NCBI GenBank assembly: GCA_021775915.1
Contig: JAJFGW010000042.1
Location: forward strand, 1 to 64,000
Source of the DNA: Alphaproteobacteria bacterium
GTDB lineage: Bacteria; Pseudomonadota; Alphaproteobacteria; Micavibrionales; Micavibrionaceae
Direction: 5' to 3'
DNA: 64,000 bases
The notes below the pieces were generated by a model, which worked only from the letters and a program-made list of their open reading frames with translations, did not search any database and was not told the origin of the DNA. Positions within the stretch are counted from its first letter, which is position 1, and each line of letters opens with the position of its first letter. A program made the translations under genes and the position numbers. Below, in pieces: positions 1 through 64,000 of the stretch.

Positions 1-1208
1 TGGTTTTTTACCCTGCCATGTGAATCCGTATCCTTATGTTCCATCAGGCTCCGCGATATCTGGCTGAGCATCAATCTTATCAAAGGGCTTAACCGCGCTG
101 CATCCGATGGCGGCGGCTGTAAATAAAGAGATACCGGATTATCAGCGCACATTAAATCGCCAATACAAAAATCACTGGTGGCCGTGTTGGATGCAATAAC
201 CGGATCGGCAAACAGGGTCAAATAGCTTTCTGCTGTACCGGTTACACTTTGCTTAAAGCGATCTGCCTTATCAGCCAGAGAATTAGCAACGCGCAAAATT
301 TCAGGATGTGTTTCAACCTTCCCGGTTTCCGCATTTAGAATCTGCTTACAAGTTTGCATTTCATGAACGGTCTTATCAAAGTCCATGAGTTTTTCGCGGA
401 CAACTGCCAGATTTTTTCTTTCCTCTGTCTCCGTATAAAGAATGTGTAGAACCAGTGCGACTAAAAATTCAATCGCCTTCTTATCCCATATATCCGGCTC
501 ATGCTGCCCCGTGGGGTTAGAAAGGATTTCAACAACATTTTGAGCGTCCCGAATTTCATTAGAACCCTTCCTGATTTCAAGCAGAGGGTTAAACTTCGCG
601 CTCTCAGGCTTTGTAGGATTAAAATACAGAACGTGAGAAAACTCATTGCGCCATCCGGCCGTTAAATCCCAAAGCTCGTTTTTAATGTCGTAGATAATGG
701 CGGATTGATCCCAATTTAAAGCTGTAGGCACTATATGTCCTACCCCTTTACCTGACCTTGACGCCCCTGAGACAAGATGATGTTCCGGCCCGTTGTAAGT
801 TAGAAGTTTGCCACCCATAACACCCAGAACAACGCCTTTGCCTTCAAGCAAGCCTGCTTCCCTGGCATCAGCCAGCGTTCCCCATTCCTCTTTGCCAAAC
901 TCATCTACAGCAGGTTTGAATTTCTTCAGGAATAGTAACGGCACCAAAGCACCTATCACGGCAGCAAAAAATAAAAACCACAGGGCTTCATCATAAACGC
1001 TTGCATAAGCATCGCCATACTGGCCCATCCAGTCAAATATCTCCCAAGGCATATAGAGCTTAAAACTGCCAAAATTCGCTAACTGTCCCTGCAATGAGTG
1101 ATGATAGTCAAAACGGTGCGCGGCCCATTGGGTTGATCCCCAAAGGCCGATAATCAGCGCACTAAAACCAAATGCACCCGTATATAAAACAGATTTTGCT
1201 TTGTTCAT
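1..1208 (-). CDS. traG: VirD4/TraG-type coupling protein (5' part, cut by the window edge)
   Basis: Only the first ~402 codons lie in the window; the frame is open to base 1. The protein would be the hexameric inner-membrane ATPase that brings the relaxase-DNA complex to the type IV secretion channel. Visible: two N-terminal hydrophobic segments (about residues 9-30 and 74-95) and a Walker A motif GASRSGKG at residues 148-155, followed by the family-typical stretches IIYDIKNELWDLTAGWR and VLYFNPT. The ATG (1206-1208) overlaps the relaxase stop by 4 bases (ATGA), so the two are translationally coupled. Family assignment is firm; the C-terminal half, including Walker B, is outside. Confidence 0.93.
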   Translation of the reverse strand, partial: MNKAKSVLYTGAFGFSALIIGLWGSTQWAAHRFDYHHSLQGQLANFGSFKLYMPWEIFDWMGQYGDAYASVYDEALWFLFFAAVIGALVPLLFLKKFKPAVDEFGKEEWGTLADAREAGLLEGKGVVLGVMGGKLLTYNGPEHHLVSGASRSGKGVGHIVPTALNWDQSAIIYDIKNELWDLTAGWRNEFSHVLYFNPTKPESAKFNPLLEIRKGSNEIRDAQNVVEILSNPTGQHEPDIWDKKAIEFLVALVLHILYTETEERKNLAVVREKLMDFDKTVHEMQTCKQILNAETGKVETHPEILRVANSLADKADRFKQSVTGTAESYLTLFADPVIASNTATSDFCIGDLMCADNPVSLYLQPPPSDAARLSPLIRLMLSQISRSLMEHKDTDSHGRVKN

Positions 1209-3232
1209 TTACTGAGGTCTTTATCTCTGGACAGCTCGGTTACAAAGAACCGGCCTCGTCCTGTTGGTTTGAGACTTACATAAGTCCCCTGCTCGATATT
1301 TGGTGCTCGTGACACCGGCACTAAAGACACCGCGCTTTTTCTTTCTATAACCGCATATCGTCCAGAGTGCAACCCGGCAGTTCCATGATAGCGTCCCTGA
1401 TACTCACCCTCATCATATGTTTTTTCATACGGCTTGCCTGTCTGAAGCGCCAGTTTGGCACCAACTTTGCCAAGCTCTGCGTCTCTGAGCTTGTCTGCTG
1501 TACCGGGCTTCATACGCACAACATCACCCTTGATTTCGGCATATTTGTTTTTCTGCAGCCATTGGGTCCGCTGCTTCATAGCGCCCTTGATTAACGCATC
1601 ATACTCAATACTCGGCGGCTTGCCTTTGGAGCGTTTGTATAGCTCGCGATCTATCCATGTCCATGCTTCCGCACCAATCTGCCCCTCTACAGGCTTTTCA
1701 GACAAGATGCTGAGAGTAACAAACGCTTTCTTCTTCTGCGCTTCGTTAATCTGGTCCGTAATAGCTTTGCCTTTCTCAATCAGATCAAGCGGCACTTTAA
1801 AGCGGCCATCACCAAGAGGCTCTACAACACCTGAACGCTCTAAAGTTTCCAGGCGGGTTATATGACGCTGAATATAATCTTCCCTCTTCTCAGGCTCGAT
1901 ATCTGAACGGGACTTTTCTACATACGCGGCGTGCTTCGCCACATCGTAAACATCTTTGTTCATTTTGGAGATTTTGAGAATATTATAATCGGCCTTCCCT
2001 TTCGACGCCTCAGGCTGCGACAAGCGAATAATAGAGCCGCGCTGCAAATTGTCAAACTCGGCATTACGACCTATATCAACATAATGCGGCCTCCCCCCTG
2101 CATCGCGCATGATAATATAACGCCTGTCAGTCAGTTCATCATGCAGCCCCTTATCAAGAATACGGCCTGACAAGCTATCTGATTTAAACTTGCCGATAGA
2201 GTGAATGGCAATATGACTGGCCTCGTTGCCGATACGGGCATATATGCTTTTCACAATATCGTTGCGCTGTGAAAGCGCCCGTAAATCATCACGCATATTT
2301 TCAGAAACCTGATATATACCCGTATCCAGCACTTTCACCAGTCCCATTTTCTCAAGATACGAAAGCCGTCCGCGAACAAGGTTTTCATGAAAATTATTTT
2401 TAGCAACGCCCCTTAACGGTCTTGCATCAATAACTCTATTCTCGCTCAGGCGGTTTTCAATCTTCCGGTCTATCGACGTGTAGCGTTCGGCCTCTACCTC
2501 TTTGATTAACCCCTGCTGTATTTCCTTAATACTGCGCTCTTTTAAAAGCTCTGTTGCTACTTCCTGCGCACGCTGCCTCATGCCGTTGCTGATATAATCA
2601 CGCGCTATAACCAGATCTTTTCCCTTATCATCAGCCCCCCGTATCATCACATGAGCATGAGGGTTATCCGTGTTGAAATGAACAACGGATAACCAGTCCA
2701 GCTTCGTACCCAGATCACGTTCCATATGAGCCATAACCTTGCGCACATAGCCCTCAAAATCCTTGATACGATCACCATGCTCAGGAGAGATGATGGCGCG
2801 GAAGTGGTGACGGTCAGCTTTGCAATTATCAACGAACGCTGCCGGATCAAGCCCGTTCTGTTTTGCGTTAAAAAAAGGAGCTTGCTGACCATCGGCTCCC
2901 GCGCCATCTCGTGCCAAATAACGGGCATGACTTTTCAGTGAAGCGCCGCCCTTGGCTACGCCCTTGTGTTTTACGTAGTGCGTTTTAACGACAACCCTCT
3001 GAGGAAACTTTGTCCGGCCATAAGCAAACATATTTCCGCGTCTTATACCTACCTGCTGAATCGTCTTTGTTGCGGTCTTGGAAAAGTTTTTTACGCCCTC
3101 TTTACTGAGCCGTTTGTATATCCCTTTTGATACTGAATTTTCACTGGCAGCACTGATCCTGCCCAGGCGAATCATTACATCTTCGTCCCTGCTCTGAAAC
3201 CCTTGATTTTGCTGCGTTAAATGAAAATACAT
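1205..3232 (-). CDS. Conjugative relaxase, DUF3363 (RlxS/VirD2-like) family
   Basis: A 675-aa relaxase that would nick oriT and lead the strand into the recipient. Motif I-like HARYLARDG holds the probable catalytic tyrosine (Y105). The metal-binding histidine motif HFNTDNPHAHVMIRG lies near residues 175-189 and an upstream HHFRAIISPEHG block at about 142-153. The long C-terminal part matches the DUF3363 arrangement of alpha- and betaproteobacterial relaxases. The N-terminal SRDEDVMIRLGRI resembles the usual start of this family, so I keep the upstream ATG; M20 is an alternative. It is followed directly by traG. The nick site itself is not identified; the intergenic region upstream (3233-3451) is the first place to look. 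Confidence 0.93.
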   Translation of the reverse strand: MYFHLTQQNQGFQSRDEDVMIRLGRISAASENSVSKGIYKRLSKEGVKNFSKTATKTIQQVGIRRGNMFAYGRTKFPQRVVVKTHYVKHKGVAKGGASLKSHARYLARDGAGADGQQAPFFNAKQNGLDPAAFVDNCKADRHHFRAIISPEHGDRIKDFEGYVRKVMAHMERDLGTKLDWLSVVHFNTDNPHAHVMIRGADDKGKDLVIARDYISNGMRQRAQEVATELLKERSIKEIQQGLIKEVEAERYTSIDRKIENRLSENRVIDARPLRGVAKNNFHENLVRGRLSYLEKMGLVKVLDTGIYQVSENMRDDLRALSQRNDIVKSIYARIGNEASHIAIHSIGKFKSDSLSGRILDKGLHDELTDRRYIIMRDAGGRPHYVDIGRNAEFDNLQRGSIIRLSQPEASKGKADYNILKISKMNKDVYDVAKHAAYVEKSRSDIEPEKREDYIQRHITRLETLERSGVVEPLGDGRFKVPLDLIEKGKAITDQINEAQKKKAFVTLSILSEKPVEGQIGAEAWTWIDRELYKRSKGKPPSIEYDALIKGAMKQRTQWLQKNKYAEIKGDVVRMKPGTADKLRDAELGKVGAKLALQTGKPYEKTYDEGEYQGRYHGTAGLHSGRYAVIERKSAVSLVPVSRAPNIEQGTYVSLKPTGRGRFFVTELSRDKDLSK

Positions 3233-3451
3233 TACTTTAACTATCTGTTATAACTGTATATATAGACTATAGCACATTATAAAAACAAAAACAATGTGTG
3301 ACTTTTCTCATAAAATCAATTAGTTAGTAGAGGCAATACATTGTCTCTTTTATCTTGCCTTACTTTTATAAAGCTTAAGTTCTGTCTCTATTCTCCTTCC
3401 CTTTAAATATGGTTTGAAAATTTGGGGCCTCTGCTGGTGCTCTCAGAGGAC
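3233..3451. other. AT-rich intergenic region upstream of the relaxase; possible oriT/operator
   Basis: No convincing gene is present. An interrupted palindrome, AGAGGCAATACATTGTCTCT, sits at 3329-3348 (AGAG-N-CAAT pairing with ATTG-N-CTCT). A possible minus-strand promoter for the relaxase is TTGTTT (3283-3288) with TATATA (3259-3264) at an 18-base spacing. The region is bounded by a terminator on its right, so the relaxase/traG unit very likely starts transcription here. The role as oriT is an inference from position only. Confidence 0.4.
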
Positions 3452-3479
3452 AAAAAACAGGCTGGAAATTCCAGCCTGT
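3452..3479 (-). terminator. Rho-independent terminator after the 65-aa gene
   Basis: Perfect 9-bp stem (ACAGGCTGG at 3457-3465 with CCAGCCTGT at 3471-3479), 5-base loop, followed on the minus strand by six T residues (3452-3457). It closes the small operon ending at 3512 and separates it from the relaxase unit. Confidence 0.85.
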
Positions 3480-3511
3480 AAGTCAAAAGCAATGGCGTTT
3501 AAAAAACACAA

Positions 3512-3709
3512 TCAGGGATAATATACGTGGTGTTCTTTTCCCTCTTCATCCGTCTTAATTTGGGGGTCATTTTCCTCCAATCCTTCCGTGTCAGTATCCC
3601 AGACTTCAGATTCAATCGGGTGCCCTTCTGCATCTTCAACATGCTGAATTATGTTCCCTGATACAAAAATTTTGAGTGGTAAATGAGCCGTTACAAGATC
3701 GCCAGACAT
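3512..3709 (-). CDS. Small acidic hypothetical protein (65 aa)
   Basis: Not recognised. The protein is acidic (many Asp/Glu in the C-terminal half, including EENDPQIKTDEEGKEHH) and has no signal peptide or membrane segment. A good ribosome-binding site (AGGAAAG) lies about 8 bases before the ATG, and a strong terminator follows it, which supports it being a real last gene of the DUF3768/Toprim operon. Function unknown. Confidence 0.6.
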   Translation of the reverse strand: MSGDLVTAHLPLKIFVSGNIIQHVEDAEGHPIESEVWDTDTEGLEENDPQIKTDEEGKEHHVYYP

Positions 3710-3784
3710 GACAACTTTCCTTTCTATTTTTGATATTTATTATGACTATTTAAGCAAGTAAAAACAGATGCGTTTTAGGTCTTA

Positions 3785-4138
3785 TTAATATTCGCTTGCT
3801 TCCATGATTGTTAAAATTCGGTAGGTTCTATCAGGGTCTTCCGGGGCTTCACTTGCACCCTGTAGATCGGGACTATAGTAGTCAATTTTCCAGTAATATT
3901 TTGTGCCCTTAAAACTGAACGCTCCAAAATCATGCTCCTGATAGGGATCATCACCATCGGTAAAGTTTTTAAATTCTTTGACGCGGCTCAAAATTATCAG
4001 CTGATCTGAATAATCCAGCGTCGTAATAGCCCTTGTCATTACGACTGTGCCCAGTGAATCAGTATCTCTTGTCCCGATATATAAGCGCATACGATCATTT
4101 AATTCCGCTATACGTTTTGCTTTGTCGTCCTCTTCCAT
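3785..4138 (-). CDS. DUF3768 domain protein
   Basis: The 117-aa protein shows the family signature from end to end: RIAELNDRMR at the N-terminus, a DPYQEHDFGAF block (about residues 60-70), YWKIDYY and a C-terminal LTIMEASEY. DUF3768 proteins are common on alphaproteobacterial plasmids and integrative elements; their function is not known. It lies 14 bases after the Toprim gene, in the same operon. Confidence 0.85.
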   Translation of the reverse strand: MEEDDKAKRIAELNDRMRLYIGTRDTDSLGTVVMTRAITTLDYSDQLIILSRVKEFKNFTDGDDPYQEHDFGAFSFKGTKYYWKIDYYSPDLQGASEAPEDPDRTYRILTIMEASEY

Positions 4139-4152
4139 TGCTCTTGCTCCTT

Positions 4153-5067
4153 CTATGGTTGGCTGGCGGTTAAAACATCGTTCCAGTCCTCGCCTTGGCG
4201 CTCCGGGCTATGGCGTATGACTTCTCCTGAAAATGTGCCTTCCCCTATGGCGGCTAAAACTCTGGCTGTAAGCTTGTCGCCGCCTTGGTCGTTGTCAGTA
4301 ATGAGGATGATTTTCTTCAGGCTGTCCCAATTCTGGGCAAAATCGCGTATGAGTCCGGCCTGCTCTGGTGACATACCGCCCCCTGTGGCCGCATACAGGG
4401 CTTTTTCATTGTTGAAAATCTGGTGATAGCTAAGACCGTCAAGAACGGCCTCGGAAATTATCAGCGTATCGTCTTCTGCCTTGCGGTTTGATCTCCACAG
4501 GGTTTTTTCGCTGCCGCGTGCAAAGTAGCAAGCGTCTATGTTTTTAAATTCTAGGCCGCATATACCTTTAACGTTGTAATGGGGAAATACGGCGTTCTGG
4601 TAGCGGTCTAGAAATATCCTGCCCGTAAATCGCTGTAGTGATAAAAGCGCTCTGGTGACTCCCCTGCTCTCAATATAATCCTGTTCTGTTACAGGGCGGC
4701 AACGCCCGAATATTCGTTTAATCCTTTCGGGGTCATATTCTTGCTCTGTAACATCTGCAACATAGCTTTTAGGCTCTGGCAGGGTTGCGCCGCCATTAAG
4801 CCAGGAATTAAGCTCTTTCCCAATTTCAAAAATGGTTTTGTTCGTGCGGTTTTGGGCAAACTCTATGATTGTTCCGTTGTCTTGGTCGTCACTGACTGAA
4901 AAGTAAACCCAGATTGCGCCGCGTCTGGAAATAATGACCTTATCGGCTCCGCTACGCATGGCAATACTGCTGCGGGTGCTTTTCTTCCGGTCAACCTCAT
5001 AGCCAAGATGCGCGGCATATTGGGTTAAGTTGATCTCCTGTTTAAATCTGGAATAATCAAGCTGCAT
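4153..5067 (-). CDS. DUF3991/Toprim domain protein (primase-like)
   Basis: A 304-aa protein with an N-terminal DUF3991-like region (LTQYAAHLGYEVDRKKS, then a stretch ending NGTIIEFAQNRT) and a C-terminal Toprim fold: the conserved Glu lies in IISEAVLDGLSYHQ and the DxD-like acidic motif in ILITDNDQGGD. Proteins of this type accompany relaxases in mobile elements and are thought to act as mobilization primases or topoisomerase-like factors; no primase zinc finger is obvious. It starts 9 bases after the preceding gene. Family call is secure; the reaction is inferred. Confidence 0.82.
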   Translation of the reverse strand: MQLDYSRFKQEINLTQYAAHLGYEVDRKKSTRSSIAMRSGADKVIISRRGAIWVYFSVSDDQDNGTIIEFAQNRTNKTIFEIGKELNSWLNGGATLPEPKSYVADVTEQEYDPERIKRIFGRCRPVTEQDYIESRGVTRALLSLQRFTGRIFLDRYQNAVFPHYNVKGICGLEFKNIDACYFARGSEKTLWRSNRKAEDDTLIISEAVLDGLSYHQIFNNEKALYAATGGGMSPEQAGLIRDFAQNWDSLKKIILITDNDQGGDKLTARVLAAIGEGTFSGEVIRHSPERQGEDWNDVLTASQP

Positions 5068-5076
5068 AGCCGCCCC

Positions 5077-5388
5077 CTATCCCAGTTTTTCTATTGTTGA
5101 ATGGCCGTAATCAGTACGTAGTAACTCGGCACTGTCATTATCGGCCTTGAAAAGCTCTATGGCTTTCTTGTGTGCTTCATCGGGATTACCTGCTTCAACC
5201 TCGATTTTATAAAGATTGAGCGTTTGCATACGGACTGCAAAAACCTTGCTCTTTGCTACATTTAAAGCGGCGTCTTCAGCGTTAACCCGTTCAATGTCTA
5301 CAATTTCTTCGTCTGTTAATTGCCATTCTTCCTGCTCGCGCAGCGTTCTGGGGTGTTTGCCGTTTGCACTGCCTGTTTGTAATTCCAT
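5077..5388 (-). CDS. Hypothetical protein, 103 aa, first gene of the Toprim operon
   Basis: Not recognised. I choose the ATG at 5388 because AAAGGGAC lies 8 bases upstream. The frame stays open to 5577, but that upstream part is built of stem-loops and reads unlike protein, so I treat it as leader. The protein is hydrophilic with a Glu/Ala-rich middle (TDEEIVDIERVNAEDAALNVAKSK) and an alpha/beta-looking C-terminus; no signal peptide or membrane segment. Its long structured leader suggests post-transcriptional control. Confidence 0.6.
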   Translation of the reverse strand: MELQTGSANGKHPRTLREQEEWQLTDEEIVDIERVNAEDAALNVAKSKVFAVRMQTLNLYKIEVEAGNPDEAHKKAIELFKADNDSAELLRTDYGHSTIEKLG

Positions 5389-5756
5389 CTCAAAAGTCCC
5401 TTTCAAATTAAATTGCGCCTCGAAACATACTTTTTTCGAGGCGACAGGAACTGGCGCTACAAAGTCAGGAGAATTGTCAGGTGAAATCGACGAAATTTTA
5501 TTGTCTTTCCTAGCTTGCGACGGAAAGCGGTAAAATCTTCGGACTATTTTGCTTGATAATTCGGGCTGCAAGCCCAAACAAAAATGACATTCCGGCCTTT
5601 CGGAATGGCTAAAACTCTATGCGTGAAGGGGCGTTACCCCTTGTGGGACGAAACCCATCTCTTTGATGGGGTTCGGTGAGATTATCATCTGGTCGGCGCT
5701 TGTGCCGGCTGGATGATTAGCGAATAGCACCTGGTCTGATTATATCAGACACGCCA
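5389..5756 (-). ncRNA. Highly structured leader region with eight successive stem-loops
   Basis: Between traF and the 103-aa gene the minus-strand transcript can form a row of hairpins. Positions on the plus strand: 5734-5750 (7 bp, GTCTGAT/ATCAGAC), 5684-5717 (ATCATC/GATGAT with an inner CGGC/GCCG), 5649-5675 (11 positions, one mismatch), 5626-5642 (AAGGGG/CCCCTT), 5588-5607 (CATTCCG/CGGAATG), 5563-5575 (GGGCT/AGCCC), 5491-5542 (long imperfect stem of about 18 pairs), and 5416-5443 (perfect 10 bp, CGCCTCGAAA/TTTCGAGGCG). The last ends about 27 bases before the start codon. The structures are read by eye; whether this is a cis-regulatory leader, a small RNA or a recombination site is unknown. 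Confidence 0.5.
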
Positions 5757-6290
5757 TTACTCTTCATTCACCCACAACGGCCTGAAAACACCAAGAATGG
5801 TGCTTCTGGAAACGGGCCCATAATGGCGACTATCAAAACTATGGGAAACACGGTCTGAAAACACAAAAAATTCATCCCCTGCCAACGTGCGGCATTCTGT
5901 CCAGATTGGCAAATCATGCCCTTCTCTGTCCTGTTTTGTCGCATTCCCAAACTCATGGCCGTTAATTGTAAAAACATCATCCTGATAGCAAACCTTGTCA
6001 CCGCCGCCACCAATGACCGGCTTAAGAAAATATTTCAGCGGCTCTTTATCATAATGAGTTTTTGAATATTCCCGCACCACGTCCGGCACGCGAAAAAGAA
6101 CAAGACGTCCCTTACCTGGCGCCGCGCCATCACGTAAATAAAAACCTACAGGCACACTCGGCGTCGGATTATAGATAAGTATTTTACCCCCGGTACGCGG
6201 CCAGCATAAAAACAGAAGCCCTACCACCACGAGCAATAAAGCTAAAAGTTTTCCACGATCTTGCCGCTTTGTTTTCCCCCGTCCAGCCAT
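5757..6290 (-). CDS. traF: TraF-type conjugative transfer signal peptidase (S26 family)
   Basis: A 177-aa protein with a single N-terminal membrane segment (about residues 14-30) and the signal peptidase I fold. The catalytic serine is S45 in NPTPSVPVGFY and the probable general-base lysine is K90 in FLKPVIGGGGDKV; a C-terminal FSDRVSHSFDSRHYGPV block corresponds to the conserved end region. In RP4 this peptidase matures and cyclises the pilin TrbC. The trb genes lie at the other end of the window, which fits. It is separated from its neighbours by structured or non-coding DNA. Confidence 0.9.
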   Translation of the reverse strand: MAGRGKTKRQDRGKLLALLLVVVGLLFLCWPRTGGKILIYNPTPSVPVGFYLRDGAAPGKGRLVLFRVPDVVREYSKTHYDKEPLKYFLKPVIGGGGDKVCYQDDVFTINGHEFGNATKQDREGHDLPIWTECRTLAGDEFFVFSDRVSHSFDSRHYGPVSRSTILGVFRPLWVNEE

Positions 6291-6390
6291 TAAACTTTCT
6301 CAAATATTACATTAAACGAAACGCCACGGATCATATTTATTTTTGTTCTATATTAATCCGTTACCCGCTTTTTTTAACAGTATATCCGAA

Positions 6391-6597
6391 CTAAAAGCAA
6401 GTGGCGTTATAAATTAAACCACCACTTGCGGAATAAACTTCATGTAGCACTTTAAGGAAATCGTCCCCCTGCCCCGCACCGCCGCGCAAAAAAACGACCT
6501 GCAAATTAAACAGGCCGCTTTTCAATTTTTCCAGATAGCTTTTAAGCGTTCCTGATCTGCAGAATATTCCGGTAAAGAACAAATGACAGATCATCAT
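6391..6597 (-). CDS. Doubtful small ORF (68 aa) overlapping the end of the 121-aa gene
   Basis: The frame begins inside the end of the upstream gene (56-base overlap), as in a translationally coupled pair, with a weak GAGAG site before the ATG. No similarity is recognised, though the composition of the second half (KSYLEKLKSGLFNLQVVFL) is protein-like. It would fill most of the gap between traF and the 121-aa gene. It may be spurious. Confidence 0.22.
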   Translation of the reverse strand: MMICHLFFTGIFCRSGTLKSYLEKLKSGLFNLQVVFLRGGAGQGDDFLKVLHEVYSASGGLIYNATCF

Positions 6598-6907
6598 TTA
6601 AATGACTCTCGGAATAGCCATGGTCATAAAAAAGTATCTCACCTGTTTTTTTGTCTGTGCAGGTCAACATGGCGTATCCATCCGGCAAGGTTTTCAGATC
6701 CCAGTGCTGAATCTTGCTGAAACTGTGGCCTCTCAGATGTTTCTGAAGGGCAAAGATACGCTCAACTATCCAGAAAGCGCCCCTCTCGCACAGCTTTTCA
6801 CGTACCAAATCAGTGTAATGGTAATTTGTGTAAAGCCGGTGGCGGTAATTCCGCATGGAAAACATCGGCAGGTAGGCGATTTCGGGAATGCGTTTTTGTA
6901 AATTCAT
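6542..6907 (-). CDS. DUF6876-like hypothetical protein
   Basis: A 121-aa protein resembling DUF6876 plasmid proteins. Shared features are a Tyr/His-rich N-terminus, GAFWIVERIFALQKH (family: AYWLLDEIA), a QHWDLKTLPDGYAMLTC strand region and a C-terminal LYRNILQI. No function is known for the family. It starts 4 bases downstream of the repC stop, with GAGGAG inside the repC end serving as ribosome-binding site, so it is co-transcribed with repC. Confidence 0.6.
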   Translation of the reverse strand: MNLQKRIPEIAYLPMFSMRNYRHRLYTNYHYTDLVREKLCERGAFWIVERIFALQKHLRGHSFSKIQHWDLKTLPDGYAMLTCTDKKTGEILFYDHGYSESHLNDDLSFVLYRNILQIRNA

Positions 6908-6911
6908 GGCT

Positions 6912-8351
6912 CTAGCTCCTCTCTAACGGTGATTTTTCGGAAGTATCATTGGCGGCCTGCGCTTCGGTTTCACGCTTTAACAGGCCGAAAATGGATTTAT
7001 GCAGGTACAACTCCCCGGCCCTGGCGCGCGCTATCATGGTGTTAAAATACGCGGCGGGGTTTCTAACGGGATTTTCTGTACGCTGCGCGGCCTGATCCAC
7101 CAGCAGCAGACAAACGGCAGCACCGTATTTTGTCAGGATTTGACAGGCATTTGCCCAGGATTTTTGGCTGATATGCAAAGCGGGTCGCAGCGCATAAGCG
7201 GCCTCAACAACATCCTCCATATTCATGGCCCGGTGCTCCAGCGGAATATGATCTTTAAAACGTTGGGAAGCCGCGTTTAAAATCTGCTTCACCGTAATAT
7301 GCTGCAAGCCCGTTTTGAGTATAAGATCGCCCCTACTCCCGGATTCCTGTGTTTTTAAATGACCTGCTGGTTTTGATTGGGAAGCCTGAATCCGGCCTTT
7401 TGCTTTCTCCGGCCTTTCTGTTCCCCCTGTCGTTACCTCTTTATCCTCGGTAGATCCGTTACGCTCTTCCTGAAGGCAATGGGACGTGTCCCTACTCGTA
7501 TTTAATTTATTAAATTTTTCTTGAATCGTATTTTGTATGTGCACGCCCAAAGAGTCGGCCTTGGGTGAACTTTTTTCTAAATTTGCTTTGTTATTATCAG
7601 TTGCGAACACCTCCAAAACTTGTTGATAGAGCTTTTTATGCTCGGCAAGCATGGTGCGGAGTGTTTCAAGGCTCATACTGGCTCTATAAGGAACGGCTAT
7701 CTCTTCATAAACCGTTTCAAAAGCCCCCTGCCCCCGAATATCCAGATCGTCCATTTCTGCCAGAATGGATTTGATCTGGCCTCTGTGCCATGAAACCTGC
7801 CGCTTTGTTTCCATCCACGCGGCTTTATACAGCTCTTGTTCGTCGATAATGTCTTCCAGCTTGCCCTTCAGGTAAGCCAGCGGTGTCAAATCAACGCCGT
7901 AGGCATAGATAATCCTGCCTGTTTTAGCGCATCTCTGCCCGTAACGTTTGCAGTTGCCGCTATCATTCCATGTTAAGGCCCCTACTTCAAAAAGCTGTTT
8001 TTCCAGCTTTTGTATCTGGCGATCTGAAACGTTTAAATCCATCGCTGTTTTATAAATCGACTGGTAAACGATCGGCTGGCTGCCTTCTTGCCAATCACTT
8101 TCACGGCTGAACATCATGTAATAATCTAAAAGCTGTATCATCCTTGATGTAAAACCGGCCGCTTTCCCTGCTCTCTTAACAAGCTTTAGTAGGTCAAACG
8201 GTTTTACATTTTCTTCCAGTCCCTCAAAATCCTGGGACTGGTCGATTGTTTCCCTTAAGCGGGAAGAGCTGATGCGCCCTCCCCTGCTCTGCTTTTCTGC
8301 TGAAAAATTGTATGATGTATGCTCCATGATTTTTTTTGCAAAAATCTTCAA
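6912..8351 (-). CDS. repC: RepC-family plasmid replication initiator
   Basis: The N-terminal half is a clear match to plasmid replication protein C: LLKLVKRAGKAAGF, MIQLLDYYMMFSR, PIVYQSIYKTAMDLNVSDRQIQ, LEKQLFEVGALTWNDSGN, RYGQRC and YGVDLTPLAYL, roughly residues 52-180; this part carries the winged-helix DNA-binding fold. In repABC plasmids RepC binds an origin inside its own gene. Here there is no repA/repB operon upstream. The first codon used is TTG (8349-8351); an ATG at 8329 is equally possible, and neither has a strong ribosome-binding site, which fits tight control of RepC. The linker around residues 255-350 is low-complexity and variable. Confidence 0.88.
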   Translation of the reverse strand: MKIFAKKIMEHTSYNFSAEKQSRGGRISSSRLRETIDQSQDFEGLEENVKPFDLLKLVKRAGKAAGFTSRMIQLLDYYMMFSRESDWQEGSQPIVYQSIYKTAMDLNVSDRQIQKLEKQLFEVGALTWNDSGNCKRYGQRCAKTGRIIYAYGVDLTPLAYLKGKLEDIIDEQELYKAAWMETKRQVSWHRGQIKSILAEMDDLDIRGQGAFETVYEEIAVPYRASMSLETLRTMLAEHKKLYQQVLEVFATDNNKANLEKSSPKADSLGVHIQNTIQEKFNKLNTSRDTSHCLQEERNGSTEDKEVTTGGTERPEKAKGRIQASQSKPAGHLKTQESGSRGDLILKTGLQHITVKQILNAASQRFKDHIPLEHRAMNMEDVVEAAYALRPALHISQKSWANACQILTKYGAAVCLLLVDQAAQRTENPVRNPAAYFNTMIARARAGELYLHKSIFGLLKRETEAQAANDTSEKSPLERS

Positions 8352-8416
8352 AACGCCTGTGAATAAGCACTACAAAATCGTTTGCAAAAGTCATTTCTGA
8401 CTTGCATTCCGATTCG

Positions 8417-8462
8417 GGTGGCGATACCATTGAACTTACAGATTGAGGTATCACCTCTTTTT
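8417..8462 (+). terminator. Terminator-like hairpin antisense to the repC leader
   Basis: Left arm 8417-8428 (GGT-GGC-GATACC, with GGC bulged) pairs with GGTATCACC at 8447-8455, with an 18-base loop, followed by TCTTTTT. It reads on the plus strand, opposite to repC, and sits about 65-110 bases upstream of the repC start. This is where repABC plasmids encode a small countertranscribed RNA that represses repC. The RNA itself is inferred, not seen. Confidence 0.45.
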
Positions 8463-8467
8463 AAAGA

Positions 8468-8490
8468 CCGCCGCTCCAACGGCGGTTTTT
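8468..8490 (+). terminator. Rho-independent terminator
   Basis: CCGCCG (8468-8473) pairs with CGGCGG (8480-8485), 6-base loop, then TTTTT. It stands in tandem with the hairpin at 8417-8462. No plus-strand protein gene lies upstream, which argues that a short plus-strand RNA is made here. Confidence 0.7.
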
Positions 8491-8597
8491 GCTTATCTAG
8501 AGAATTTCAAAAATTCTGCTTTCTCTCCTGAATAGGTTACGGTGGGACAAAGTGATTCTCTCAGAAAGAGGGAATCGGATAAGAAAAGCCTAACATT

Positions 8598-8877
8598 TGT
8601 AAAATTGTAAATCAACTGTGCACATCTTGACACAATGACTTGACAGCCATTTGTAAAGTTTACATTTAGGTTTACAGTTTATTGTATTGTTTTTGCTACT
8701 ATATTTTAAATTTTTGTCAATGTCTTTACAAACTTAACGTCCAGGTGTAAATTCAAAGTGTAAAATAAATCTGTTAAAAAGTGCACAGTTTTACAGCCTT
8801 ATTGACACTTTCTGTCAAGAACTAACCAGTTGGATCACTTAACAAATTCGTGTAAAGTAGTGTTAAATTGCTTTACA
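8598..8877. repeat. Cluster of TGTAAA/TTTACA motifs (operator or iteron-like)
   Basis: Hexamers TGTAAA or TTTACA start at 8598, 8606, 8652, 8659 (together the palindrome TGTAAAGTTTACA, 8652-8664), 8671, 8725, 8746, 8759, 8790, 8851 and 8872. The last two form an inverted pair (GTGTAAAG at 8850-8857 and CTTTACAC at 8871-8878) directly before the ribosome-binding site of the HTH gene. Spacing is irregular, so these look more like binding sites of the adjacent HTH protein than classical iterons. Confidence 0.55.
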
Positions 8878-8896
8878 CGTGGGGAAGGGGACTACT

Positions 8897-9460
8897 ATGA
8901 CCGATGTATCCGTTACCAAAGCAGCCGAACTCTCAGGCGTCAGCCGTACCACACTTTATAATGACATGGAATCCGGGAAGCTCAGCTTTACACCCAAGGG
9001 CAAAAACGGAAGGGTTATAAATGTGGCCGAACTCGAAAGAGTCTATGGATCTCTTAAACTTGAAGACGCTGAAAAAGTGTCAAGAAGTGTAAACTCTGAA
9101 CAGAATAACTTTACAGTTCCAGAATCACAGCTCATCGAGCTTGTAAAACTGCGTGAAAAGATGTCGGGGATGGAGAACTTAAGTGACCAGCAACAGGAAG
9201 AAATAGAAAATTTACGGAAGTCTCTCGATAAAGCCCAGGATAGCCAACAAAGGCTTTTGGAAGATAAGCGGGAAGACAAGGAAAAGACAGATAGCTGGCA
9301 AAAATCTTTCCAATCCCTCGAACAAAGAATTGCCAATCAAGAAAAGCAGGCTAAAGAAAAAGAAGAGCGCGCAACAAAGCTTCTTAATCAAAACCGCGCC
9401 TTGAAAAAAGCCCTCGATGCAGAAAAAAACAAAGGCCTTTTCAAAAGGTTGTTCGGCTAG
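8897..9460 (+). CDS. HTH-coiled-coil plasmid DNA-binding protein
   Basis: The ATG at 8897 follows GGGGAAGGGG by 6 bases; a GTG at 8879 is in frame but has no such site. The protein (187 aa) has an N-terminal helix-turn-helix of MerR/excisionase type (TKAAELSGVSRTTLYNDMESGKL, then a wing-like GKNGRVINVAELERV), followed by a long Glu/Lys/Gln-rich coiled coil (about residues 75-175) and a short basic end, FKRLFG. This plan recalls KfrA-like and other plasmid accessory proteins that bind their own promoter. It probably binds the TGTAAA motifs upstream, some of which also occur inside the gene. A true replication role is possible but unproven. Confidence 0.75.
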   Translation: MTDVSVTKAAELSGVSRTTLYNDMESGKLSFTPKGKNGRVINVAELERVYGSLKLEDAEKVSRSVNSEQNNFTVPESQLIELVKLREKMSGMENLSDQQQEEIENLRKSLDKAQDSQQRLLEDKREDKEKTDSWQKSFQSLEQRIANQEKQAKEKEERATKLLNQNRALKKALDAEKNKGLFKRLFG

Positions 9461-9487
9461 CTGTTAGCAAAACAGGGGATTGTTCTG

Positions 9488-9534
9488 AATGATTCACGTG
9501 GAACAATGACTTCCATTGTTCCACGTGAATCATT
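9488..9534. promoter_or_regulatory. parS-like: Perfect 21-bp palindrome carrying two parS-like sites
   Basis: The arms 9488-9508 and 9514-9534 are perfect reverse complements around the loop ACTTC. Each arm holds TGTTCCACGTGAATCA (right arm 9517-9532; left arm inverted at 9490-9505), which agrees with the general bacterial parS sequence TGTTTCACGTGAAACA at 14 of 16 positions, including the CACGTG core. It lies 28 bases after the HTH gene and is followed by a short T-run, so it may also terminate that gene. Its use as a ParB loading site is inferred. Confidence 0.6.
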
Positions 9535-9606
9535 TTTGGTCGTTTTCTGTATCAGTTTGCACAGTGTAAGCCGCTGCCGGTCTCTGCCAATGGTAGGGCA
9601 GGGGGG

Positions 9607-10485
9607 CTAGGCCACCCCTGCGGCTTCCTCTTGAAGTGAAAACAGGTAATCGACAGCTTTCTGTGCCTGCGAACTCGCGGCAAAAATAAACCGCCTGTCC
9701 GATTTCAAAGCAGAAAGCCAATTCTGGATATAGTGGGCGTGATCTTCGCGCGGGGCTGAAGCCACGCCGGTCGCCGCGCAGCACATGGCCGCGCCAAGTT
9801 CGGCAACCAATTCCTCGAAAGCATAGGCGGCATCACCGAATTTTTTATGTTCCAGACGGTCAAGGCGGTGTTTGGCTCCGCTCCAATGCGTCAGTTCGTG
9901 AAAAACGGTGCTGTAAAAATTCTGTGTAGCACTGCTGCCCTTGGTTTCCCTGAAAACTTCGGGGGAGGGGACATTGATAAAATCGTCCTTCATATCGTAA
10001 TAGGCGCCCGGCTCATCGTGCCTAATATCCGCTCCTGATGCGTCAATCAGGGCATCGGCGGCGGCGATAGCCTGAATGTCGGCTGGCTCTATATCACTCT
10101 GCACGTCAAATCCGTCAACCTGATCGGCGTTAAAGACAGTCGAGTACCGCGCAAACATGCGGGTTTGCCCTTCCTCGTTATCCTCGGAAGGCTCAACTTC
10201 AATTTGTTTCCAGAACACTATCTGAGCACCTTTCTGTCCTTTCTGAACCTGTGCGCCCATGTCCTGCCACTGGCGATATGTTGCCCATGTGCCGGATACA
10301 AAGCCGCGCTTGATCTGGTGAACCCAGAGAAGGGGAACATTGACACCGTGATAAAGATTTCCCGTTCTGGCATTGCAGGGGATCGCAGAGCATCCATGCC
10401 AAGGCATTTCAAACTTGCCTGTTAAACCTCTCTCAAGGGCTTCTATGATCGTGTCTGTGACGGTCTGGTAAATATCGGTTTTCAT
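9607..10485 (-). CDS. ardC: ArdC-like antirestriction protein (ssDNA-binding / zincin-like)
   Basis: A 292-aa protein with the N-terminal ArdC single-strand DNA-binding domain (about residues 1-125: MPWHGCSAIPCNARTGNLYHGVN, TYRQWQDMGAQVQKGQKGAQIVFW) and a C-terminal zincin-like metallopeptidase domain with HELTH (196-200) followed by SGAKHRLDR and the distal Glu region FEELVAELGA (about 223-232). Such proteins protect incoming plasmid DNA from restriction during conjugation. It has AAGGAG before the ATG and a stem-loop-rich leader; it lies downstream of parB in the same direction, after a terminator. Confidence 0.9.
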   Translation of the reverse strand: MKTDIYQTVTDTIIEALERGLTGKFEMPWHGCSAIPCNARTGNLYHGVNVPLLWVHQIKRGFVSGTWATYRQWQDMGAQVQKGQKGAQIVFWKQIEVEPSEDNEEGQTRMFARYSTVFNADQVDGFDVQSDIEPADIQAIAAADALIDASGADIRHDEPGAYYDMKDDFINVPSPEVFRETKGSSATQNFYSTVFHELTHWSGAKHRLDRLEHKKFGDAAYAFEELVAELGAAMCCAATGVASAPREDHAHYIQNWLSALKSDRRFIFAASSQAQKAVDYLFSLQEEAAGVA

Positions 10486-10791
10486 CGCTTGCTACTCCTT
10501 AAACATTGTTGGTGGCGCATATTTTTCCTATGCGCCGCGCAAGCGGCCTTTAAAGCGGGGGAGAATGTCACGGCCCGGAGCGCCGGAGGGGTATCACCCA
10601 TGATTTTTTACGAAGCGCAGCGAAAGAAAAAATTTTGGGGAAACCGGCGCGTAGCGCGCAGCGACCCGAAGGGGGGCCTTGATATTCGGACCGAAGGGGT
10701 CAAGCAAAAACAAGCATGGCCCGCACTGCTGCGGGCCATACCATAAACGTCCTTATATTATTCATAAGACTTTTCTTCTGCTGCTGGTATG
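10486..10791 (-). other. Stem-loop-rich leader of ardC
   Basis: There is no gene here. Visible hairpins: GGCGCATA/TATGCGCC (10514-10521 with 10529-10536, perfect 8 bp, just before the ribosome-binding site); CCCATGATTTTTT (10597-10609) with AAAAAATTTTGGG (10627-10639), 11 of 13 paired; and a perfect 10-bp stem ATGGCCCGCA/TGCGGGCCAT (10716-10725 with 10730-10739). The last has a T-run on its minus-strand 3' side and could be an attenuator. The layout (distal long stem, proximal GC hairpin, Shine-Dalgarno) matches the leaders of the parB and 103-aa genes. Confidence 0.5.
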
Positions 10792-10820
10792 AAAAAGCCG
10801 CCCGCAAATAAGCGGGCGGC
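10792..10820 (-). terminator. Rho-independent terminator after parB
   Basis: Perfect 9-bp GC stem, GCCGCCCGC (10797-10805) with GCGGGCGGC (10812-10820), 6-base loop, followed on the minus strand by five T residues (10792-10796). It lies 18 bases after the parB stop. Confidence 0.9.
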
Positions 10821-10837
10821 AAGGGCAGAGTAGGGGA

Positions 10838-12562
10838 CTAAGCAGCTTCGGCAAGTTCGTCTTCTTCGTCCTGTTCGAAGTGTTCTTCCGGCTCGTCTTC
10901 CGTGGCATCGGGGTCAATGGCCGGAAACTGCATGGCTTCGGGCAGCCAGAATATGGCCTTTAATTCGTCTGCGGTCGGGGCTTCCAAGCTCAATACGTGC
11001 TGGAAGTGCTTGGTCATTGCCGCAACGAGGTCTTTCTTCTTATGACCTGCCGCGTTGCCAAACTTAAGCGAGCAACCAGCTTCCGTGATAATTTTTTGCA
11101 GCTGAACCTTGTTGCGCCGCTTCAAAAACGGTTCATCGGGTCGCCAGTAGTTTTTCATATCTACTTTCAGGTCAATGGCAACCTTGTTAAACAGGCTGTC
11201 CTCATCGGTATCGAGCCGGTCAACATTGCACTGCCCAAATTCTAGCGCTTGCAGAAAGACCAGTACAGCTTCCAAGTCCTCATCACTGAGAGCTTTAACA
11301 TGATCGTAGGCTGCTTCATGTGAGTGAAAAAGCTGGCCAAAGTCATACCAAGCCGTATCGTCCTGTACCTCGTCAAACAGCACATAGATGTGTTTTGCGA
11401 CTTCATTGATCTGTTGCAGGGCAGGGGGATTGCATTCCTCGTTATCGAAATAACTGAGATGGCCGTGTGATGTATGCCGGAACATGGCAAGCTTGCTGGC
11501 AACAATGATCTCTTTCATTGTGCGCGGGCTTTCAAGCAATGCGGCCTGTACCGCAATGCTCTTATGCTGCGCCATTTCTTTGACCAAAGGCGTTGAATAA
11601 GTCGGGCGCGGTTTTTTCAAAGCCGTTGTCGTGGCTTTATCGGCTTTGGTTTTGATTAGCCCTTCATGGACGACGACCTTGCCGGATGGATTCAATTCGA
11701 CCACCGCGCCGCCAGTTTCGCCCTCTGAGGCTTCTTTGTATTCCCATGAGTGGAAATGCCCTTCAAGTATTTCGACCCACTCAGAGGACTCTCTGTGCTG
11801 CTCTACGAGAATTTCTGCGGCCTCTTTTTGCAGAGCGTAAAACTGCTCCACATCATCAAAGTAGGTTTCGTCTTCTTCGGCCAAAAGATCATGGGTAAAA
11901 CGGCCTGTATATTTAGCCTTATCGAAGATCGCCATAGCGAGAGTCGGTAACTCGCCCAAAATCCGGTCTTTGATTTCTTCGGCATCCCAATAATCGTCTT
12001 TTGCCATGTCAAGAAAGCTGTCCTGTTCTTCATGGCTGGCCATGCTTAGAACTTCGGCCTTGGATAGTGTGATTTCACCGTCCGCGAGCGCCTGTTTTGA
12101 AGCATCATTCAGGCTCATAAGTACAAGGCGGCGCTTTAAGGTGCTTTCTGACAGTCCGGTTTGTGCCAGAATATCGTCCAGCTTTTTACCGTCCTGTATC
12201 AGCATGGTAATGGCTTCGGCCTCTTCCAGCGGTGTCAAATCTTCACGCTGCATGTTCTCCATCGTGGCCATGCGCAGGATTTCCTCGTTACTCAAGCCTT
12301 CCTTGATCTCTACGGCAATTTCGTAGTCTTTGGAAAAATCGCCTTTCTCAATCAAAAACTGGATGGCACGGAAACGGCGCTCCCCGCAGATGATAGGGTG
12401 CTTTTTCTTTTTACCCTTCGGCTTGGCCACCGTTAGGTGCTGTATCAGCCCATCAATCTTGATAGACTGCGCCAGCCCCTCGATCGCCGCATCATCAAAT
12501 TTTTTGCGCGGGTTGCCTTTAGAGATTTCGATTTGTGATGATTTTAAAGTCGTGGTCGTCAT
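10838..12562 (-). CDS. parB: ParB/RepB/Spo0J-family protein (orphan, no ParA nearby)
   Basis: The ATG at 12562 is 7 bases after GGAG; an in-frame ATG at 12568 is too close to that site. The 574-aa protein has the ParB N-terminal CTPase domain with box II GERRFRA (60-66), the ENMQREDLTPLEEAEA block, and a helix-turn-helix around residues 130-160 (LDDILAQTGLSESTLKRRL). The C-terminal ~350 residues are unusual and end in a strongly acidic tail (EDEPEEHFEQDEEDELAEAA). No ParA ATPase is encoded in the window. Large ParB-like proteins next to ardC are common on proteobacterial mobile elements and may act in maintenance or regulation rather than in classical partition. The palindrome at 9488-9534 is a candidate target. 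Confidence 0.85.
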   Translation of the reverse strand: MTTTTLKSSQIEISKGNPRKKFDDAAIEGLAQSIKIDGLIQHLTVAKPKGKKKKHPIICGERRFRAIQFLIEKGDFSKDYEIAVEIKEGLSNEEILRMATMENMQREDLTPLEEAEAITMLIQDGKKLDDILAQTGLSESTLKRRLVLMSLNDASKQALADGEITLSKAEVLSMASHEEQDSFLDMAKDDYWDAEEIKDRILGELPTLAMAIFDKAKYTGRFTHDLLAEEDETYFDDVEQFYALQKEAAEILVEQHRESSEWVEILEGHFHSWEYKEASEGETGGAVVELNPSGKVVVHEGLIKTKADKATTTALKKPRPTYSTPLVKEMAQHKSIAVQAALLESPRTMKEIIVASKLAMFRHTSHGHLSYFDNEECNPPALQQINEVAKHIYVLFDEVQDDTAWYDFGQLFHSHEAAYDHVKALSDEDLEAVLVFLQALEFGQCNVDRLDTDEDSLFNKVAIDLKVDMKNYWRPDEPFLKRRNKVQLQKIITEAGCSLKFGNAAGHKKKDLVAAMTKHFQHVLSLEAPTADELKAIFWLPEAMQFPAIDPDATEDEPEEHFEQDEEDELAEAA

Positions 12563-12904
12563 GGTCATTCTCCTTTGTTGACGTTTAGGGTTAAAGTGCG
12601 CGTTGCACTTCTTTCCCTAATGTCGCGGAGCGACCTAAAGCGCCGGAATCAGTCAAGTTTGAAACCCTTCGCAAGAAGGGCCTGGGCGAAATTTTATTGG
12701 CTTTCTCAAGCACAGCGATGAGAAAGCAATAAAATCTTCGGCTTTCATACTTTACGGATTGCGGTAAGAGAAATAGTATCTTTGTGAGAAAAAAAGCTCT
12801 AAAAAAGCTTAACCCCGGTAGTGTGCCAAAGGCAGGGACATCCGGGGTCATACAGGTGTAATATATCACCAAAATGGTTAAAAGCAAGTAAAATCGACAA
12901 AAAT
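12563..12904 (-). other. Structured leader of parB and divergent spacer to the Abi gene
   Basis: No gene is present. Minus-strand stem-loops ahead of parB: AAGTGC/GCACTT (12594-12610), GTCGC/GCGAC (12622-12634), CCCTTC/GAAGGG (12665-12680), and a long stem of about 22 pairs (12687-12709 with 12719-12741). The long stem is nearly the same sequence as the one at 5491-5542. Further right, ACCCCGG/CCGGGGT (about 12811-12850) could terminate transcripts. The promoter of the Abi gene must lie in the last ~60 bases but is not obvious. Confidence 0.5.
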
Positions 12905-13546
12905 ATGCCCACAGACTACGACTATACCACTGAAATAATTGAGAACTTGGAAAAATCCATATCTTCCGAGCGCTTTTCTACGTATCTGAATGAAACAAGC
13001 GGAAATAAAGAAGAAGCCTTGCAGCTGTATTGGTGGAACTCAAAAGTTAGCGCCGAATTTTACATTCCCCTGCAGGGCTTGGAAATAACGCTCAGAAATT
13101 CTCTACATCAAGTCTGCACGGATCATTTTGGTGCAGAAAATTGGTATGAAACAGCGCCATTAGATAGAGTAGGGGGAGAGCTTGTCGATAAAGCAAAATG
13201 GAAAGTCCAGCGGCTTCATCAGACCATAACACCGCCTCACGTGGTTGCAGAGCTTTCATTTGGTTTCTGGCTTTCCCTGCTAAACAAGCAATATCACCAA
13301 AGCTTCTGGATACCGTTTCTGCACAAGGCGTTTCCCCATGCTTCAAAACCCCGCGCGGAAATTCATAGAACTCTTGACCATCTAAGGCTATTTAGAAACC
13401 GGATCGCCCACCACGAACCAATTTTCTCAAGGCACTTGGCGGAGGATTATCAAAGCATCATGACAACGGTTTCCTGGATATGTCCCGTTACCGCCGACTG
13501 GATAGATCACCACAATAATGTGATCGAAGCTTTAGCCGCCCGGTAA
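12905..13546 (+). CDS. Abi family protein (AbiD/AbiF-like, HEPN)
   Basis: The 213-aa protein matches the Abi_2 family across its length: SSERFSTYL, LYWWNSKVSAEFYIPLQGLEITLRNS (41-66 region), ELSFGFWLSLL (116-126) and the HEPN RNase-type motif RNRIAHHEPIF (164-174), where R164 and H169 fit the Rx4-6H signature. Members confer abortive infection against phages, probably by RNA cleavage. I use the ATG at 12905; an in-frame GTG at 12821 would add residues that do not fit the family. It stands alone between parB and the HNH operon, facing away from parB. Confidence 0.85.
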   Translation: MPTDYDYTTEIIENLEKSISSERFSTYLNETSGNKEEALQLYWWNSKVSAEFYIPLQGLEITLRNSLHQVCTDHFGAENWYETAPLDRVGGELVDKAKWKVQRLHQTITPPHVVAELSFGFWLSLLNKQYHQSFWIPFLHKAFPHASKPRAEIHRTLDHLRLFRNRIAHHEPIFSRHLAEDYQSIMTTVSWICPVTADWIDHHNNVIEALAAR

Positions 13547-13640
13547 TACCCTTGGTGATGAACAGATCGCTGAGCACGTCCATTACATCACCGTTCTTGA
13601 GTTGGTAACCCCCGTTTTCAATCCAATAATACTGGCATCA
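13547..13640 (-). pseudogene. Possible gene remnant
   Basis: On the minus strand, in the frame beginning near 13639, the bases encode a plausible protein segment (YYWIENGGYQLKNGDVMD then VLSDLFITKGITG) with no start codon of its own; the frame runs on into the antisense of the Abi gene. It may be the tail of a gene cut off when the Abi gene or the operon arrived. It could also be chance. Confidence 0.22.
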
Positions 13641-13956
13641 TATCATAAACATCATCATCGATTACCATCTTGATGTCGACAAAGCTATTTCCTTGGTATT
13701 TAAGCTCCCTTGCATAAATCTGTGCCGTAGGCATGAAGCTAAATGTATAGCTAAAGGTACTGCACTCAAAAGCTGTACCATCAATGAATCGAATGATTTT
13801 ACCAAAGTCACAGCCTTCAAACTCACCATCGACTGTCTTTTCGTCAATCATTGTGTAGCCGACTAGCTCGTTTGCTTGTGCACAGTGGGGAAAATTAAAC
13901 ACTAAGTAAGTCACACATAACAGCGATAGAAAAAAACGGCTTTCAATTGATTTCAT
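13618..13956 (-). CDS. Secreted hypothetical protein, last gene of the HNH operon
   Basis: Not recognised. From the ATG at 13956 the protein has 112 aa and a clear signal peptide (KSIESRFFLSLLCVTYLVF, probable cleavage after CAQA). An upstream in-frame ATG pair at 13989 overlaps the stop of the HNH gene (TAATG), so coupling is possible. The mature part has two Cys residues (in FEGCDFG and FECSTFS) and is rich in aromatic residues and beta-type sequence. It is presumably periplasmic. Confidence 0.6.
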   Translation of the reverse strand: MKSIESRFFLSLLCVTYLVFNFPHCAQANELVGYTMIDEKTVDGEFEGCDFGKIIRFIDGTAFECSTFSYTFSFMPTAQIYARELKYQGNSFVDIKMVIDDDVYDMMPVLLD

Positions 13957-13988
13957 ATTTGTATTTCCATTATATTCTCGCAGCATCA

Positions 13989-14882
13989 TTATTGCTTATC
14001 GCCTGCGTAAAAGTACCCGCGTTCAAAACCACCATTCTTCATACGCTTTTCTTCGACGATGGCTAAAAGCTCTTGCTGAGTAACCCCTTTTTGTTCCGCC
14101 AGCGCTGTAATCACTTCTATCATGTCACCAAGCTCACTAACATCACCATCCTCTAGAAACTCGGCATGTTCTTCTACAAGCTTGTCACACAATGCTGACC
14201 ACAGGTTCTTGCCAGTCAATTCCTTGACATGCGGGATGCGACCTTCAGCTTCGATCATGGCAGGGATGTTATCGCGCACAAGCTTCTTGCGTGTTCGAAA
14301 GTCTGTGCTGTCACTGTCACGCTTGGCTCGGTTGCATCTAAAGCACAGTGCCTGAAGGTTTTCTTCCGAGTTAAGTGGGATCATCTTACCGTCTTTCTTT
14401 ACCAGCCCATTCTTGGCTGTAGATCGTGGCACGATATGGTCAACTTCCAAGGGAGCAAGGGAAGACGGAATACCACATAGTTCACACTTTCCTTTGGCTT
14501 TTCGTAGAACTTCGTAGCGCAATGATGGCGTGGCATCGGGGTCGTTCTCCATTTCGCGGTTGTGCAGCCACTCATTGATCTTTTCGTCACAGATGTCTAG
14601 GGATTCTTTCAATTCGGCTTTCGTGCTCGGCATATCCAGCAATTTAAAGCTCTTTTCCTTGCGGTCATACTCTACAACACCGTGCTTAGTCAGCGTCTGC
14701 TTCGGGTAGCGCATAACGATTTTCTCATAATACTCGATCACACCCGCGTCGTATTTAGTCAGCGTGTTTGCCAGCTCGTTCACTGAGCACGTGCCGCCCT
14801 TCAACAGCAAGTGCTTGATGATGACAGGCTGGTATATACCTGTCATTCGCATTTTGTTTATCAGGAAGCTTAAAATTTTCAT
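13989..14882 (-). CDS. Winged-helix / HNH endonuclease / MazG-like fusion protein
   Basis: Three parts are visible in 297 aa. Residues ~10-83: a winged-helix-like N-terminus (GIYQPVIIKHLLLKGG, then HGVVEYDRKEKSFKLL). Residues ~121-190: an HNH nuclease with C133-x2-C136, D148-H149, N175 and C180-x2-C183 (CELC, EVDHIVPR, ENLQALC, RCNRAK). Residues ~198-295: a MazG-like nucleotide pyrophosphohydrolase with KLVRDNIP, the EExxE motif (E237, E238, E241) and ExxD (E250, D253), ending GGFERGYF. The family combination suggests DNA cleavage plus NTP or modified-nucleotide hydrolysis, as in defence. It sits 12 bases after the SNase gene and overlaps the next gene. The fusion and its activity are unproven, but the domain motifs are clear. 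Confidence 0.8.
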   Translation of the reverse strand: MKILSFLINKMRMTGIYQPVIIKHLLLKGGTCSVNELANTLTKYDAGVIEYYEKIVMRYPKQTLTKHGVVEYDRKEKSFKLLDMPSTKAELKESLDICDEKINEWLHNREMENDPDATPSLRYEVLRKAKGKCELCGIPSSLAPLEVDHIVPRSTAKNGLVKKDGKMIPLNSEENLQALCFRCNRAKRDSDSTDFRTRKKLVRDNIPAMIEAEGRIPHVKELTGKNLWSALCDKLVEEHAEFLEDGDVSELGDMIEVITALAEQKGVTQQELLAIVEEKRMKNGGFERGYFYAGDKQ

Positions 14883-14894
14883 TATTTCTCGGCT

Positions 14895-15401
14895 CTAGTG
14901 TTTCCACATGCCTATGGCTTTTTGCTGTGCGATCTCTTGCTCGTGATGGTAGAGCTGGCCGTCGGCTTCAGCAACGCCGATCTGGACTAGCATCGACCCA
15001 AGATCAAGGCCGTCAAGAATGCAGTGCATGGCCGCTTCTTCTTCAGAGATAAAATCAACCAGCTTACAAGCGATTTCGTCGCTGTTCTTCAGCATGTTCT
15101 CGAACAGGGTACGCCCCGCCCAGCTTGCGGGGTGGTCTTTGTCAGGCGCTCTCACACCCCACAAATGAATGGTCGTGCCGTCAGTAGTCTTGAAGCTGTC
15201 GCCGTCCACGATACTCTCAAATTCATATGCGCCGTAGGCGATAGAAAGCTCGATTGCGCCTTCGGGGTTATCGAAGCAAACCTTCTGACCTGTTTCGGTA
15301 CAGAAGACTTGTGGTGGTGGTTCGGCTGTTGTTGTGGTTTCTTTGGCCAACGTCGTCGCTGGCAAGGAAAGAAGTAGAATGAACACGACAACACGAATCA
15401 A
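14895..15401 (-). CDS. Secreted SNase-like (thermonuclease fold) protein
   Basis: I choose the TTG at 15401: AGGGGAAAC lies ~8 bases upstream, it overlaps the previous stop by 4 bases (TTGA), and it opens directly into a signal peptide (IRVVVFILLLSLPATTLA). A longer frame from 15443 would bury this. The mature protein has the staphylococcal-nuclease core: VDGDSFKTTDGTTIHLWGVRAPD (calcium-binding Asp region) and EQEIAQQKAIGMW near the C-terminus. The equivalent of the second catalytic Arg is not obvious, so nuclease activity is likely but not certain. It acts in the periplasm or outside the cell. Confidence 0.75.
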   Translation of the reverse strand: MIRVVVFILLLSLPATTLAKETTTTAEPPPQVFCTETGQKVCFDNPEGAIELSIAYGAYEFESIVDGDSFKTTDGTTIHLWGVRAPDKDHPASWAGRTLFENMLKNSDEIACKLVDFISEEEAAMHCILDGLDLGSMLVQIGVAEADGQLYHHEQEIAQQKAIGMWKH

Positions 15402-15604
15402 TGAACCGTTTCCCCTGTCAGGTGTTCGGGCATCTGCATCCATGTGATCGCATCGGCAACGCGGTTCCAGACACGCATCCCATTCTCATTATTCTTCTCG
15501 CGGTATCGCTCAACGCGCCGCATGGCTTCCAGAACAGCTTCTTTGCCATACTGGTCGATAATGATTTTCGCCGTGCGGTGAATGTCTAAGTCACTTGGTA
15601 TCAT
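15398..15604 (-). CDS. DUF6961-like small protein
   Basis: The 68-aa protein resembles DUF6961: DIHRTAKIIIDQYGKEAVLEA followed by a charged linker and VWNRVADAITWMQ. The family is frequent in alphaproteobacteria and of unknown function. Its start overlaps the end of the upstream 69-aa gene by 14 bases, and its stop overlaps the SNase start. Confidence 0.6.
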   Translation of the reverse strand: MIPSDLDIHRTAKIIIDQYGKEAVLEAMRRVERYREKNNENGMRVWNRVADAITWMQMPEHLTGETVH

Positions 15605-15800
15605 CTTCCAGCCCCGCTAGTTCTGATTCATAAAATACACGAGATACTTCATCGAAGAACTCCCCATTAAACGGATCGATATTTGCTGGTATCATTCGAT
15701 GAACGCCATTCTTCTCAAAATATTCCCTGACTTCCTGAGCCTGCTTGTCGGCTCGGGCTTTAATGTCTTGGTGTTTTTTGAAGTCGATTGGTTCGGTCAT
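15591..15800 (-). CDS. Hypothetical small protein (69 aa)
   Basis: Not recognised. It is hydrophilic, with a Lys/Gln/Glu-rich predicted helix at the N-terminus (KKHQDIKARADKQAQEVREYF) and a short C-terminal part. The evidence that it is real is its position: 16 bases after the lipoprotein gene, and overlapping the next gene in a tight operon. Confidence 0.5.
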   Translation of the reverse strand: MTEPIDFKKHQDIKARADKQAQEVREYFEKNGVHRMIPANIDPFNGEFFDEVSRVFYESELAGLEDDTK

Positions 15801-15816
15801 TTATTTCTTGCTGTGC

Positions 15817-16161
15817 CTATTTGTTACACTTAAATGCGATGGCTTGAACCGATACCTCTGTCATCATAATGTCCGTGTTCACCACAGCTATTGTATCTGC
15901 TCCCATTTCATACGCCTTTTGTCGCGCATCATTTTCGGCTTGCTGTAAGGCGGTAGTTTCGTCTAGAAACGCGCTCACGTCAGCCGTAACATTACCAATG
16001 CGTTCGCAATCATCCAGCAAAGTGCTGATTTGAGAATGCACCATCACGCTTTTAGCTTCTGGGGTAATACTTGCGCAACCGACAAAGCATAAAAGGACGG
16101 GTATCAGAAGTAGGTGTACATTAAAATTGATTACACTGGGTGTTTCGGGGTTGTATCTCAT
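15817..16161 (-). CDS. Small lipoprotein, DUF4156-like
   Basis: The 114-aa protein has a hydrophobic segment ending in the lipobox-like VGCAS (Cys ~29). The mature part (LLDDCERIGNVTADV, then NDARQKAYEMGADTIAVVN) follows the pattern of DUF4156 lipoproteins: a conserved Cys, an Asn/Asp-Ala-rich helix and MGADTI. The start ATG overlaps the stop of the preceding gene (TAATG). It is likely anchored in the outer or inner membrane facing the periplasm. Function unknown. Confidence 0.6.
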   Translation of the reverse strand: MRYNPETPSVINFNVHLLLIPVLLCFVGCASITPEAKSVMVHSQISTLLDDCERIGNVTADVSAFLDETTALQQAENDARQKAYEMGADTIAVVNTDIMMTEVSVQAIAFKCNK

Positions 16162-16484
16162 TATTCCACTCTCGCGCTATGGTTTCTCCGCAAATAGGTT
16201 TCTATCAAGGAAATCCCTTCATAGCAAACTTGATCTCTGGCCGTTTCGTCTTCGATCCTCAGTGCTTTGCGGATCATATTACAGCCTATGAGGACACCGT
16301 TGCCGAACCGCTGTTCGAGATAACCAAGCGCGTCATGAACGTCGTAATCTTTGGCTTGGCCTTGCATGAAGCAAAACAGCGTGGTTAGCGCGTCCCGCAA
16401 CTTCATGTGTTCGGCCATGTCCCCTTTGTATGGGGCGAAGGCCATATCTCTGTATATTTGATCCCAGTTCATAATTGGACTCAT
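16161..16484 (-). CDS. Hypothetical protein (107 aa), first gene of the HNH operon
   Basis: Not recognised. The frame extends to 16658, but that upstream part runs into the divergent nuclease gene, so I start at the ATG at 16484 (16472 is also possible). The protein is mostly helical in appearance (WDQIYRDMAFAPYKGDM, LRDALTTLFCFMQG, VHDALGYLEQRFGNG) with no signal peptide. Its last codons overlap the lipoprotein start. The promoter of the seven-gene operon must lie in 16485-16610, shared with the divergent gene. Confidence 0.5.
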   Translation of the reverse strand: MSPIMNWDQIYRDMAFAPYKGDMAEHMKLRDALTTLFCFMQGQAKDYDVHDALGYLEQRFGNGVLIGCNMIRKALRIEDETARDQVCYEGISLIETYLRRNHSARVE

Positions 16485-16612
16485 GACTCGAATCGAGAGG
16501 GGAGTCAAGAACAAAAAGAGAACATTTTTGTTCTTCGTACGAATTAGGTATCTGAAATTCTGCGGGAATAGGGTATCGTCATACACTATAAACCCAAACT
16601 GGATATTTGAAG

Positions 16613-17488
16613 ATGAAGCTCTTTTTAATCGCGCTTTTGCTCGTTTTACTACAGTCAACTCCGGTCCGCGCCCAGCCTGACCTTATCCAGGAACATGCTC
16701 CTTACGGTGTGCCGGCATGTGATACGGATAATTTTAAGATCAGGACAGCCTACCTGCTATGTTTTAATGATGTTCACCGCATACCGTCATGGACGATGTA
16801 TCATGTAAAACCTGACTACCGAAACACGCCGGAGCGTAAAAGCAGGTTTTCGTCTTTCAGATCGGATCCTGATCTTGCGAATGAAGCCAGTGATGATGAA
16901 TATGTTGGTCTGTTTGAATCACATGGCTATGCCAGAGGACATTTTATGCCTTATGGCGTATTGGGCGGTGACCGTGATCGCGACGGCATATATGCGCACC
17001 TGGAAGGGGAGAGCGATCCGGACGATGAACAGACGGTTTTTGAAGGCAACTACATGAGCAACATCGCCCCGCAGCACCATAGCGGCTTTAACGGTTCCCC
17101 CGGTCTGTGGTGGCACCTTGAGAGGTGGGTGCAGGATGATATGGTGCAGAACAGGGGAGAAGAGGCCCATATTATCGCCGGTGCCGTCATGGGACAAGGA
17201 GAAATCGAAGTGGTGGGGCAAAATTCAAATATTTCTGTGCCACCAATGTTTTACAAAATCGTCAGTTTCGATGCTACCAACGATAAGCCGCAAAGGGTAC
17301 TGGCATTCCTGTTCCCCCACCAACAAGTTAAACACGGGCGAATCCAGGACTTCCTGACTTCGGTGAACATTATCGAGAATTTAACGGGACTCGATTTTTT
17401 CCAGGACATTGGTATAGATGAATATGAAGATAGCTGGCGCACCTGGGAAAGATGGTTTGCTGATATAGACAGCACACATACACGGTAG
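16613..17488 (+). CDS. Secreted DNA/RNA non-specific endonuclease (NucA type)
   Basis: A 291-aa beta-beta-alpha-metal nuclease with a signal peptide (KLFLIALLLVLLQSTPVRA). The family's DRGH motif appears as ARGH at residues 107-110 (H110 catalytic) and the metal-binding Asn is N150 in NYMSNIAPQ; WHLERWVQDD follows as expected. The Asp of DRGH is replaced by Ala, which occurs in some homologues. An in-frame TTG at 16607 is an alternative start. It is transcribed divergently from the HNH operon and 24 bases ahead of the DUF2235 gene. Confidence 0.85.
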   Translation: MKLFLIALLLVLLQSTPVRAQPDLIQEHAPYGVPACDTDNFKIRTAYLLCFNDVHRIPSWTMYHVKPDYRNTPERKSRFSSFRSDPDLANEASDDEYVGLFESHGYARGHFMPYGVLGGDRDRDGIYAHLEGESDPDDEQTVFEGNYMSNIAPQHHSGFNGSPGLWWHLERWVQDDMVQNRGEEAHIIAGAVMGQGEIEVVGQNSNISVPPMFYKIVSFDATNDKPQRVLAFLFPHQQVKHGRIQDFLTSVNIIENLTGLDFFQDIGIDEYEDSWRTWERWFADIDSTHTR

Positions 17489-17512
17489 ATAGAAAAGGTT
17501 AGAGGGTCTGTG

Positions 17513-18685
17513 ATGCCAAAAAATATCGTGATTTGTTGTGATGGAACGGCAGGCACCGTTAAAACGGACGCGCTGTCCAATGTGGTCTTGTTGTACCGGA
17601 TTCTGCAGAAAAACGATAAACAAGTCCTGTATTATGATCCCGGCATGGCCGTTCTAGGCAATCCAACACCTTACCTTTGGGTTAAAAAATGGGTGAGCAG
17701 GGCGCTGATCGGTCTATTGGGTTTCGGTGTTGATGAAAGTGTCCTTAAAGCCTACAGGTTTCTGATCCACAATTACGAGGATGGCGACCAGATTTACTTG
17801 TTTGGCTACAGCCGTGGTGCATACACCGTCAGGGTTTTAGCCGGTTTCATACACCTGTTGGGACTCTTAAAACCTGAACATGAAAATCTTTGTGAACATG
17901 CGTTCGGCTCCTATAGAAGAGCATCCGAGGGTGATTTCGAACAGGCATGGCTTTTTAAAAGCGTACTCTCGACCAGAGAACGCATCCCTATAAAATTTAT
18001 TGGTGTATGGGATACGGTTAGTTCCGTGATTGTTCCCAAATTTCAGCTGGTGTCTTGGAAAAAACTGGAGTTTTTGCCGATCGGGTTCAAACTGGAACGC
18101 TTGCCACACACGGACAAAAACAAAAGTGTCGAGATATTTCGCCATGCGCTTGCCATTGATGAACGGCGCAGGCTATTTTCCTGTGATCTATGGACTGAGC
18201 CTCAGCCTTTTGATCTGAATTTCTTTAACCCGAAGGACAACAAGGATCAGGATATAAAGCAGGTCTGGTTTAGCGGTCATCACGGTGATGTTGGCGGCGG
18301 CCATCCTGAAAAGGAAAGTGGATTATCCAAGATTTCCCTGAAGTGGATGGCAGACGAGGCCAAAGAAGCAGGACTAATTATCAACACAGCTAAATATAAC
18401 CGCTATGTGATGGGCAAGCCGCGCCGGGGCAGCAAGCGAGAGTATGTTGCGCCCGATCACATGCGTAATCTCCATGACAAAATGGCATTACACTGGTGGC
18501 TGCATGGCCTTTTGACAGGGCATGTTTATTTTGAAAAGGGTAAGGTCATTCCTGTTCCTAAGCCGCGCAAAATACCTGAAAATGCTCTGCTTCATGAAAG
18601 CGTACTGGAAAAAATTGACAAAGATTCTCGCTATAAACCAATCAACATCCCGGAAAAGTATGTTCTGTTCAAAGACTCAGCTTGA
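17513..18685 (+). CDS. DUF2235 alpha/beta-hydrolase-like protein
   Basis: The 390-aa protein has the DUF2235 pattern: an N-terminal NIVICCDGTAGTV, VLYYDPGMAV, and the nucleophile elbow GYSRGAY (G98-x-S100-x-G102), followed by GVWDTVSS and the late HHGDVGGGH motif with the probable catalytic Asp/His. Relatives include Tle1-type phospholipase effectors of type VI secretion, but many are stand-alone and uncharacterised; no secretion signal is visible. It follows the nuclease gene with AGAGGG before the start. Just after its stop begins the direct repeat at 18690. Confidence 0.8.
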   Translation: MPKNIVICCDGTAGTVKTDALSNVVLLYRILQKNDKQVLYYDPGMAVLGNPTPYLWVKKWVSRALIGLLGFGVDESVLKAYRFLIHNYEDGDQIYLFGYSRGAYTVRVLAGFIHLLGLLKPEHENLCEHAFGSYRRASEGDFEQAWLFKSVLSTRERIPIKFIGVWDTVSSVIVPKFQLVSWKKLEFLPIGFKLERLPHTDKNKSVEIFRHALAIDERRRLFSCDLWTEPQPFDLNFFNPKDNKDQDIKQVWFSGHHGDVGGGHPEKESGLSKISLKWMADEAKEAGLIINTAKYNRYVMGKPRRGSKREYVAPDHMRNLHDKMALHWWLHGLLTGHVYFEKGKVIPVPKPRKIPENALLHESVLEKIDKDSRYKPINIPEKYVLFKDSA

Positions 18686-18974
18686 AACAGCGATAACATC
18701 GATTGTGGAAAATAGAGAGTCTCTCGACATATCAGGAATTGTGCCTACGACCTTCAGTCCACGAATTAAATTACGGAAATTTTAATATAGGATCTTATTG
18801 AAGGGTATCCAGCAGTATAACGCGCTCTAAATATAGGATTTCGAAGTGGTCGTATTGAGGTGCTTCAAGAGCCATTCCCGTACTGTTTAAGCTCCAATAA
18901 GACCTCTCAGCGTTATTATAACCTTTTAAAAAAAGCTCTTGACTGAGGAGTAACATGTCTATAAGTCTGGACGT
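18686..18974. other. Intergenic region between DUF2235 gene and arsR
   Basis: This holds the left copy of the 24-bp direct repeat (18690-18713) and otherwise AT-rich DNA with no clear gene. A 63-codon minus-strand frame (18795-18986) has no recognisable features. The arsR promoter must be here, but I could not identify it with confidence. Confidence 0.4.
18690..18713 (+). repeat. 24-bp direct repeat, left copy
   Basis: This 24-base sequence (core ATCGATTGTGGAAAAT) recurs at 26575-26598 with one mismatch (position 7, A versus T). The two copies are in the same orientation and bracket arsR-pstS-porin-pstCAB-arsC-acr3. It begins 4 bases after the stop of the DUF2235 gene. They may be insertion junctions of the arsenic island. 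Confidence 0.7.
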
Positions 18975-19343
18975 ATGGAGATACAAGACGCACTCATAGC
19001 TTTCGATGCGCTGTCACAGGAAACTCGCCTTAAGACCTTTCGCTTGCTGGTCAAGCAGGGAACAAAGGGGGTAGCGGCAGGTGTTCTTAGTGAAAAGCTC
19101 GGCATACCCCATAACACGCTTTCATTCCATTTATCACATATGAGTAATGCCGGCCTTGTCCTCTCGCGCAGAGAAGGCCGTTCGATTATCTACACGGCAG
19201 ATTTAGCCCTTGTGCAGGACTTGATCCGCTTCATGGTCGAGGATTGTTGTAACGAAGAATTTGCCAATATGAAAGACAGCAAAAAGCAGGGCTGTACATT
19301 AATAGAGTTACCGGAGTTATCCGCATGTTGCGGCGAAAAATAA
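18975..19343 (+). CDS. arsR: ArsR-family arsenite-responsive repressor
   Basis: The 122-aa winged-helix repressor has the helix-turn-helix VLSEKLGIPHNTLSFHLSHM (about 37-56) and a beta-wing RREGRSIIYTAD. Candidate arsenite ligands are C91-C92 near the end of the last helix, with C107 and C118-C119 in the tail; this is like the Acidithiobacillus-type ArsR that uses a C-terminal vicinal pair, not the E. coli type with Cys in the DNA-binding helix. It leads the arsenic/phosphate operon. No strong ribosome-binding site is seen. Confidence 0.9.
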   Translation: MEIQDALIAFDALSQETRLKTFRLLVKQGTKGVAAGVLSEKLGIPHNTLSFHLSHMSNAGLVLSRREGRSIIYTADLALVQDLIRFMVEDCCNEEFANMKDSKKQGCTLIELPELSACCGEK

Positions 19344-19402
19344 CTAAAGAACGAAAAATTTACAGAGCCAGTCTATTGGTCTGTATTGGTAGTAAGAGTC
19401 CC

Positions 19403-19427
19403 GCGGTTTTCAAGACCGCTTTTTTTG
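19403..19427 (+). terminator. Terminator or attenuator between arsR and pstS
   Basis: GCGGTT (19403-19408) pairs with GACCGC (19414-19419, including one T-G pair), loop TTCAA, followed by eight T residues. It lies 60 bases after arsR and before pstS. It may limit readthrough so that arsR and the pst/ars genes are expressed at different levels. Confidence 0.65.
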
Positions 19428-19470
19428 TACCCAAAAACAAATTTGTAACGTCAAACCGAAGGAGAATGTT

Positions 19471-20499
19471 ATGAGAAAACCCTTTTTATCACTGTTGGCA
19501 ATGGGGCTGACAACCGGATTGCTGGCTTTGCCGGTACAGGCACAGGCCGGTGATCAAATTCAAATTGTAGGATCATCGACGGTTTATCCTTTTGTCACTG
19601 TTGTGGCAGAGGAATTTGGCAATAGTACAGAATTCAGCACCCCGATCGTCGAACAGACCGGCACCGGTGGTGGTTTCAAGGTCTTCTGCGAAGGGCTGGG
19701 TGATTCGCATCCTGATATTGCCAATGCTTCGCGGGCAATCAAGAAAAGCGAGGAAGAGCTTTGTGCCAAAAACGGCGTCAAAAACATCACGGAACTGAAA
19801 ATCGGCTTTGACGGCATTGTTCTGGCTAATTCCAAAAAAACAGAGCGCTACAATTTGTCGAAAGAACAAATATTTATGGCTTTGGCCAAGCAGGTACCAG
19901 TTGATGGAAAGCTGATCGACAATCCGAACCGGAACTGGAGCGATGTTGACCCGTCTTTACCTGACACAAAGATCGAAGTTTATGGTCCGCCACCGACATC
20001 GGGCACACGCGATGCCTTTGCCGAACTGGTAATGGAGCCATCCTGTAAAGACCTGCCGGAATTCAAAAATGCATATCCGGACAAAAAAGACCGTAAAAAA
20101 TCCTGCCATCTCCTGCGCGAGGATGGCCCTTTTATTCCGGCCGGGGAAGATGACAATGTCATCGTGCACAAATTGCGCAGCAACCCAAAAGCGCTTGGTA
20201 TCTTTGGTTTTAGCTTTCTGGACCAAAATACAGACACCGTTCAGGGGAGCCTGATCGACGATAAAGAGCCCACATTTGAAAATATCTCGGATGGTTCTTA
20301 CGGCATATCCCGTTCACTCTACGTCTATGTCAAGGAAGGCCGTATTGGAAAAACGGCTGGGCTTAAGGAATTTATCACGGAGCTTGTTGGCGATGAAGCA
20401 GCCGGTGAGTTCGGATATCTATCAGAAAAAGGCTTGATTCCTCTGACCGAAACAGAACTTAAAATCATGCAGCAACGTACAGTCAGTTCCACGCAATAA
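19471..20499 (+). CDS. pstS: PstS-like periplasmic phosphate-binding protein
   Basis: A 342-aa PstS-family protein with a signal peptide (cleavage near QAQA-GD) and the typical start of the mature protein, IQIVGSSTVYPF. EQTGTGGGFKVFCEG and YGPPPTSGTRDAF correspond to phosphate-contacting loops. It feeds PstCAB encoded downstream. It carries four Cys residues, which may form disulfides. AAGGAG lies 8 bases before the ATG. In arsenic islands such PstS copies are thought to favour phosphate over arsenate, but the sequence cannot show this. Confidence 0.9.
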   Translation: MRKPFLSLLAMGLTTGLLALPVQAQAGDQIQIVGSSTVYPFVTVVAEEFGNSTEFSTPIVEQTGTGGGFKVFCEGLGDSHPDIANASRAIKKSEEELCAKNGVKNITELKIGFDGIVLANSKKTERYNLSKEQIFMALAKQVPVDGKLIDNPNRNWSDVDPSLPDTKIEVYGPPPTSGTRDAFAELVMEPSCKDLPEFKNAYPDKKDRKKSCHLLREDGPFIPAGEDDNVIVHKLRSNPKALGIFGFSFLDQNTDTVQGSLIDDKEPTFENISDGSYGISRSLYVYVKEGRIGKTAGLKEFITELVGDEAAGEFGYLSEKGLIPLTETELKIMQQRTVSSTQ

Positions 20500-20536
20500 G
20501 AAACGAACAAAATCATATAATCAGAAAGGAAAAGCC

Positions 20537-21931
20537 ATGTTTAGAAAAACACTACTTCTCTCCTCTGCATTAGCCTTAATGGTTGCTGCAAGCCCCGCAA
20601 TGGCGACGGAGAAAATGTCCATGGAAGCCATCCAGGCCCAGCTTGCACAACTCGCCGCCCAGGTCGAAAATCTTTCAGAGATTGTCGCGGAGCAAAGTGA
20701 AACGATCAAACAGCAGGACGCAGAGCTTGAGAGACAAAAGCAGGCTTCTGCCGAAGCGATTGCAAATATCGCACCGGCAGCAGGCGGCGTCAGCGGTGAT
20801 GTTAAAATCAGCATGAAGCCGATGCCGAAAATCGAATCCGCAGACGGCCAGTATTCCTTCCAGCCTTTTGGTCGGGTTCATCTTGACGCCACGCATTTTG
20901 ACGATGATGCTTTTGACCACCCGAGCAATGGCAATTTCCGCCGGGCGCGTCTGGGGATGAAAGGCAATCTGGGTGAGGACTTCAAATATAAAACTGAAAT
21001 TGATTTCGGCGAGGAAGCTGTGAATTTCAAGGAAGTGACTCTGGCTTATACTGGACTGGAGAACGCCGATATCAAAATTGGTCACCAGAAACCGTCATTC
21101 GGGATGGAGCAAAATACCAGTTCAAACTACATCATGTTTATTGAGCGCTCTGCTCCGACAAACGCCTTTACGCGTGATGAAGAAATAGGCCTCAATATCC
21201 TGGGCGGCGGCGATAACTGGTCTTTGAGTGGTGGCATCTTTAACCAGGACGCACGGCCAACGGGCGGCGATCCGGATGAAGACATCACCTTTGATGTGCG
21301 CGGCTCTGTGAACCTCATGGGGCTGACCGGAAATGAAAACGGCAATGTTCTGCATGTCGGTGCCGGTTATTCTCACCGCAAACCGGAAGGTGCCGTTACC
21401 TTCGCTGCCGCTCCTGCCGGTGAAGGACCATCTCTGGTTAGTACTGGTGGAATTGGCGCGACTGAACATGTCGGTGTTTATAGTGCCGAGCTTGCCGCTG
21501 TCGTCGGTCCTGTAAGTTTTCAGGGCGAATACTTCAAAGCTGATGTCAGCCGTGATAATGGCAATATGGATGCTGATTTTGACGGGTATTATGCGCAGGC
21601 TGGCTGGTTCCTGACTGGTGAGAGCCGTCCTTATAAAGGCGGTACCGGAAATTTCAGCCGGGTGAAGCCGAAAGACCCGTTCAGCCTGAAAAACGGCGGC
21701 TGGGGGGCATGGGAAGTGCTCGCTCGCTATGAGAATGTCGATCTCAATGATGCTGGCGCAGGCATACTGGGCGGTGAGCTTGATAATACATCGCTCGGTG
21801 TGAACTGGCATCTGACGGATTACATTCGCCTGATGGCCAATGTCACTGATGTCGATACTGATGCAAATGCCGCTACGGCAGCAAATGATGACCCAACGGT
21901 TTATAATTTGCGGGCGCAGTGGGATTTCTAG
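20537..21931 (+). CDS. Phosphate-selective porin (OprP/OprO family)
   Basis: A 464-aa outer-membrane protein: signal peptide (LLSSALALMVAASPAMA), then a coiled coil rich in Gln/Glu (about residues 28-75), a Ser/Pro linker, and a 16-strand-type barrel beginning FQPFGRVHLDATHF and ending with a C-terminal aromatic residue (AQWDF). FRRARLGMKGNLGEDFKYK and FGMEQNTSSNY are typical of OprO/OprP. It presumably passes phosphate (or arsenate) to PstS. AAAGGAAA precedes the ATG. Confidence 0.88.
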   Translation: MFRKTLLLSSALALMVAASPAMATEKMSMEAIQAQLAQLAAQVENLSEIVAEQSETIKQQDAELERQKQASAEAIANIAPAAGGVSGDVKISMKPMPKIESADGQYSFQPFGRVHLDATHFDDDAFDHPSNGNFRRARLGMKGNLGEDFKYKTEIDFGEEAVNFKEVTLAYTGLENADIKIGHQKPSFGMEQNTSSNYIMFIERSAPTNAFTRDEEIGLNILGGGDNWSLSGGIFNQDARPTGGDPDEDITFDVRGSVNLMGLTGNENGNVLHVGAGYSHRKPEGAVTFAAAPAGEGPSLVSTGGIGATEHVGVYSAELAAVVGPVSFQGEYFKADVSRDNGNMDADFDGYYAQAGWFLTGESRPYKGGTGNFSRVKPKDPFSLKNGGWGAWEVLARYENVDLNDAGAGILGGELDNTSLGVNWHLTDYIRLMANVTDVDTDANAATAANDDPTVYNLRAQWDF

Positions 21932-22026
21932 GTTGCTCCAGATAAACCGATCAGACATAGTCGCTTTCAAAGTGGCCCAAGGCGACTATGTCTTAAAACC
22001 AATAAAAAGTAAAAAAATAGAAACTT

Positions 22027-22938
22027 ATGGCAAAATTTGAGGAATGGATAAAAGCCAGTTTACTGGCTTGTACAATGCTCTCCGTTCTGGTGACGGCGCT
22101 CATAATCCTCTCTGTTTTTTCTGAAACGCTTCGTTTCTTCTCCCACGTTCCTTTAACAGAGTTTTTCTTTGGCACAGAGTGGAGCCCGCAGACTGCTATC
22201 AGGGCTGATCAGGCTGGAGGCTCGGGAACATTCGGCGCTGTCCCCGTTTTCATGGGTACGTTTCTGGTCACGCTGATTGCTATGGCGGTCGCTGCCCCGC
22301 TTGGTTTATATGCTGCTATCTATCTCTCGGTCTATGCCAGCGCCGGGTTTCGGGCGTGGGCCAAGCCTGTTTTAGAGATACTGGCAGGGGTTCCCTCCGT
22401 TGTTTACGGGTACTTCGCCGTTATTACTTTAGCGCCAATATTGCGCGCAGGCGGTGAGATGATTGGGTTGTCTATCGCTTCTGAAAGCGCTTTAACAGCC
22501 GGAACGGTGATGGGCATTATGATTACGCCTTACGTCATGTCTCTTTCCGAAGATGTCATCAGCTCTGTTCCCAAATCCCTGAGCTTTGGCTCTTTAGCCA
22601 TAGGTGCTACACAATCAGAGACCATCAAAAGAGTTGTGCTGCCGGCAGCCCTCCCCGGCATTGTCAGCGCTCTTCTCCTCGGTATTTCACGCGGTATAGG
22701 AGAAACAATGGTCGTAGTTATGGCGGCAGGTATGGCGGCAAACCTTACGATTAATCCTCTGGAATCGGTCACAACCGCTACAGTGCAAATCGTGACATTA
22801 CTGGTTGGCGATCATGAATTTGATAGCGACAAAACACTGGCAGCCTTTGCGCTTGGGTTTTCTCTGTTCTTTATGACATTGCTCTTGAATATTGTCGCTT
22901 TGATTATCGTTAAAAAATACAGGGAGCGTTATGATTAA
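22027..22938 (+). CDS. pstC: PstC-like phosphate ABC transporter permease
   Basis: The 303-aa membrane protein has about six transmembrane segments and the permease motif ALGAT-like region AIGATQSETIKRVVLPAALPGI (about 197-218), plus GEDVISS and GIGETMVVVMAAG, all typical of PstC. Length fits the family. It overlaps pstA by 8 bases (ATGATTAA), so the two are coupled. With PstA it forms the channel of the high-affinity phosphate importer. Confidence 0.9.
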   Translation: MAKFEEWIKASLLACTMLSVLVTALIILSVFSETLRFFSHVPLTEFFFGTEWSPQTAIRADQAGGSGTFGAVPVFMGTFLVTLIAMAVAAPLGLYAAIYLSVYASAGFRAWAKPVLEILAGVPSVVYGYFAVITLAPILRAGGEMIGLSIASESALTAGTVMGIMITPYVMSLSEDVISSVPKSLSFGSLAIGATQSETIKRVVLPAALPGIVSALLLGISRGIGETMVVVMAAGMAANLTINPLESVTTATVQIVTLLVGDHEFDSDKTLAAFALGFSLFFMTLLLNIVALIIVKKYRERYD

Positions 22939-24247
22939 ATTATTTGAAAGACGCACCCGTATTGCCGTGCAGCGCGTTAAAAAGAAAAAAGCGCCCTTTA
23001 CCTATAAATCTTATAGTCCAAAACCCAAGCATAAATGGCTGGGAAAGCGAAAAGCGCAGGAGCGGCGCTTCAAGAGCGCGGGATTTGTTGCGATTGTGAT
23101 TGCGGCCCTGTTTCTTGCCAGTCTGATCTGGAATATCTTTTCAAGCGGTTACTCGGCTTTTACAGAGGCACAAATACACTTGCCTGTGGAATTTCAGGCC
23201 GAGCTTGTTGATCAGGATGCCTACAGGAAAATCGTGCAGAATTCCCTTCTGGAGCTTTTCCCGCAAGTAGAAACCGGAAAAGAGAAAAGAGCTTTGTTCG
23301 GGCTGGTCAGCCGCAATGCGCCGCATATGCTCAGAAAACAGGTGAAGGAAAACCCGGCGCTCATCGGCAGCAAAGAAGATATATGGGTGCCCGCATCCAG
23401 CGCCATAAGTGTCTTTTATAAGCAGCATCTTTATGAACAGGCAAAAAGAGGGGGTAAAATAACAGCCTCTCACGCGGCATGGGTAACAGAATTGGCAAGA
23501 TCAAAGCGCATGGCGCTTAAATTCAATACCTCCTTCTTTAAAAGCGGTGATTCAAGGGAAGCTGAACAGGCGGGCGTACTGGCTAGTACCATCGGCTCAT
23601 TCATGACCATCCTTATTTGTATTTTGATGGCTTTCCCCCTGGGCGTTGCTACGGCGATTTATCTGGAGGAATTTGCCCGCAAAAGCTGGTTTACGGATTT
23701 TATCGAGATCAACATTAATAATCTGGCCGCCGTGCCTTCGATTATTTTCGGTTTACTGGGCCTGTCGATTTACTTAAATGTTTTTGGACTGCCGCGTTCG
23801 TCGTCACTGGTGGGGGGTATGGTTCTGGCACTCCTTATTCTGCCGGTTATTGTGATTGCCACGCGTAACGCTCTACAGGCCGTTCCGCCCTCTATTCGGT
23901 ACGCCGCAGCCGCATTGGGGGCTACACCGACACAGGTCGTGTTTCATCATACCTTGATTTACGCGCTACCCGGCATTATGACCGGTGTTATCCTGAGTAT
24001 TGCCCGTGCCTTTGGGGAAACAGCACCGCTGCTTATGATCGGCATGGTTGCTTTTATCGCTGATGTTCCCAAAACATTCACAGACCCGGCAACAACCCTG
24101 CCTGTGCAGGTTTATCTATGGGCAAATAATCCTGAACTGGGCTTCGTGGAAAAGACAGCCGCAGCCATCATGGTGCTGCTAACCTTTATGGTGCTAATTA
24201 ACCTGCTGGCGATCTATATTCGCCGGCGTTTTGAAATTAAATGGTGA
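22931..24247 (+). CDS. pstA: PstA-like phosphate ABC transporter permease, long form
   Basis: The C-terminal ~240 residues are a standard PstA permease ([61 protein letters not shown]). The protein has 438 aa, longer than the ~290 of E. coli PstA: a basic cytoplasmic N-terminus (residues 1-50, many Lys/Arg), one membrane segment (~55-75), and a ~130-residue periplasmic insert before the permease core. Such long PstA proteins are known in proteobacteria with this transporter type. Confidence 0.88.
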
Positions 24248-24254
24248 TTTAAAA

Positions 24255-25058
24255 ATGACTGCACAGAAAAAAATCAAAGAACCCGATATTGACGATCAAA
24301 ATGGCGTCCGCATGAAGACGCAGGGCTTAAGCGTGTTTTACAACAACCAGCAAGCGTTGTTTGATGTAAATATTGATATATATACGAACAAGGTCACAGC
24401 GCTTATCGGCCCTTCAGGCTGCGGTAAATCGACATTTATACGGTGCCTGAACCGTATGAACGATTACGTGGAAGGCTGCCGCGTTACCGGAAAAGTAAGG
24501 CTGGACGGTTTTAATATTTATAAAGATAAAGTCGATACGATTTTGCTGCGTCAAAAAGTTGGTATGGTTTTTCAAAAACCAAACCCTTTCCCAAAGTCCA
24601 TTTATGAGAATGTGGCTTACGGCCCCAAAATTCACCGGCTCACATCTGATAAGGATGAGCTGGATGCGCTGGTGGAAAAAACATTAAAACGAGTAGGGCT
24701 GTGGGATGAAGTCAGCGACCGCCTTTCTGCGCCCGGAACTTCTCTTTCCGGTGGCCAGCAACAACGTTTATGTATTGCGCGCGCGATTGCGACCAGACCG
24801 GAAGTTGTTTTGATGGATGAGCCATGCTCTGCCCTTGATCCCATTGCTACAGCCCGTATTGAGGAGCTTATTGCAGAGCTGCAACAAAAATTTACCATCG
24901 TGATTATTACACACTCTATGCAGCAGGCCGAACGCGTGTCCGATCACACAGCCTTTTTTCATCTGGGCCATATTGTTGAATCCGGCGACACAGAAAAAAT
25001 CTTTAACGATCCCGAGCATCAGCAAACCAAAGACTATATTGGGGGCAAGTTTGGTTAA
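24255..25058 (+). CDS. pstB: PstB phosphate transporter ATPase
   Basis: ABC ATPase of 267 aa from the ATG at 24255, 7 bases after the pstA stop; an in-frame TTG at 24231 inside pstA is less likely. Walker A is GPSGCGKST (52-60), the signature is LSGGQQQR, Walker B is [12 protein letters not shown], and [16 protein letters not shown] is the Q-loop region typical of PstB. No phoU gene follows, unlike the chromosomal pst operon. The last 8 bases overlap the start of arsC. Confidence 0.93.
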
Positions 25059-25467
25059 GAAAGTTCTTGTTCTCTGTACAGGAAATTCCTGTCGCTCAAT
25101 TATAGCCGAGGCCTTGATCAACTATTTGGGCCAGGGCACCTATCAGGCCTTTAGCGCAGGAAGTTTTCCGACCGGCACTGTCCACCCTCAATCTATCGAA
25201 ACGCTCAGGCGGCATAATATAACTTCCGGAACGCCGCGCAGTAAATCATGGGACGCGTTCACCGGGCAGTCTTTTGATCTTATCATCACCGTCTGCGATC
25301 AGGCCGCCGGAGAGAGTTGTCCTGCTTTCACAGGCGTCTGCGAAAAGCTTCACTGGAGCACGCCGGACCCGGCCAGGGCGACAGGAAGCGATAAGGATAT
25401 TAAGGACGCTTTTGATGAGGCGTTTAATATGCTGCAAGACCGTATTGAGAAAGAGCTTTTGTCATGA
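25051..25467 (+). CDS. arsC: Thioredoxin-type arsenate reductase (low-molecular-weight phosphatase fold)
   Basis: I use the TTG at 25051: GGGGG lies just upstream and the protein then begins [16 protein letters not shown], the expected start. The 138-aa enzyme has the P-loop CTGNSCRS with C9 and the redox cysteines C82 and C90 ([10 protein letters not shown]), the triad of S. aureus-type ArsC, plus the general-acid loop around DP (WSTPDPA). It reduces arsenate to arsenite for export by Acr3. It overlaps pstB by 8 bases and acr3 by 4. Confidence 0.92.
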
Positions 25468-26528
25468 GCGAACAATCATCCCTTTCCTCCCCTTTGGGCA
25501 TTTTTGGCCGTTATTTAAGCCTCTGGGTCGGGCTGTGCATTCTTGCCGGTGTCAGCTTGGGGTATGTCTTTCCGTCAATCTTTCAGTTTGTTGCTAATCT
25601 GGAATATGCCAGTGTCAATTTAGTGGTAGCAGTTCTCATATGGGTGATGATTTACCCGATGATGACGCAAGTGGATTTTTCCAGCCTTAAAGATCTTGGG
25701 CGCAGGCCGCGCGGCCTTTGCATTACACTGGTTGTAAACTGGTTAATTAAACCTTTTACGATGGCCGCATTGGGAATTTTATTCTTTGAGCATATCTTTG
25801 CGGGTCTGGTTGCGCCTGAAACGGCCAAGGAATATATCGCAGGGATGATTTTGCTCGGGGTTGCGCCCTGTACGGCCATGGTCTTTGTGTGGAGCCAGCT
25901 TACGCGTGGCGATGCAGGTTACACGCTGGTACAGGTGTCAATCAATGATCTCATCATGGTGTTTGCGTTTGCGCCTATTGCGGCCTTTTTACTCGGCATA
26001 ACGGATATCATCGTGCCCTGGGAAACCTTGCTGCTCTCCGTTGTTCTTTATGTCGTTATCCCTCTGGTGGCCGGTTATATAACCCGCAATGTCCTCATAA
26101 GAAAGAACGACGACGGTAAGACTTTAAAGCGTTTTGTGAACCATCTTGAACCATATTCAATTATTGGCCTGCTGGCGACTGTAATATTGCTGTTCGGGTT
26201 TCAGGCACAGACTATTCTTGAACAACCGCTTGTCATCGGCCTTATTGCCGTGCCTTTACTGATACAGAGCTACGGCATCTTCTTTATTGCCTATGGCTGG
26301 TCTTATTTGTGGAAAGTGCCGCATAATATCGCAGCGCCTGCATCTCTGATCGGAACCTCCAATTTCTTTGAACTTGCCGTGGCTGTTGCCATTAGCCTGT
26401 TTGGCCTTAACTCCGGCGCTGCGCTGGCAACTGTGGTTGGTGTGCTGGTTGAGGTTCCCGTGATGCTCTCACTGGTAGCCTTTGCAAATAGAACTAGAGG
26501 GCACTTTATTCAAACAGTGCATCAGTAA
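25464..26528 (+). CDS. acr3: Acr3 arsenite exporter, copy 1
   Basis: The 354-aa inner-membrane protein has about ten transmembrane segments and the Acr3 hallmarks: the essential Cys in [13 protein letters not shown] (C136), [25 protein letters not shown] and [15 protein letters not shown]. It exports arsenite using the proton motive force. Start and stop overlap arsC by ATGA. It is very similar over its whole length to the second copy at 28889-29926. Confidence 0.95.
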
Positions 26529-26705
26529 TCTGGCAATTCACATACCTAAGAAAGATGAAAGTTCTAAGTGAAGTGCGATATCATCGATTGTGGAAAATGA
26601 TTTTCATACGTGATATTGCCATTTTTTCATAAAACACATCAGGCGAGGTTTCAATCTAAATTTGTTCGAATCCTTACTGCTATACTGTTTAACGTCAGCA
26701 CAAGT
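26529..26705. other. Spacer after acr3 copy 1 with the right direct repeat
   Basis: No gene. It contains the right copy of the 24-bp repeat and ends at the left end of the IS3-family element. The rest is AT-rich without evident structure. Confidence 0.5.
26575..26598 (+). repeat. 24-bp direct repeat, right copy
   Basis: Matches 18690-18713 in 23 of 24 positions. It lies 46 bases after the stop of acr3 copy 1 and about 107 bases before the IS element. Confidence 0.7.
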
Positions 26706-26774
26706 TGGACAACTAGCGGTGCATTGCTAAGGTGATGTTTTTGGCTTATCGAAGTGACTTGAAAAGGAACGAAG

Positions 26775-27140
26775 ATGAGCAAAAAACACAAAAAAGAAGC
26801 GGACAAGGTTGTTCGCAATATCAAGCGGCAAACACGCCGCAAATTCAATTCCGAAGAGAAGATACGGATCGTTCTTGCCGGTTTGCGCGGTGAGGACAGC
26901 ATTGCTGAACTGTGCCGCCAAGAAGGCATTCACCAGAACCTCTATTACCGTTGGAGCCGTGACTTTCTCGAAGCTGGTAAAAAGCGTCTGTCAGGCGATA
27001 CACAGCGCGAAGCCAGCACCTCCGAGGTCAAAGATCTACGTAATGAAAATACCTGCCTAAAAGAGGCTCTGGCAGAAGAGATGCTAGAGAAGCGCCTTCT
27101 CAAAAAAAGCGTCATTGCGGATGGGGAGGACGATATATGA
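26775..27140 (+). CDS. IS3-family transposase OrfA
   Basis: The 121-aa protein has the IS3 OrfA helix-turn-helix (FNSEEKIRIVLAGLRGEDSIAELCRQEGI) and a C-terminal leucine-zipper-like coiled coil (LRNENTCLKEALAEEMLEKRLL). GGAACGAAG precedes the ATG. It overlaps orfB by 4 bases (ATGA), so orfB may be made by coupling; a frameshift fusion is also usual in this family. Confidence 0.9.
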   Translation: MSKKHKKEADKVVRNIKRQTRRKFNSEEKIRIVLAGLRGEDSIAELCRQEGIHQNLYYRWSRDFLEAGKKRLSGDTQREASTSEVKDLRNENTCLKEALAEEMLEKRLLKKSVIADGEDDI

Positions 27141-28111
27141 GATATTCGGCTAGCTCAAAATACGAGATCATCCGCACGGTAGAAGAGTCAGATTTGGGCA
27201 TCAAGCGCACGTTAGAGCAAATTGGTATTGCCCGTTCGACCTTCTATGGCTGGTATGATCGTTACATAAATGGTGGTCTGGACGCTCTTGCTGACAAGCT
27301 ACCTTGTCCAAAAACGGTCTGGAATAAAGTGCCGCAAGACAAGCAATCGCGGCTTGTTGATATGGCACTGGATGAGACAGAGCTCTCACCACGAGAGCTT
27401 GCTGTACGCTTTACCGAGCAGCAGGGATATTTTATCTCTGAATCCACGGCCTACCGTATCCTCAAGAAGCATGATCTTCTGACCTCACCGGCGTGGGTTG
27501 TGATGAAGGCGGCGGATAAGTTCCATCAGCCGACAACAGCTGTGAACCAGCTCTGGCAAACAGATTTTACTTATCTGAAGGTCACGGGCTGGGGCTGGTA
27601 TTACCTCTCGACTATCCTGGATGATTATTCCCGTTACATTATATCGTGGAGGCTATGCACCGGTATGGCGGCATCAGATGTCTCTAACACGCTCGCAGAT
27701 GCCCTAAAAGCTGCGGGCTTGTCCAGAAAACAAAAACCACGGCTACTCAGCGATAATGGTCCTTGTTACATCTCCGGTGAGCTCAAAGACTGGCTTGCTG
27801 ATAATGATATGACCCACACCCGTGGCAAGCCCTATCACCCGATGACACAGGGGAAAATAGAGCGGTGGCACCGCACGATGAAAGACCGCATATTGCTGGA
27901 AAACTATTATCTGCCCGGTGATCTGGAGCAGAAAATAGAAGAGTTCGTAACCCACTACAACACAAGGAGATACCATGAAAGCCTGAACAATCTAACACCG
28001 GAAGACGTCTGGCTCGGAAGAGGAGAATCCATTCTCCAGCAGCGGCGCAAAATCAAAGAGGAAACTCTAAAACTTAGAAAGCAGTTGTACTGGAAACAAA
28101 AGGCTGCTTAA
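27137..28111 (+). CDS. IS3-family transposase OrfB (DDE integrase)
   Basis: The 324-aa protein has an N-terminal HTH (GIKRTLEQIGIARSTFYGWY), the IS3 HTH_21 region, and the rve integrase core: first Asp in WQTDFTYLKV, second Asp in LLSDNGPCYISGE, and Glu in TQGKIERWHRTMK, followed by YNTRRYHESLNNLTPEDVW. All three catalytic residues are present and the frame is uninterrupted, so the element may be active. Confidence 0.93.
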   Translation: MRYSASSKYEIIRTVEESDLGIKRTLEQIGIARSTFYGWYDRYINGGLDALADKLPCPKTVWNKVPQDKQSRLVDMALDETELSPRELAVRFTEQQGYFISESTAYRILKKHDLLTSPAWVVMKAADKFHQPTTAVNQLWQTDFTYLKVTGWGWYYLSTILDDYSRYIISWRLCTGMAASDVSNTLADALKAAGLSRKQKPRLLSDNGPCYISGELKDWLADNDMTHTRGKPYHPMTQGKIERWHRTMKDRILLENYYLPGDLEQKIEEFVTHYNTRRYHESLNNLTPEDVWLGRGESILQQRRKIKEETLKLRKQLYWKQKAA

Positions 28112-28245
28112 AATCAACAAAACGGAGGCCAAAAACACACCTTATATTTTTACGCACCGTGTCCAGAATACTCTGACGACGTACAACTCTAAGTGTGATA
28201 ATGTATCTTACGACAAATACAAAGTAAAGAAGAGGGTGCTACTAC

Positions 28246-28554
28246 TTAGAAACCCTGGAACAGAAAATCGAGCGCGTCTGTAACGTCCTGGCGGTGATTA
28301 TCCTCAATATTTGCTACAGCCTCTCCCAGAGATTTACGTGTGATAGCAGCAATATCAGTTGTTATCAGGATATAATTTTTACCATCAACCTGAATAACAG
28401 GCTTAAGTTTGGGGACAGCTTCTTTTCTGGCTTTTGTTTCAGGAACCAATGGGACAACGACACAAGTACTAAGATCTGACAGTAAATCGGCTTGTACATC
28501 CAGGACCAACGGTACTGATTTGCTGCCATATTCATAAACATCAAAACGCGCCAT
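28246..28554 (-). CDS. ccdB: CcdB toxin
   Basis: The 102-aa protein starts FDVYEYGSKSVPLVLDVQADLL and ends QDVTDALDFLFQGF, like CcdB (usual length ~101), whose C-terminal residues bind and poison DNA gyrase. The start overlaps the ccdA stop (TAATG). With CcdA it forms a post-segregational killing or stabilisation pair. Confidence 0.92.
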   Translation of the reverse strand: MARFDVYEYGSKSVPLVLDVQADLLSDLSTCVVVPLVPETKARKEAVPKLKPVIQVDGKNYILITTDIAAITRKSLGEAVANIEDNHRQDVTDALDFLFQGF

Positions 28555-28805
28555 TACTCAGATGCCCAGTTAGGTTTAAGAAAAGTGCCATCTTTTTCTA
28601 CGCGTTTATTATGAGCTATGAGTGCTTGTTTATTAACCTCAAGCCATTCCTTGGCATGTGCTTCTTTAATGGCATGAACGAGCCCTGCCTCAGCTGCTTT
28701 GGAAGCATTAAGCTTGAGGGATTTGGCTTCTTTGAGCACATCTTCCCTGATTGTTAAGTTAATCGGGCGGCGCTTTGATAATTCTTGATCCGATGTTGTC
28801 TGCAT
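28554..28805 (-). CDS. ccdA: CcdA antitoxin
   Basis: From the ATG at 28805 (AAGGAG 7 bases upstream) the protein has 83 aa. The N-terminal RRPINLTIREDVLKEAKSLKLNASKAAEAGL is a ribbon-helix-helix DNA-binding domain, and the C-terminal part (EWLEVNKQALIAHNKRVEKDGTF) is the CcdB-neutralising region. An upstream in-frame TTG at 28820 is unlikely. CcdA probably represses the operon with CcdB. Confidence 0.92.
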   Translation of the reverse strand: MQTTSDQELSKRRPINLTIREDVLKEAKSLKLNASKAAEAGLVHAIKEAHAKEWLEVNKQALIAHNKRVEKDGTFLKPNWASE

Positions 28806-28888
28806 AATTATCTCCTTCAATATCTATCATTATACCAACATAGTCCATGTGGGTCAATTATGTGCATATAATATGGTGATAATATAAT

Positions 28889-29926
28889 TTATGAAAAATA
28901 ATACTTGGTTTTATTTGCAAGTGCTACCAATGACAACATAACAGGCACTTCAACTAAGACGCCAACAACTGTTGCTAATGCCGCGCCAGAATGAAGACCA
29001 AATAAACTGATCGCTACCGCTACGGCAAGCTCGAAGAAGTTTGATGTGCCGATGAGTGCGGCTGGTGCGGCAGTGCTGAATGGAACACGCCAAAGATATC
29101 CCCATCCATAGGCTATAGTAAAGATGCCGTAACTTTGAATAAGCAAAGGAATAGCAATCAGGGCAATGACCATTGGCTTTTCAATAATCGTTCCGGCCTG
29201 AAAACCAAACAGCAAAACCACCGTGGCCAGCAAGCCCATAATGGAAAACGGCTTCACTTTGGCCGTGAATTTGACAATGCGTTCATGGTTGCCGGAACCA
29301 TCCAGTTTTTTACGGGTGATATAACCAGCCGCCAAAGGAATAAGCACATAGAGAATAACCGACAAAAGCAACGTTTCCCACGGCACAATAATATCCGTCA
29401 CGCCAAGCAGAAGCGCAGCAATTGGCGCAAAGGCGAAAATCATAATAATATCGTTCACCGATACCTGTACCAGCGTATAATTCGCATCCCCTTTAACAAG
29501 CTGACTCCACACAAACACCATCGCCGTACAGGGCGCAACGCCAAGCAATATCATTCCGGCAATATATTCCTTGGCATCTTGCGGGCTGACAAGTCCGGCA
29601 AAGATATGTTCAAAGAACAGAATGCCAAGCGCGGCCATTGTAAACGGCTTAATCAGCCAGTTTACAACCAGCGTAATACACAAGCCTTTGGGTTTCTTCC
29701 CAACGTCTTTAAGGCTAGCAAAATCCACATTGACCATCATCGGGTAAATCATCACCCAGATAAAAACCGCTACCACCAGATTGACACTGGCATATTCAAG
29801 CGAAGCAATAACCTGAAATGCGCTTGGCACAAGCAAGCCAAGCCCCACTCCGGCAGCAATGCAAAGCCCGACCCACAGGGACAGATAACGCTCAAAAATA
29901 CCCATTGGCGATTGTTCTGCGTTCAT
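28889..29926 (-). CDS. acr3: Acr3 arsenite exporter, copy 2
   Basis: 345 aa, the same family and plan as copy 1, with the essential Cys in [13 protein letters not shown] and near-identical membrane segments (FGRYL-like start, [45 protein letters not shown]). Differences cluster in loops (PQDAKEYI versus PETAKEYI; the loop near residues 210-225). It is on the opposite strand from copy 1, and its upstream region carries a truncated IS orfA and a short gene tail instead of an ars operon. Confidence 0.94.
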
Positions 29927-29932
29927 AGTAAT

Positions 29933-30018
29933 TTACTTTCTATTCTGGTTTTCAGCATATTTCAGCCTGCCATCATCACCAGATGCCAGTTCGTTTTTTG
30001 CTTTCTCTACGGCTTTTC
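29933..30018 (-). pseudogene. Tail of a truncated gene upstream of acr3 copy 2
   Basis: Between the IS orfA remnant and acr3 the minus strand reads KAVEKAKNELASGDDGRLKY-AENQNRK-stop, a protein-like helical tail ending 7 bases before the acr3 start. It has no start of its own and is one base out of frame with orfA. I read it as the 3' end of a former ars-operon gene cut by the IS element. The original gene is not identified. Confidence 0.35.
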
Positions 30019-30342
30019 TAGCATCTCTTCTGCTAAAGCTTCTTTAAGCCGAATATTCTCAGCTTTCAGGTCTTTTACCTCATAAGATGTGGCCTCACGC
30101 TGCATATCACCAGCAAGACGCTTTTTACCTGCATCTAAAAACTCCTTGCTCCAACGATAATAAAGGTTCTGGTTAATACCTTCACGACGGCAAAGCTCAG
30201 CAATACTGTCTTCACCACGTATACCGGCTATCACAATACGGATCTTTTCTTCTGCGCTGTATTTACGCTTGGTAACACGCTTTACATTACGAACAAATCT
30301 ACCCGCTTCATCACGTGTATCATGCTTGTCTTTTTGGCTCAT
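30007..30342 (-). pseudogene. Truncated IS3-family orfA (second, diverged element)
   Basis: From the ATG at 30342 (AAAGGAACGAAG upstream, as in the intact element) it encodes an OrfA-like protein with the helix-turn-helix YSAEEKIRIVIAGIRGEDSIAELCRREGI and the coiled coil ending EEMLEKP, where the frame stops early. No orfB follows. The protein differs from the intact copy at many positions, so it is a different, related element. Its left-end sequence (GTTTTTGGCTTATCGAAGTG, near 30360-30380) is preserved. Confidence 0.75.
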
Positions 30343-30437
30343 CTTCGTTCCTTTCACTCACTTCGATAAGCCAAAAACTCTCTCTTAGCAACTTGGTCTG
30401 ATGGGAAACAGTTTATTCATCCTCTTACCCTCTTCAC

Positions 30438-30830
30438 CTAATACTCAACACTCACAGGCTTTTCTGTCATTTCCTCGCAAATACGCTGCATGGTCTTGTG
30501 CTGTTTTACATTTTGTGGATTGTCTCTGACAAGGCCCATTTCTATCTCTTTAGAGCACTCTTTCGCCAAGACAAGCCGTTCCTGGTCTTTCGGTTGTCCG
30601 TCCAGCTCATACATTTGATGGCAAAGCTTTCCTCTACGAGATTTATGACCTATATAGTGGCCCCCGCCAGCGATTGGCTTATCGAAACGCTGCAAGCAAA
30701 TATAAAAAAGTTCCTGTTGACGCTCTGCGCCTGTCTTACCTTCTAACCTTTGTTCAATAGTCGCAACTTTAAAAGAACCACAACCCGCTAGAACAAGGCA
30801 CATGACGAATGTAGATATAATTTTTTTCAT
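30438..30830 (-). CDS. Lipoprotein of unknown function at the end of the czc operon
   Basis: The 130-aa protein has a lipoprotein signal peptide (KKIISTFVMCLVLAGC, lipobox LAGC, Cys 17). The mature part has several Cys (FYICLQRF, GKLCHQMYE, AKECSKEIE, QRICEEM), possibly for metal binding or disulfides. It begins 19 bases after czcA, so it is likely the last gene of the operon. Function not known. Confidence 0.6.
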   Translation of the reverse strand: MKKIISTFVMCLVLAGCGSFKVATIEQRLEGKTGAERQQELFYICLQRFDKPIAGGGHYIGHKSRRGKLCHQMYELDGQPKDQERLVLAKECSKEIEMGLVRDNPQNVKQHKTMQRICEEMTEKPVSVEY

Positions 30831-30849
30831 TTGAGTATCCTTTCTGTTT

Positions 30850-33800
30850 TTATGAATCTGTTACTCTGTGTTCTTCAACAAATCGCTTGGAAAACGCACC
30901 GTACAGCACTGGCAGAACAAATAGTGTCAACAGCGTGGAAGACACCAACCCGCCAACAACCACTGTTGCCAGCGGCCTTTGCACTTCTGAACCTATGCCG
31001 GAGGCCAGCAGCATCGGAATAAGCCCCAATGCCGCTATAGAGGCGGTCATAAGCACAGGACGCAGGCGGGAAAGCGCGCCGTTAAAAACGGCTGTGTCTG
31101 CGTCTGTACCACCTTCGACCAGCAAATTGATGGCATTGACCATAACCACGCCGTTCAAGACAGCCACGCCAAACAGAGCAATAAACCCGATGGAACCGGG
31201 AACGGAGAGATACTGGCCGGAAAAATACAGTGCAGCGATACCGCCGATCATAGCCAGCGGTACGTTAAGCATAATCAATGCCGCTTGTCGTACCGATCCG
31301 AAAGCAAAAAACAGCAGTAGAAAGATTAAACCAAGGGAAATTGGTACAACGATCATAAGCCGTGCTTGCGCCCGTTTCTGGTTTTCAAACTGACCACCGA
31401 AGACTATAGAATAGCCGGGCGGTAACTCTACTTCTTCCTTAATCCGTTTGTTGATTTCCTCAACAAAGCCGCCCATATCGCGCCCGGAAAGGTTTGACTG
31501 AATCACCACGCGCCGCTGTACATCATCACGCCGGATTTGTGGGGGTCCGGCTTCAATAGACACATCGGCTACATCGCCAATCCGTACCCATGCGCCGCTC
31601 GGAGCCTGTAAAATTAGATCAGCTATAGATTGCGGGTCATTGCGGTATTGCTTGGCAAAGCGCACGTAAATATCATAACGCTCATTGCCCTGAATAACCT
31701 GTCCAGCATCGTTACCTCCAATCGCATCGGAAACAAGGGACATAACCTGTCCGACAGGAATACCAAAACGAGCCAGTTTGTCCCTATCAGGCCGGATAAC
31801 AAGCTGTGCCTCTCCCGCGATCTGTTCCATTTCTACGGATTGCGCCCCGTCGATCTTACGCACCAGCGTTTCAATCGCCTTGCCCTTTTCGGCCAGAACA
31901 TTCAGATCAGGCCCAAACAGCTTAATGGCAAGCTGTGCTTTCACACCGGAAAGTAATTCATCCACGCGTGTTGCAATCGGCTGCGAGAAGGTAAAGAGTA
32001 GTCCCGGATGAACTGACATTTTTTCTTCCATCAGCTTTTGCAATTCAAAACGGTTTTTGGCCGAAGTCCACTTCTTGACTGGCTTTAGCCCGACATAAAT
32101 CTCCACGTTAGAAACAGGTTCGGGGTCGCCGCCAAGTTCCGCCCGTCCTACACGGCTGGAAGCATAGGTGACTTCAGGAAATTCCATCAGTTTTCGTTCC
32201 AGTTTCTGCGCAACCCCTAATGAGGTTTCCAGTGAAGAAGACGGGGCAAGCGTGACACGGATATTGATTGTGCCTTCTTCCAATTCTGGTACAAACTCGG
32301 TTCCTAAAAATGGCACAAGAGCCATAGAGCCTATGAATAAAGCTACAGCGGTTATGACCACCATCTTTTTGACTTTCAGGGCAGCGGTCAGGCTTTTCTT
32401 GTAAGTGGCGTCAATCGCATCAATAAGTTTATTCGACTTATGATCGACACTGCGCCGGAACAAATAAGTAGAGAGCGCAGGAATGACGACAAGCGCCACC
32501 ATCAGAGAAGCCAGCATAGCCAGCACAATAGAAATCGCCATCGGCTGGAACAGCTTGCCTTCAACACCTTCCAGCGTAAAGAGCGGCGTAAAGACCACGA
32601 TAATAATCAGTACCGCAAAAAATACTGGCCTTCCTACCTCCCGCGCCGCTTCCAGAATACGCAATTTGACACTGTTCGGACGGTCGTCTTCATCATAATG
32701 GGATAGATGCTTGAAAATGTTTTCCATCATCACAACGGAACCATCCACCATCATCCCAATGGCAATCGCCAAACCGCCAAGCGACATAAGGTTAGCGGAA
32801 ACGCCCCAATAGGCCATAGCCATTAACGCCAGCGCAATCGAGATCGGAACAGATAGCAGAACCAGTACAGCCGCACGGACATTCATCAAAAACAGAAGCA
32901 GCACAATAACAATCAATATAAAGGCTTCAATCAACGCCTTGCTTACAGTATGCACGGCCTTGCTGATAAGATCGGCCTGATCGTAAAAGGCTTCAATGGT
33001 CACCCCTTCCGGCAGTGCATTCTGAATGATCGGTAAACGCTCATATATCTGGTCAATGGTGTTCTTAGTGTTCGCGCCCATGCGCTTCATGACAATGCCT
33101 GTCACAACCTCGCCCATCTGTTTAGGCTTCCCAGCTTCATCCCGCATGGTAATACTGACTGCGCCCTGACGGATTTCAGAACCGTAAGTAATTTTGGCAA
33201 CATCACTTACCCTTACAACCACACCGTCTTCATCCTTGACCGGGATATTAGCAATGTCTCGCAAACCGTCTTCACCGCCACGCACCCAACCCACGCCGCG
33301 AATAACAAGCTGTTCAGCCCCACGGTTTAGATACCAGCCCCCGGCATTGCGGTTATTATCTTCAATCGCCGCCACAACGTCTTCGGCGTGAATCTGGTAA
33401 GAAAGCAATTTGGCGGGTTCAAGATTGACCTGATATTGTTTAACATCGCCGCCAAATGAAAGAACTTCAGTTACACCGTCAATCGGCATGAGTAAAAGTT
33501 TTACAATCCAGTCATTAAGAGAGCGCAACGCCATCGTGTCGAATTTCTCCGGATTATCAGTACGGAGCATGTATTGAAATACCTGTCCCAGCCCGGAGGT
33601 GTTCGGCCCCATTTCCGGCGTTCCCACGCCTTCGGGAATTTGTTCCCGCGCATCCTGCAAGCGTTCAAACACAAGCTGACGAGCAAAATAAATATCTGTT
33701 CCTTCTTTAAAAACAACCGTGACAAGCGACAGTCCGGTTTTTGAAATCGAGCGCACTTCTTCCACGTCCGGGAGCGAGTACATGACCGCTTCGACCGGGT

Positions 33801-33999
33801 AGGTAATAAGCTGTTCCGCTTCCTCCGCCGCAAGCCCTTCGGCTTCTGTGTTGACTGTGACCTGTACATTGGTCACGTCCGGGAAGGCATCAAGATTAAG
33901 TTTCGGCAAAATCATCACGGCCCCAACCAGGATTGCCGCCAGCATCAAAACCACCATCAGACGGTTGCGTACCGCACCGTCTATAATCGCATTCAGCAT
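30850..33999 (-). CDS. czcA: CzcA-type heavy-metal RND efflux pump
   Basis: A 1049-aa inner-membrane RND pump of the heavy-metal (HME) group. The transmembrane-4 signature GGLAIAIGMMVDGSVVMMEN is present with the proton-relay Asp and Glu. The substrate region reads FSQPIATRVDELLSGVKAQL, as in Zn/Co/Cd-type CzcA, rather than the Met-rich CusA type. It works with CzcB and CzcC across the envelope. It lies 15 bases after czcB. The metal specificity is inferred from the CzcA-like residues only. Confidence 0.93.
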   Translation of the reverse strand: MLNAIIDGAVRNRLMVVLMLAAILVGAVMILPKLNLDAFPDVTNVQVTVNTEAEGLAAEEAEQLITYPVEAVMYSLPDVEEVRSISKTGLSLVTVVFKEGTDIYFARQLVFERLQDAREQIPEGVGTPEMGPNTSGLGQVFQYMLRTDNPEKFDTMALRSLNDWIVKLLLMPIDGVTEVLSFGGDVKQYQVNLEPAKLLSYQIHAEDVVAAIEDNNRNAGGWYLNRGAEQLVIRGVGWVRGGEDGLRDIANIPVKDEDGVVVRVSDVAKITYGSEIRQGAVSITMRDEAGKPKQMGEVVTGIVMKRMGANTKNTIDQIYERLPIIQNALPEGVTIEAFYDQADLISKAVHTVSKALIEAFILIVIVLLLFLMNVRAAVLVLLSVPISIALALMAMAYWGVSANLMSLGGLAIAIGMMVDGSVVMMENIFKHLSHYDEDDRPNSVKLRILEAAREVGRPVFFAVLIIIVVFTPLFTLEGVEGKLFQPMAISIVLAMLASLMVALVVIPALSTYLFRRSVDHKSNKLIDAIDATYKKSLTAALKVKKMVVITAVALFIGSMALVPFLGTEFVPELEEGTINIRVTLAPSSSLETSLGVAQKLERKLMEFPEVTYASSRVGRAELGGDPEPVSNVEIYVGLKPVKKWTSAKNRFELQKLMEEKMSVHPGLLFTFSQPIATRVDELLSGVKAQLAIKLFGPDLNVLAEKGKAIETLVRKIDGAQSVEMEQIAGEAQLVIRPDRDKLARFGIPVGQVMSLVSDAIGGNDAGQVIQGNERYDIYVRFAKQYRNDPQSIADLILQAPSGAWVRIGDVADVSIEAGPPQIRRDDVQRRVVIQSNLSGRDMGGFVEEINKRIKEEVELPPGYSIVFGGQFENQKRAQARLMIVVPISLGLIFLLLFFAFGSVRQAALIMLNVPLAMIGGIAALYFSGQYLSVPGSIGFIALFGVAVLNGVVMVNAINLLVEGGTDADTAVFNGALSRLRPVLMTASIAALGLIPMLLASGIGSEVQRPLATVVVGGLVSSTLLTLFVLPVLYGAFSKRFVEEHRVTDS

Positions 34000-34014
34000 A
34001 ATCTATCTCCCGCC

Positions 34015-35397
34015 TTAGTGGTTGTGAACTTCAAAGCCGCTTTTGGCGAGTTCTGATTGAACAAAAAACGCACCTTCGGTGACAACCCTTGTGCCTTCCG
34101 GTAGGCCGTCTATTACGGTGTAATCTTCAACTGTGTGCTGGGTTTTAACTTCCTGCGGCTGAAACTCACCGGGTTTTTTCTCTACAAACACTACCCAGTC
34201 ACCGTCAGGAGAGCGCAATACGGATGCCGTAGGGACAGCCAGATATTTTTGTTCATCCCCTGTCTGGATGCGCGTATCGACATACATACCGGGATGTAGA
34301 CGATCTTCCTCATTGTCCACTTCAATACGAACGCCGATTGTTCTTGTTTCTTCATCCAGCAAATGGTGTTTTTGCACAACTTTGCCTTGGAGCCAGCCGT
34401 TACCGGGAATATGGATACGGGCAGGTACATCTACTTCAACCTCCTTCGCCTTTTCCGGAGACAGGCGGCTTTCCACCCACAACACAGATTCATTGACAAT
34501 ATCAAACAACACACGGCCCGGTTCGATCAGTTCACCTTCGATAAATTCATCACTGACAATCGTGCCTTCCTGCGATGCGACAAGCTGAAACTCGCCGGGA
34601 TTGCCGCTTGTGCCTTTTTCATGCAACTCCTTAAGCTGTATTTCTGTCATGCCATAGGCTACGGCCTTGGAAAGTGCCTGTTCATCGGCAACCTTGGCTT
34701 CGTTATAGCGTCTGGCGGATACGGCGGCAGAGCCAAGCTGTTTAACGCGCTCCCACTCTTTATGCGCAACCAGCAATTCACCCACGGCCTCGGCCATTTC
34801 AACACTGGACAATGTAACAAGCGGCTGCCCTTTTTTGACCATATCGCCTAGCTTGGCATGACGAGCTACAATTTGCGCCTCTATACGGGGCGTAACCTTA
34901 CTGCTTAGATAAGAGTTAAGATGAACCTCACCCGGTGCTTTCACTTCACCTTCCAGATTTTGCAAGGTTAAAGGCTCAACAAGGATACCCGCTTCTTTTA
35001 GAGATTCAGGGGATAGATTAACCGCACCGCTTTCTTCACCATGCTCGTCGTGATCACCATGACCACCTTCTTCCTTATGGTCGTCGTGACCTTCTTCCTC
35101 ACCATCATGGTCTTCATGACCTGTTTCATGTTCCTCGTGTCCATCGCTTTCTTTCGCGTGATCTTCATGACTATCGCCATGCTCCTCATGGTCAGCTTCT
35201 TCATGCTTTTCTTCGGCATGATCGCTTTCCTTGTGACCTGCTTCTTCATGGTCTTCACCATGTTCTTCGTGTTCAGCCTCTTCATGCTGGTCTTCAACAT
35301 GGCTTTCTTCTGCATGTCCATGCCCATCATCGGCGGCGAATACCGGAAATGAAAAACTTAATGCGGCCAGTACGGTTAAAAATAATATGAGTCTCAT
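34015..35397 (-). CDS. czcB: CzcB-type periplasmic adaptor with long His/Asp/Glu tail
   Basis: Starts at the ATG at 35397 (AGGAGAG upstream, ATGA overlap with czcC); a longer frame to 35472 lies inside czcC. 460 aa: signal peptide (RLILFLTVLAALSFSFPVFA), then a ~100-residue His/Asp/Glu-rich region with many HEE, HGD and EHE repeats, then the adaptor core (SPESLKEAGILVEPL, YLSSKVTPRIEAQIV, KKGQPLVTLSSVEMAEAVGELL, HPGMYVDTRIQTGD). The acidic-His region is a likely periplasmic metal sponge. It links CzcA to CzcC. Confidence 0.92.
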   Translation of the reverse strand: MRLILFLTVLAALSFSFPVFAADDGHGHAEESHVEDQHEEAEHEEHGEDHEEAGHKESDHAEEKHEEADHEEHGDSHEDHAKESDGHEEHETGHEDHDGEEEGHDDHKEEGGHGDHDEHGEESGAVNLSPESLKEAGILVEPLTLQNLEGEVKAPGEVHLNSYLSSKVTPRIEAQIVARHAKLGDMVKKGQPLVTLSSVEMAEAVGELLVAHKEWERVKQLGSAAVSARRYNEAKVADEQALSKAVAYGMTEIQLKELHEKGTSGNPGEFQLVASQEGTIVSDEFIEGELIEPGRVLFDIVNESVLWVESRLSPEKAKEVEVDVPARIHIPGNGWLQGKVVQKHHLLDEETRTIGVRIEVDNEEDRLHPGMYVDTRIQTGDEQKYLAVPTASVLRSPDGDWVVFVEKKPGEFQPQEVKTQHTVEDYTVIDGLPEGTRVVTEGAFFVQSELAKSGFEVHNH

Positions 35398-36659
35398 TGT
35401 TGCTCTCCTGATATTTGAATCCATTGTTCGGTACGTCCTGATGCAGCCAGCCACGCAAACCATGACTGCCACACCTTGCTGTGAAGTTCTTCGGCGGCGA
35501 CTTGCGTATCCAGTGCCTGTTCAATTTGCACGAGATAATCAGTCGCGCTTAAATCGCCAACCTTGTATTTTTTATCCAGCGTTTCAACCTGATCAGCCAA
35601 TGCCAACGCCCCTTTGCTCTGCCAGTTTTCCCACGCCTTCTTGGAAAGTTCATAGCTTCTGCGACTTGCTTGCAGCCGGGTACGGGCGGCGTGATAGGCA
35701 CTCTGGAATGATTTGGCTTCGGCGATGGCTTCCTGTTTTGCTACATCGACTTCTGCGCCATAGGTGTTAAAGACATGAAGCGGGACAGACACAGAAAAGC
35801 CAACCATATCGGCCCCCGCATCTTTACCGCCGCGAAAGCCTATAGTCGGGTCGGGCAAGCGGTCTTTTTGAACTTGCGAGATAACAGCTTTGGCGGCTTC
35901 TTCCCGGTATTTCATGGCGCGAAGAGCGGGAAGTTTCATTAAAATTTCATCTTCATTTCCGGTACTCATAGACAGTCCCGGCAATATGGTGGGTAATTCC
36001 GGCAACCCGAAATAATTTTCAAGTGGAAAGCCGATAGCAGAATCCAGCGTTTGTCTGTTTTCGGCCTTGGTCGCTTCCGCTTCCGCCTGTTCAATCAGGG
36101 CTTCGGATAATACAAGTTGCGCCAAGTTATACTCGCTCTGGTCTATATCTCCCGCCTTAAAGCTTTTATCAGCAAGCGTGGCAAAGTCTTCCATCAGGCC
36201 GGTGCGCTGTACCGATAGCCTGAAAATATCCTGCGCTGCCTGATAATCGGCCAGTGCCGAAAGCACTTCTACGGTGATACTCTGGCGCACCCCATCCCTT
36301 TCAGCGTCAGCCGCCATAAATTCATATTCAGCCGCTTTGCCGGAGGAAAGAAACTTACCGCTCCAATCTATTGTCTGACTGACACCAAGCACCTTGGTCT
36401 TGTCTTCACCATCAACATCTTCAACTTCGTATTCCAGTTCCGGGTTATGTTGCCAGCGTGATGCTGCTTTCTGACCAGCCTTAGCCGCCGCAACCCGCGC
36501 TTCGGCTTCCTGTATGACAGGGCTTACCTGCCATATGTGATTGATAAAACTGGTTATGCCGGGTTTTTGCGGCTCTTGATGCTGTGCCATAGCTATGCCG
36601 GGCAATATAAAAAGCATTGCTAGGGCCATAGCAGCAATTACTCGTAATCGTGGTTTCAT
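35394..36659 (-). CDS. czcC: CzcC-type outer-membrane efflux protein (TolC family)
   Basis: From the ATG at 36659 (AAGGAATA upstream) the protein has 421 aa with a signal peptide (RVIAAMALAMLFILPGIAMA). The two repeated TolC coiled-coil halves are seen (PVIQEAEARVAAAKAGQKAA, EYNLAQLVLSEALIEQ and the second half around PTIGFRGGKDAGADMVGF, VSVPL). It forms the outer-membrane duct for CzcAB. The stop overlaps the czcB start. Confidence 0.9.
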   Translation of the reverse strand: MKPRLRVIAAMALAMLFILPGIAMAQHQEPQKPGITSFINHIWQVSPVIQEAEARVAAAKAGQKAASRWQHNPELEYEVEDVDGEDKTKVLGVSQTIDWSGKFLSSGKAAEYEFMAADAERDGVRQSITVEVLSALADYQAAQDIFRLSVQRTGLMEDFATLADKSFKAGDIDQSEYNLAQLVLSEALIEQAEAEATKAENRQTLDSAIGFPLENYFGLPELPTILPGLSMSTGNEDEILMKLPALRAMKYREEAAKAVISQVQKDRLPDPTIGFRGGKDAGADMVGFSVSVPLHVFNTYGAEVDVAKQEAIAEAKSFQSAYHAARTRLQASRRSYELSKKAWENWQSKGALALADQVETLDKKYKVGDLSATDYLVQIEQALDTQVAAEELHSKVWQSWFAWLAASGRTEQWIQISGEQQ

Positions 36660-36800
36660 CGGGGTATTCCTTTGATGGTTTGAAACAATACAACGCAAGG
36701 CGAAGCGAAAGATCAGCTTTCGATTGCGTTAAAGACAGGGGAATGTTTGAAAATCAGGTCAGGCTACAAGCCTGAATCAAGACGCACTACACCCCTGAAA

Positions 36801-37109
36801 TCAGGAACGGGGTGGGCGTTTAAGACCGTAAACGGGAGCAGAATTGATATTGTCTGAATCCATACTAAATTGCGTGGCTGATATTTCAGCACACACAGAC
36901 TGTGAAGAACCGGAAAAAGCAAGATGGTGATGGTGAGCACAGTGCATATCACACATAGGATCGGCGGCATTACTGTCCGTATTATCCTGATCTATGCTGA
37001 ACCCAATCTGCTGATCGGAGCCTTGTACATCAACATGTGCATGGGCCGCTGAAACAAATCCAGTGGCAAAAAGAGCAAGGGCACATATCAAAAATAAAGC
37101 ATTTTTCAT
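36801..37109 (-). CDS. CzcI-like secreted Cys/His-rich peptide
   Basis: The open frame runs to 37316, but the protein starts sensibly at the ATG at 37109: 102 aa with a signal peptide (KNALFLICALALFATGFVSAAHA), then MCDMHCAHHHHLAF, an evident metal-ligand cluster, and an unstructured tail. Small proteins of this kind (CzcI and similar) precede czcCBA in many bacteria and are thought to sense or buffer metal in the periplasm. Homology to CzcI itself is not certain. Confidence 0.55.
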   Translation of the reverse strand: MKNALFLICALALFATGFVSAAHAHVDVQGSDQQIGFSIDQDNTDSNAADPMCDMHCAHHHHLAFSGSSQSVCAEISATQFSMDSDNINSAPVYGLKRPPRS

Positions 37110-37167
37110 TGTGAATAACTTAACATCAAGTTCCTGTTCTGGCAACGACCTTGCAACATGATTTGGT

Positions 37168-37545
37168 TTATGTACAGCTATGACAGGAAGATTTAGGCCA
37201 TATATTCCAGATTGAAGCGGCCAGAAGTATGACAATGCCAGCATAGTAAACTGGTTGATTTTGTAGCCAGAATTTTCCGGATAAAATGACCACCGCGCCG
37301 ATAAAACCGAGAACAAACGGTTTATATCCCCACCTTTGCCGCACTTTCAATACAAGCGGAACAAGCGCGATAAGAAGCAACACCGTTGTTCCCGGTAGCA
37401 GAAAAGGCGTATAATCAACAAATCCCAAGCCAAGGGCGCTGAGCAGCCCAGCGTAAAGCGGCCAGCAAGCCGGGCATGTAAGCACCGGCAAGGCCGCAAA
37501 CGCGGAGGCCAGAAACGAGGGCAGCGCCATGATGAATTTCCTCAT
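37168..37545 (-). CDS. MerC-like small membrane protein
   Basis: The 125-aa protein has four hydrophobic segments and a Cys pair in the first (TCPACWPLYAGLLSALGLGF), closely recalling MerC (CAACFPALASFGAAIGLGF), and a C-terminal CHSC pair like MerC's terminal cysteines. MerC carries mercuric ion across the inner membrane. No mercuric reductase gene is in the window, so the protein may serve another thiophilic metal. The start overlaps the preceding stop by ATGA. Confidence 0.65.
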   Translation of the reverse strand: MRKFIMALPSFLASAFAALPVLTCPACWPLYAGLLSALGLGFVDYTPFLLPGTTVLLLIALVPLVLKVRQRWGYKPFVLGFIGAVVILSGKFWLQNQPVYYAGIVILLAASIWNIWPKSSCHSCT

Positions 37546-37847
37546 GGCTGCATATTTTCCTGCAAGGCGATCTTGATTATCTCCACGCCAGGGGCGTTCT
37601 GACCGCCTTCATAAACGCGGCAGGACTTGGTCTGACAGCATTCACCGGAGCCGCCTGCAACGTCCTTGCCTTCAACCAGAATGCTGGGGGAACCAAAAGC
37701 GTTGATATGCTCCGGCACATTCTCGCCGTTTTGATCCCATTCTTTCCAGTCAGCTTCTATTCCAAGCACAGAACATGCTTTACGCAAATTTTCCCGCGCA
37801 GCGTCCGCATTTGGGCATCCTTCAAAATAAACCAGTTCAATATTCAT
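37542..37847 (-). CDS. Thioredoxin-fold-like metal-associated protein
   Basis: 101 aa: ELVYFEGCPNADAARENLRKA gives a thioredoxin-like start with one Cys in the redox position (GCPNA). A second part has FGSPSILVEGKDV and a Cys cluster (GECCQTKSCRVY). Such proteins occur between merR and mer transport genes. A role in handling metal thiolates is plausible but unproven. It overlaps merR upstream and the MerC-like gene downstream by 4 bases each. Confidence 0.6.
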   Translation of the reverse strand: MNIELVYFEGCPNADAARENLRKACSVLGIEADWKEWDQNGENVPEHINAFGSPSILVEGKDVAGGSGECCQTKSCRVYEGGQNAPGVEIIKIALQENMQP

Positions 37848-38251
37848 GGTCGTTTCTCCTTTCCGTCAAGTGAGTCCACTATCGGACATTTGGTTACGGA
37901 GGCTGCCGTATCGGTGCATTCATTCAAAAGGCCGATCAGGTCTTTTTTTATGGCCTGCAAGTTTTTAATCTTGGCGGTAACATCAACTAGCTTTTTCTCG
38001 GCTAGCGCCTTCACTTCGGCGCATTTTTTGTCTGGGTCGTTTTTCAGTGTTAAAAGGTTCCGGATTTCCTTGAGGGAAAACCCCAAATCTTTCGCTCGCA
38101 CGACAAAACGGATAGTTTCAACAGAGCTTTTGTCAAATTCGCGGTAGCCGGAATCTCTGACTGAAACAGGTTCAATAAGTCCCTCCCGTTCGTAATAACG
38201 AATGGTATCGACACTTACATTCGCCTTTTCAGCCAGTTCACCAATCAGCAC
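37844..38251 (-). CDS. merR: MerR-family metal regulator
   Basis: I choose the GTG at 38251: AAAGGAGG lies 5 bases before it and the protein then starts MLIGELAEKANVSVDTIRYYE, the normal MerR beginning. Metal ligands are C77, C112 and C122; the 35-residue spacing of the first two is that of MerR/CadR/PbrR, and the last lies in KCPIVDSL, close to MerR CPLI. The regulator would sense Hg(II), Cd(II) or Pb(II) and switch the operon from the palindromic promoter just upstream. Confidence 0.88.
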   Translation of the reverse strand: MLIGELAEKANVSVDTIRYYEREGLIEPVSVRDSGYREFDKSSVETIRFVVRAKDLGFSLKEIRNLLTLKNDPDKKCAEVKALAEKKLVDVTAKIKNLQAIKKDLIGLLNECTDTAASVTKCPIVDSLDGKEKRP

Positions 38252-38281
38252 TTTTGCCTCCTTTAATTCCAGCCTAGACCC

Positions 38282-38304
38282 TTGACCATACTCTAGAGTC
38301 AAGC
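38282..38304 (-). promoter_or_regulatory. MerR-type operator/promoter
   Basis: CTTGACTCTAGAGTATGGTCAAG on the minus strand is given here by its arms: CTTGAC at one end and GTCAAG at the other, with a central CTAGAG. TTGACT is a good -35 element; TAGGCT 20 bases later fits the over-long spacer of MerR-controlled promoters. It lies 31 bases before merR and 12 bases after the stop of the PRPP synthetase gene, so it is the start of the mer/czc operon. Confidence 0.8.
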
Positions 38305-38315
38305 TCTATAATTTT

Positions 38316-39185
38316 TCACAGATTTTGTGCAATTAAATCACTGACATCGATGGCGTTGGTAAGATGTGGAATGGTATTACAGGTCACAATGCGGCCGGCA
38401 CCTGCATCTTCCAGTGCTCTATAAGCATCCCCAGCAAATACAGCGTGCACACCGATACAAACAGGCCCGGTCATCCCAGCCTCCTTTAAATGCTTTACAG
38501 CAGCCATCATAGTACGGGCGGTAGAAATAATGTCATCGACCAGAACTGGTGTATGATCCTTATATTTATCAATTTCTGGGACAGACACCTCAACATCTTT
38601 ATCTCCATGACGGGTTTTTGTAAGCACCGTATAAGGAACACCCGCTTTTTTTGCCACATCAGACACCCATTGATCGCTTTCTTCATCCGGGCCGATCAGA
38701 ACAGGATTTTCAATATTGTCTTTAACCCATACCGCTATAGCATCTGCCGCGTGAACAACTTTCGCCGGGATGGTATAGATCTCGTTCATATCTTTATGAC
38801 GGTGCAAATGCGGATCAACAGTAATCAGGCTGTCAAAATGCTTTGATATAAAGGCAGCGAAGATATTGGACGTGACCGCCTCGCCCTCATGAAATCGCTT
38901 ATCCTGTCGCATGTAACCGAGATAGGGCGCAATTAGCCCCACCGATTTAGCACCCAGCTCTTTAGCTGTTTGCGCAAAAAACATAACCGTCATGGCCTTG
39001 CTGTCTGGGTGATCAAGGCTACAAAATAAAATAACATCTCTGCCCTTCACATCGGTTTCCAGTTGCACAAGACTTTCGCCGTCAGGAAAATGATGGGTTT
39101 TTATGGCTCCCATCTCATACCCGGCTTCTTTAACCAACGATGCGGCCTGTTTCTCATTGTCTGGATACGCAAATAATATTGTCAT
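38316..39185 (-). CDS. Ribose-phosphate pyrophosphokinase-like protein (PRPP synthetase family)
   Basis: 289 aa, shorter than the ~315 of the housekeeping enzyme. DGESLVQLETDVKGRDVILFCSL, PYLGYMRQDKRFHEGEAVTS, TVDPHLHRH and the PRPP loop VLVDDIISTARTMMAA are all present, so catalytic residues for ribose-5-phosphate and ATP appear intact. It follows the phosphorylase gene by one base. Together they suggest a ribose-phosphate/nucleotide side pathway in a metal operon; the reason is unknown. Confidence 0.85.
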   Translation of the reverse strand: MTILFAYPDNEKQAASLVKEAGYEMGAIKTHHFPDGESLVQLETDVKGRDVILFCSLDHPDSKAMTVMFFAQTAKELGAKSVGLIAPYLGYMRQDKRFHEGEAVTSNIFAAFISKHFDSLITVDPHLHRHKDMNEIYTIPAKVVHAADAIAVWVKDNIENPVLIGPDEESDQWVSDVAKKAGVPYTVLTKTRHGDKDVEVSVPEIDKYKDHTPVLVDDIISTARTMMAAVKHLKEAGMTGPVCIGVHAVFAGDAYRALEDAGAGRIVTCNTIPHLTNAIDVSDLIAQNL

Positions 39186-39186
39186 G

Positions 39187-40698
39187 TTATTCCACTTTTA
39201 TTTTTATGATCCCGTCTTCTCCTTCGAGATAGCTAAGCGCGTAATCAAGCTCGCCGGGAGACTCTGCATGCACAGTAAAAAGCGGCTGACCGGTTTCAAT
39301 TTTGGTGCCAACCGGTGCATGAAGATCAACGCCTGCCACTTTATCTGCCGGAGCGCCTGCGAGCTTGGCAGTACGGGCAATGCGGCGATTATCAATTTCT
39401 GTGACTTGTCCTGCTCGATCTGATTCTATCACATGGGTATAGGGGGATTCAGGAATATCCCGTATGCCGCCTTGCGCTTTACAAATAGCCTGAAACTTTG
39501 CCCATGCTTTGCCGCTATCCAGAATGTCCATAGCCAGCGTCCGTCCCTGTCCGGTCTTTACGTCCGGTGAAAATTCAATAATATGTCCGGCCAGATCAAG
39601 CGCCCGTTCCCGCAAGTCCTGCGGCGCATCTTTATCACCTTGCAAGACAGCGACAAGATCACGCGCTTCCAGTGCCGGGCCAATGCCACGCCCGACCGGC
39701 TGGCTGCCGTCACTGGTGTGAACACGTACACCTATTCCCAGAGCTGCTCCTGTTTGTTCCAGATAACGCGCGAGTGCTTCGGCCATCTCCATACTGCGTA
39801 TCTTGGCAGTCGGGCCGACAGGGACATCAATCAACACATGTGATGACCCGGCGGCAATCTTCTTGGACAGGACAGAGGCCACAAGCTGCCCCTCGCTATC
39901 CAGATCAAGTGCCTTTTCGACGCGGATCAGCAAATCATCCGCCGGACTTAAGGACACTGAGCCACCCCAGACCACACAGCCGGCTTCCTGCTCGACGACT
40001 TTGCGCATCACCGGAACATCCAGATCGACCGGAGCCAGCACTTCCATAGTATCTGCCGTGCCTGCCGGGGAGGTAATGGCGCGGGAAGATGTTTTGGGCA
40101 TAGTCAGGCCGTGAGCGGCAACAATCGCCACGACAATCGGCGTGGTGCGATTACCCGGCAACCCGCCGACGCAATGCTTGTCCACTACCAGTTCCTTGCC
40201 CCAATCCAGCCTTTCTCCACTTTCCACCATCGCGTCGGTCAGATGAACAATCTCCTCTTCACTGAGATGACCTCCGGCGCAAGCTGTCAGGAAAGAAGAT
40301 ATATGGATATCCGAATAGCGCCCCGCTACAATATCATTGATGATGACGCCAAGCTGATCAGCATCCAGCGTATTACCGTAAATTTTAGAACGCACGTGGC
40401 TGAGAGAATGAACCGGCGGCGGGTGCGATACGTGAATTTTATTACCATCTTTTGCACCCAGCTTTGCCCATGCATGTTCGGACAACCCCGCTTCGCCCTG
40501 TTCCAGAAGTCCATCCCGGACCATATTCAGAGTCGCGGTCAGAGATTTACCGTTCAAACTTATCAGTACACGCGCCTGTACCTCGAACCCTTCAGCGCGG
40601 CAGACATGGCAATCTTCGCGCATATAGATGACGGCTTCCTTGTAGGTATCTATACCAAGGCGGCGGAGTTTCAGTATCGGCTTTGGTCTATCCGTCAT
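39187..40698 (-). CDS. Thymidine/AMP phosphorylase-like protein
   Basis: 503 aa, the length of archaeal-type AMP phosphorylases and their bacterial 'thymidine phosphorylase' relatives rather than E. coli DeoA (~440). KHCVGGLPGNRTTPIVVAIVA and KTSSRAITSPAGTADTMEVLAPVDLD are the phosphate/nucleoside-binding motifs. The N-terminal ~90 residues form the extra domain found in the AMP phosphorylase type. Substrate (AMP or other nucleotide versus thymidine) cannot be decided here. ATGA overlap with nhaA. Confidence 0.82.
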   Translation of the reverse strand: MTDRPKPILKLRRLGIDTYKEAVIYMREDCHVCRAEGFEVQARVLISLNGKSLTATLNMVRDGLLEQGEAGLSEHAWAKLGAKDGNKIHVSHPPPVHSLSHVRSKIYGNTLDADQLGVIINDIVAGRYSDIHISSFLTACAGGHLSEEEIVHLTDAMVESGERLDWGKELVVDKHCVGGLPGNRTTPIVVAIVAAHGLTMPKTSSRAITSPAGTADTMEVLAPVDLDVPVMRKVVEQEAGCVVWGGSVSLSPADDLLIRVEKALDLDSEGQLVASVLSKKIAAGSSHVLIDVPVGPTAKIRSMEMAEALARYLEQTGAALGIGVRVHTSDGSQPVGRGIGPALEARDLVAVLQGDKDAPQDLRERALDLAGHIIEFSPDVKTGQGRTLAMDILDSGKAWAKFQAICKAQGGIRDIPESPYTHVIESDRAGQVTEIDNRRIARTAKLAGAPADKVAGVDLHAPVGTKIETGQPLFTVHAESPGELDYALSYLEGEDGIIKIKVE

Positions 40699-41882
40699 AA
40701 ATTATCCTTCGTTTTGGGTAAACTCAGATGCAGCCATAATCCGCCGCAAACAGCGGATAGCAGCGAGCCGACAAGTATGGCCACCCGCCCAATTTCAGGG
40801 TTTCCGTTAAGCGGAAAGGCCAGCGCATTAAAAAACAGTGCCATTGTAAAGCCTACACCGCCCAATAGGGCAACACCGAATATCTGCCGCCAGTTTACAT
40901 GATCGGTCAGACTGGCAAATTTCAGGCGATGCGCGATCCACGCGAACAGAAAAATACCAAGCGGCTTGCCGATAAAAAGCCCTGCTATAACGCCAAACGA
41001 AAGCGGTGTGGCCAGATTTGAAAGAGTAACATCTGAAAAGACAATCCCGGCGTTGAAAAAGGCAAAGAGCGGTACAATGAAAAAGGCCGTCCACGGATGC
41101 AACCCATCCTCAACCACCTTGAGCGGAATATAGGCGCAGGATTTCTTAAACCGTAGCGGCAGGGCCATACCAACCGCAACACCGGCCATTGTCGGGTGAA
41201 CGCCCGATTGTTGTAGCGCGGCCCAGAGAAATATCCCGATGACAATGTAAAATGACACGCGCGTGACACCAAAGCGGTTCAATAAGAAAAGCACGCTCAC
41301 AGCTGCCAAAACAAAAGCCATAACACTCCACGTCAAATGGCTTCCATAGAAAACGGCAATAATTAGGATGCCGCCCAGATCGTCAAAAATAGCCAGCGCT
41401 GCCAGAAAGATTTTAAGCTCTAATGGTACACGTTTGCCAAACAGCGACAACACGCCAAGGCTCAAAGCGATATCCGTTGCCGTGGGAATGGCCCAACCCT
41501 GAGAAAAAACGGGATTACCTTGATTTATAAAGAGGTAGATCGCTGCCGGAACAATCATGCCACCCAGGGCAGCAAAGGCGGGCAAAAGCATTTGTCTGGG
41601 CGCTGAAAGGTGGCCTTCAAGAAGTTCCCGTTTGATCTCTGTAGTAACAGCCAGAAAGAAAAACGCCATCAGCCCTTCATTGATCCAGAACACCAGCGGC
41701 TTTTGCAGGATAAATTCTCCGAAACTGATAGCCATCGGCGTATGATGAAACAAATCGTATGATAGTTTCAGCGGCGAATTAACCCAGAGCAGTGCCAACC
41801 CCAGTGCAGCCAGCATCATTAAGCTAGCCCATTGGTCTGCATGTAAAGTTTTGCCGCGTATTTGAAACTTGCGTTGGCGCAT
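40695..41882 (-). CDS. nhaA: NhaA-type Na+/H+ antiporter
   Basis: 395 aa with about 12 membrane segments. The NhaA core is clear: WINEGLMAFFFLAVTTEIKREL, the ion-binding double Asp in FLAALAIFDDLGGILIIA, PTATDIALSLGVLSLFG and KPLGIFLFAWIA. It would exchange Na+ for H+ across the inner membrane. It lies 9 bases after the copper ATPase gene and overlaps the next gene, so it belongs to the copper operon; it may rebalance pH or sodium during proton-driven metal efflux. Confidence 0.93.
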   Translation of the reverse strand: MRQRKFQIRGKTLHADQWASLMMLAALGLALLWVNSPLKLSYDLFHHTPMAISFGEFILQKPLVFWINEGLMAFFFLAVTTEIKRELLEGHLSAPRQMLLPAFAALGGMIVPAAIYLFINQGNPVFSQGWAIPTATDIALSLGVLSLFGKRVPLELKIFLAALAIFDDLGGILIIAVFYGSHLTWSVMAFVLAAVSVLFLLNRFGVTRVSFYIVIGIFLWAALQQSGVHPTMAGVAVGMALPLRFKKSCAYIPLKVVEDGLHPWTAFFIVPLFAFFNAGIVFSDVTLSNLATPLSFGVIAGLFIGKPLGIFLFAWIAHRLKFASLTDHVNWRQIFGVALLGGVGFTMALFFNALAFPLNGNPEIGRVAILVGSLLSAVCGGLWLHLSLPKTKDNL

Positions 41883-41891
41883 TTTATTCTC

Positions 41892-44261
41892 TTATAAGCT
41901 GGCTTTTTTTAATCTCAGGGCGTTCAAAATCACTGATACGGAACTAAAGGTCATTGCCGCACTCGCAATTATCGGGCTGAGGAGCAATCCAAAAAACGGG
42001 TAGAGCAATCCAGCGGCAATGGGGACGCCGGTGGCGTTATAGACGAAGGCAAAGAACAGGTTTTGCCGGATATTTTTCATGGTGGCGCGGCTGAGCTTAC
42101 GCGCTCTTACGATGCCTGTCAGATCGCCCTTCACAAGGGTTACTTCCGCACTTTCCATCGCAATATCGGCTCCGGTTCCCATCGCAATACCGACATCGGC
42201 CTGTGCCAGAGCCGGGGCATCATTAACGCCATCCCCGGCCATAGCCACTTTATAGCCCTCACTTTGCAGGCGCTTTACGATCTCGCTTTTACGGTCAGGC
42301 AGGACACCGGCCTCGATTTCATCAATTTCAAGCTGTCCGGCGACGGCTTTGGCAGTTTTTTCGTTATCGCCCGTCAACATCACAATACGAAGACCGCTTT
42401 TGCGTAAATCGTGTAAGGCTTGCGGTGTAGTTTCCTTGATCGGATCGGCAACACCAACAAGTCCCGCCATCTGCCCGTCAACGGCGACAAGCATCACCGT
42501 TTGCCCTTTACTACGCATATCATCGGCCTGACTGATAATATCAGTTCTTTCGATGTTTAGTGTTTCCAGCAATTTATCATTACCCAGCGCAACTTTTTTG
42601 CCATCAACAACACCGGACACGCCTTTGCCGGTAAAAGATTCAAAATCTTTTGCATCAAGCAGAGAAATACCTTTGGCTACCGCGCCTTCGACAATGGCCG
42701 TAGCCAGAGGGTGTTCACTGCCTTTTTCAAGGCTGGCCACTAAAAACAATAAGTCATCTTCCGTGAAGTCTGGTGAGGTAATAACTGATGTTAATTTTGG
42801 ATGGCCTTCGGTAAGCGTTCCGGTTTTATCAATCACCAGAACATCAATTTTTTCCATCAGCTCTAAGCTCTCGGCATTTTTGATTAAAACGCCAGCTTGT
42901 GCCCCGCGTCCGGTTCCCACCATAATCGACATCGGCGTTGCCAATCCCAGAGCACAGGGACAAGCGATAATCAACACTGCTACGGCGTTAATCACAGCAA
43001 AAGCCAATCTAGGCTCCGGCCCCCATAAGCCCCAGATAATGGCTGTCGCCAGTGCAACCAGAACAACCACCGGCACAAAATAACCAGCAACAATATCCGC
43101 CATTTTCTGAATTGGAGCGCGGCTGCGCTGTGCTTCGGCGACCATATGCACGATTTTAGCCAGCACAGTATCAGCACCAACATTCTCAGCTTGCATGATA
43201 AACCCGCCAGTCTGGTTTAATGTCGCGCCAGTTACATTATCTCCTTCTTTTTTGGTCACAGGCATGGATTCGCCAGTGATCATGGACTCATCAATCGTGC
43301 TTGAGCCTTCAAGGATAATACCGTCAGTCGGCACAGCTTCACCGGGACGTACACGCAATTTATCTCCCGCTTGCACCTGATCAAGCGACACATCTTCCTC
43401 TGTACCGTCCTCACGGATAATCCGCGCTGTCTTGGGAGAGAGATCAAGTAGAGCACGAATAGCACTGCTTGTTTGTGCCCGGGCGCGCAGTTCCATGACC
43501 TGCCCCAGCAAAACGAGCGTAATAATCACGGCGGCGGCTTCAAAGTAAACATCGACCATGCCGTTTTCCATCTTCATTTCAGCCGGGAATATCCCCGGCA
43601 TCACAGCGGCAACAATGCTGTAAAGATAGGCAACACCCGTTCCGAGAGCGATCAGCGTGAACATATTCAGATGGCGCGTTACAATGGAAGCCCAGCCCCG
43701 CTTGAAGAAAGGGATAGCCGCCCATAACATCACCGGCGTGGCCAGCGCAAACTCAATCCACATCGCTGTCTTCATGCTGATAAACTGCTCTAGCGGATTG
43801 CCCGGCAAATGCGCCAGCATCACCAGCAGCAGAACGGGAGTAGACAAAACGGCACTAACCCAGAAGCGCAGGGTCATGTCTTTCAGCTCACTCGTGTCCC
43901 CCTCGCCTTCCACCGCGTTTTTAGGTTCCAGCGACATGCCACAAATCGGACAATCACCCGGTCCAACCTGTTCGATTTCAGGATGCATGGGGCAAGTATA
44001 AATTGTTCCTGCGGCAACAGGAGATTCCTCATCTGCTTCTAGATATTGTTTTGGAGATTCATCGAATTTATGCAAGCAGTGTTCACTGCAAAAATGGTAT
44101 TCTTGTTTTTCAAAAATGAAATGATACTCTGTTTTCTCGGGATCAACATTCATTCCACAAACGGGGTCTTTTGTTCCCATATCTTCCATTTTTTTGGGAT
44201 CACCGTCACAGCATTCTGTCTTCTTATTATCCTGCATATGGTGCTTATGAGAATGCTTCAT
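41892..44261 (-). CDS. copA: Copper-exporting P1B-type ATPase
   Basis: 789 aa. Instead of an HMA domain the N-terminus has a His-rich start, a YHS-type domain (DPVCGM at 32-37, FCSEHC at 57-62) and a heavy-metal-binding domain (YTCPMHPE... [10 protein letters not shown], about 88-113). The pump core has the copper motif CPC in [13 protein letters not shown], the phosphorylation site [17 protein letters not shown], a HP motif (SEHPLA) and [10 protein letters not shown]. It exports Cu(I) (or Ag(I)) to the periplasm. It overlaps the methyltransferase-like gene by ATGA. Confidence 0.94.
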
Positions 44262-44926
44262 GAATTACGCTCCCCGCCAGTAGATTTTACGGATGAAAAT
44301 TTGGGTATAAAGCCAGGGACATGAGCAGCATAATCGTCATAAGCTTTTCCAAACTCTTTACGCGCCATCTCTTCTTCTTTACGCGCTAATTTAACATACA
44401 TGTATGTTAAGACAGGAAACATGATCAAAGTTGGAATAGTTGGCCATTGCAGCAAGAAACCAAACATTATCATGATAAAGCCAATATATTGTGGGTGTCT
44501 AATTGTTGCATATAATCCCGTTACAGCAAGTTTGTTTTCTTTTTGAGCGTTATATAAAACCGTCCATGCTTTTGCTAAAAGGGAAAAGCCAAAAATGATA
44601 AAAACAATACTCGCAATGTGAGGAATATTAAAATGAGGGTCCCCTTCCAAGCCAAAAACTGTATACCAAAGATGACCGTTTTCATGGCTCATCAGATCAG
44701 TGTTTGGAAAACGGCTTCCTAGCCAGCCTGACAACAAGTAGATAGTGAGCGGAAATCCGTACATTTCAACAAACAACGCTACAATAAAAGCAGAGAAAGC
44801 ACTGAACGACCTCCAATCACGCTTGGTTTGTGGTTTAAAGAAGCTGAAAGCAAAAATGATAAAGATCGCTGAGTTTAATATCACCAGCGTCCATAAACCG
44901 TATGCCTGATCCATATGATGTTCCAT
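44258..44926 (-). CDS. Isoprenylcysteine methyltransferase-like integral membrane protein
   Basis: 222 aa with five or so membrane segments. The C-terminal half has the ICMT/PEMT cofactor region: [21 protein letters not shown], then [28 protein letters not shown]. Such proteins are often found in copper operons next to the P-type ATPase, with unknown substrates. An in-frame ATG 4 codons later is an alternative start. Confidence 0.82.
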
Positions 44927-44929
44927 GTC

Positions 44930-45382
44930 TTATTCCTCTTCGTTATCTTTTTGATCTGGCCCTTGCATGCTCATAGTGCGGTTCATAAGAACATGCATTA
45001 AAACGCAACAACCAACGATTAGTAGCAAGGGTAGGGCCTCGATAAGGTGAGCTTTGTGTTCAGTAATCAGGTAATATCCAAAGCCTATTAAGGCCAACAC
45101 AATAATAAGCCCCATATGATTTTGACGTTCTGCAGTTGCTACTGGTTTTTGCTTGGGCGCTTCCTCAGAACTATGTCCATGCCCATGATGCATAAATATA
45201 TGCATTAAGGGACACGCTAGAATTATGAGATACGGTAAATACTCGATAACATGTGCCATATGCTCAGTAATCAAAAAATAGCCAATTCCTGCTAAGAACA
45301 AGAGAGCTATAAGGCCGTGAGGCGTGCTCCACCAGCTGCCGCTATTTGCAGGTCTATGATAGTGCTTATGATTGTAGTCCAT
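44930..45382 (-). CDS. Tandem DUF2933 membrane protein
   Basis: 150 aa containing two copies of the DUF2933 unit: HGLIALLFLAGIGYFLITEH..HVIEYLPYLIILACPLMHIFMH, then MGLIIVLALIGFGYYLITEHKAHLIEALPLLLIVGCCVLMHVLMN. Most family members have a single copy (~70-90 aa). Conserved Cys, Met and His at the end of each unit (CPLMHIFMHHGHGH) suggest copper binding at the membrane. It sits between the cupredoxin and the methyltransferase-like gene. Confidence 0.8.
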   Translation of the reverse strand: MDYNHKHYHRPANSGSWWSTPHGLIALLFLAGIGYFLITEHMAHVIEYLPYLIILACPLMHIFMHHGHGHSSEEAPKQKPVATAERQNHMGLIIVLALIGFGYYLITEHKAHLIEALPLLLIVGCCVLMHVLMNRTMSMQGPDQKDNEEE

Positions 45383-45401
45383 AATGATTCACTCCTTATT
45401 T

Positions 45402-45992
45402 TTAGTGCTCATGCTCTGAATGATCACTTTCTTTTTCTTCAGTATTTTTTTGGTGCTCATCCATATTCATGTCCCTCATGTGACCATGATCACCACCGTG
45501 TTTCATATCTTCATGCATAGGACAATCTTTGCCTGCTTCACATTGCATTCCTTGTTCTTTTTCATCATCAGGAACAGCACCATGGTCATGTTCGCCATGA
45601 CTGCTTTCCTGCATATCTTTGGGTTCGGATGGTTCTCCAACGATCAAAGTTCCCATCATCCCGCCTGACGCATGTGGATGACAGTGAAAGCCATAGGTTC
45701 CGGCAACGTTAAATGTATAAGACCAACTCCCGCCTTCTTCCTCCAGCATCGGACTCTCAACGCTTTCAGCACCTTTAGGCACTCTGTCGAAAACAACATT
45801 ATGAAAGTCCTCCTGCGCATTGATGAATATCAAAGTATCGCCGGGCTGGATCGTCAATTCATTCGGTTCAAAATAATAAACCTGATCGGCATCCATATTG
45901 GTCACCATTTTGACGGTATACTCCTCTGCTTTAACATTGTTACATGCCACGAGCACAAGAACGGACGCAGTGGTTAGTATTAGTTTTTTCAT
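45402..45992 (-). CDS. Cupredoxin (plastocyanin-like) with metal-rich C-terminal tail
   Basis: 196 aa with a lipoprotein-like signal (ILTTASVLVLVACNN). The cupredoxin domain (about 25-120) has the type-1 copper ligands: His in EDFHNVVFD, and Cys-His-Met in YGFHCHPHASGGMMG. The last ~75 residues form a His/Met/Asp/Glu-rich tail (HGEHDHGAVPDD, MHEDMKHGGDHGHMRDMNMDEH). It probably buffers or oxidises periplasmic copper. ATGA overlap with cusA. Confidence 0.88.
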   Translation of the reverse strand: MKKLILTTASVLVLVACNNVKAEEYTVKMVTNMDADQVYYFEPNELTIQPGDTLIFINAQEDFHNVVFDRVPKGAESVESPMLEEEGGSWSYTFNVAGTYGFHCHPHASGGMMGTLIVGEPSEPKDMQESSHGEHDHGAVPDDEKEQGMQCEAGKDCPMHEDMKHGGDHGHMRDMNMDEHQKNTEEKESDHSEHEH

Positions 45993-48900
45993 GATACTTT
46001 CCTTTCAGTTTGATTAGGGGGCTGTAGCCCTGCGCGTTTCCACAGGATGAAAATTGCCGGAATAACCAGTAAAAGCAAAATGGTTGAACTGAGCATACCG
46101 CCGACCATCGGCGCGGCAATCCGGCGCATAACTTCCGAGCCGGTGCCAGTGCCTAACATGATTGGCAAAAGCCCGATAACGGTTGAAGCGACAGTCATAA
46201 GGATGGGCCGGATTCTAAGCAATGCGCCCTCGATCACGGCGTTATTCAGGTCGTCCTCCGTCAATTCCCGGTTTTCCGCAGCGGCTTTTTCCCGGCGTTC
46301 TTTCAAAGCCCGATTTAGATATTCCAAAAGCAAGACGCCGATTTCTACAGTCACCCCGGCCAAGGCAATAAAACCGACCGCAACGGCCACGGACATATTG
46401 TAACCAAGGATGTGAATAAGCCAGATGCCGCCAATAAGCGCCATGGGGAGCGATCCCATAATGATAAGCACTTCTCCGAAGCGCCTGAAATTGAGGTAAA
46501 GCAAAAGCACGATAATCATAAGCGTGATCGGCACCACGGTTTTCATGCGCTCGATGGTGCGCTCCATAAATTCAAACTGGCCCGACCAGCCAAGGGAATA
46601 GCCGGGCGGCAAGTCCACTTGTGCGGACACAACCTTTTTAGCCTCAGCCACGTAGGAGCCTAAATCGCGCCCGGCAATATCCACATAAATCCAGCCATTG
46701 AGACGCGCATTTTCGCTGCGCACCATGCCGGGGCCGTCCGTGATTTCAATAGAGGCCACTTCGCCCAGCGGGATATGCGCGCCGGTCGGCGTGACAACGG
46801 GGAGCAATTTTAATTTCTCCGCCGAATCCCTAACATCGCGCGGATAGCGCAAATTAACCGGGTAACGCTCAAGCCCTTCCACCGTTTGCGTGACATTCAT
46901 ACCGCCGACCGCGGTACGGATAACATTCTGCAAGTCAGAAACATTCAGGCCAAAACGCGCCGCGGCTTTGCGGTTAATATCCACGTCAATAAAGCGTCCG
47001 CCGGAAACGCGCTCGGCGTAAACCGAAGCCGTGCCCTCTACCGGCTTTAAAACCCTTTCGATCTGTTTCCCGATTTCGGCAATAACGTCCAGATCAGGCC
47101 CGGCGACTTTGATACCGACCGGCGTTTTAATGCCGGTGGCGAGCATATCAAGCCGGTTTTTGATCGGCATAATCCAGACATTGCTCATGCCCGGCACTTG
47201 CACCAAATCGTCAAGCTCGGCTTTTAATGTGTCCATGGTGACGCCTTCCCGCCATTCTTCCTGCGGCTTGAGGCGGATAGTCGTTTCAATCATGGTTAGC
47301 GGCGCGGGGTCGGTGGCGGTTTCCGCCCGGCCTACCTTGCCGAAAACCGACTCCACCTCGGGAATGGTTTTAATCATGCGGTCGGTTTGTTGTAGGATTT
47401 CCTGCGCTTTGCCTATGGAAATTCCCGGAAAGGCGCTTGGCATGTACAGCAAGTCGCCCTCGTTCAATTCCGGCATAAACTCGCTGCCCAATTTTGATAG
47501 AGGCCACGCGGTTGTCAGCGCGGCAAGTACCGCAACCAGCAAAACCGCTTTGGGAAAATGCATAGCTGCTTTCAGGAACGGCTTGTAAATCGCCACAAGC
47601 CCGCGGTTGATAGGGTTCTTTTGCTCCGGCGTGATATGGCCGCGGATGAAATAGCCCATCAAAACCGGGATCAAGGTAATTGCCAAAAACGCCGCGCCTG
47701 CCATGGCGTAAGTTTTTGTAAAGGCCAACGGCGCAAACATGCGACCTTCTTGCCCTTCCAAGGTAAACACCGGCAAGAAACTCAGCGTGATAATCAGCAG
47801 GGAGAAAAATAGTGGGGGGCCGACTTCCTTTGAAGAATTAAGCACAAGCTGCCAGCGGTTTTCTTTCGTGAGGCCCTCGCGTTCAATATGTTTGTGGTAA
47901 TTCTCAATCATCACAATGGTCGCATCCACCATAGCGCCGATGGCAATCGCGATCCCGCCTAGCGACATAATATTAGCGTTTATGCCTTGTGCCTGCATGA
48001 CGATAAAGGCGATCAAAATTCCTATGGGCAGGCTAACAACAACGACTAAGGCCGAGCGAAAATGGAACAGGAACAGAGCACAAATTAAAGCCACTGCGAT
48101 AAATTCTTCGGTCAGTTTTTCTTTTAGGTTTTCAACTGCGCGCTTTATCAGGCTTGACCGGTCGTAGGTTTCGACAATCTCGACGCCCTCTGGCAATCCG
48201 GCTTTGAGTTTTTCCATCTTGGCCTTGACCAGCTCAATTGTTTTCAGGGCGTTTTCGCCCCAGCGCATAATAATAACGCCGCCGACCACTTCGCCCTCGC
48301 CGTTCAATTCGGCAATGCCGCGTCGCATTTGCGGGCCTAAAGAAATATCGGCAATATCGCCTAGTAAAAGCGGGGTGCCGCTTTCCGAAACTTTCAGGGG
48401 GATGGTTTCCAAATCTTCAATGGTTTTGATATAGCCGCCCGAGCGCACCATATACTCGGCCTCAGCCATTTCAATGACGGAGCCGCCGACTTCCATATTG
48501 GCGTTTTTGATCGCCATGTGGACTTGCTGCAACGGCATGTTATAGGCGCGCAAGCGGTCGGGGTCTATGACCACCTGATATTGTTTGACCATGCCGCCAA
48601 TGGTGGCTACTTCGGAAACGCCGGGAACGGTCTGCAATTCAAATTTTAAAAACCAATCCTGTATGGTGCGCAGCTGGGAAAGGTCGTGCTTTCCGGTTCT
48701 ATCAACCAGCGCGTATTCATAGACCCAGCCGACGCCGGTTGCATCCGGGCCTAGCGCCGCGCGCGCGGTTTCCGGCAAGTTCGGCGCAACCTGGCTTAAA
48801 TATTCAAGCACCCTTGAGCGCGCCCAGTATAAATCCGTGCCGTCTTCAAAAATGATATAAACGTAGGAATCCCCAAAGAAGGAATAGCCCCGGACGTTCA

Positions 48901-49138
48901 CGGCTTTAGGCACGGCTAACATGGCGGTGGTGAGCGGATATGTGACTTGATCTTCCACCACTTGCGGAGCCTGCCCCGGATAGCTGGTCTTGATAATCAC
49001 CTGCACGTCCGAAAGATCAGGTATAGCATCTAGTGGCGTGTTTTTAACGGCAAGACCGCCCCAGCCGATGAGCAAAGCCATCAACAAAAGAATAAGAAGC
49101 CGGTTCTCGACAGACCATTCAATTACGCGGTTAATCAT
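45989..49138 (-). CDS. cusA: CusA-type Cu/Ag RND efflux pump
   Basis: 1049 aa. The HME-RND transmembrane-4 motif reads GGIAIAIGAMVDATIVMIEN, as in CusA, and the periplasmic cleft region has VWIMPIKNRLDMLATGIKTPVGIKV with CusA-like Met residues, unlike the paralogue at 30850-33999. It exports Cu(I)/Ag(I) from periplasm or cytoplasm through CusBC. It overlaps cusB by ATGA. The RND paralogue shares about the same length but is clearly diverged. Confidence 0.95.
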   Translation of the reverse strand: MINRVIEWSVENRLLILLLMALLIGWGGLAVKNTPLDAIPDLSDVQVIIKTSYPGQAPQVVEDQVTYPLTTAMLAVPKAVNVRGYSFFGDSYVYIIFEDGTDLYWARSRVLEYLSQVAPNLPETARAALGPDATGVGWVYEYALVDRTGKHDLSQLRTIQDWFLKFELQTVPGVSEVATIGGMVKQYQVVIDPDRLRAYNMPLQQVHMAIKNANMEVGGSVIEMAEAEYMVRSGGYIKTIEDLETIPLKVSESGTPLLLGDIADISLGPQMRRGIAELNGEGEVVGGVIIMRWGENALKTIELVKAKMEKLKAGLPEGVEIVETYDRSSLIKRAVENLKEKLTEEFIAVALICALFLFHFRSALVVVVSLPIGILIAFIVMQAQGINANIMSLGGIAIAIGAMVDATIVMIENYHKHIEREGLTKENRWQLVLNSSKEVGPPLFFSLLIITLSFLPVFTLEGQEGRMFAPLAFTKTYAMAGAAFLAITLIPVLMGYFIRGHITPEQKNPINRGLVAIYKPFLKAAMHFPKAVLLVAVLAALTTAWPLSKLGSEFMPELNEGDLLYMPSAFPGISIGKAQEILQQTDRMIKTIPEVESVFGKVGRAETATDPAPLTMIETTIRLKPQEEWREGVTMDTLKAELDDLVQVPGMSNVWIMPIKNRLDMLATGIKTPVGIKVAGPDLDVIAEIGKQIERVLKPVEGTASVYAERVSGGRFIDVDINRKAAARFGLNVSDLQNVIRTAVGGMNVTQTVEGLERYPVNLRYPRDVRDSAEKLKLLPVVTPTGAHIPLGEVASIEITDGPGMVRSENARLNGWIYVDIAGRDLGSYVAEAKKVVSAQVDLPPGYSLGWSGQFEFMERTIERMKTVVPITLMIIVLLLYLNFRRFGEVLIIMGSLPMALIGGIWLIHILGYNMSVAVAVGFIALAGVTVEIGVLLLEYLNRALKERREKAAAENRELTEDDLNNAVIEGALLRIRPILMTVASTVIGLLPIMLGTGTGSEVMRRIAAPMVGGMLSSTILLLLVIPAIFILWKRAGLQPPNQTERKVS

Positions 49139-50622
49139 TTTATGGCCTCCATTTCAATAATTTCATACATGCCGCTTTCCGTTTTGCGGATTTTGAAGCG
49201 GATTTTTGTTTCTTCAGGCACGGCGGACATATCCAAATCCGGGGCGGTCATAAAGTCCATGGTCATATCCGGCCAGCCCAAAGCTTCTATAGGACCGTGC
49301 GTGACGTTGACCTTATTTCCCTCCGCCATGATCTTGTGAAGGGTTCCCTGTGCTTCATAGGTTGCGGGCTCTTTCCTTTCCTTTTCCATGGCCATGTCCG
49401 GCATAGCCCCTTGCGCCTTGCTCATCCGCAACGTGCTGCCAATAAAACTGGCCTCGGAATCAATAAGGAATTGCGCGGAGGAAACAATTTTCTCACCTTC
49501 CTCAAGCCCCTCGATGATTTCAATACGGTCGCCGGATTCAATTCCGACTATCACGGCGGCGGGTTGAAATTTTCCATCCCCCAAAGCCAGAATAACGCGC
49601 TCCGAATTGCCGGTGCGAATGAGGGCCTCCCGCGGAATGCTTAACGTGCCGGGCTTGTTCTTGCCGAAAATAGTAATATCAGCGTACATACCCGGTTTTA
49701 AAATTTCATCGGGGTTTTCAAATTCCAAACGCACTTTGAGCGTACGGGTTTTAGCCTCAATCTGAGGATAGATATAGGTTATTTTTCCGTTCCAAACGCT
49801 TGTGGGTTCATAAGACAGGTGCACCTGCGCAGGTAGACCCTCCACAATCTGTGATGCTTGCGCTTCGAAGACATCGACCAGAAGCCATACGGTTGATAAG
49901 TCCGCCAGTGATATTGTCGTCATTTTCGGCGTAACGAACATGCCTTCCGCTACCTTCAACGCAGAAACAATACCATCCTGTGGCGCATAAACCTTGACAT
50001 ACTGGCTGATTTTCTTGGTACTTTTAAGCTCTTCAATTAAATTTTCAGGAATATCAAGCGCAGATAAACGCTCTTTGGAAGCGCGGATAATGTCGGCCCG
50101 ACCAGTACTAAGCGCATTGATATAATCGCCTTGTGCATTTACAAGAGCAGGAGCGTAAATCTCAAACAGGAGATCACCTTTTTTTACGCGTTCGCCGATA
50201 GAATTCACATATAATTTTTCAATCCAGCCGTCGGCGCGTAGATGAACATGCGTGATCTTGCTTTCGTCGTAATCAATGTAACCAACTGTCTCGACTTGCA
50301 TACGGAACGGGCTCTTTTCTACCTTTGTGGTGCGAACGCCCAGATTATTGATAACAGAAGGGCTAAGCCTAACAGCGTTTGTATCGTCCTGTCCGCCGCC
50401 GCTCATCTCGTCTTCATAAACGGGCACTAAATCCATCCCCATTGGTGACTTACCTGGCTCATCACGGCGATAATTGGCATCCATCGGTGCCACCCAATAG
50501 GAAACTTTGCGTTCGCTACTTGCAGAACCGCTCTCATCGCCTCTTAAAAAGCTTTTATCAATAAAAATGCCAGCGCCAATGCCGATAGCCAGTAGGACAG
50601 CAACTGTTATTAATTTGTTCAT
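49135..50622 (-). CDS. cusB: CusB-type adaptor with fused CusF-like domain
   Basis: 495 aa. Membrane anchor (KLITVAVLLAIGIGAGIFI), then a heavy-metal-binding-domain relic (YWVAPMDANYRRDEPGKSPMGMDLVPVY, Cys replaced but Met kept), the adaptor core (VGYIDYDESKITHVHLRADGW, FEIYAPALVNAQGDYI, KPGMYADITIFG), and at the C-terminus (~425-495) a CusF-like domain with HGPIEALGWPDMTMDFM, whose His, Trp and Met are the CusF copper ligands. In E. coli CusF is a separate chaperone; here it is fused, which fixes the chaperone to the pump. Confidence 0.92.
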   Translation of the reverse strand: MNKLITVAVLLAIGIGAGIFIDKSFLRGDESGSASSERKVSYWVAPMDANYRRDEPGKSPMGMDLVPVYEDEMSGGGQDDTNAVRLSPSVINNLGVRTTKVEKSPFRMQVETVGYIDYDESKITHVHLRADGWIEKLYVNSIGERVKKGDLLFEIYAPALVNAQGDYINALSTGRADIIRASKERLSALDIPENLIEELKSTKKISQYVKVYAPQDGIVSALKVAEGMFVTPKMTTISLADLSTVWLLVDVFEAQASQIVEGLPAQVHLSYEPTSVWNGKITYIYPQIEAKTRTLKVRLEFENPDEILKPGMYADITIFGKNKPGTLSIPREALIRTGNSERVILALGDGKFQPAAVIVGIESGDRIEIIEGLEEGEKIVSSAQFLIDSEASFIGSTLRMSKAQGAMPDMAMEKERKEPATYEAQGTLHKIMAEGNKVNVTHGPIEALGWPDMTMDFMTAPDLDMSAVPEETKIRFKIRKTESGMYEIIEMEAIK

Positions 50623-51866
50623 GACCTGTCTCCTTGCAGGTAAAGCAGGCGGGCCTGTGCCTTTGCTTTATCCGTTTTCAGTTTCATCCTTTGAAGGTTA
50701 GTATCAAGCTCTCGGACTTGTGCCCTGATCAGAGAAGAAAAGTCTGTCCGGGATTCCTGGTATGCTTGCAGCGAAGCCTCGAAGTTCTCTTTCGCTTGTT
50801 TCAGGACAGAAGCTTCATAATGTATCACCCGTTCATCAAACCGCTGCCAGTTCGCATAGTCCGTCTCCAGCATGGTTTTCAGGTTGCGCAGGGCATCATC
50901 ACGTTTATATTGTGCCGAAGCCGCTTCATAACGACTGGCTGCAAGCTTTCTGTCCTGCCGCTTTCCTGTAAACAGGGGCACATCCAATGTGACCTTGGCT
51001 GTAACAAAATCAGGCCGGTCATTACCATCCGGCAAGTTTCCTTCCCGTAGCCCGTAATTCAGGCCGACATTAAAACCGGGCTTATATTGTTCTTGTGCGA
51101 TTCTGACGCCATGCTCCCCAGCCTTCATCATGGCTTCGGCGGCTTTAATCTGCGGGTGATTAGAGAGTTCGTTTTCAATCGCCTCATAAGCCATAAGAGG
51201 CGGCAATTTAGGAAAGTCTCCCGGCAGTTCCCGCCGTGCCGCCGCCTGACCTATCCATTTAGCCAGTTCGGCGCGGGCCGTTTCAATCTGACGGTCTATA
51301 TCGACTTTTTTATCCTGTAGAACGCTGAGTTCCAGTTCTGCCCCGATGACATCCTGAGCATTCCGGCCACCGGTACTGTAATGCGTTTCCGTCGCCTCAA
51401 TAACTTTTTTCAGCAAAGACTCGCTATGCTTAACGGTGTAAGCCGCCTGTTCCCAGTAATACAAATCCAGCCATGCCTGCCTGACAGCGCGTTCAATGTT
51501 GCGTTTCTGATCTTCAAGCTGTGCCCGCTGGCCGTCAGCCATGGCCCCTGTCTTGCGGCTTTTATAAGCGAGCGTACTACCACGCGGAAAAGCCTGAGAT
51601 GCGCCGACAACAATTTGCGTCATACCCTCACGCGAACGGCTGAAGTTATCTGTTGGAAAATTTTGGAGCGCAAATGATGCTTTCGGGTCAGGAAGCTGCC
51701 CCTCTGCCACGGCTTTTTCATCTAGTGCCTGTGCGCCCGCTTCAATCTGCGCTAATGCCGGGTCATCCTGTCCGGCCAGCGCTACCGCCTGATCGAGTGT
51801 CAGTGTCTCCGCGTAAGCAGGGGCCGTGAATAAAAACAGTAATAAAAAAAGACATAGAATTCGCAT
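50619..51866 (-). CDS. cusC: CusC-type outer-membrane efflux protein (TolC family)
   Basis: From the ATG at 51866 (AAAAGGAGTG upstream) 415 aa with a signal peptide (RILCLFLLLFLFTAPAYA); the frame runs on to 51920, but that part is not a signal. The TolC repeat halves are visible (LDQAVALAGQDDPALAQIEAGAQAL, QAWLDLYYWEQAAY, and later YEAASAQYKRDDALRNLKTM). No Cys follows the signal, so unlike E. coli CusC it is not a lipoprotein. ATGA overlap with cusB. Confidence 0.9.
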   Translation of the reverse strand: MRILCLFLLLFLFTAPAYAETLTLDQAVALAGQDDPALAQIEAGAQALDEKAVAEGQLPDPKASFALQNFPTDNFSRSREGMTQIVVGASQAFPRGSTLAYKSRKTGAMADGQRAQLEDQKRNIERAVRQAWLDLYYWEQAAYTVKHSESLLKKVIEATETHYSTGGRNAQDVIGAELELSVLQDKKVDIDRQIETARAELAKWIGQAAARRELPGDFPKLPPLMAYEAIENELSNHPQIKAAEAMMKAGEHGVRIAQEQYKPGFNVGLNYGLREGNLPDGNDRPDFVTAKVTLDVPLFTGKRQDRKLAASRYEAASAQYKRDDALRNLKTMLETDYANWQRFDERVIHYEASVLKQAKENFEASLQAYQESRTDFSSLIRAQVRELDTNLQRMKLKTDKAKAQARLLYLQGDRS

Positions 51867-51944
51867 AACAACACTCCTTTTCCGAAAACATAAAAAATGC
51901 GTGACCATGTACTGAGACATAGTCTACGCCGGAAAAGATGTATC

Positions 51945-52328
51945 TTAAATGCGGAAGCGCTGAGTCGTTAGAATAATGGGCGGTGAAAAACCGGCGGTCT
52001 TCAGCAAATAACCGGGCGGTGCGCGAGCGTTTTGCTGACCTTTGATAACCTGGTATGAAGTCGTAAGATGAGTCAGATCATAAGAAACATATTCAAAAGA
52101 CTGATCAGATTTTTTGATGGACTCACCGCCATCAGCGCTAAACAGGTCAGTCTTCATGCAGTCCAGCATAAACATTATGCCATCGGAAGTACTATCTGCC
52201 TGTTCACCAGGATGCTCATCGTGGCAAGGCACCGCTGCTTTGGCGTTCTTCATACCAAATCCAGTGCTACACACCAGCATGGGTGTAACCATGGAAAGGA
52301 TTAAAAGACTGAACAAAATCTTCTTCAT
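51945..52328 (-). CDS. Secreted hypothetical protein at the head of the copper operon
   Basis: From the ATG at 52328 (one of several nearby Met codons) it has 127 aa and a signal peptide (KKILFSLLILSMVTPMLVCS). The mature part has Cys and His (PCHDEHPGEQ, FMLDCMKTD) that could bind copper, and a C-terminal TTQRFRI. Similar short secreted proteins stand before cusCBA in other metal islands. Not recognised further. Confidence 0.55.
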   Translation of the reverse strand: MKKILFSLLILSMVTPMLVCSTGFGMKNAKAAVPCHDEHPGEQADSTSDGIMFMLDCMKTDLFSADGGESIKKSDQSFEYVSYDLTHLTTSYQVIKGQQNARAPPGYLLKTAGFSPPIILTTQRFRI

Positions 52329-52389
52329 ATTCATGACGTTAATGTATTCGTATGAAAAAGTCATTAAGTTTCACAAGAAGGCTTTTTAT

Positions 52390-52836
52390 TTATTCCCCGC
52401 CCCAATCTTCAAGCCATAGTTTTGGCTTTTCATCCCGGAATCTTTTAACCAGCTCCACGCAATCCGAATCGTCTAAAACTGTCACCTTAATACCGCGTTC
52501 CTCAAGAAAATCAACGTTTCCAGCTGAATTAACCGTGTCCCCAACCACCACGCGGCCGATCTTGAATTGTACGATCGTACCGGCACACATCATGCAAGGG
52601 CTTAAAGTGGTGTACATGGTTACATGGCGGCGTGATTTCATCCTGCCGGCTTTGCGCATAGCATCCATTTCACCGTGAATAATGGGGCTGCCTTCCTGAA
52701 CAAGATGATTGTGGCCTTCAGCCAGGATATCGCCGTTCTCGTCTATTATTACTGCCCCTATCGGACAGCCGCCCTCATTATAGCTTTTAAAAGCCTGCTC
52801 ATAAGCACGTTTCATATAATAGTTATCATCGTGCAT
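52390..52836 (-). CDS. Cytosine deaminase of yeast FCY1 type
   Basis: The 148-aa protein follows yeast cytosine deaminase (Fcy1) closely in pattern and length: GGCPIGAVIID, GHNHLVQEGSPIIHGEMDAM with zinc ligand and catalytic Glu (H54-G-E56), TTLSPCMMCAGTIV (C81, C84), VVGDTVNSAGN, and a C-terminal KLWLEDWGGE (yeast: DWFEDIGE). Fcy1 turns cytosine into uracil and also acts on 5-substituted analogues. E. coli cytosine deaminase (CodA) is unrelated. It is the last gene of the Rieske operon, 27 bases after the phosphoribosyltransferase-like gene. The true substrate may be a modified base. Confidence 0.82.
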   Translation of the reverse strand: MHDDNYYMKRAYEQAFKSYNEGGCPIGAVIIDENGDILAEGHNHLVQEGSPIIHGEMDAMRKAGRMKSRRHVTMYTTLSPCMMCAGTIVQFKIGRVVVGDTVNSAGNVDFLEERGIKVTVLDDSDCVELVKRFRDEKPKLWLEDWGGE

Positions 52837-52863
52837 AACAGCCCCTCCTATTGTTCAAGCTAA

Positions 52864-53805
52864 TTACATGGTTAAACGATTTTTTTTGCTTACCCCTAAA
52901 GAAGATCTGAGCGCCGTGAAAGTATCACCCGCATCAGCTTCCAGCCCCCATGGATCTTCTGTAACAAAGAACTGAAGTCTTTCTTTGGATTTAGCATCAA
53001 GCGCGGCAACGTCAAAAAGCTCTGGGTTTGAAAGAATATATTTTTTAGCCCATTCTTCTCTGGATTCAAAATACAGATCAAGCTCAGCGAAGGTATCAGC
53101 GTCTATGAGACCGCTTTCCTGCAATTCTTTGAAGAAATCCAGATCAATACCCTTCAATGTAAGGCTTTTAAAGCCCGCTTCGTTAAGCTTATCAAGGCCA
53201 GCGTTACCCCTGTTAATCACAGATAAGGTGCCTACAACATTCAGATCATTTTCCTTAAGAACCGGCAACCATTTGTCAAAGTAGCTGGCCGCGTTGTGAA
53301 TCAAATCAGAAACATGCATGACATTAGGGCCAGCCTGAATTGTTTCTCCATCAAAACCCCGTCTGAGAACACTCTTATCCTTAAAAATAAACAAATGGTC
53401 TCTGCCCGTTTCCTGGGCAAAAGGTATCGAGAAAAACCAGTCCCGGCGCTCTCCGCCAGAAATGCAGCTATAATCCTGACCATCAAAAATTTTGCTGCTA
53501 TCAATCAATGTTGCAATGATCCGTTGAAACACTGGATTTCTACCGTATTCTTCCATGACCGCACTAAACAGACTCTCTGATTTCTCTTCTATAGAGCCAA
53601 CCTTTTGCACAATATTACTGATTTGCCCCAGAAGGCTACCTGCCGCATCTTCTCCTAAAAGCTTTTCAGTATTAACGTAAAAAGGCCCGGGTACACCCGC
53701 CGCATACCAGAAAACCGGCCCTTTCTGGTTATCCCATATGGACACTGCGTTACTGGAAAACACCTGCTTCAAGAGCTCATCATTCGTATAGATTTCATTG
53801 GTCAT
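52864..53805 (-). CDS. Orotate phosphoribosyltransferase-like protein
   Basis: 313 aa, longer than orotate phosphoribosyltransferase (~215). The middle has ISGGERRDWFFSIPFAQETG (matching the ISGGExRDxxFS region of OPRT-like proteins) and FIFKDKS, and NVMHVSDLIHNAASYFDKWLPVL takes the place of the PRPP loop. The usual acidic pair of the PRPP loop (E/V-D-D) is altered to SDL, so classical activity is uncertain. A C-terminal ~95-residue extension has no recognised domain. ATGA overlap with the Rieske gene. Confidence 0.65.
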   Translation of the reverse strand: MTNEIYTNDELLKQVFSSNAVSIWDNQKGPVFWYAAGVPGPFYVNTEKLLGEDAAGSLLGQISNIVQKVGSIEEKSESLFSAVMEEYGRNPVFQRIIATLIDSSKIFDGQDYSCISGGERRDWFFSIPFAQETGRDHLFIFKDKSVLRRGFDGETIQAGPNVMHVSDLIHNAASYFDKWLPVLKENDLNVVGTLSVINRGNAGLDKLNEAGFKSLTLKGIDLDFFKELQESGLIDADTFAELDLYFESREEWAKKYILSNPELFDVAALDAKSKERLQFFVTEDPWGLEADAGDTFTALRSSLGVSKKNRLTM

Positions 53806-55058
53806 GGTTCAAACTTCATTCCTGTTTTATATTTCTTCGACAACGCTTTCTTTGAAGACTCAGGAAGTTCATATTCCGAATGTCTTTCATCAAAAGTTTC
53901 TTCTTTAGTTTTCTTCTGCACAAATTCTGGATCTTCTGCACAACTCATGGGAATATAGCCTCCCATCCAGTCTCTCAAATCTATGATTTTTCCAGCCTGA
54001 TCTTTATCATACTGGTTTGCTATGGGTCTATCACCATTTTTTACAGCTTCTATCTGATCTCTCAACATCTTCCTGAACATCACAACACCTTTATCGGATG
54101 CTCCAAGTCGTTCTTTTGTACGGTCATACACCGGCCCCTGGGTTTCCGTCGCCATAGCGTCCTGGCTCATAAAGTCATTCATTTTATATTTGCCATCTTC
54201 ATCCTGACGTTTTGGCTGTTTCACGACCTCGATTTCAGGCGCTTCACCGGGCTTACACTCTTCCCCTGGCACAAAGGTTAGCCAGAAAATCCGTGTTGTC
54301 GTATCGTCAATGGGCACGCGCCAATGAGTTTCGGTCATAAGCCTTAGAATGTTCGGAAAAACAAGCAAATTTCCCCAACCTTCTTTATCATCACCTTCAT
54401 ATTCCCAACTCTTTACAATGCCCCAATCAAACGGCTGAAAACCGTATTTCTTCATAGGCAGATTAAAGCCTGTATTATCATTCGCCCCTATCGCTTCCAG
54501 ATATTTAGCATGAAGGAAAAAAGTATGGGTTACATCGGCGGCGTTCTCTTGTATCTGAAGCCAGTTACACTGGTGATCGTCTTGCACCTCGATTTTGTAA
54601 GAACCGTCTGTCCTGTGCAACATATCCCACTCTGGAAACACAGGTTCATCTTCTTCCGGCCCCATATAGGTAAACAGGATACCGCAGCGTTCAACAACCG
54701 GATAAGACGGTAACAGCTTTGTGGGCTTGTTTTTCTTCTCAAAAGGCTTGTCTATGCACACGCCATCAAAATCAAATTCCCAACCATGATAGCAACAACG
54801 AATGGAATCGGCTTCCTGAAAAGCATAACTAAGAGAAGCGCCACGGTGAGGACATTTTTCACCCATCAAAGCAAACCCGCCATCATCCTTCTTTATCAGG
54901 ATCAGCTCTTCATCGAGCACTTTGATCTTTTTAATGGAGTTCTCATCATCAACATCACCGGCAAGGGCAAAAGGCTGCCAGTAACGGCGCAAAAGTTCCC
55001 CGCCAGGCGTGCCCTTCCCTACTTGTGTAAGTTCTTCATTCAGCTCTTTTTTAAGCAT
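53802..55058 (-). CDS. Rieske non-heme iron oxygenase
   Basis: 418 aa. N-terminal Rieske [2Fe-2S] domain: C69-x-H71 (KCPHRG) and C88-x2-H91 (RCCYHGWEFDF). C-terminal catalytic domain with the iron-binding motif ENAADVTHTFFLH (D175, H178, H183). The arrangement is like phthalate dioxygenase/N-demethylase-type alpha subunits, which act with a separate reductase; no reductase or ferredoxin gene is in the window. With the deaminase and phosphoribosyltransferase-like genes the substrate may be a nucleobase. Transcribed from the promoter at 55099-55128. Confidence 0.9.
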   Translation of the reverse strand: MLKKELNEELTQVGKGTPGGELLRRYWQPFALAGDVDDENSIKKIKVLDEELILIKKDDGGFALMGEKCPHRGASLSYAFQEADSIRCCYHGWEFDFDGVCIDKPFEKKNKPTKLLPSYPVVERCGILFTYMGPEEDEPVFPEWDMLHRTDGSYKIEVQDDHQCNWLQIQENAADVTHTFFLHAKYLEAIGANDNTGFNLPMKKYGFQPFDWGIVKSWEYEGDDKEGWGNLLVFPNILRLMTETHWRVPIDDTTTRIFWLTFVPGEECKPGEAPEIEVVKQPKRQDEDGKYKMNDFMSQDAMATETQGPVYDRTKERLGASDKGVVMFRKMLRDQIEAVKNGDRPIANQYDKDQAGKIIDLRDWMGGYIPMSCAEDPEFVQKKTKEETFDERHSEYELPESSKKALSKKYKTGMKFEP

Positions 55059-55098
55059 TATTCAGTCTCTATTGTAATTTTCCGTAAAACAACCGTAG

Positions 55099-55128
55099 GT
55101 TATACACCCGCCAGTTACCTTATGTCAA
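55099..55128 (-). promoter_or_regulatory. Promoter of the Rieske operon
   Basis: TTGACA on the minus strand (55123-55128) and TATAAC (55099-55104), spaced by 18 bases, 41 bases before the Rieske ATG. It lies between the XRE regulator stop and the Rieske start, so the operon has its own promoter. Confidence 0.6.
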
Positions 55129-55146
55129 AAATACGTTCTAAATAGT

Positions 55147-55806
55147 TTAGGCTTTTTTCTTCTTTTTCTTTGCTGAGACTGGCTTTGCGTTGTCCCATGC
55201 GAAGTTAAACAAGTGCCTCCAAGACTCCGCTATCATGATATTCTCGATAATAGTTGTCGTCTTAGGCTCTGTAAGTTGTGAAAAGGCCACCTTGTTATCG
55301 TATATGTACAGGGGCACTGGCACCGTTTCGGTAATGGGCATCCACCGATAGCTCTCTTCAGGCGCTATAAAGTTCGTATCCCCTTCCCTCTTTAATACGC
55401 GCTGCGTTAAGCCTGCCGCATAAAGCCTCTCAACATGCTTTACGACCATTTCCCTGAACTCTTTATAATCCAGAGGCGACTCCCCATGAACACCATAAAC
55501 AAGCACTTCTCCGCCTGTCTCCTTAAGAGTCTTATAGATATCGTCCAGCAAGAATTGCTCGCCCTCTATGCCTTCATAAGACGATACCATCTGATCCCTT
55601 AAGGCTACGCCGGATCGCGGTAAAAACTCTATACCGTGGTTTTCAAAGGTTTTTTGCAACTTCTTGAGCGTTGTATCCTTTGTTGACGAAGAACCCCTCT
55701 CACAGTCATAGATGGTTTTTCTTCCAACTCCGCTTACGAGTTCAAGCTGTTCCTGTTTCCAGTTAAGCAAAGCTCTTGCTGCTTTTACCTGTGCGCTATT
55801 AATCAT
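55147..55806 (-). CDS. XRE-type transcriptional regulator with C-terminal effector domain
   Basis: 219 aa: an N-terminal Cro/C1-type helix-turn-helix (KAARALLNWKQEQLELVSGVGRKTIYDCERG, about 8-38) and a C-terminal ~130-residue domain beginning LLDDIYKTLKETGGEVLVYGVHG with a well-conserved-looking end (IIENIMIAESWRHLFNFAWDNA), then a poly-Lys tail. It is encoded in the same direction as the Rieske operon, 88 bases ahead of it. It likely binds the 13-bp inverted repeat upstream (55851-55883) and responds to a small molecule; both are inferences. Confidence 0.75.
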   Translation of the reverse strand: MINSAQVKAARALLNWKQEQLELVSGVGRKTIYDCERGSSSTKDTTLKKLQKTFENHGIEFLPRSGVALRDQMVSSYEGIEGEQFLLDDIYKTLKETGGEVLVYGVHGESPLDYKEFREMVVKHVERLYAAGLTQRVLKREGDTNFIAPEESYRWMPITETVPVPLYIYDNKVAFSQLTEPKTTTIIENIMIAESWRHLFNFAWDNAKPVSAKKKKKKA

Positions 55807-55850
55807 GGGCTTTGATATACATGTAAATACTCAGAAAGTCCAGAAAAATA

Positions 55851-55883
55851 CCCAATATGATAATAGAAAGTTATCATATTGGG
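55851..55883. promoter_or_regulatory. Perfect 13-bp inverted repeat: operator and/or trb terminator
   Basis: CCCAATATGATAA (55851-55863) and TTATCATATTGGG (55871-55883) are exact reverse complements with a 7-base spacer. The site lies 45 bases before the XRE gene start, so it is a good operator candidate. On the minus strand it is followed by TATTTTTC, so it may also terminate the trb operon that ends at 55977. Confidence 0.6.
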
Positions 55884-55976
55884 CGTTTAATAGAACAGAA
55901 AAGATTATTACGCACGAACCTAGTGCATCTGATTAGTTTCTAGATCCCCCCTGCCCATTCACACCTGACCGGATAA

Positions 55977-57170
55977 TTAGAATTGATACGGGCTTAAAAT
56001 CATGTCCTTGTTAACAAGCACCCTGACCGGATATCCGGCCCGTATCGTGATCGTGGGCTGTACATCGAGATTACGGCGGGTGATTTCCTGCCCTACGCGG
56101 CCGGATTCCTGTGCCACGGTTGCCCCTACATCATTTAGAGAGTCGCCGCCCTCATCATCTGCAAGGTTTCCTGCCCAGGCTATTGCCGTTGACATTAATA
56201 TGCCGCCTGCAAGACGGTTCAAATGGTAATCCACCTTATCGGATAGACCGCTGGCACCAGCCTTGTCAGTGGCAATCATGCCATCGAGCTGAATAGAGTA
56301 GCCATTGGGCATGATTAAACGCTGCCAGGCCACTAAAGCCCTGCTCTGGCCGTATGCTACAACAGAGTCATAACGCCCATAGAGCTTTGCTCCCTGCGGG
56401 ATAAGCAAATAACGGCCTGTCACCGAGTCAAAGACATTCTGTGTTACCTGCGCGATTACATCACCGGGCAAGTCTGAATCTACAACAGTGACCAATGCGC
56501 CCGGAATAACAGTGCCGGCCTTCACTTCATATTTTGAAATTGGGCCCTGATAAGGTCTTTCTAAATATGTTCCTCCTATTGCAAACTCATTCAGGAAAGC
56601 CAGTTTTTGACCCTGAAGGTTTTGCTGCGCGTATTCAGGAAGCTCGGAACCGTAATTTGCATCAACCCTGCCCGTAAAATCATCACCCTCAACAGGTAAT
56701 TTGGGCACTGTTAAGCTTGATATGTTTTGCTCGATATCCGGCTTCACAAAAAACACATCGCTTTTAAGTGCCTCCTGATCCTGCCTTTCCCGTTCACGCA
56801 TAGCGATCATATCCTGCTGTGAAAGCTCCGGTCCAGCTGCAGGTTGTATGCCGGCCATTAATACTGGCTGGCTCCTTTGATCTGGCGGTAATGGCTTTGC
56901 GATAGCGCCATAATCAGAAGGCAGCTGGCTTATGCGGTCAGATGGTAAGCCCGTTACAGCCTGTGCAGAGGGTTCCTTTGCCTGATTGCCCGTATGATTT
57001 GTAGAGTCCAGACCATACACCAAGGCAACCATCAAAAGACTTCCCAGAACTGCTGTTCCTATCCCTATCGTTCTACGATTGATCCGCGTAATTTTCCTTT
57101 CAGGCGGATCAAGAGACAGAGCTTCCGGCTCCTGCTTTTTCCCTGACTGGTTTAAAATATCGTCTTCCAT
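55977..57170 (-). CDS. trbI: TrbI/VirB10 family protein
   Basis: 397 aa: a short cytoplasmic N-terminus, one membrane segment (about 36-52, TAVLGSLLMVALVYGL), a Pro/Gln-rich periplasmic linker, and the C-terminal VirB10 beta-barrel-like domain (KYEVKAGTVIPGALVTVVDSDLPGDVIAQV, YLLIPQGAKLYGRYDS, GYSIQLDGMIATDKAGASGL). It spans the envelope and senses energy from the ATPases. It is the last gene of the trb operon. Confidence 0.93.
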   Translation of the reverse strand: MEDDILNQSGKKQEPEALSLDPPERKITRINRRTIGIGTAVLGSLLMVALVYGLDSTNHTGNQAKEPSAQAVTGLPSDRISQLPSDYGAIAKPLPPDQRSQPVLMAGIQPAAGPELSQQDMIAMRERERQDQEALKSDVFFVKPDIEQNISSLTVPKLPVEGDDFTGRVDANYGSELPEYAQQNLQGQKLAFLNEFAIGGTYLERPYQGPISKYEVKAGTVIPGALVTVVDSDLPGDVIAQVTQNVFDSVTGRYLLIPQGAKLYGRYDSVVAYGQSRALVAWQRLIMPNGYSIQLDGMIATDKAGASGLSDKVDYHLNRLAGGILMSTAIAWAGNLADDEGGDSLNDVGATVAQESGRVGQEITRRNLDVQPTITIRAGYPVRVLVNKDMILSPYQF

Positions 57171-57183
57171 GATTTCTGCCTTT

Positions 57184-58215
57184 CTAGTTGTTTAATTTGC
57201 CATGATCGGCAGAAGCAAAGATGCCCCAAAAAGACGCTTCGCCATCCCTCCGGATTTCAACAACCATCTGTGGATCTTCGCCTAAGCGCAATTCCGCTAT
57301 ATCAACCAGACGGTCAATGACGTAATAGTTTTTCTTCACGCGGTAATTGACGATTTCAGTAGAGCCATCTCCTGAACGCACAAATAAAGGCGGCGCTTCT
57401 GAAACACCCAGAGATTTGGGAAAGCGAATATAGGTTTTCATCCCATCATCAAAAGCCTGCACAGGCTTCCACTTTGGATCTTTATGGTCGCTTACCGTTT
57501 CAATATCGTAATCAAAATTAAGATCATCAACAGAGACATTTCCGGCAATTACCTGATCTTCGGACAGTTGCTTGGCATGGATGCTGTTCTTTATCTCATG
57601 AAAATCATCATGCGGATAATTCCATGTTACGGCCGCATTATAAACGCCACCTCTGATAGCCTTGGCCTCCATAAGATAAACACGTTGATCTGTGGTAATA
57701 ATAAGGTTCGTGGCTATATCAGGGCGCACAGGCTTTAAAAGGAGAAGCGTTTGCGATTGTCCGTTTTTTCCTGTGACTGTTTCCCCTAAAACCCATCGCA
57801 CAGTGTCGCCGGCACTGGCACTAATTAGTTTTTCTCCGGGCTTTAATGCCACAGTGCTGACATAGCCGGGGGCACACCAAACTTCAAAAAGAGCGCCCGG
57901 CATATAATCATAAACCTGAACGGCATTAATAAAGCCATCGGGCGTAGATTGCTGAAGGGCTTCTTTATTGGCGTTTTTAATAGCCTTCTGCGGATCTTCC
58001 ACCTTCTTTGCTTTCTGCATGGGAAGTTTACGAAGCTGAGGCGCTGCCACTGGTACGGGCACCTCCACGACCTCGATTTTTGTCTCCGGTGTAACGCCAG
58101 CCTGTATGAACTGTGTTTCACTGGGTTCGCGGCTACTAAAAAGTGAATTTGTTGTTTCACACCCTGCCATCGCGAGAACGGAAACAGTTAGTAATAATGG
58201 ACGTAGTTTTTTCAT
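57184..58215 (-). CDS. trbG: TrbG/VirB9 family protein
   Basis: 343 aa with a lipoprotein-type signal peptide (LLLTVSVLAMAGCETT); in RP4 VirB7-like and VirB9-like functions are separate, but lipid-anchored TrbG proteins are known. The VirB9 core is seen in VYLMEAKAIRGGVYNAAVTWNYP, FDDGMKTYIRFPKSL and NYRVKKNYYVIDRLVDIAELRLG. It forms the outer-membrane core complex with TrbI. 13 bases before trbI. Confidence 0.92.
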   Translation of the reverse strand: MKKLRPLLLTVSVLAMAGCETTNSLFSSREPSETQFIQAGVTPETKIEVVEVPVPVAAPQLRKLPMQKAKKVEDPQKAIKNANKEALQQSTPDGFINAVQVYDYMPGALFEVWCAPGYVSTVALKPGEKLISASAGDTVRWVLGETVTGKNGQSQTLLLLKPVRPDIATNLIITTDQRVYLMEAKAIRGGVYNAAVTWNYPHDDFHEIKNSIHAKQLSEDQVIAGNVSVDDLNFDYDIETVSDHKDPKWKPVQAFDDGMKTYIRFPKSLGVSEAPPLFVRSGDGSTEIVNYRVKKNYYVIDRLVDIAELRLGEDPQMVVEIRRDGEASFWGIFASADHGKLNN

Positions 58216-58251
58216 TTTCTTCTCCTACCTGTTAAAAAATTGCATAAAAAT

Positions 58252-58932
58252 TTAAAGCTCGCGTTCCCACGAAAGATTTTTGATGTAGATACCAAGCGGG
58301 TTAGTAAACATGGTTTCCCTGTCCTGTGGGGGGTTAACCTCGATGGTAAAAAGCCCTGTATAACTGTCCTGCTGGATTAGAACGCCATTGGCATATAGCA
58401 GCTCTCGCCACTGAATCTGATAGGTGTTGTCTGTACGCTCTACAACGCTCGACACTTCAACGTTTTTAGCTTCCTGACCTACATTCTCAAACGGATCATT
58501 ATTCTCCGCATACTCATTAAGCGTTTGTGCCGCTACAGGGCTAAGAAAGTCATATGCCTTTAGCCAGTTTTCGCGGATCACAATAGGATCAACGGATTTA
58601 GACCGTACATTTTTAATCCAGTCTGCCAGAAAATAACTGACCTCTGCTTTTTGTGGCTGGTAACGATCGGCCATAAGCTTGATCTCGCCCGGTTTCCCGA
58701 TTTCGTTTACAGGGACAACAAAAGCTTCAACCGTACTTTGCTGGCTTTGATAGATTATGCCTCCTATCAGGCATACCGTGGCAAACACATTACCCAGAGC
58801 TAATAAGCGCCAGTTTTTTGCTTGTACACGTGCTGAGCCTATTCGTTCATCCCACTCCCCTGCCGCCTGATGGTAATTAGGCATAATTTTTTTCTCCTTT
58901 TTGAATGGATTTTGTACTTTTGAAAAAGCCAT
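58252..58932 (-). CDS. trbF: TrbF/VirB8 family protein
   Basis: 226 aa with an N-terminal membrane segment (NWRLLALGNVFATVCLIGGIIY) and a VirB8-like periplasmic domain (YFLADWIKNVRSKSVDPIVIRENW, YQIQWRELLYANGVLIQQDSYTGLFTIEV). It is an assembly factor of the channel. AGGAGTAA lies before the first ATG; M17 (58884) is an alternative start. Confidence 0.92.
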   Translation of the reverse strand: MAFSKVQNPFKKEKKIMPNYHQAAGEWDERIGSARVQAKNWRLLALGNVFATVCLIGGIIYQSQQSTVEAFVVPVNEIGKPGEIKLMADRYQPQKAEVSYFLADWIKNVRSKSVDPIVIRENWLKAYDFLSPVAAQTLNEYAENNDPFENVGQEAKNVEVSSVVERTDNTYQIQWRELLYANGVLIQQDSYTGLFTIEVNPPQDRETMFTNPLGIYIKNLSWEREL

Positions 58933-58937
58933 TATTA

Positions 58938-60179
58938 TTACTCCTCTTTCTCTCCGATGTTGGTTGCAGTCATGCCGCCTGAGTTATCACCGCTCATAAC
59001 AGCAGACATTCCTTTTGAAGTTGATCTTTTGGCAAACCCGCCTAATTCCTTCATTCCCGCTTTAGCGACAGAGCCGCCTTGCGGGGAAGGAAGGGCTGCA
59101 GCAGATGCCGGGTTGACACCTGCCGCAGCCTGGGCGGGGGTAGTTGCAGCTGAGCCTCCTGTTTGAACGTTGGATGGACTATGAGAAGGAAAGGCTGCAG
59201 CTGCAGCATTCGTAAGACCTGCAACCGGCGTTTTACCGCCGATTTGAGGAACCATAGAAGCGCGACGAACGGAATTAATACCTGAAGCGCCAGCTGCAAC
59301 GCCTTGTGCAGCCATAAATCCGGCTCCGGCGACTGCCCCGGCGCCCATAAGTGCCGTTGTCGCCGCTGTGCCAGCACCTAAAGACGGGCCGCCACTAACC
59401 ATGCTTCCTGCAAGACTTGGGGCGAAAAGCGCCAAAGCCATTAAAACCAGTGAACCTAAACAAATAGAAAGAGCTTCACCGATATTTGGATCTGTGCCGG
59501 GTGTAAGGTCATTAAATAAGGAAGATCCTATGGCAACAATCAGCGCCAAGGTCATTAGCTTTAATCCTGCCGAGGGAATATAGCCCAAAGCTCTTTCTGC
59601 CAGAAATGTTGTCTTGGAAAAAAGCGCGAAAGGCACCACAACAAACGCTGCAAGCGTTACGATTTTAAATTCCAGAATTGTCACCAAAACCTGAATAGCA
59701 ACCATAAAAAAGGAAAATAGAACGGCAATAACAGCCAGAGAAATAATGATGATCTCACCAATATTTTCAAAGAAAGCGATTGGCCCTGAGAGATCGGCTA
59801 TCTGCTGTAATAGAACATCAACAACCTCTACACCTTTCTGAGCTATAGCACCGGGACGGAAAAAATCAGTCACCGTCATAGGATCTCCGGCAGCTTTTAG
59901 TCCCATCCTTGTAAATGAATGAGCTATTGTCTCTGAAAGTCTTTGCCAGTCATTTAAGAGATAAGCAAAAAAGCCGATAGCCAGTACTTTACGGATAAAA
60001 GGCACAAGCACATTGCCACCTTCATCGAAAGCCCAGAACAACGCTGCCATTGTGAGGCTAATCACGATTAAAGCAGACGTAAGATAGAATACATCGCCTT
60101 GTATCAGGCCAAACCCTGAATCAATGAATGCCGAAAAAACATTCAAAAAACGATCAATTACGCCAATGTCGTTTGCCAT
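58938..60179 (-). CDS. trbL: TrbL/VirB6 family polytopic membrane protein
   Basis: 413 aa: at least five membrane segments (e.g. YLTSALIVISLTMAALFWAF and IGEIIIISLAVIAVLFSFFMVAI), FKIVTLAAFVVVPFALFSKTTFLAERALGY typical of TrbL, and a long low-complexity Ala/Gly/Ser/Pro-rich C-terminal tail (from about 265). VirB6-type proteins form part of the inner-membrane channel. The gene ends 5 bases before trbF. Confidence 0.92.
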   Translation of the reverse strand: MANDIGVIDRFLNVFSAFIDSGFGLIQGDVFYLTSALIVISLTMAALFWAFDEGGNVLVPFIRKVLAIGFFAYLLNDWQRLSETIAHSFTRMGLKAAGDPMTVTDFFRPGAIAQKGVEVVDVLLQQIADLSGPIAFFENIGEIIIISLAVIAVLFSFFMVAIQVLVTILEFKIVTLAAFVVVPFALFSKTTFLAERALGYIPSAGLKLMTLALIVAIGSSLFNDLTPGTDPNIGEALSICLGSLVLMALALFAPSLAGSMVSGGPSLGAGTAATTALMGAGAVAGAGFMAAQGVAAGASGINSVRRASMVPQIGGKTPVAGLTNAAAAAFPSHSPSNVQTGGSAATTPAQAAAGVNPASAAALPSPQGGSVAKAGMKELGGFAKRSTSKGMSAVMSGDNSGGMTATNIGEKEE

Positions 60180-60210
60180 TAGTTCATCCTCTTACCCTAT
60201 CGGGCGCTTA

Positions 60211-60372
60211 TTAATATGAGTGTTTAAATGGATCTGTGTCCGTGGGCGTATACTCCGTCATGCCCTCTCTGGCTTCAGATCTTTCCGGCTCCTTGCCGGA
60301 TTTTTCCGCGTTATCACACGCAGCTAGTAAAAAAACGCATAGGATTACTGTGAGGTACTGAATAACCTTCAT
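60211..60372 (-). CDS. TrbK-like small lipoprotein (entry-exclusion candidate)
   Basis: From the ATG at 60372 (AGGGGAAT upstream) 53 aa: signal peptide KVIQYLTVILCVFLLAAC with lipobox LAAC (Cys 19), and a charged tail. Position between trbJ and trbL and its lipoprotein nature match TrbK, the RP4 entry-exclusion protein. Unusually its last 17 residues (GMTEYTPTDTDPFKHSY) match the TrbJ C-terminus at 11 of 17 positions. The function is inferred from position. Confidence 0.7.
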   Translation of the reverse strand: MKVIQYLTVILCVFLLAACDNAEKSGKEPERSEAREGMTEYTPTDTDPFKHSY

Positions 60373-60382
60373 AACTATTCCC

Positions 60383-61090
60383 CTAATACGAACGTTTAAA
60401 CGGGTTGGTGCTGACCGGCGTATAATCCGCCATGCCAACCTTTGCCTCTTCAGCTACAGAACGGGCCTGCGCTTCTTTTGCGTTCTGCTCGGCAATAAAA
60501 GTGTTCAAAGCTCTTGTCTGCGACATAAGCAAAATCTCAAGTTCTGATACCTGACCACTGATAGCCGCTAACAGCTGATTGGTTGCCTGTACTGCGGCTG
60601 TCTGTCCCTGCGCCCCGTTTGATCGGGACACCAAGGCACTAACTTCAGCCTGTGTTTTTGGAATATTCTCACTTACCTGTGCCTGTACTGCCATAGCATG
60701 ACGTTGCGCCTCGCGCGTCTGATCAAGCCATTCTATACGCTGGCTTTCCAGTTCACCAAAGCCATTCCCTGTGTATTCTGAAGGATATACAGCTTCAAAC
60801 TGGTCATTGATCGTTCCTACATTGTAGGCAATGCCCTGCGTCTGATTTATCAGGTTGCGCGTTGACTCTACAATCTGCTGAATATTGCCCGTACTGTCAT
60901 AGTTCAGGTTTGCCAGCATCTTTGCCTGATTTTGTAGTTCCTGCACCTGATTGTTGATCTGCTGCAGCGTTCTGGTCGCTGTTAAAAGGTTTTGCTGGTA
61001 ATTCCACGGATCATAAACCGTGTAAGCCTCAGCTGGTCCTACAGCCAGAAACGCGCACAGCGTTATTGTCATTCCTGCTTTCCTGAACAT
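60383..61090 (-). CDS. trbJ: TrbJ/VirB5 family protein
   Basis: 235 aa with a signal peptide (cleavage near AEA-YTVYDP) and the typical TrbJ N-terminus of the mature protein (VYDPWNYQQNLLTATRTLQQINNQVQELQNQ), followed by long helices. It is likely a minor pilus or channel component exposed to the periplasm. Its C-terminal GMADYTPVSTNPFKRSY is repeated in the TrbK-like lipoprotein next to it. Confidence 0.92.
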   Translation of the reverse strand: MFRKAGMTITLCAFLAVGPAEAYTVYDPWNYQQNLLTATRTLQQINNQVQELQNQAKMLANLNYDSTGNIQQIVESTRNLINQTQGIAYNVGTINDQFEAVYPSEYTGNGFGELESQRIEWLDQTREAQRHAMAVQAQVSENIPKTQAEVSALVSRSNGAQGQTAAVQATNQLLAAISGQVSELEILLMSQTRALNTFIAEQNAKEAQARSVAEEAKVGMADYTPVSTNPFKRSY

Positions 61091-61091
61091 T

Positions 61092-61244
61092 TTATTCTCC
61101 CTGTTGTTCCTGTACGATTTCTATAGGTGCAGCTAGAGGCATGGCATCAGCTGTGCACTTGTTTAAAAGCAAGCTAAAAAAGACCGCCCAACAACCAAGT
61201 CCTATAAAACGTGACAATTTAAGCAGCGCGAAGTATCCGCCCAT
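61092..61244 (-). CDS. Small membrane/secreted protein between trbE and trbJ
   Basis: 50 aa from the ATG at 61244, preceded by AAGGAGGAG (spacing 5), which lies inside the end of trbE; the overlap with trbE is 26 bases. It has one hydrophobic segment (FIGLGCWAVFFSLLLNKC) and a C-terminal APIEIVQEQQGE. Not recognised. The strong ribosome-binding site argues that it is made. Confidence 0.65.
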   Translation of the reverse strand: MGGYFALLKLSRFIGLGCWAVFFSLLLNKCTADAMPLAAPIEIVQEQQGE

Positions 61245-63648
61245 CGTTCTCCTCCTTTTCGTTTTCTCCCAAATCAATGCCCTTGGCCTTTAAAAAGGCA
61301 TAAAGAAAATCATCGGTTTTTTTGTCTGATAACTCATCCATAAGCGCATGATCTTCTTCACGGCCAGAACCCACTAACGCTAAGGTAAGCGGGCCTAAAC
61401 CAAGTTCAAAAAGCCGGTTTCCCAATATACTTTGATAGTAATATTCCCGCTGCGGCGTTGCCGTACTGAGAATCTGGATTTGACGCTCATTCAAACCAAA
61501 ACCTTCATATAGCGGCTGCGTATTCGGATCACCCGCATTGGCATTGGGTAAAAATATGCGTGAAGGGCAAGACTCGATAACAGCTGTAGCAATCGGGCTG
61601 TCTGTAATATCCGCTAGTGATTGCGTCGCAAAAATAACGGATACATTCTTCTTTCTAAGAACCTTCAGCCATTCCTTGATTTTCTCGGCAAAATGACCGT
61701 CTGACATGAATAGCCATGCCTCATCCAGTATAAGAAGCGTTGGCGATCCATCAAAACACTGTTCAAGCCTATGAAATAGAAATGTGAGAACCGGCAATAC
61801 TGCTGATTTTGTATTCATCAGCGATTCCATTTCAAAGGTCTGCCATGTGCCGTATTCCAGAGTATCTGTATCAGCATCTAAAAGCTGACCATGCGGCCCT
61901 GTCATGACATACGGCGATAGCGCTTGTTTTACCTCCTGGTTTTGTTCAAGGCTTCTGAATAGAGATAACGTGTAGGACTTTTTATCTTGGGACTCAGCCA
62001 ATGAATTTAGCGTACTCCACACACTTTCCCTTATTTCAGGGGTAAGTGTTACGCCTTCACGCTCAACAATCTCCATGAGCCATTCATGCGCCCATGCCCG
62101 TTCCTGTTCATCATCAATCTCTGCTAAAGGCTGAAAAGCTAATGCGCCTTCATCTCCCAGATCAAAGAAACTTCCGCCAGCTGCCAAGGTAAGAGCTCGT
62201 GCTGATCGTCCTTTGTCAAAAATGTAAACCTGGGCCTCTTTATACTTGCGCCATTGCGCAGCAATCATGCCCAAAAGCACTGATTTTCCTGAACCTGTTG
62301 GCCCTACGACCATTGAATGTCCGATATCATTTATATGCGTAGACAAGCGAAAAGGTGTACTACCCTTGGTGCGCGTCATCATCAATGGCGGCGCTTTAAG
62401 GTGCTTATTCCATACTGGCCCTGCCCATACTGCTGACGTAGGAATCATATCGCACAAATTCAATGATGATATAAGCGGCCTGCGGGGATTAGCATAAGCA
62501 TGTCCGGGCAAGCTGCCTAAATATGATTCCAGTGCATTTTCAGATTCAAGAGCACTGACAATACCCGTACTGTCAATAATTTGCCTAACAGCCCTGACCT
62601 TATCATTAAGAGCCTCCGGATTTTTATCCCTAACGATTATGACAGGTGTAAACTGACCAAAAGAAACCAGATCCTCTCCTAGCTCCTGCAGGGCCATATC
62701 TGCATCACCGGCCTTATTTATAGAATCGCTATCTTCGAGAGAAGAACTTGTCTTGAACATGGCTTCCATTAGCAAAGAAAACCCGCCTTTTCTCTTGGAA
62801 AACCAGTGTCGCCTTATGGCTGTAAGCTCTTTTTCAGCATCCGTTTTATCAAAGGGAATAAAGCGACTGACCCAACGATATTCGCAAGGCAACTGGTTTA
62901 AAGCGTCCAAAAAGCCCGGTAGTGTCTTGCCCGGATAAGTACGGACAGAAATAACCTCCATAAACTCATCACCTAGCTTTAACCGTAATCCCCCCGTTAG
63001 CGGCGTATCCGGCAATATAGCATCCAGATACATTGGGATTTCAGGGGCAATAAGATTGATACGATTTGGCGAAATGCAGTCATGCAGGTAAGTAACCGTT
63101 TCATGATCGTCAAGCGCACGAAGCTCAGGCATGAAGCCGGAAAGAATATCTCCCACTTCATCCGTAACATTTATAAAGCGCTCTAAATGACGCCTGTAAT
63201 CTGCATCCCTGCCCTCTGGCGCATTTTCAATTAACAAACCTTCAGCTTTACCTATATTGTCCGAAGGCGGCAAATAGGTGAAGGTGATAAAATACTTTGT
63301 TTCAAAGTGTGTCTTCTCTTCTTTGAAGGATTCCTTTCTTTCAGAATCTATCAGGTATGTTGCCCTGTCCGGCCAAGCGCCTTCAGGATAATCATTCACG
63401 GAAACCCTGTTCGCTTCTACGTGAACGCACCAACTGGAACCAAGCCTCCTTATAACATTGTTGAACCTGGCTCTGGTTGCAACAAGCTCTGACTGTGTAG
63501 AGCTGTCCAGATCCGGTGCCCTATAACTAAAGCTACGCTGAAAAGATCCGTCTTTATTAAGCAGGATGCCGGGGCGAATAATTGCTGCCCACGGAAGCCA
63601 GTCAGCAAAGGTTGCTGGCTTTCTACGATATTCAGATACATTAAACAT
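61219..63648 (-). CDS. trbE: TrbE/VirB4 family transfer ATPase
   Basis: 809 aa, normal length. Walker A GPTGSGKSV is within MVVGPTGSGKSVLLGMIAAQ (about residues 441-460), Walker B in LLILDEAWLFM, and TQSLADITDS is the conserved region after it. The CagE/TrbE N-terminal domain is complete (FQRSFSYRAPDLDSST at the start). It energises pilus assembly and substrate transfer. The gene is 3 bases after trbD. Confidence 0.95.
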   Translation of the reverse strand: MFNVSEYRRKPATFADWLPWAAIIRPGILLNKDGSFQRSFSYRAPDLDSSTQSELVATRARFNNVIRRLGSSWCVHVEANRVSVNDYPEGAWPDRATYLIDSERKESFKEEKTHFETKYFITFTYLPPSDNIGKAEGLLIENAPEGRDADYRRHLERFINVTDEVGDILSGFMPELRALDDHETVTYLHDCISPNRINLIAPEIPMYLDAILPDTPLTGGLRLKLGDEFMEVISVRTYPGKTLPGFLDALNQLPCEYRWVSRFIPFDKTDAEKELTAIRRHWFSKRKGGFSLLMEAMFKTSSSLEDSDSINKAGDADMALQELGEDLVSFGQFTPVIIVRDKNPEALNDKVRAVRQIIDSTGIVSALESENALESYLGSLPGHAYANPRRPLISSLNLCDMIPTSAVWAGPVWNKHLKAPPLMMTRTKGSTPFRLSTHINDIGHSMVVGPTGSGKSVLLGMIAAQWRKYKEAQVYIFDKGRSARALTLAAGGSFFDLGDEGALAFQPLAEIDDEQERAWAHEWLMEIVEREGVTLTPEIRESVWSTLNSLAESQDKKSYTLSLFRSLEQNQEVKQALSPYVMTGPHGQLLDADTDTLEYGTWQTFEMESLMNTKSAVLPVLTFLFHRLEQCFDGSPTLLILDEAWLFMSDGHFAEKIKEWLKVLRKKNVSVIFATQSLADITDSPIATAVIESCPSRIFLPNANAGDPNTQPLYEGFGLNERQIQILSTATPQREYYYQSILGNRLFELGLGPLTLALVGSGREEDHALMDELSDKKTDDFLYAFLKAKGIDLGENEKEENDGRILRAA

Positions 63649-63651
63649 GAT

Positions 63652-63924
63652 TTAGCTCTCCAAATATGAGGGGTGTTTGATATGGCGGCGTAATGCCTCG
63701 AAAAAATACGGGTCACGCCTTGTCATGTAATAAGCGATGCCATGCGCCACCACACCAAGCGGTATTCCAATCCACCAGACATGAAGCCCCAAAGTGATCG
63801 CGGCGGCTGCCGTTGCATTCATAATCATGAAACTGCGTGGCACACCACTGAGCAAAACAGGCTGCGTCAAAGATACATGCAAAGGAATTTCGTAACCTTC
63901 TATGTTTCCTATTGTGCTGGCCAT
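63652..63924 (-). CDS. trbD: TrbD/VirB3 family protein
   Basis: 90 aa: PLHVSLTQPVLLSGVPRSFM is the TrbD start, then two membrane segments (about 36-65) and YYMTRRDPYFFEALRRHIKHPSYLES typical of VirB3-type proteins. The start codon overlaps the trbC stop (TAATG). Confidence 0.92.
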   Translation of the reverse strand: MASTIGNIEGYEIPLHVSLTQPVLLSGVPRSFMIMNATAAAAITLGLHVWWIGIPLGVVAHGIAYYMTRRDPYFFEALRRHIKHPSYLES

Positions 63925-64000
63925 TAAAATATCGCTCCGCCACCAAAGCCAAAGAACGGCAGGAAAAATGATGTTGCAGCAAAAGCAATGGTCAGCCCTA
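63924..64000 (-). CDS. trbC: TrbC/VirB2 pilin, C-terminal end only (cut by the window edge)
   Basis: The last 24 codons are visible: GLTIAFAATSFFLPFFGFGGGAIF and a stop overlapping the trbD start. This hydrophobic segment with a Gly-rich end matches the second membrane helix of TrbC pilins. The rest, and probably trbB upstream of it, lies beyond base 64000. Confidence 0.75.
   Translation of the reverse strand, partial: GLTIAFAATSFFLPFFGFGGGAIF

Follow-up and report, generated by a model that had tools for sequence, protein, structure and literature searches.

The minus strand from position 16484 to 13618 of the window (the whole 64,000-nucleotide stretch of DNA analysed) carries seven ORFs, g1 to g7, that overlap or lie no more than 16 bp apart. 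At roughly even confidence, we read this block as mosaic cargo rather than one machine, with a core, g6, in which a restriction-type nuclease is joined to a nucleotide hydrolase. Units with separate histories would have been assembled into one transcription-sized unit on a trb-type conjugative element, with g6 as the most likely working core and a restriction-type effector, g4-g5 as an older coupled pair, and g1, g2, g3, and g7 as passengers. By this reading g6 may help fend off foreign DNA.

Layout and genomic setting of the block

The tight seven-gene minus-strand run described in an earlier note was recovered at every junction. These comprise TAATG at g1/g2 and again at g6/g7, a 16-bp gap at g2/g3, a 14-bp overlap at g3/g4, TTGA at g4/g5 (46 bp of overlap with the upstream ATG as the g5 start), and a 12-bp gap at g5/g6. 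Such a layout makes co-expression of g1-g7 plausible, and from it we infer a single transcript. Promoter and terminator scans of the block gave counts not above those of shuffles, and the RNA fold 3' of g7 was unremarkable (z -1.2). When the codon-usage score of each gene was compared with those of 100 spurious ORFs, none matched g3 or g4, one reached each of g5, g6, and g7, two reached g2, and five reached g1. Six genes are therefore well supported as coding by codon usage, and g1 less well. Signal-peptide and lipobox calls come from inspection by eye.

Features of the seven-gene block and its neighbors (window coordinates)
Feature	Position	Strand	Description
Abi_2 / PD-T4-5-like neighbor	12821..13546	+	Outside operon; PADLOC PD-T4-5 E 2.7e-17
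g7	13618..13989	-	123 aa (112 aa from 13956); predicted exported Cys protein; orphan in order
g6	13989..14882	-	297 aa; putative winged helix - HNH - MazG-like fusion
g5	14895..15401	-	Predicted exported SNase-fold protein; TTG start 15401; ORF opens 15443
g4	15398..15604	-	68 aa small protein; gene overlaps SNase gene g5
g3	15591..15800	-	69 aa; orphan
g2	15817..16161	-	114 aa; DUF4156-type lipoprotein
g1	16161..16484	-	107 aa (103 aa from 16472); family not known; two other genomes carry relatives
NucA-type neighbor	16607..17488	+	Predicted exported Endonuclease_NS, divergent; Pfam E 3.3e-33
Tle1-like neighbor	17510..18685	+	DUF2235, next to NucA; E 2.4e-78

The 66,586-bp contig carries a relaxase/DUF3363 (E 4.9e-74), a TraF-type S26 peptidase, RepC, ArdC, ParB, TrbE, and TrbL, and the block is accessory cargo of a trb-type conjugative element. 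A coupling-protein-like ORF, recognized by eye only, is cut by the contig end. Both flanking genes named in the earlier note, an Abi protein and a secreted NucA nuclease, were borne out by the matches in the table, the Abi neighbor also falling just under the Pfam Abi_2 cutoff (E 9.3e-5; 23.2 bits, cutoff 25.6). PADLOC, run on the ten proteins encoded between 12821 and 18685, found no Dnd or Pbe genes, and no NucA was found in the viral scan.

This setting bears on the possibility that these are transfer or establishment genes, the g4-SNase pair, NucA, and Tle1 working in the envelope during conjugation (in DNA or wall handling, or in damage to rivals) while g6 protects the incoming element. 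Consistent with it, the g4-SNase pair at L018 adjoins ArdC and an HTH gene, and at L016 a stretch resembling VirB/VirD4 genes (judged by eye; TrbE-, TrbG-, and TrbI-like in BLAST) precedes the SNase gene, with a NucA relative (71%) after it and a Tle1-like relative (78%) directly behind NucA. We consider this unlikely, however, since the SNase was seen together with NucA-Tle1 in two elements only, of 105 plasmid records that carry a NucA relative 103 were typed as non-mobilizable (though 77 of the 105 belong to one genus), and the short flanks of several g4-SNase pairs show no transfer genes.

Domain composition of g6

The earlier note had described g6 as an HNH-MazG fusion. Its HNH part stands: PF01844 was matched at 37.7 bits (cutoff 21.4), and the zinc cysteines C133, C136, C180, and C183 are all present, along with D148 and H149 of the DH pair and N175. 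The best Foldseek match of the g6 model was the HNH domain of Cas9 (prob 0.99, E 0.019), with no match at E 0.001 or better. For the MazG part the evidence comes from relatives and motif residues: seven plasmid proteins that carry the annotation nucleoside triphosphate pyrophosphohydrolase share 35-43% identity with this region, which also contains E237, E238, E241, E250, and D253 (invariant in 4 aligned sequences) of EExxE...ExxD, which we take to be the MazG metal motif. Against this, g6 itself gave no Pfam MazG or PRA-PH match up to E 1; of its relatives, L183 passed the PRA-PH cutoff (21.6 bits, cutoff 21.3) and L003 fell below it. A PDB profile search was weak, returning the MazG-related 2yxh at E 0.17. 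Helices were predicted, but block pLDDT from residue 201 on was 32-74, and MazG was named in none of the best 50 of 332 fold matches. The MazG half of the model is poor, having been weakened by an alignment that mixed 3 MazG rows with 10 HIT rows. The secondary structure of the first ~110 residues fits a winged helix-turn-helix (wHTH), although MarR and F-93 winged-helix matches were weak (E at least 0.09). Matches of g6 to PADLOC were likewise weak (best E 2.2e-4).

Judged from its domains, the putative winged helix of g6 would bind DNA, the HNH domain would nick or cut it, and the C-terminal MazG-like domain would hydrolyze nucleoside triphosphates, the presumed substrate being phage-type or noncanonical dNTPs or, alternatively, an NTP that gates the nuclease. 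The invader-DNA target, the NTP substrate, and the coupling of the two activities are what we infer for g6, as is the inactivity of the SNase discussed below.

Distribution and context of g6 relatives

Three distinct copies of the full-length wHTH-HNH-MazG protein were found. Relatives of g6 occurred in five of 58 genomes, its own included, with a full-length relative in G040 and the MazG part alone in G051; short weak matches to the HNH region were also seen in G052 and G004. A genome-contig scan, with patterns built from a two-row alignment, returned three loci for g6, of which L021 is the same place as L002/L015. No full-length HNH-MazG was found in 72,556 plasmid or 50,697 phage records (80% coverage, E 1e-5). 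The first viral scan with g6 gave one match, covering residues 133-187.

The commoner form of the wHTH-HNH family carries a HIT domain. A viral wHTH-HNH scan found 133 loci, 80 of which were kept, and all eight inspected (L081-L088) had a HIT-like end by eye; L081 looks identical to L047. A plasmid search with one HNH-HIT protein returned no record covering 80%, and when an HNH-HIT gene was compared at the DNA level with E. coli genomes, nothing matched. Among five contexts fetched, the HNH-HIT gene of L181 adjoins PbeA, PbeC-like, Orf5, and DndA genes, and that of L178 lies among housekeeping genes (by eye). The HNH-HIT gene in L046/L179 adjoins a restriction-type HNH gene (PADLOC HNH E 1.1e-23). 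At L174 a stand-alone MazG relative overlaps an HNH gene next to a PbeC/DndD-type locus with PbeC (E 3.9e-222), DndH-like, and DpdB-like genes, and an HNH-annotated gene was present in the flanks shown for three of seven plasmid MazG relatives (no control set). The full-length relative at L020 had no PADLOC match at 1e-5.

MazG relatives that stand alone have the look of ordinary house-cleaning genes, raising the question of whether the main role of g6 is to clean the nucleotide pool, with its HNH part acting in DNA repair or homing and not in defense. The viral-contig MazG relatives agree with this, being nearly all short stand-alone frames (79 of at most 180 aa in the 80 loci taken from 84 found); none of the 80 loci showed an HNH fusion, and a motif search detected no HNH-like ORF within 1.5 kb. 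The housekeeping surroundings of L178 point the same way. Yet the rarity of g6 in the sampled genomes and the integrase in the context of L015 (by eye) better fit cargo, and PbeC/Dnd-type genes adjoin an HNH-HIT gene in one case and a MazG-HNH gene pair in another, which leaves the house-cleaning role decidedly improbable.

The g4-g5 pair and the remaining genes

Across the rest of the order (141 genomes), relatives of g4 were present in eight, and a SNase gene overlaps the end of g4 in six of these eight loci. In G043 an unpaired g4 has a SNase gene ~4 kb off (L019). Across the class, g4 was found in 55 of 367 genomes, its own included. A motif search of 29 class g4 loci besides its own (1.5-kb flanks) detected no SNase-like ORF overlapping g4, the two loci with such ORFs (L053 and L065) having them apart from it; the g4-SNase pairing was thus seen within the order alone. 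The viral scan for SNase gave 13 loci, with no g4 relative beside the SNase in the four inspected.

The SNase-like nuclease of the earlier note was upheld in fold and not in catalytic residues. The g5 model adopts an SNase OB fold (Foldseek E 5.9e-9, TM by target 0.77), though g5 is the only one of 9 family members that had no Pfam SNase (PF00565) match at E 0.01. In what we take to be the catalytic set (D21, R35, D40, E43, and R87, in presumed numbering), g5 retains D21 and has R35 replaced by H, D40 by R, E43 by D, and R87 by E. The set is complete in six of the nine members, and single changes occur in L016 (D40N) and L039 (E43K). With four of five catalytic residues replaced, g5 is probably no nuclease in this copy, and the exported SNase may now be a non-catalytic OB-fold protein.

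Relatives of g1 were found in three of 142 genomes of the order, its own included (52% in G118, 40% in G002). The g1 product, listed before as an unknown protein of 107 aa, still has no known family, but its relative at L031 suggests a start at 16472 and hence 103 aa. The call of g2 as a lipoprotein was confirmed by a Pfam match to PF13698 (DUF4156; E 5.9e-10) and a lipobox seen by eye. In the 141 further genomes from the order, g2 had one weak relative (24%, with one internal stop), and g3 and g7 had none; among plasmids, g2 had one match (32%) and g7 one weak match (E 4e-3). The start of g7 may lie at 13956. Another frame stays open past the g7 end, a candidate frameshift of g7.

Conservation of gene order

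Fourteen window proteins were compared by tblastn (E 1e-3) with 23 loci, those of the g6 family spanning 3.6 to 20 kb. No relatives of g1-g5, g7, Abi, NucA, or Tle1 were detected at the full-length g6 loci L015/L021 (one place) and L020, at the g6 fragment locus L022, or at the HNH-HIT loci L029, L030, and L177-L181, and g1 and g4-g5 were found elsewhere without g6. The gene-order check proposed in the earlier note therefore went against it, the neighbors being absent at all g6-family loci examined.

The same note had suggested a defense or competitor-DNA-processing island. A defense association retains some support from the PD-T4-5/Abi-like neighbor and from parts of g6 lying by phosphorothioate-type genes in two other genomes, but joint function does not. 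That an exported nuclease, a lipoprotein, and a cytoplasmic HNH-MazG act together in one co-functional defense or competitor-DNA-processing island is suggested by the tight junctions, the PD-T4-5-like neighbor, and the adjoining NucA. It is nonetheless very unlikely, and a joint island is unsupported because no examined locus of a g6 relative carries the other genes and the exported SNase is predicted to be inactive; the near absence of g2, g3, and g7 relatives from the order also counts against it.

We thus return to mosaic cargo. On a mobile element even a tightly packed operon can be a mosaic; layout alone is thus weak evidence for shared function, and a gene resembling SNase does not have to code for a nuclease there. 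More tentatively, with the odds against it, wHTH-HNH nucleases may repeatedly gain a C-terminal nucleotide hydrolase (HIT commonly, MazG rarely) to give an anti-invader enzyme with two activities, its nucleotide hydrolysis gating DNA cutting or removing the special nucleotides of the invader; here that enzyme would travel with a decommissioned exported SNase whose fold is kept for binding. If the HNH-hydrolase reading is true, DNA cutting and nucleotide hydrolysis would be joined in a single-protein design with two interchangeable hydrolase types.

Comparison with known systems

A search of titles and abstract openings, with most subscription literature outside its scope, pointed to no paper that describes an HNH-MazG or HNH-HIT protein. 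The Staphylococcal nuclease family (PF00565) shares its fold and alignable sequence with g5, differing at the four replaced residues. The MazG-like part of g6 resembles nucleoside triphosphate pyrophosphohydrolases of the MazG superfamily, presumably COG4997, in its KLVRDxIP start and its EExxE...ExxD motif; the relatives found are mostly stand-alone, another long fusion being the protein of L183 (815 aa).

MazG is counted among predicted defense domains in a passage of PMC13092281, and part of PMC10853773, in whose available text the word MazG is absent, treats wHTH plus HNH proteins of Dnd loci as likely restriction components. The ScoMcrA-type wHTH(SBD)-SAD-HNH type IV restriction enzymes of Dnd loci share the putative wHTH and HNH arrangement of g6, whereas g6 has no SAD/SRA domain (Pfam) and has a MazG part added. 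The putative N-terminal winged helix and the HNH of g6 recur in the wHTH-HNH-HIT proteins (27-33% identity, ten aligned proteins), which have MxM...YQP, the YYE-region, and the HNH residues in common with g6 and differ in the third domain, HIT in these proteins (PF01230 in L029, L045, and L082) and MazG in g6.

Layout and coding status of the seven-gene block

A tight operon of seven genes had been described in the earlier note, and the sequence bears this out: all seven ORFs (g1 to g7, on the minus strand) are present and each junction overlaps or is gapped by at most 16 bp; the g4/g5 overlap would be 46 bp with the upstream ATG as start. Codon usage was scored with a training set of 28 ORFs from outside the region, none shorter than 250 aa; among 100 spurious ORFs used for comparison, none scored up to g3 or g4, one each up to g5, g6 and g7, two up to g2 and five up to g1. 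The layout of the block is real. We infer co-transcription of the seven genes from this layout, since promoter and terminator scans of the block gave counts not above those of shuffles.

Features of the window and of loci in other genomes
Feature	Location	Strand	Remark
Block g1 to g7	window 16484 to 13618	minus	
Open frame past g7	window 13540-13615	minus	other frame, on the side of the Abi gene; may be what is left of a gene (by eye)
Abi gene	window 12821-13546	plus	PADLOC model PD-T4-5, E 2.7e-17
NucA-type exported nuclease	window 16607-17488	plus	pair with Tle1-like gene, 16607-18685
Tle1-like (DUF2235) gene	window 17510-18685	plus	
Metal-resistance region	window 25464-29926		transposase genes and a CcdA/CcdB-like pair lie between two similar ACR3-like permease genes (all by eye)
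HNH-HIT locus, G563	L181 378-9096		
MazG/HNH locus, G051	L174 8118-9537		
MazG-type locus, Caulobacter plasmid	L183 944-4600		815-aa protein with MazG-type part (PRA-PH); a gene upstream of it encodes an HxHxH HIT-like motif (by eye)

Conservation and genomic setting

In sequence comparisons the operon is patchy when taken gene by gene. Among 141 other genomes of the order, g1 had relatives in two (beside RepC and HTH relatives at locus L031; near an integrase-like gene, identified by eye, at L032), g2 (a DUF4156-type lipoprotein) had one weak relative, and g3 and g7 had none. Conserved gene order around g6 relatives, the check proposed earlier, was not found: when 14 window proteins were compared by tblastn with 23 fetched loci, relatives of g1 to g5 and g7 were absent from every g6-relative locus. 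The most likely reading of the seven genes is a mosaic of cargo. The window (G000:C37:1-64000) belongs to a 66,586-base contig with Pfam matches to a DUF3363/VirD2-type relaxase, S26 peptidase, RepC, ArdC, ParB, TrbE and TrbL; a search for terminal overlap in the contig found none.

The Abi assignment of the neighbouring gene was upheld, its product being PD-T4-5-like. On the other flank, the NucA-Tle1 pair recurs at L016, in another genome of the genus, with 71% and 78% identity, directly after an SNase gene that itself follows a VirB/VirD4-like run. Although the pair was seen in two elements only, the evidence here favours it over the seven-gene operon as a candidate conserved exported module.

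The g4-g5 pair

Relatives of the small protein g4 were present in 8 of the 141 genomes. In six of the eight loci (L036, L037, L038, L039, L041 and L042) the end of g4 holds the start of an SNase gene or is overlapped by one, while at L040 and L043 g4 ends with no overlapping SNase gene. The TTGA junction is common to the window, L041 and L042; the remaining paired loci have an ATG or TTG a few bases ahead of the g4 stop. The pairing was not seen in the class sample.

Catalytic positions were taken from an alignment of nine SNase proteins, with the numbering of the SNase catalytic set. The set is complete in six, L016 and L039 have one change each (D40N and E43K, respectively), and g5 has four; Pfam SNase matches all but g5 (8/9). 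The predicted g5 core, with block pLDDT of at least 82 from residue 71, matches staphylococcal nuclease. The label of SNase-like nuclease thus holds for the resemblance of the core but not for the catalytic residues or the Pfam match, and g5 has kept its frame and core but most likely lost catalysis.

The predicted winged helix-HNH family and its possible defence links

The HNH-MazG fusion proposed for g6 was supported by an HNH domain carrying its motif and the zinc cysteines, and by MazG-like sequence with EExxE...ExxD at the C-terminus; the N-terminal part is predicted as a winged helix, with weak fold matches only. Full-length relatives were found in two other places: a single genome (L002/L015/L021, 48% identity), where the segment also carries an integrase-like gene (by eye), and Mesorhizobium sediminum (L020, 53%), directly 3' of genes for a UvrD-type helicase with topoisomerase zinc finger and a HipA-like protein (by eye). 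At L022, the match is limited to g6 residues 6-71 and follows a similar HipA-like gene.

At 1e-20, g6 matched 3 of 385 genomes in the class sample, own included, the other two being HNH-HIT; at 1e-15, wHTH-HNH was found in 5 of 398 genomes of the phylum sample, own included, and the other four carry HNH-HIT (HIT assigned by Pfam in L029, L045 and L082, otherwise by eye). Across g6 and these relatives, the HNH part thus occurs with two different nucleotide-hydrolase partners. Genome G530 has two HNH-HIT gene copies (L047 and L049/L050), of which one is intact and the other interrupted.

Five HNH-HIT contexts were fetched. In G563 the gene and PbeA (E 7e-195) point away from each other, and PbeC-like, Orf5 and DndA genes come next; in G535 (L179) it comes after a restriction-type HNH gene on an integrase-bearing segment (by eye); surroundings in G353 and G530 are phage-like (by eye), and in G526 (L178) the gene lies amid housekeeping genes. 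A MazG relative that stands alone in G051 (47%) overlaps the end of an HNH gene; near it are PbeC (E 3.9e-222), an ArdC relative and genes of DndH-like and DpdB-like type. An HNH-annotated gene was present in the displayed flanks of three of seven plasmid MazG matches and absent from four, as raw counts without a control. A general MazG-HNH link is argued against by 80 viral MazG loci: none showed a fusion to HNH, and a motif search reaching 1.5 kb to either side turned up no HNH-like ORF.

The part of greatest interest in the block is g6, with its wider family. According to PMC10853773, wHTH-SAD-HNH nucleases in Dnd loci are likely restriction components, and MazG is one of the predicted defence domains listed in PMC13092281.
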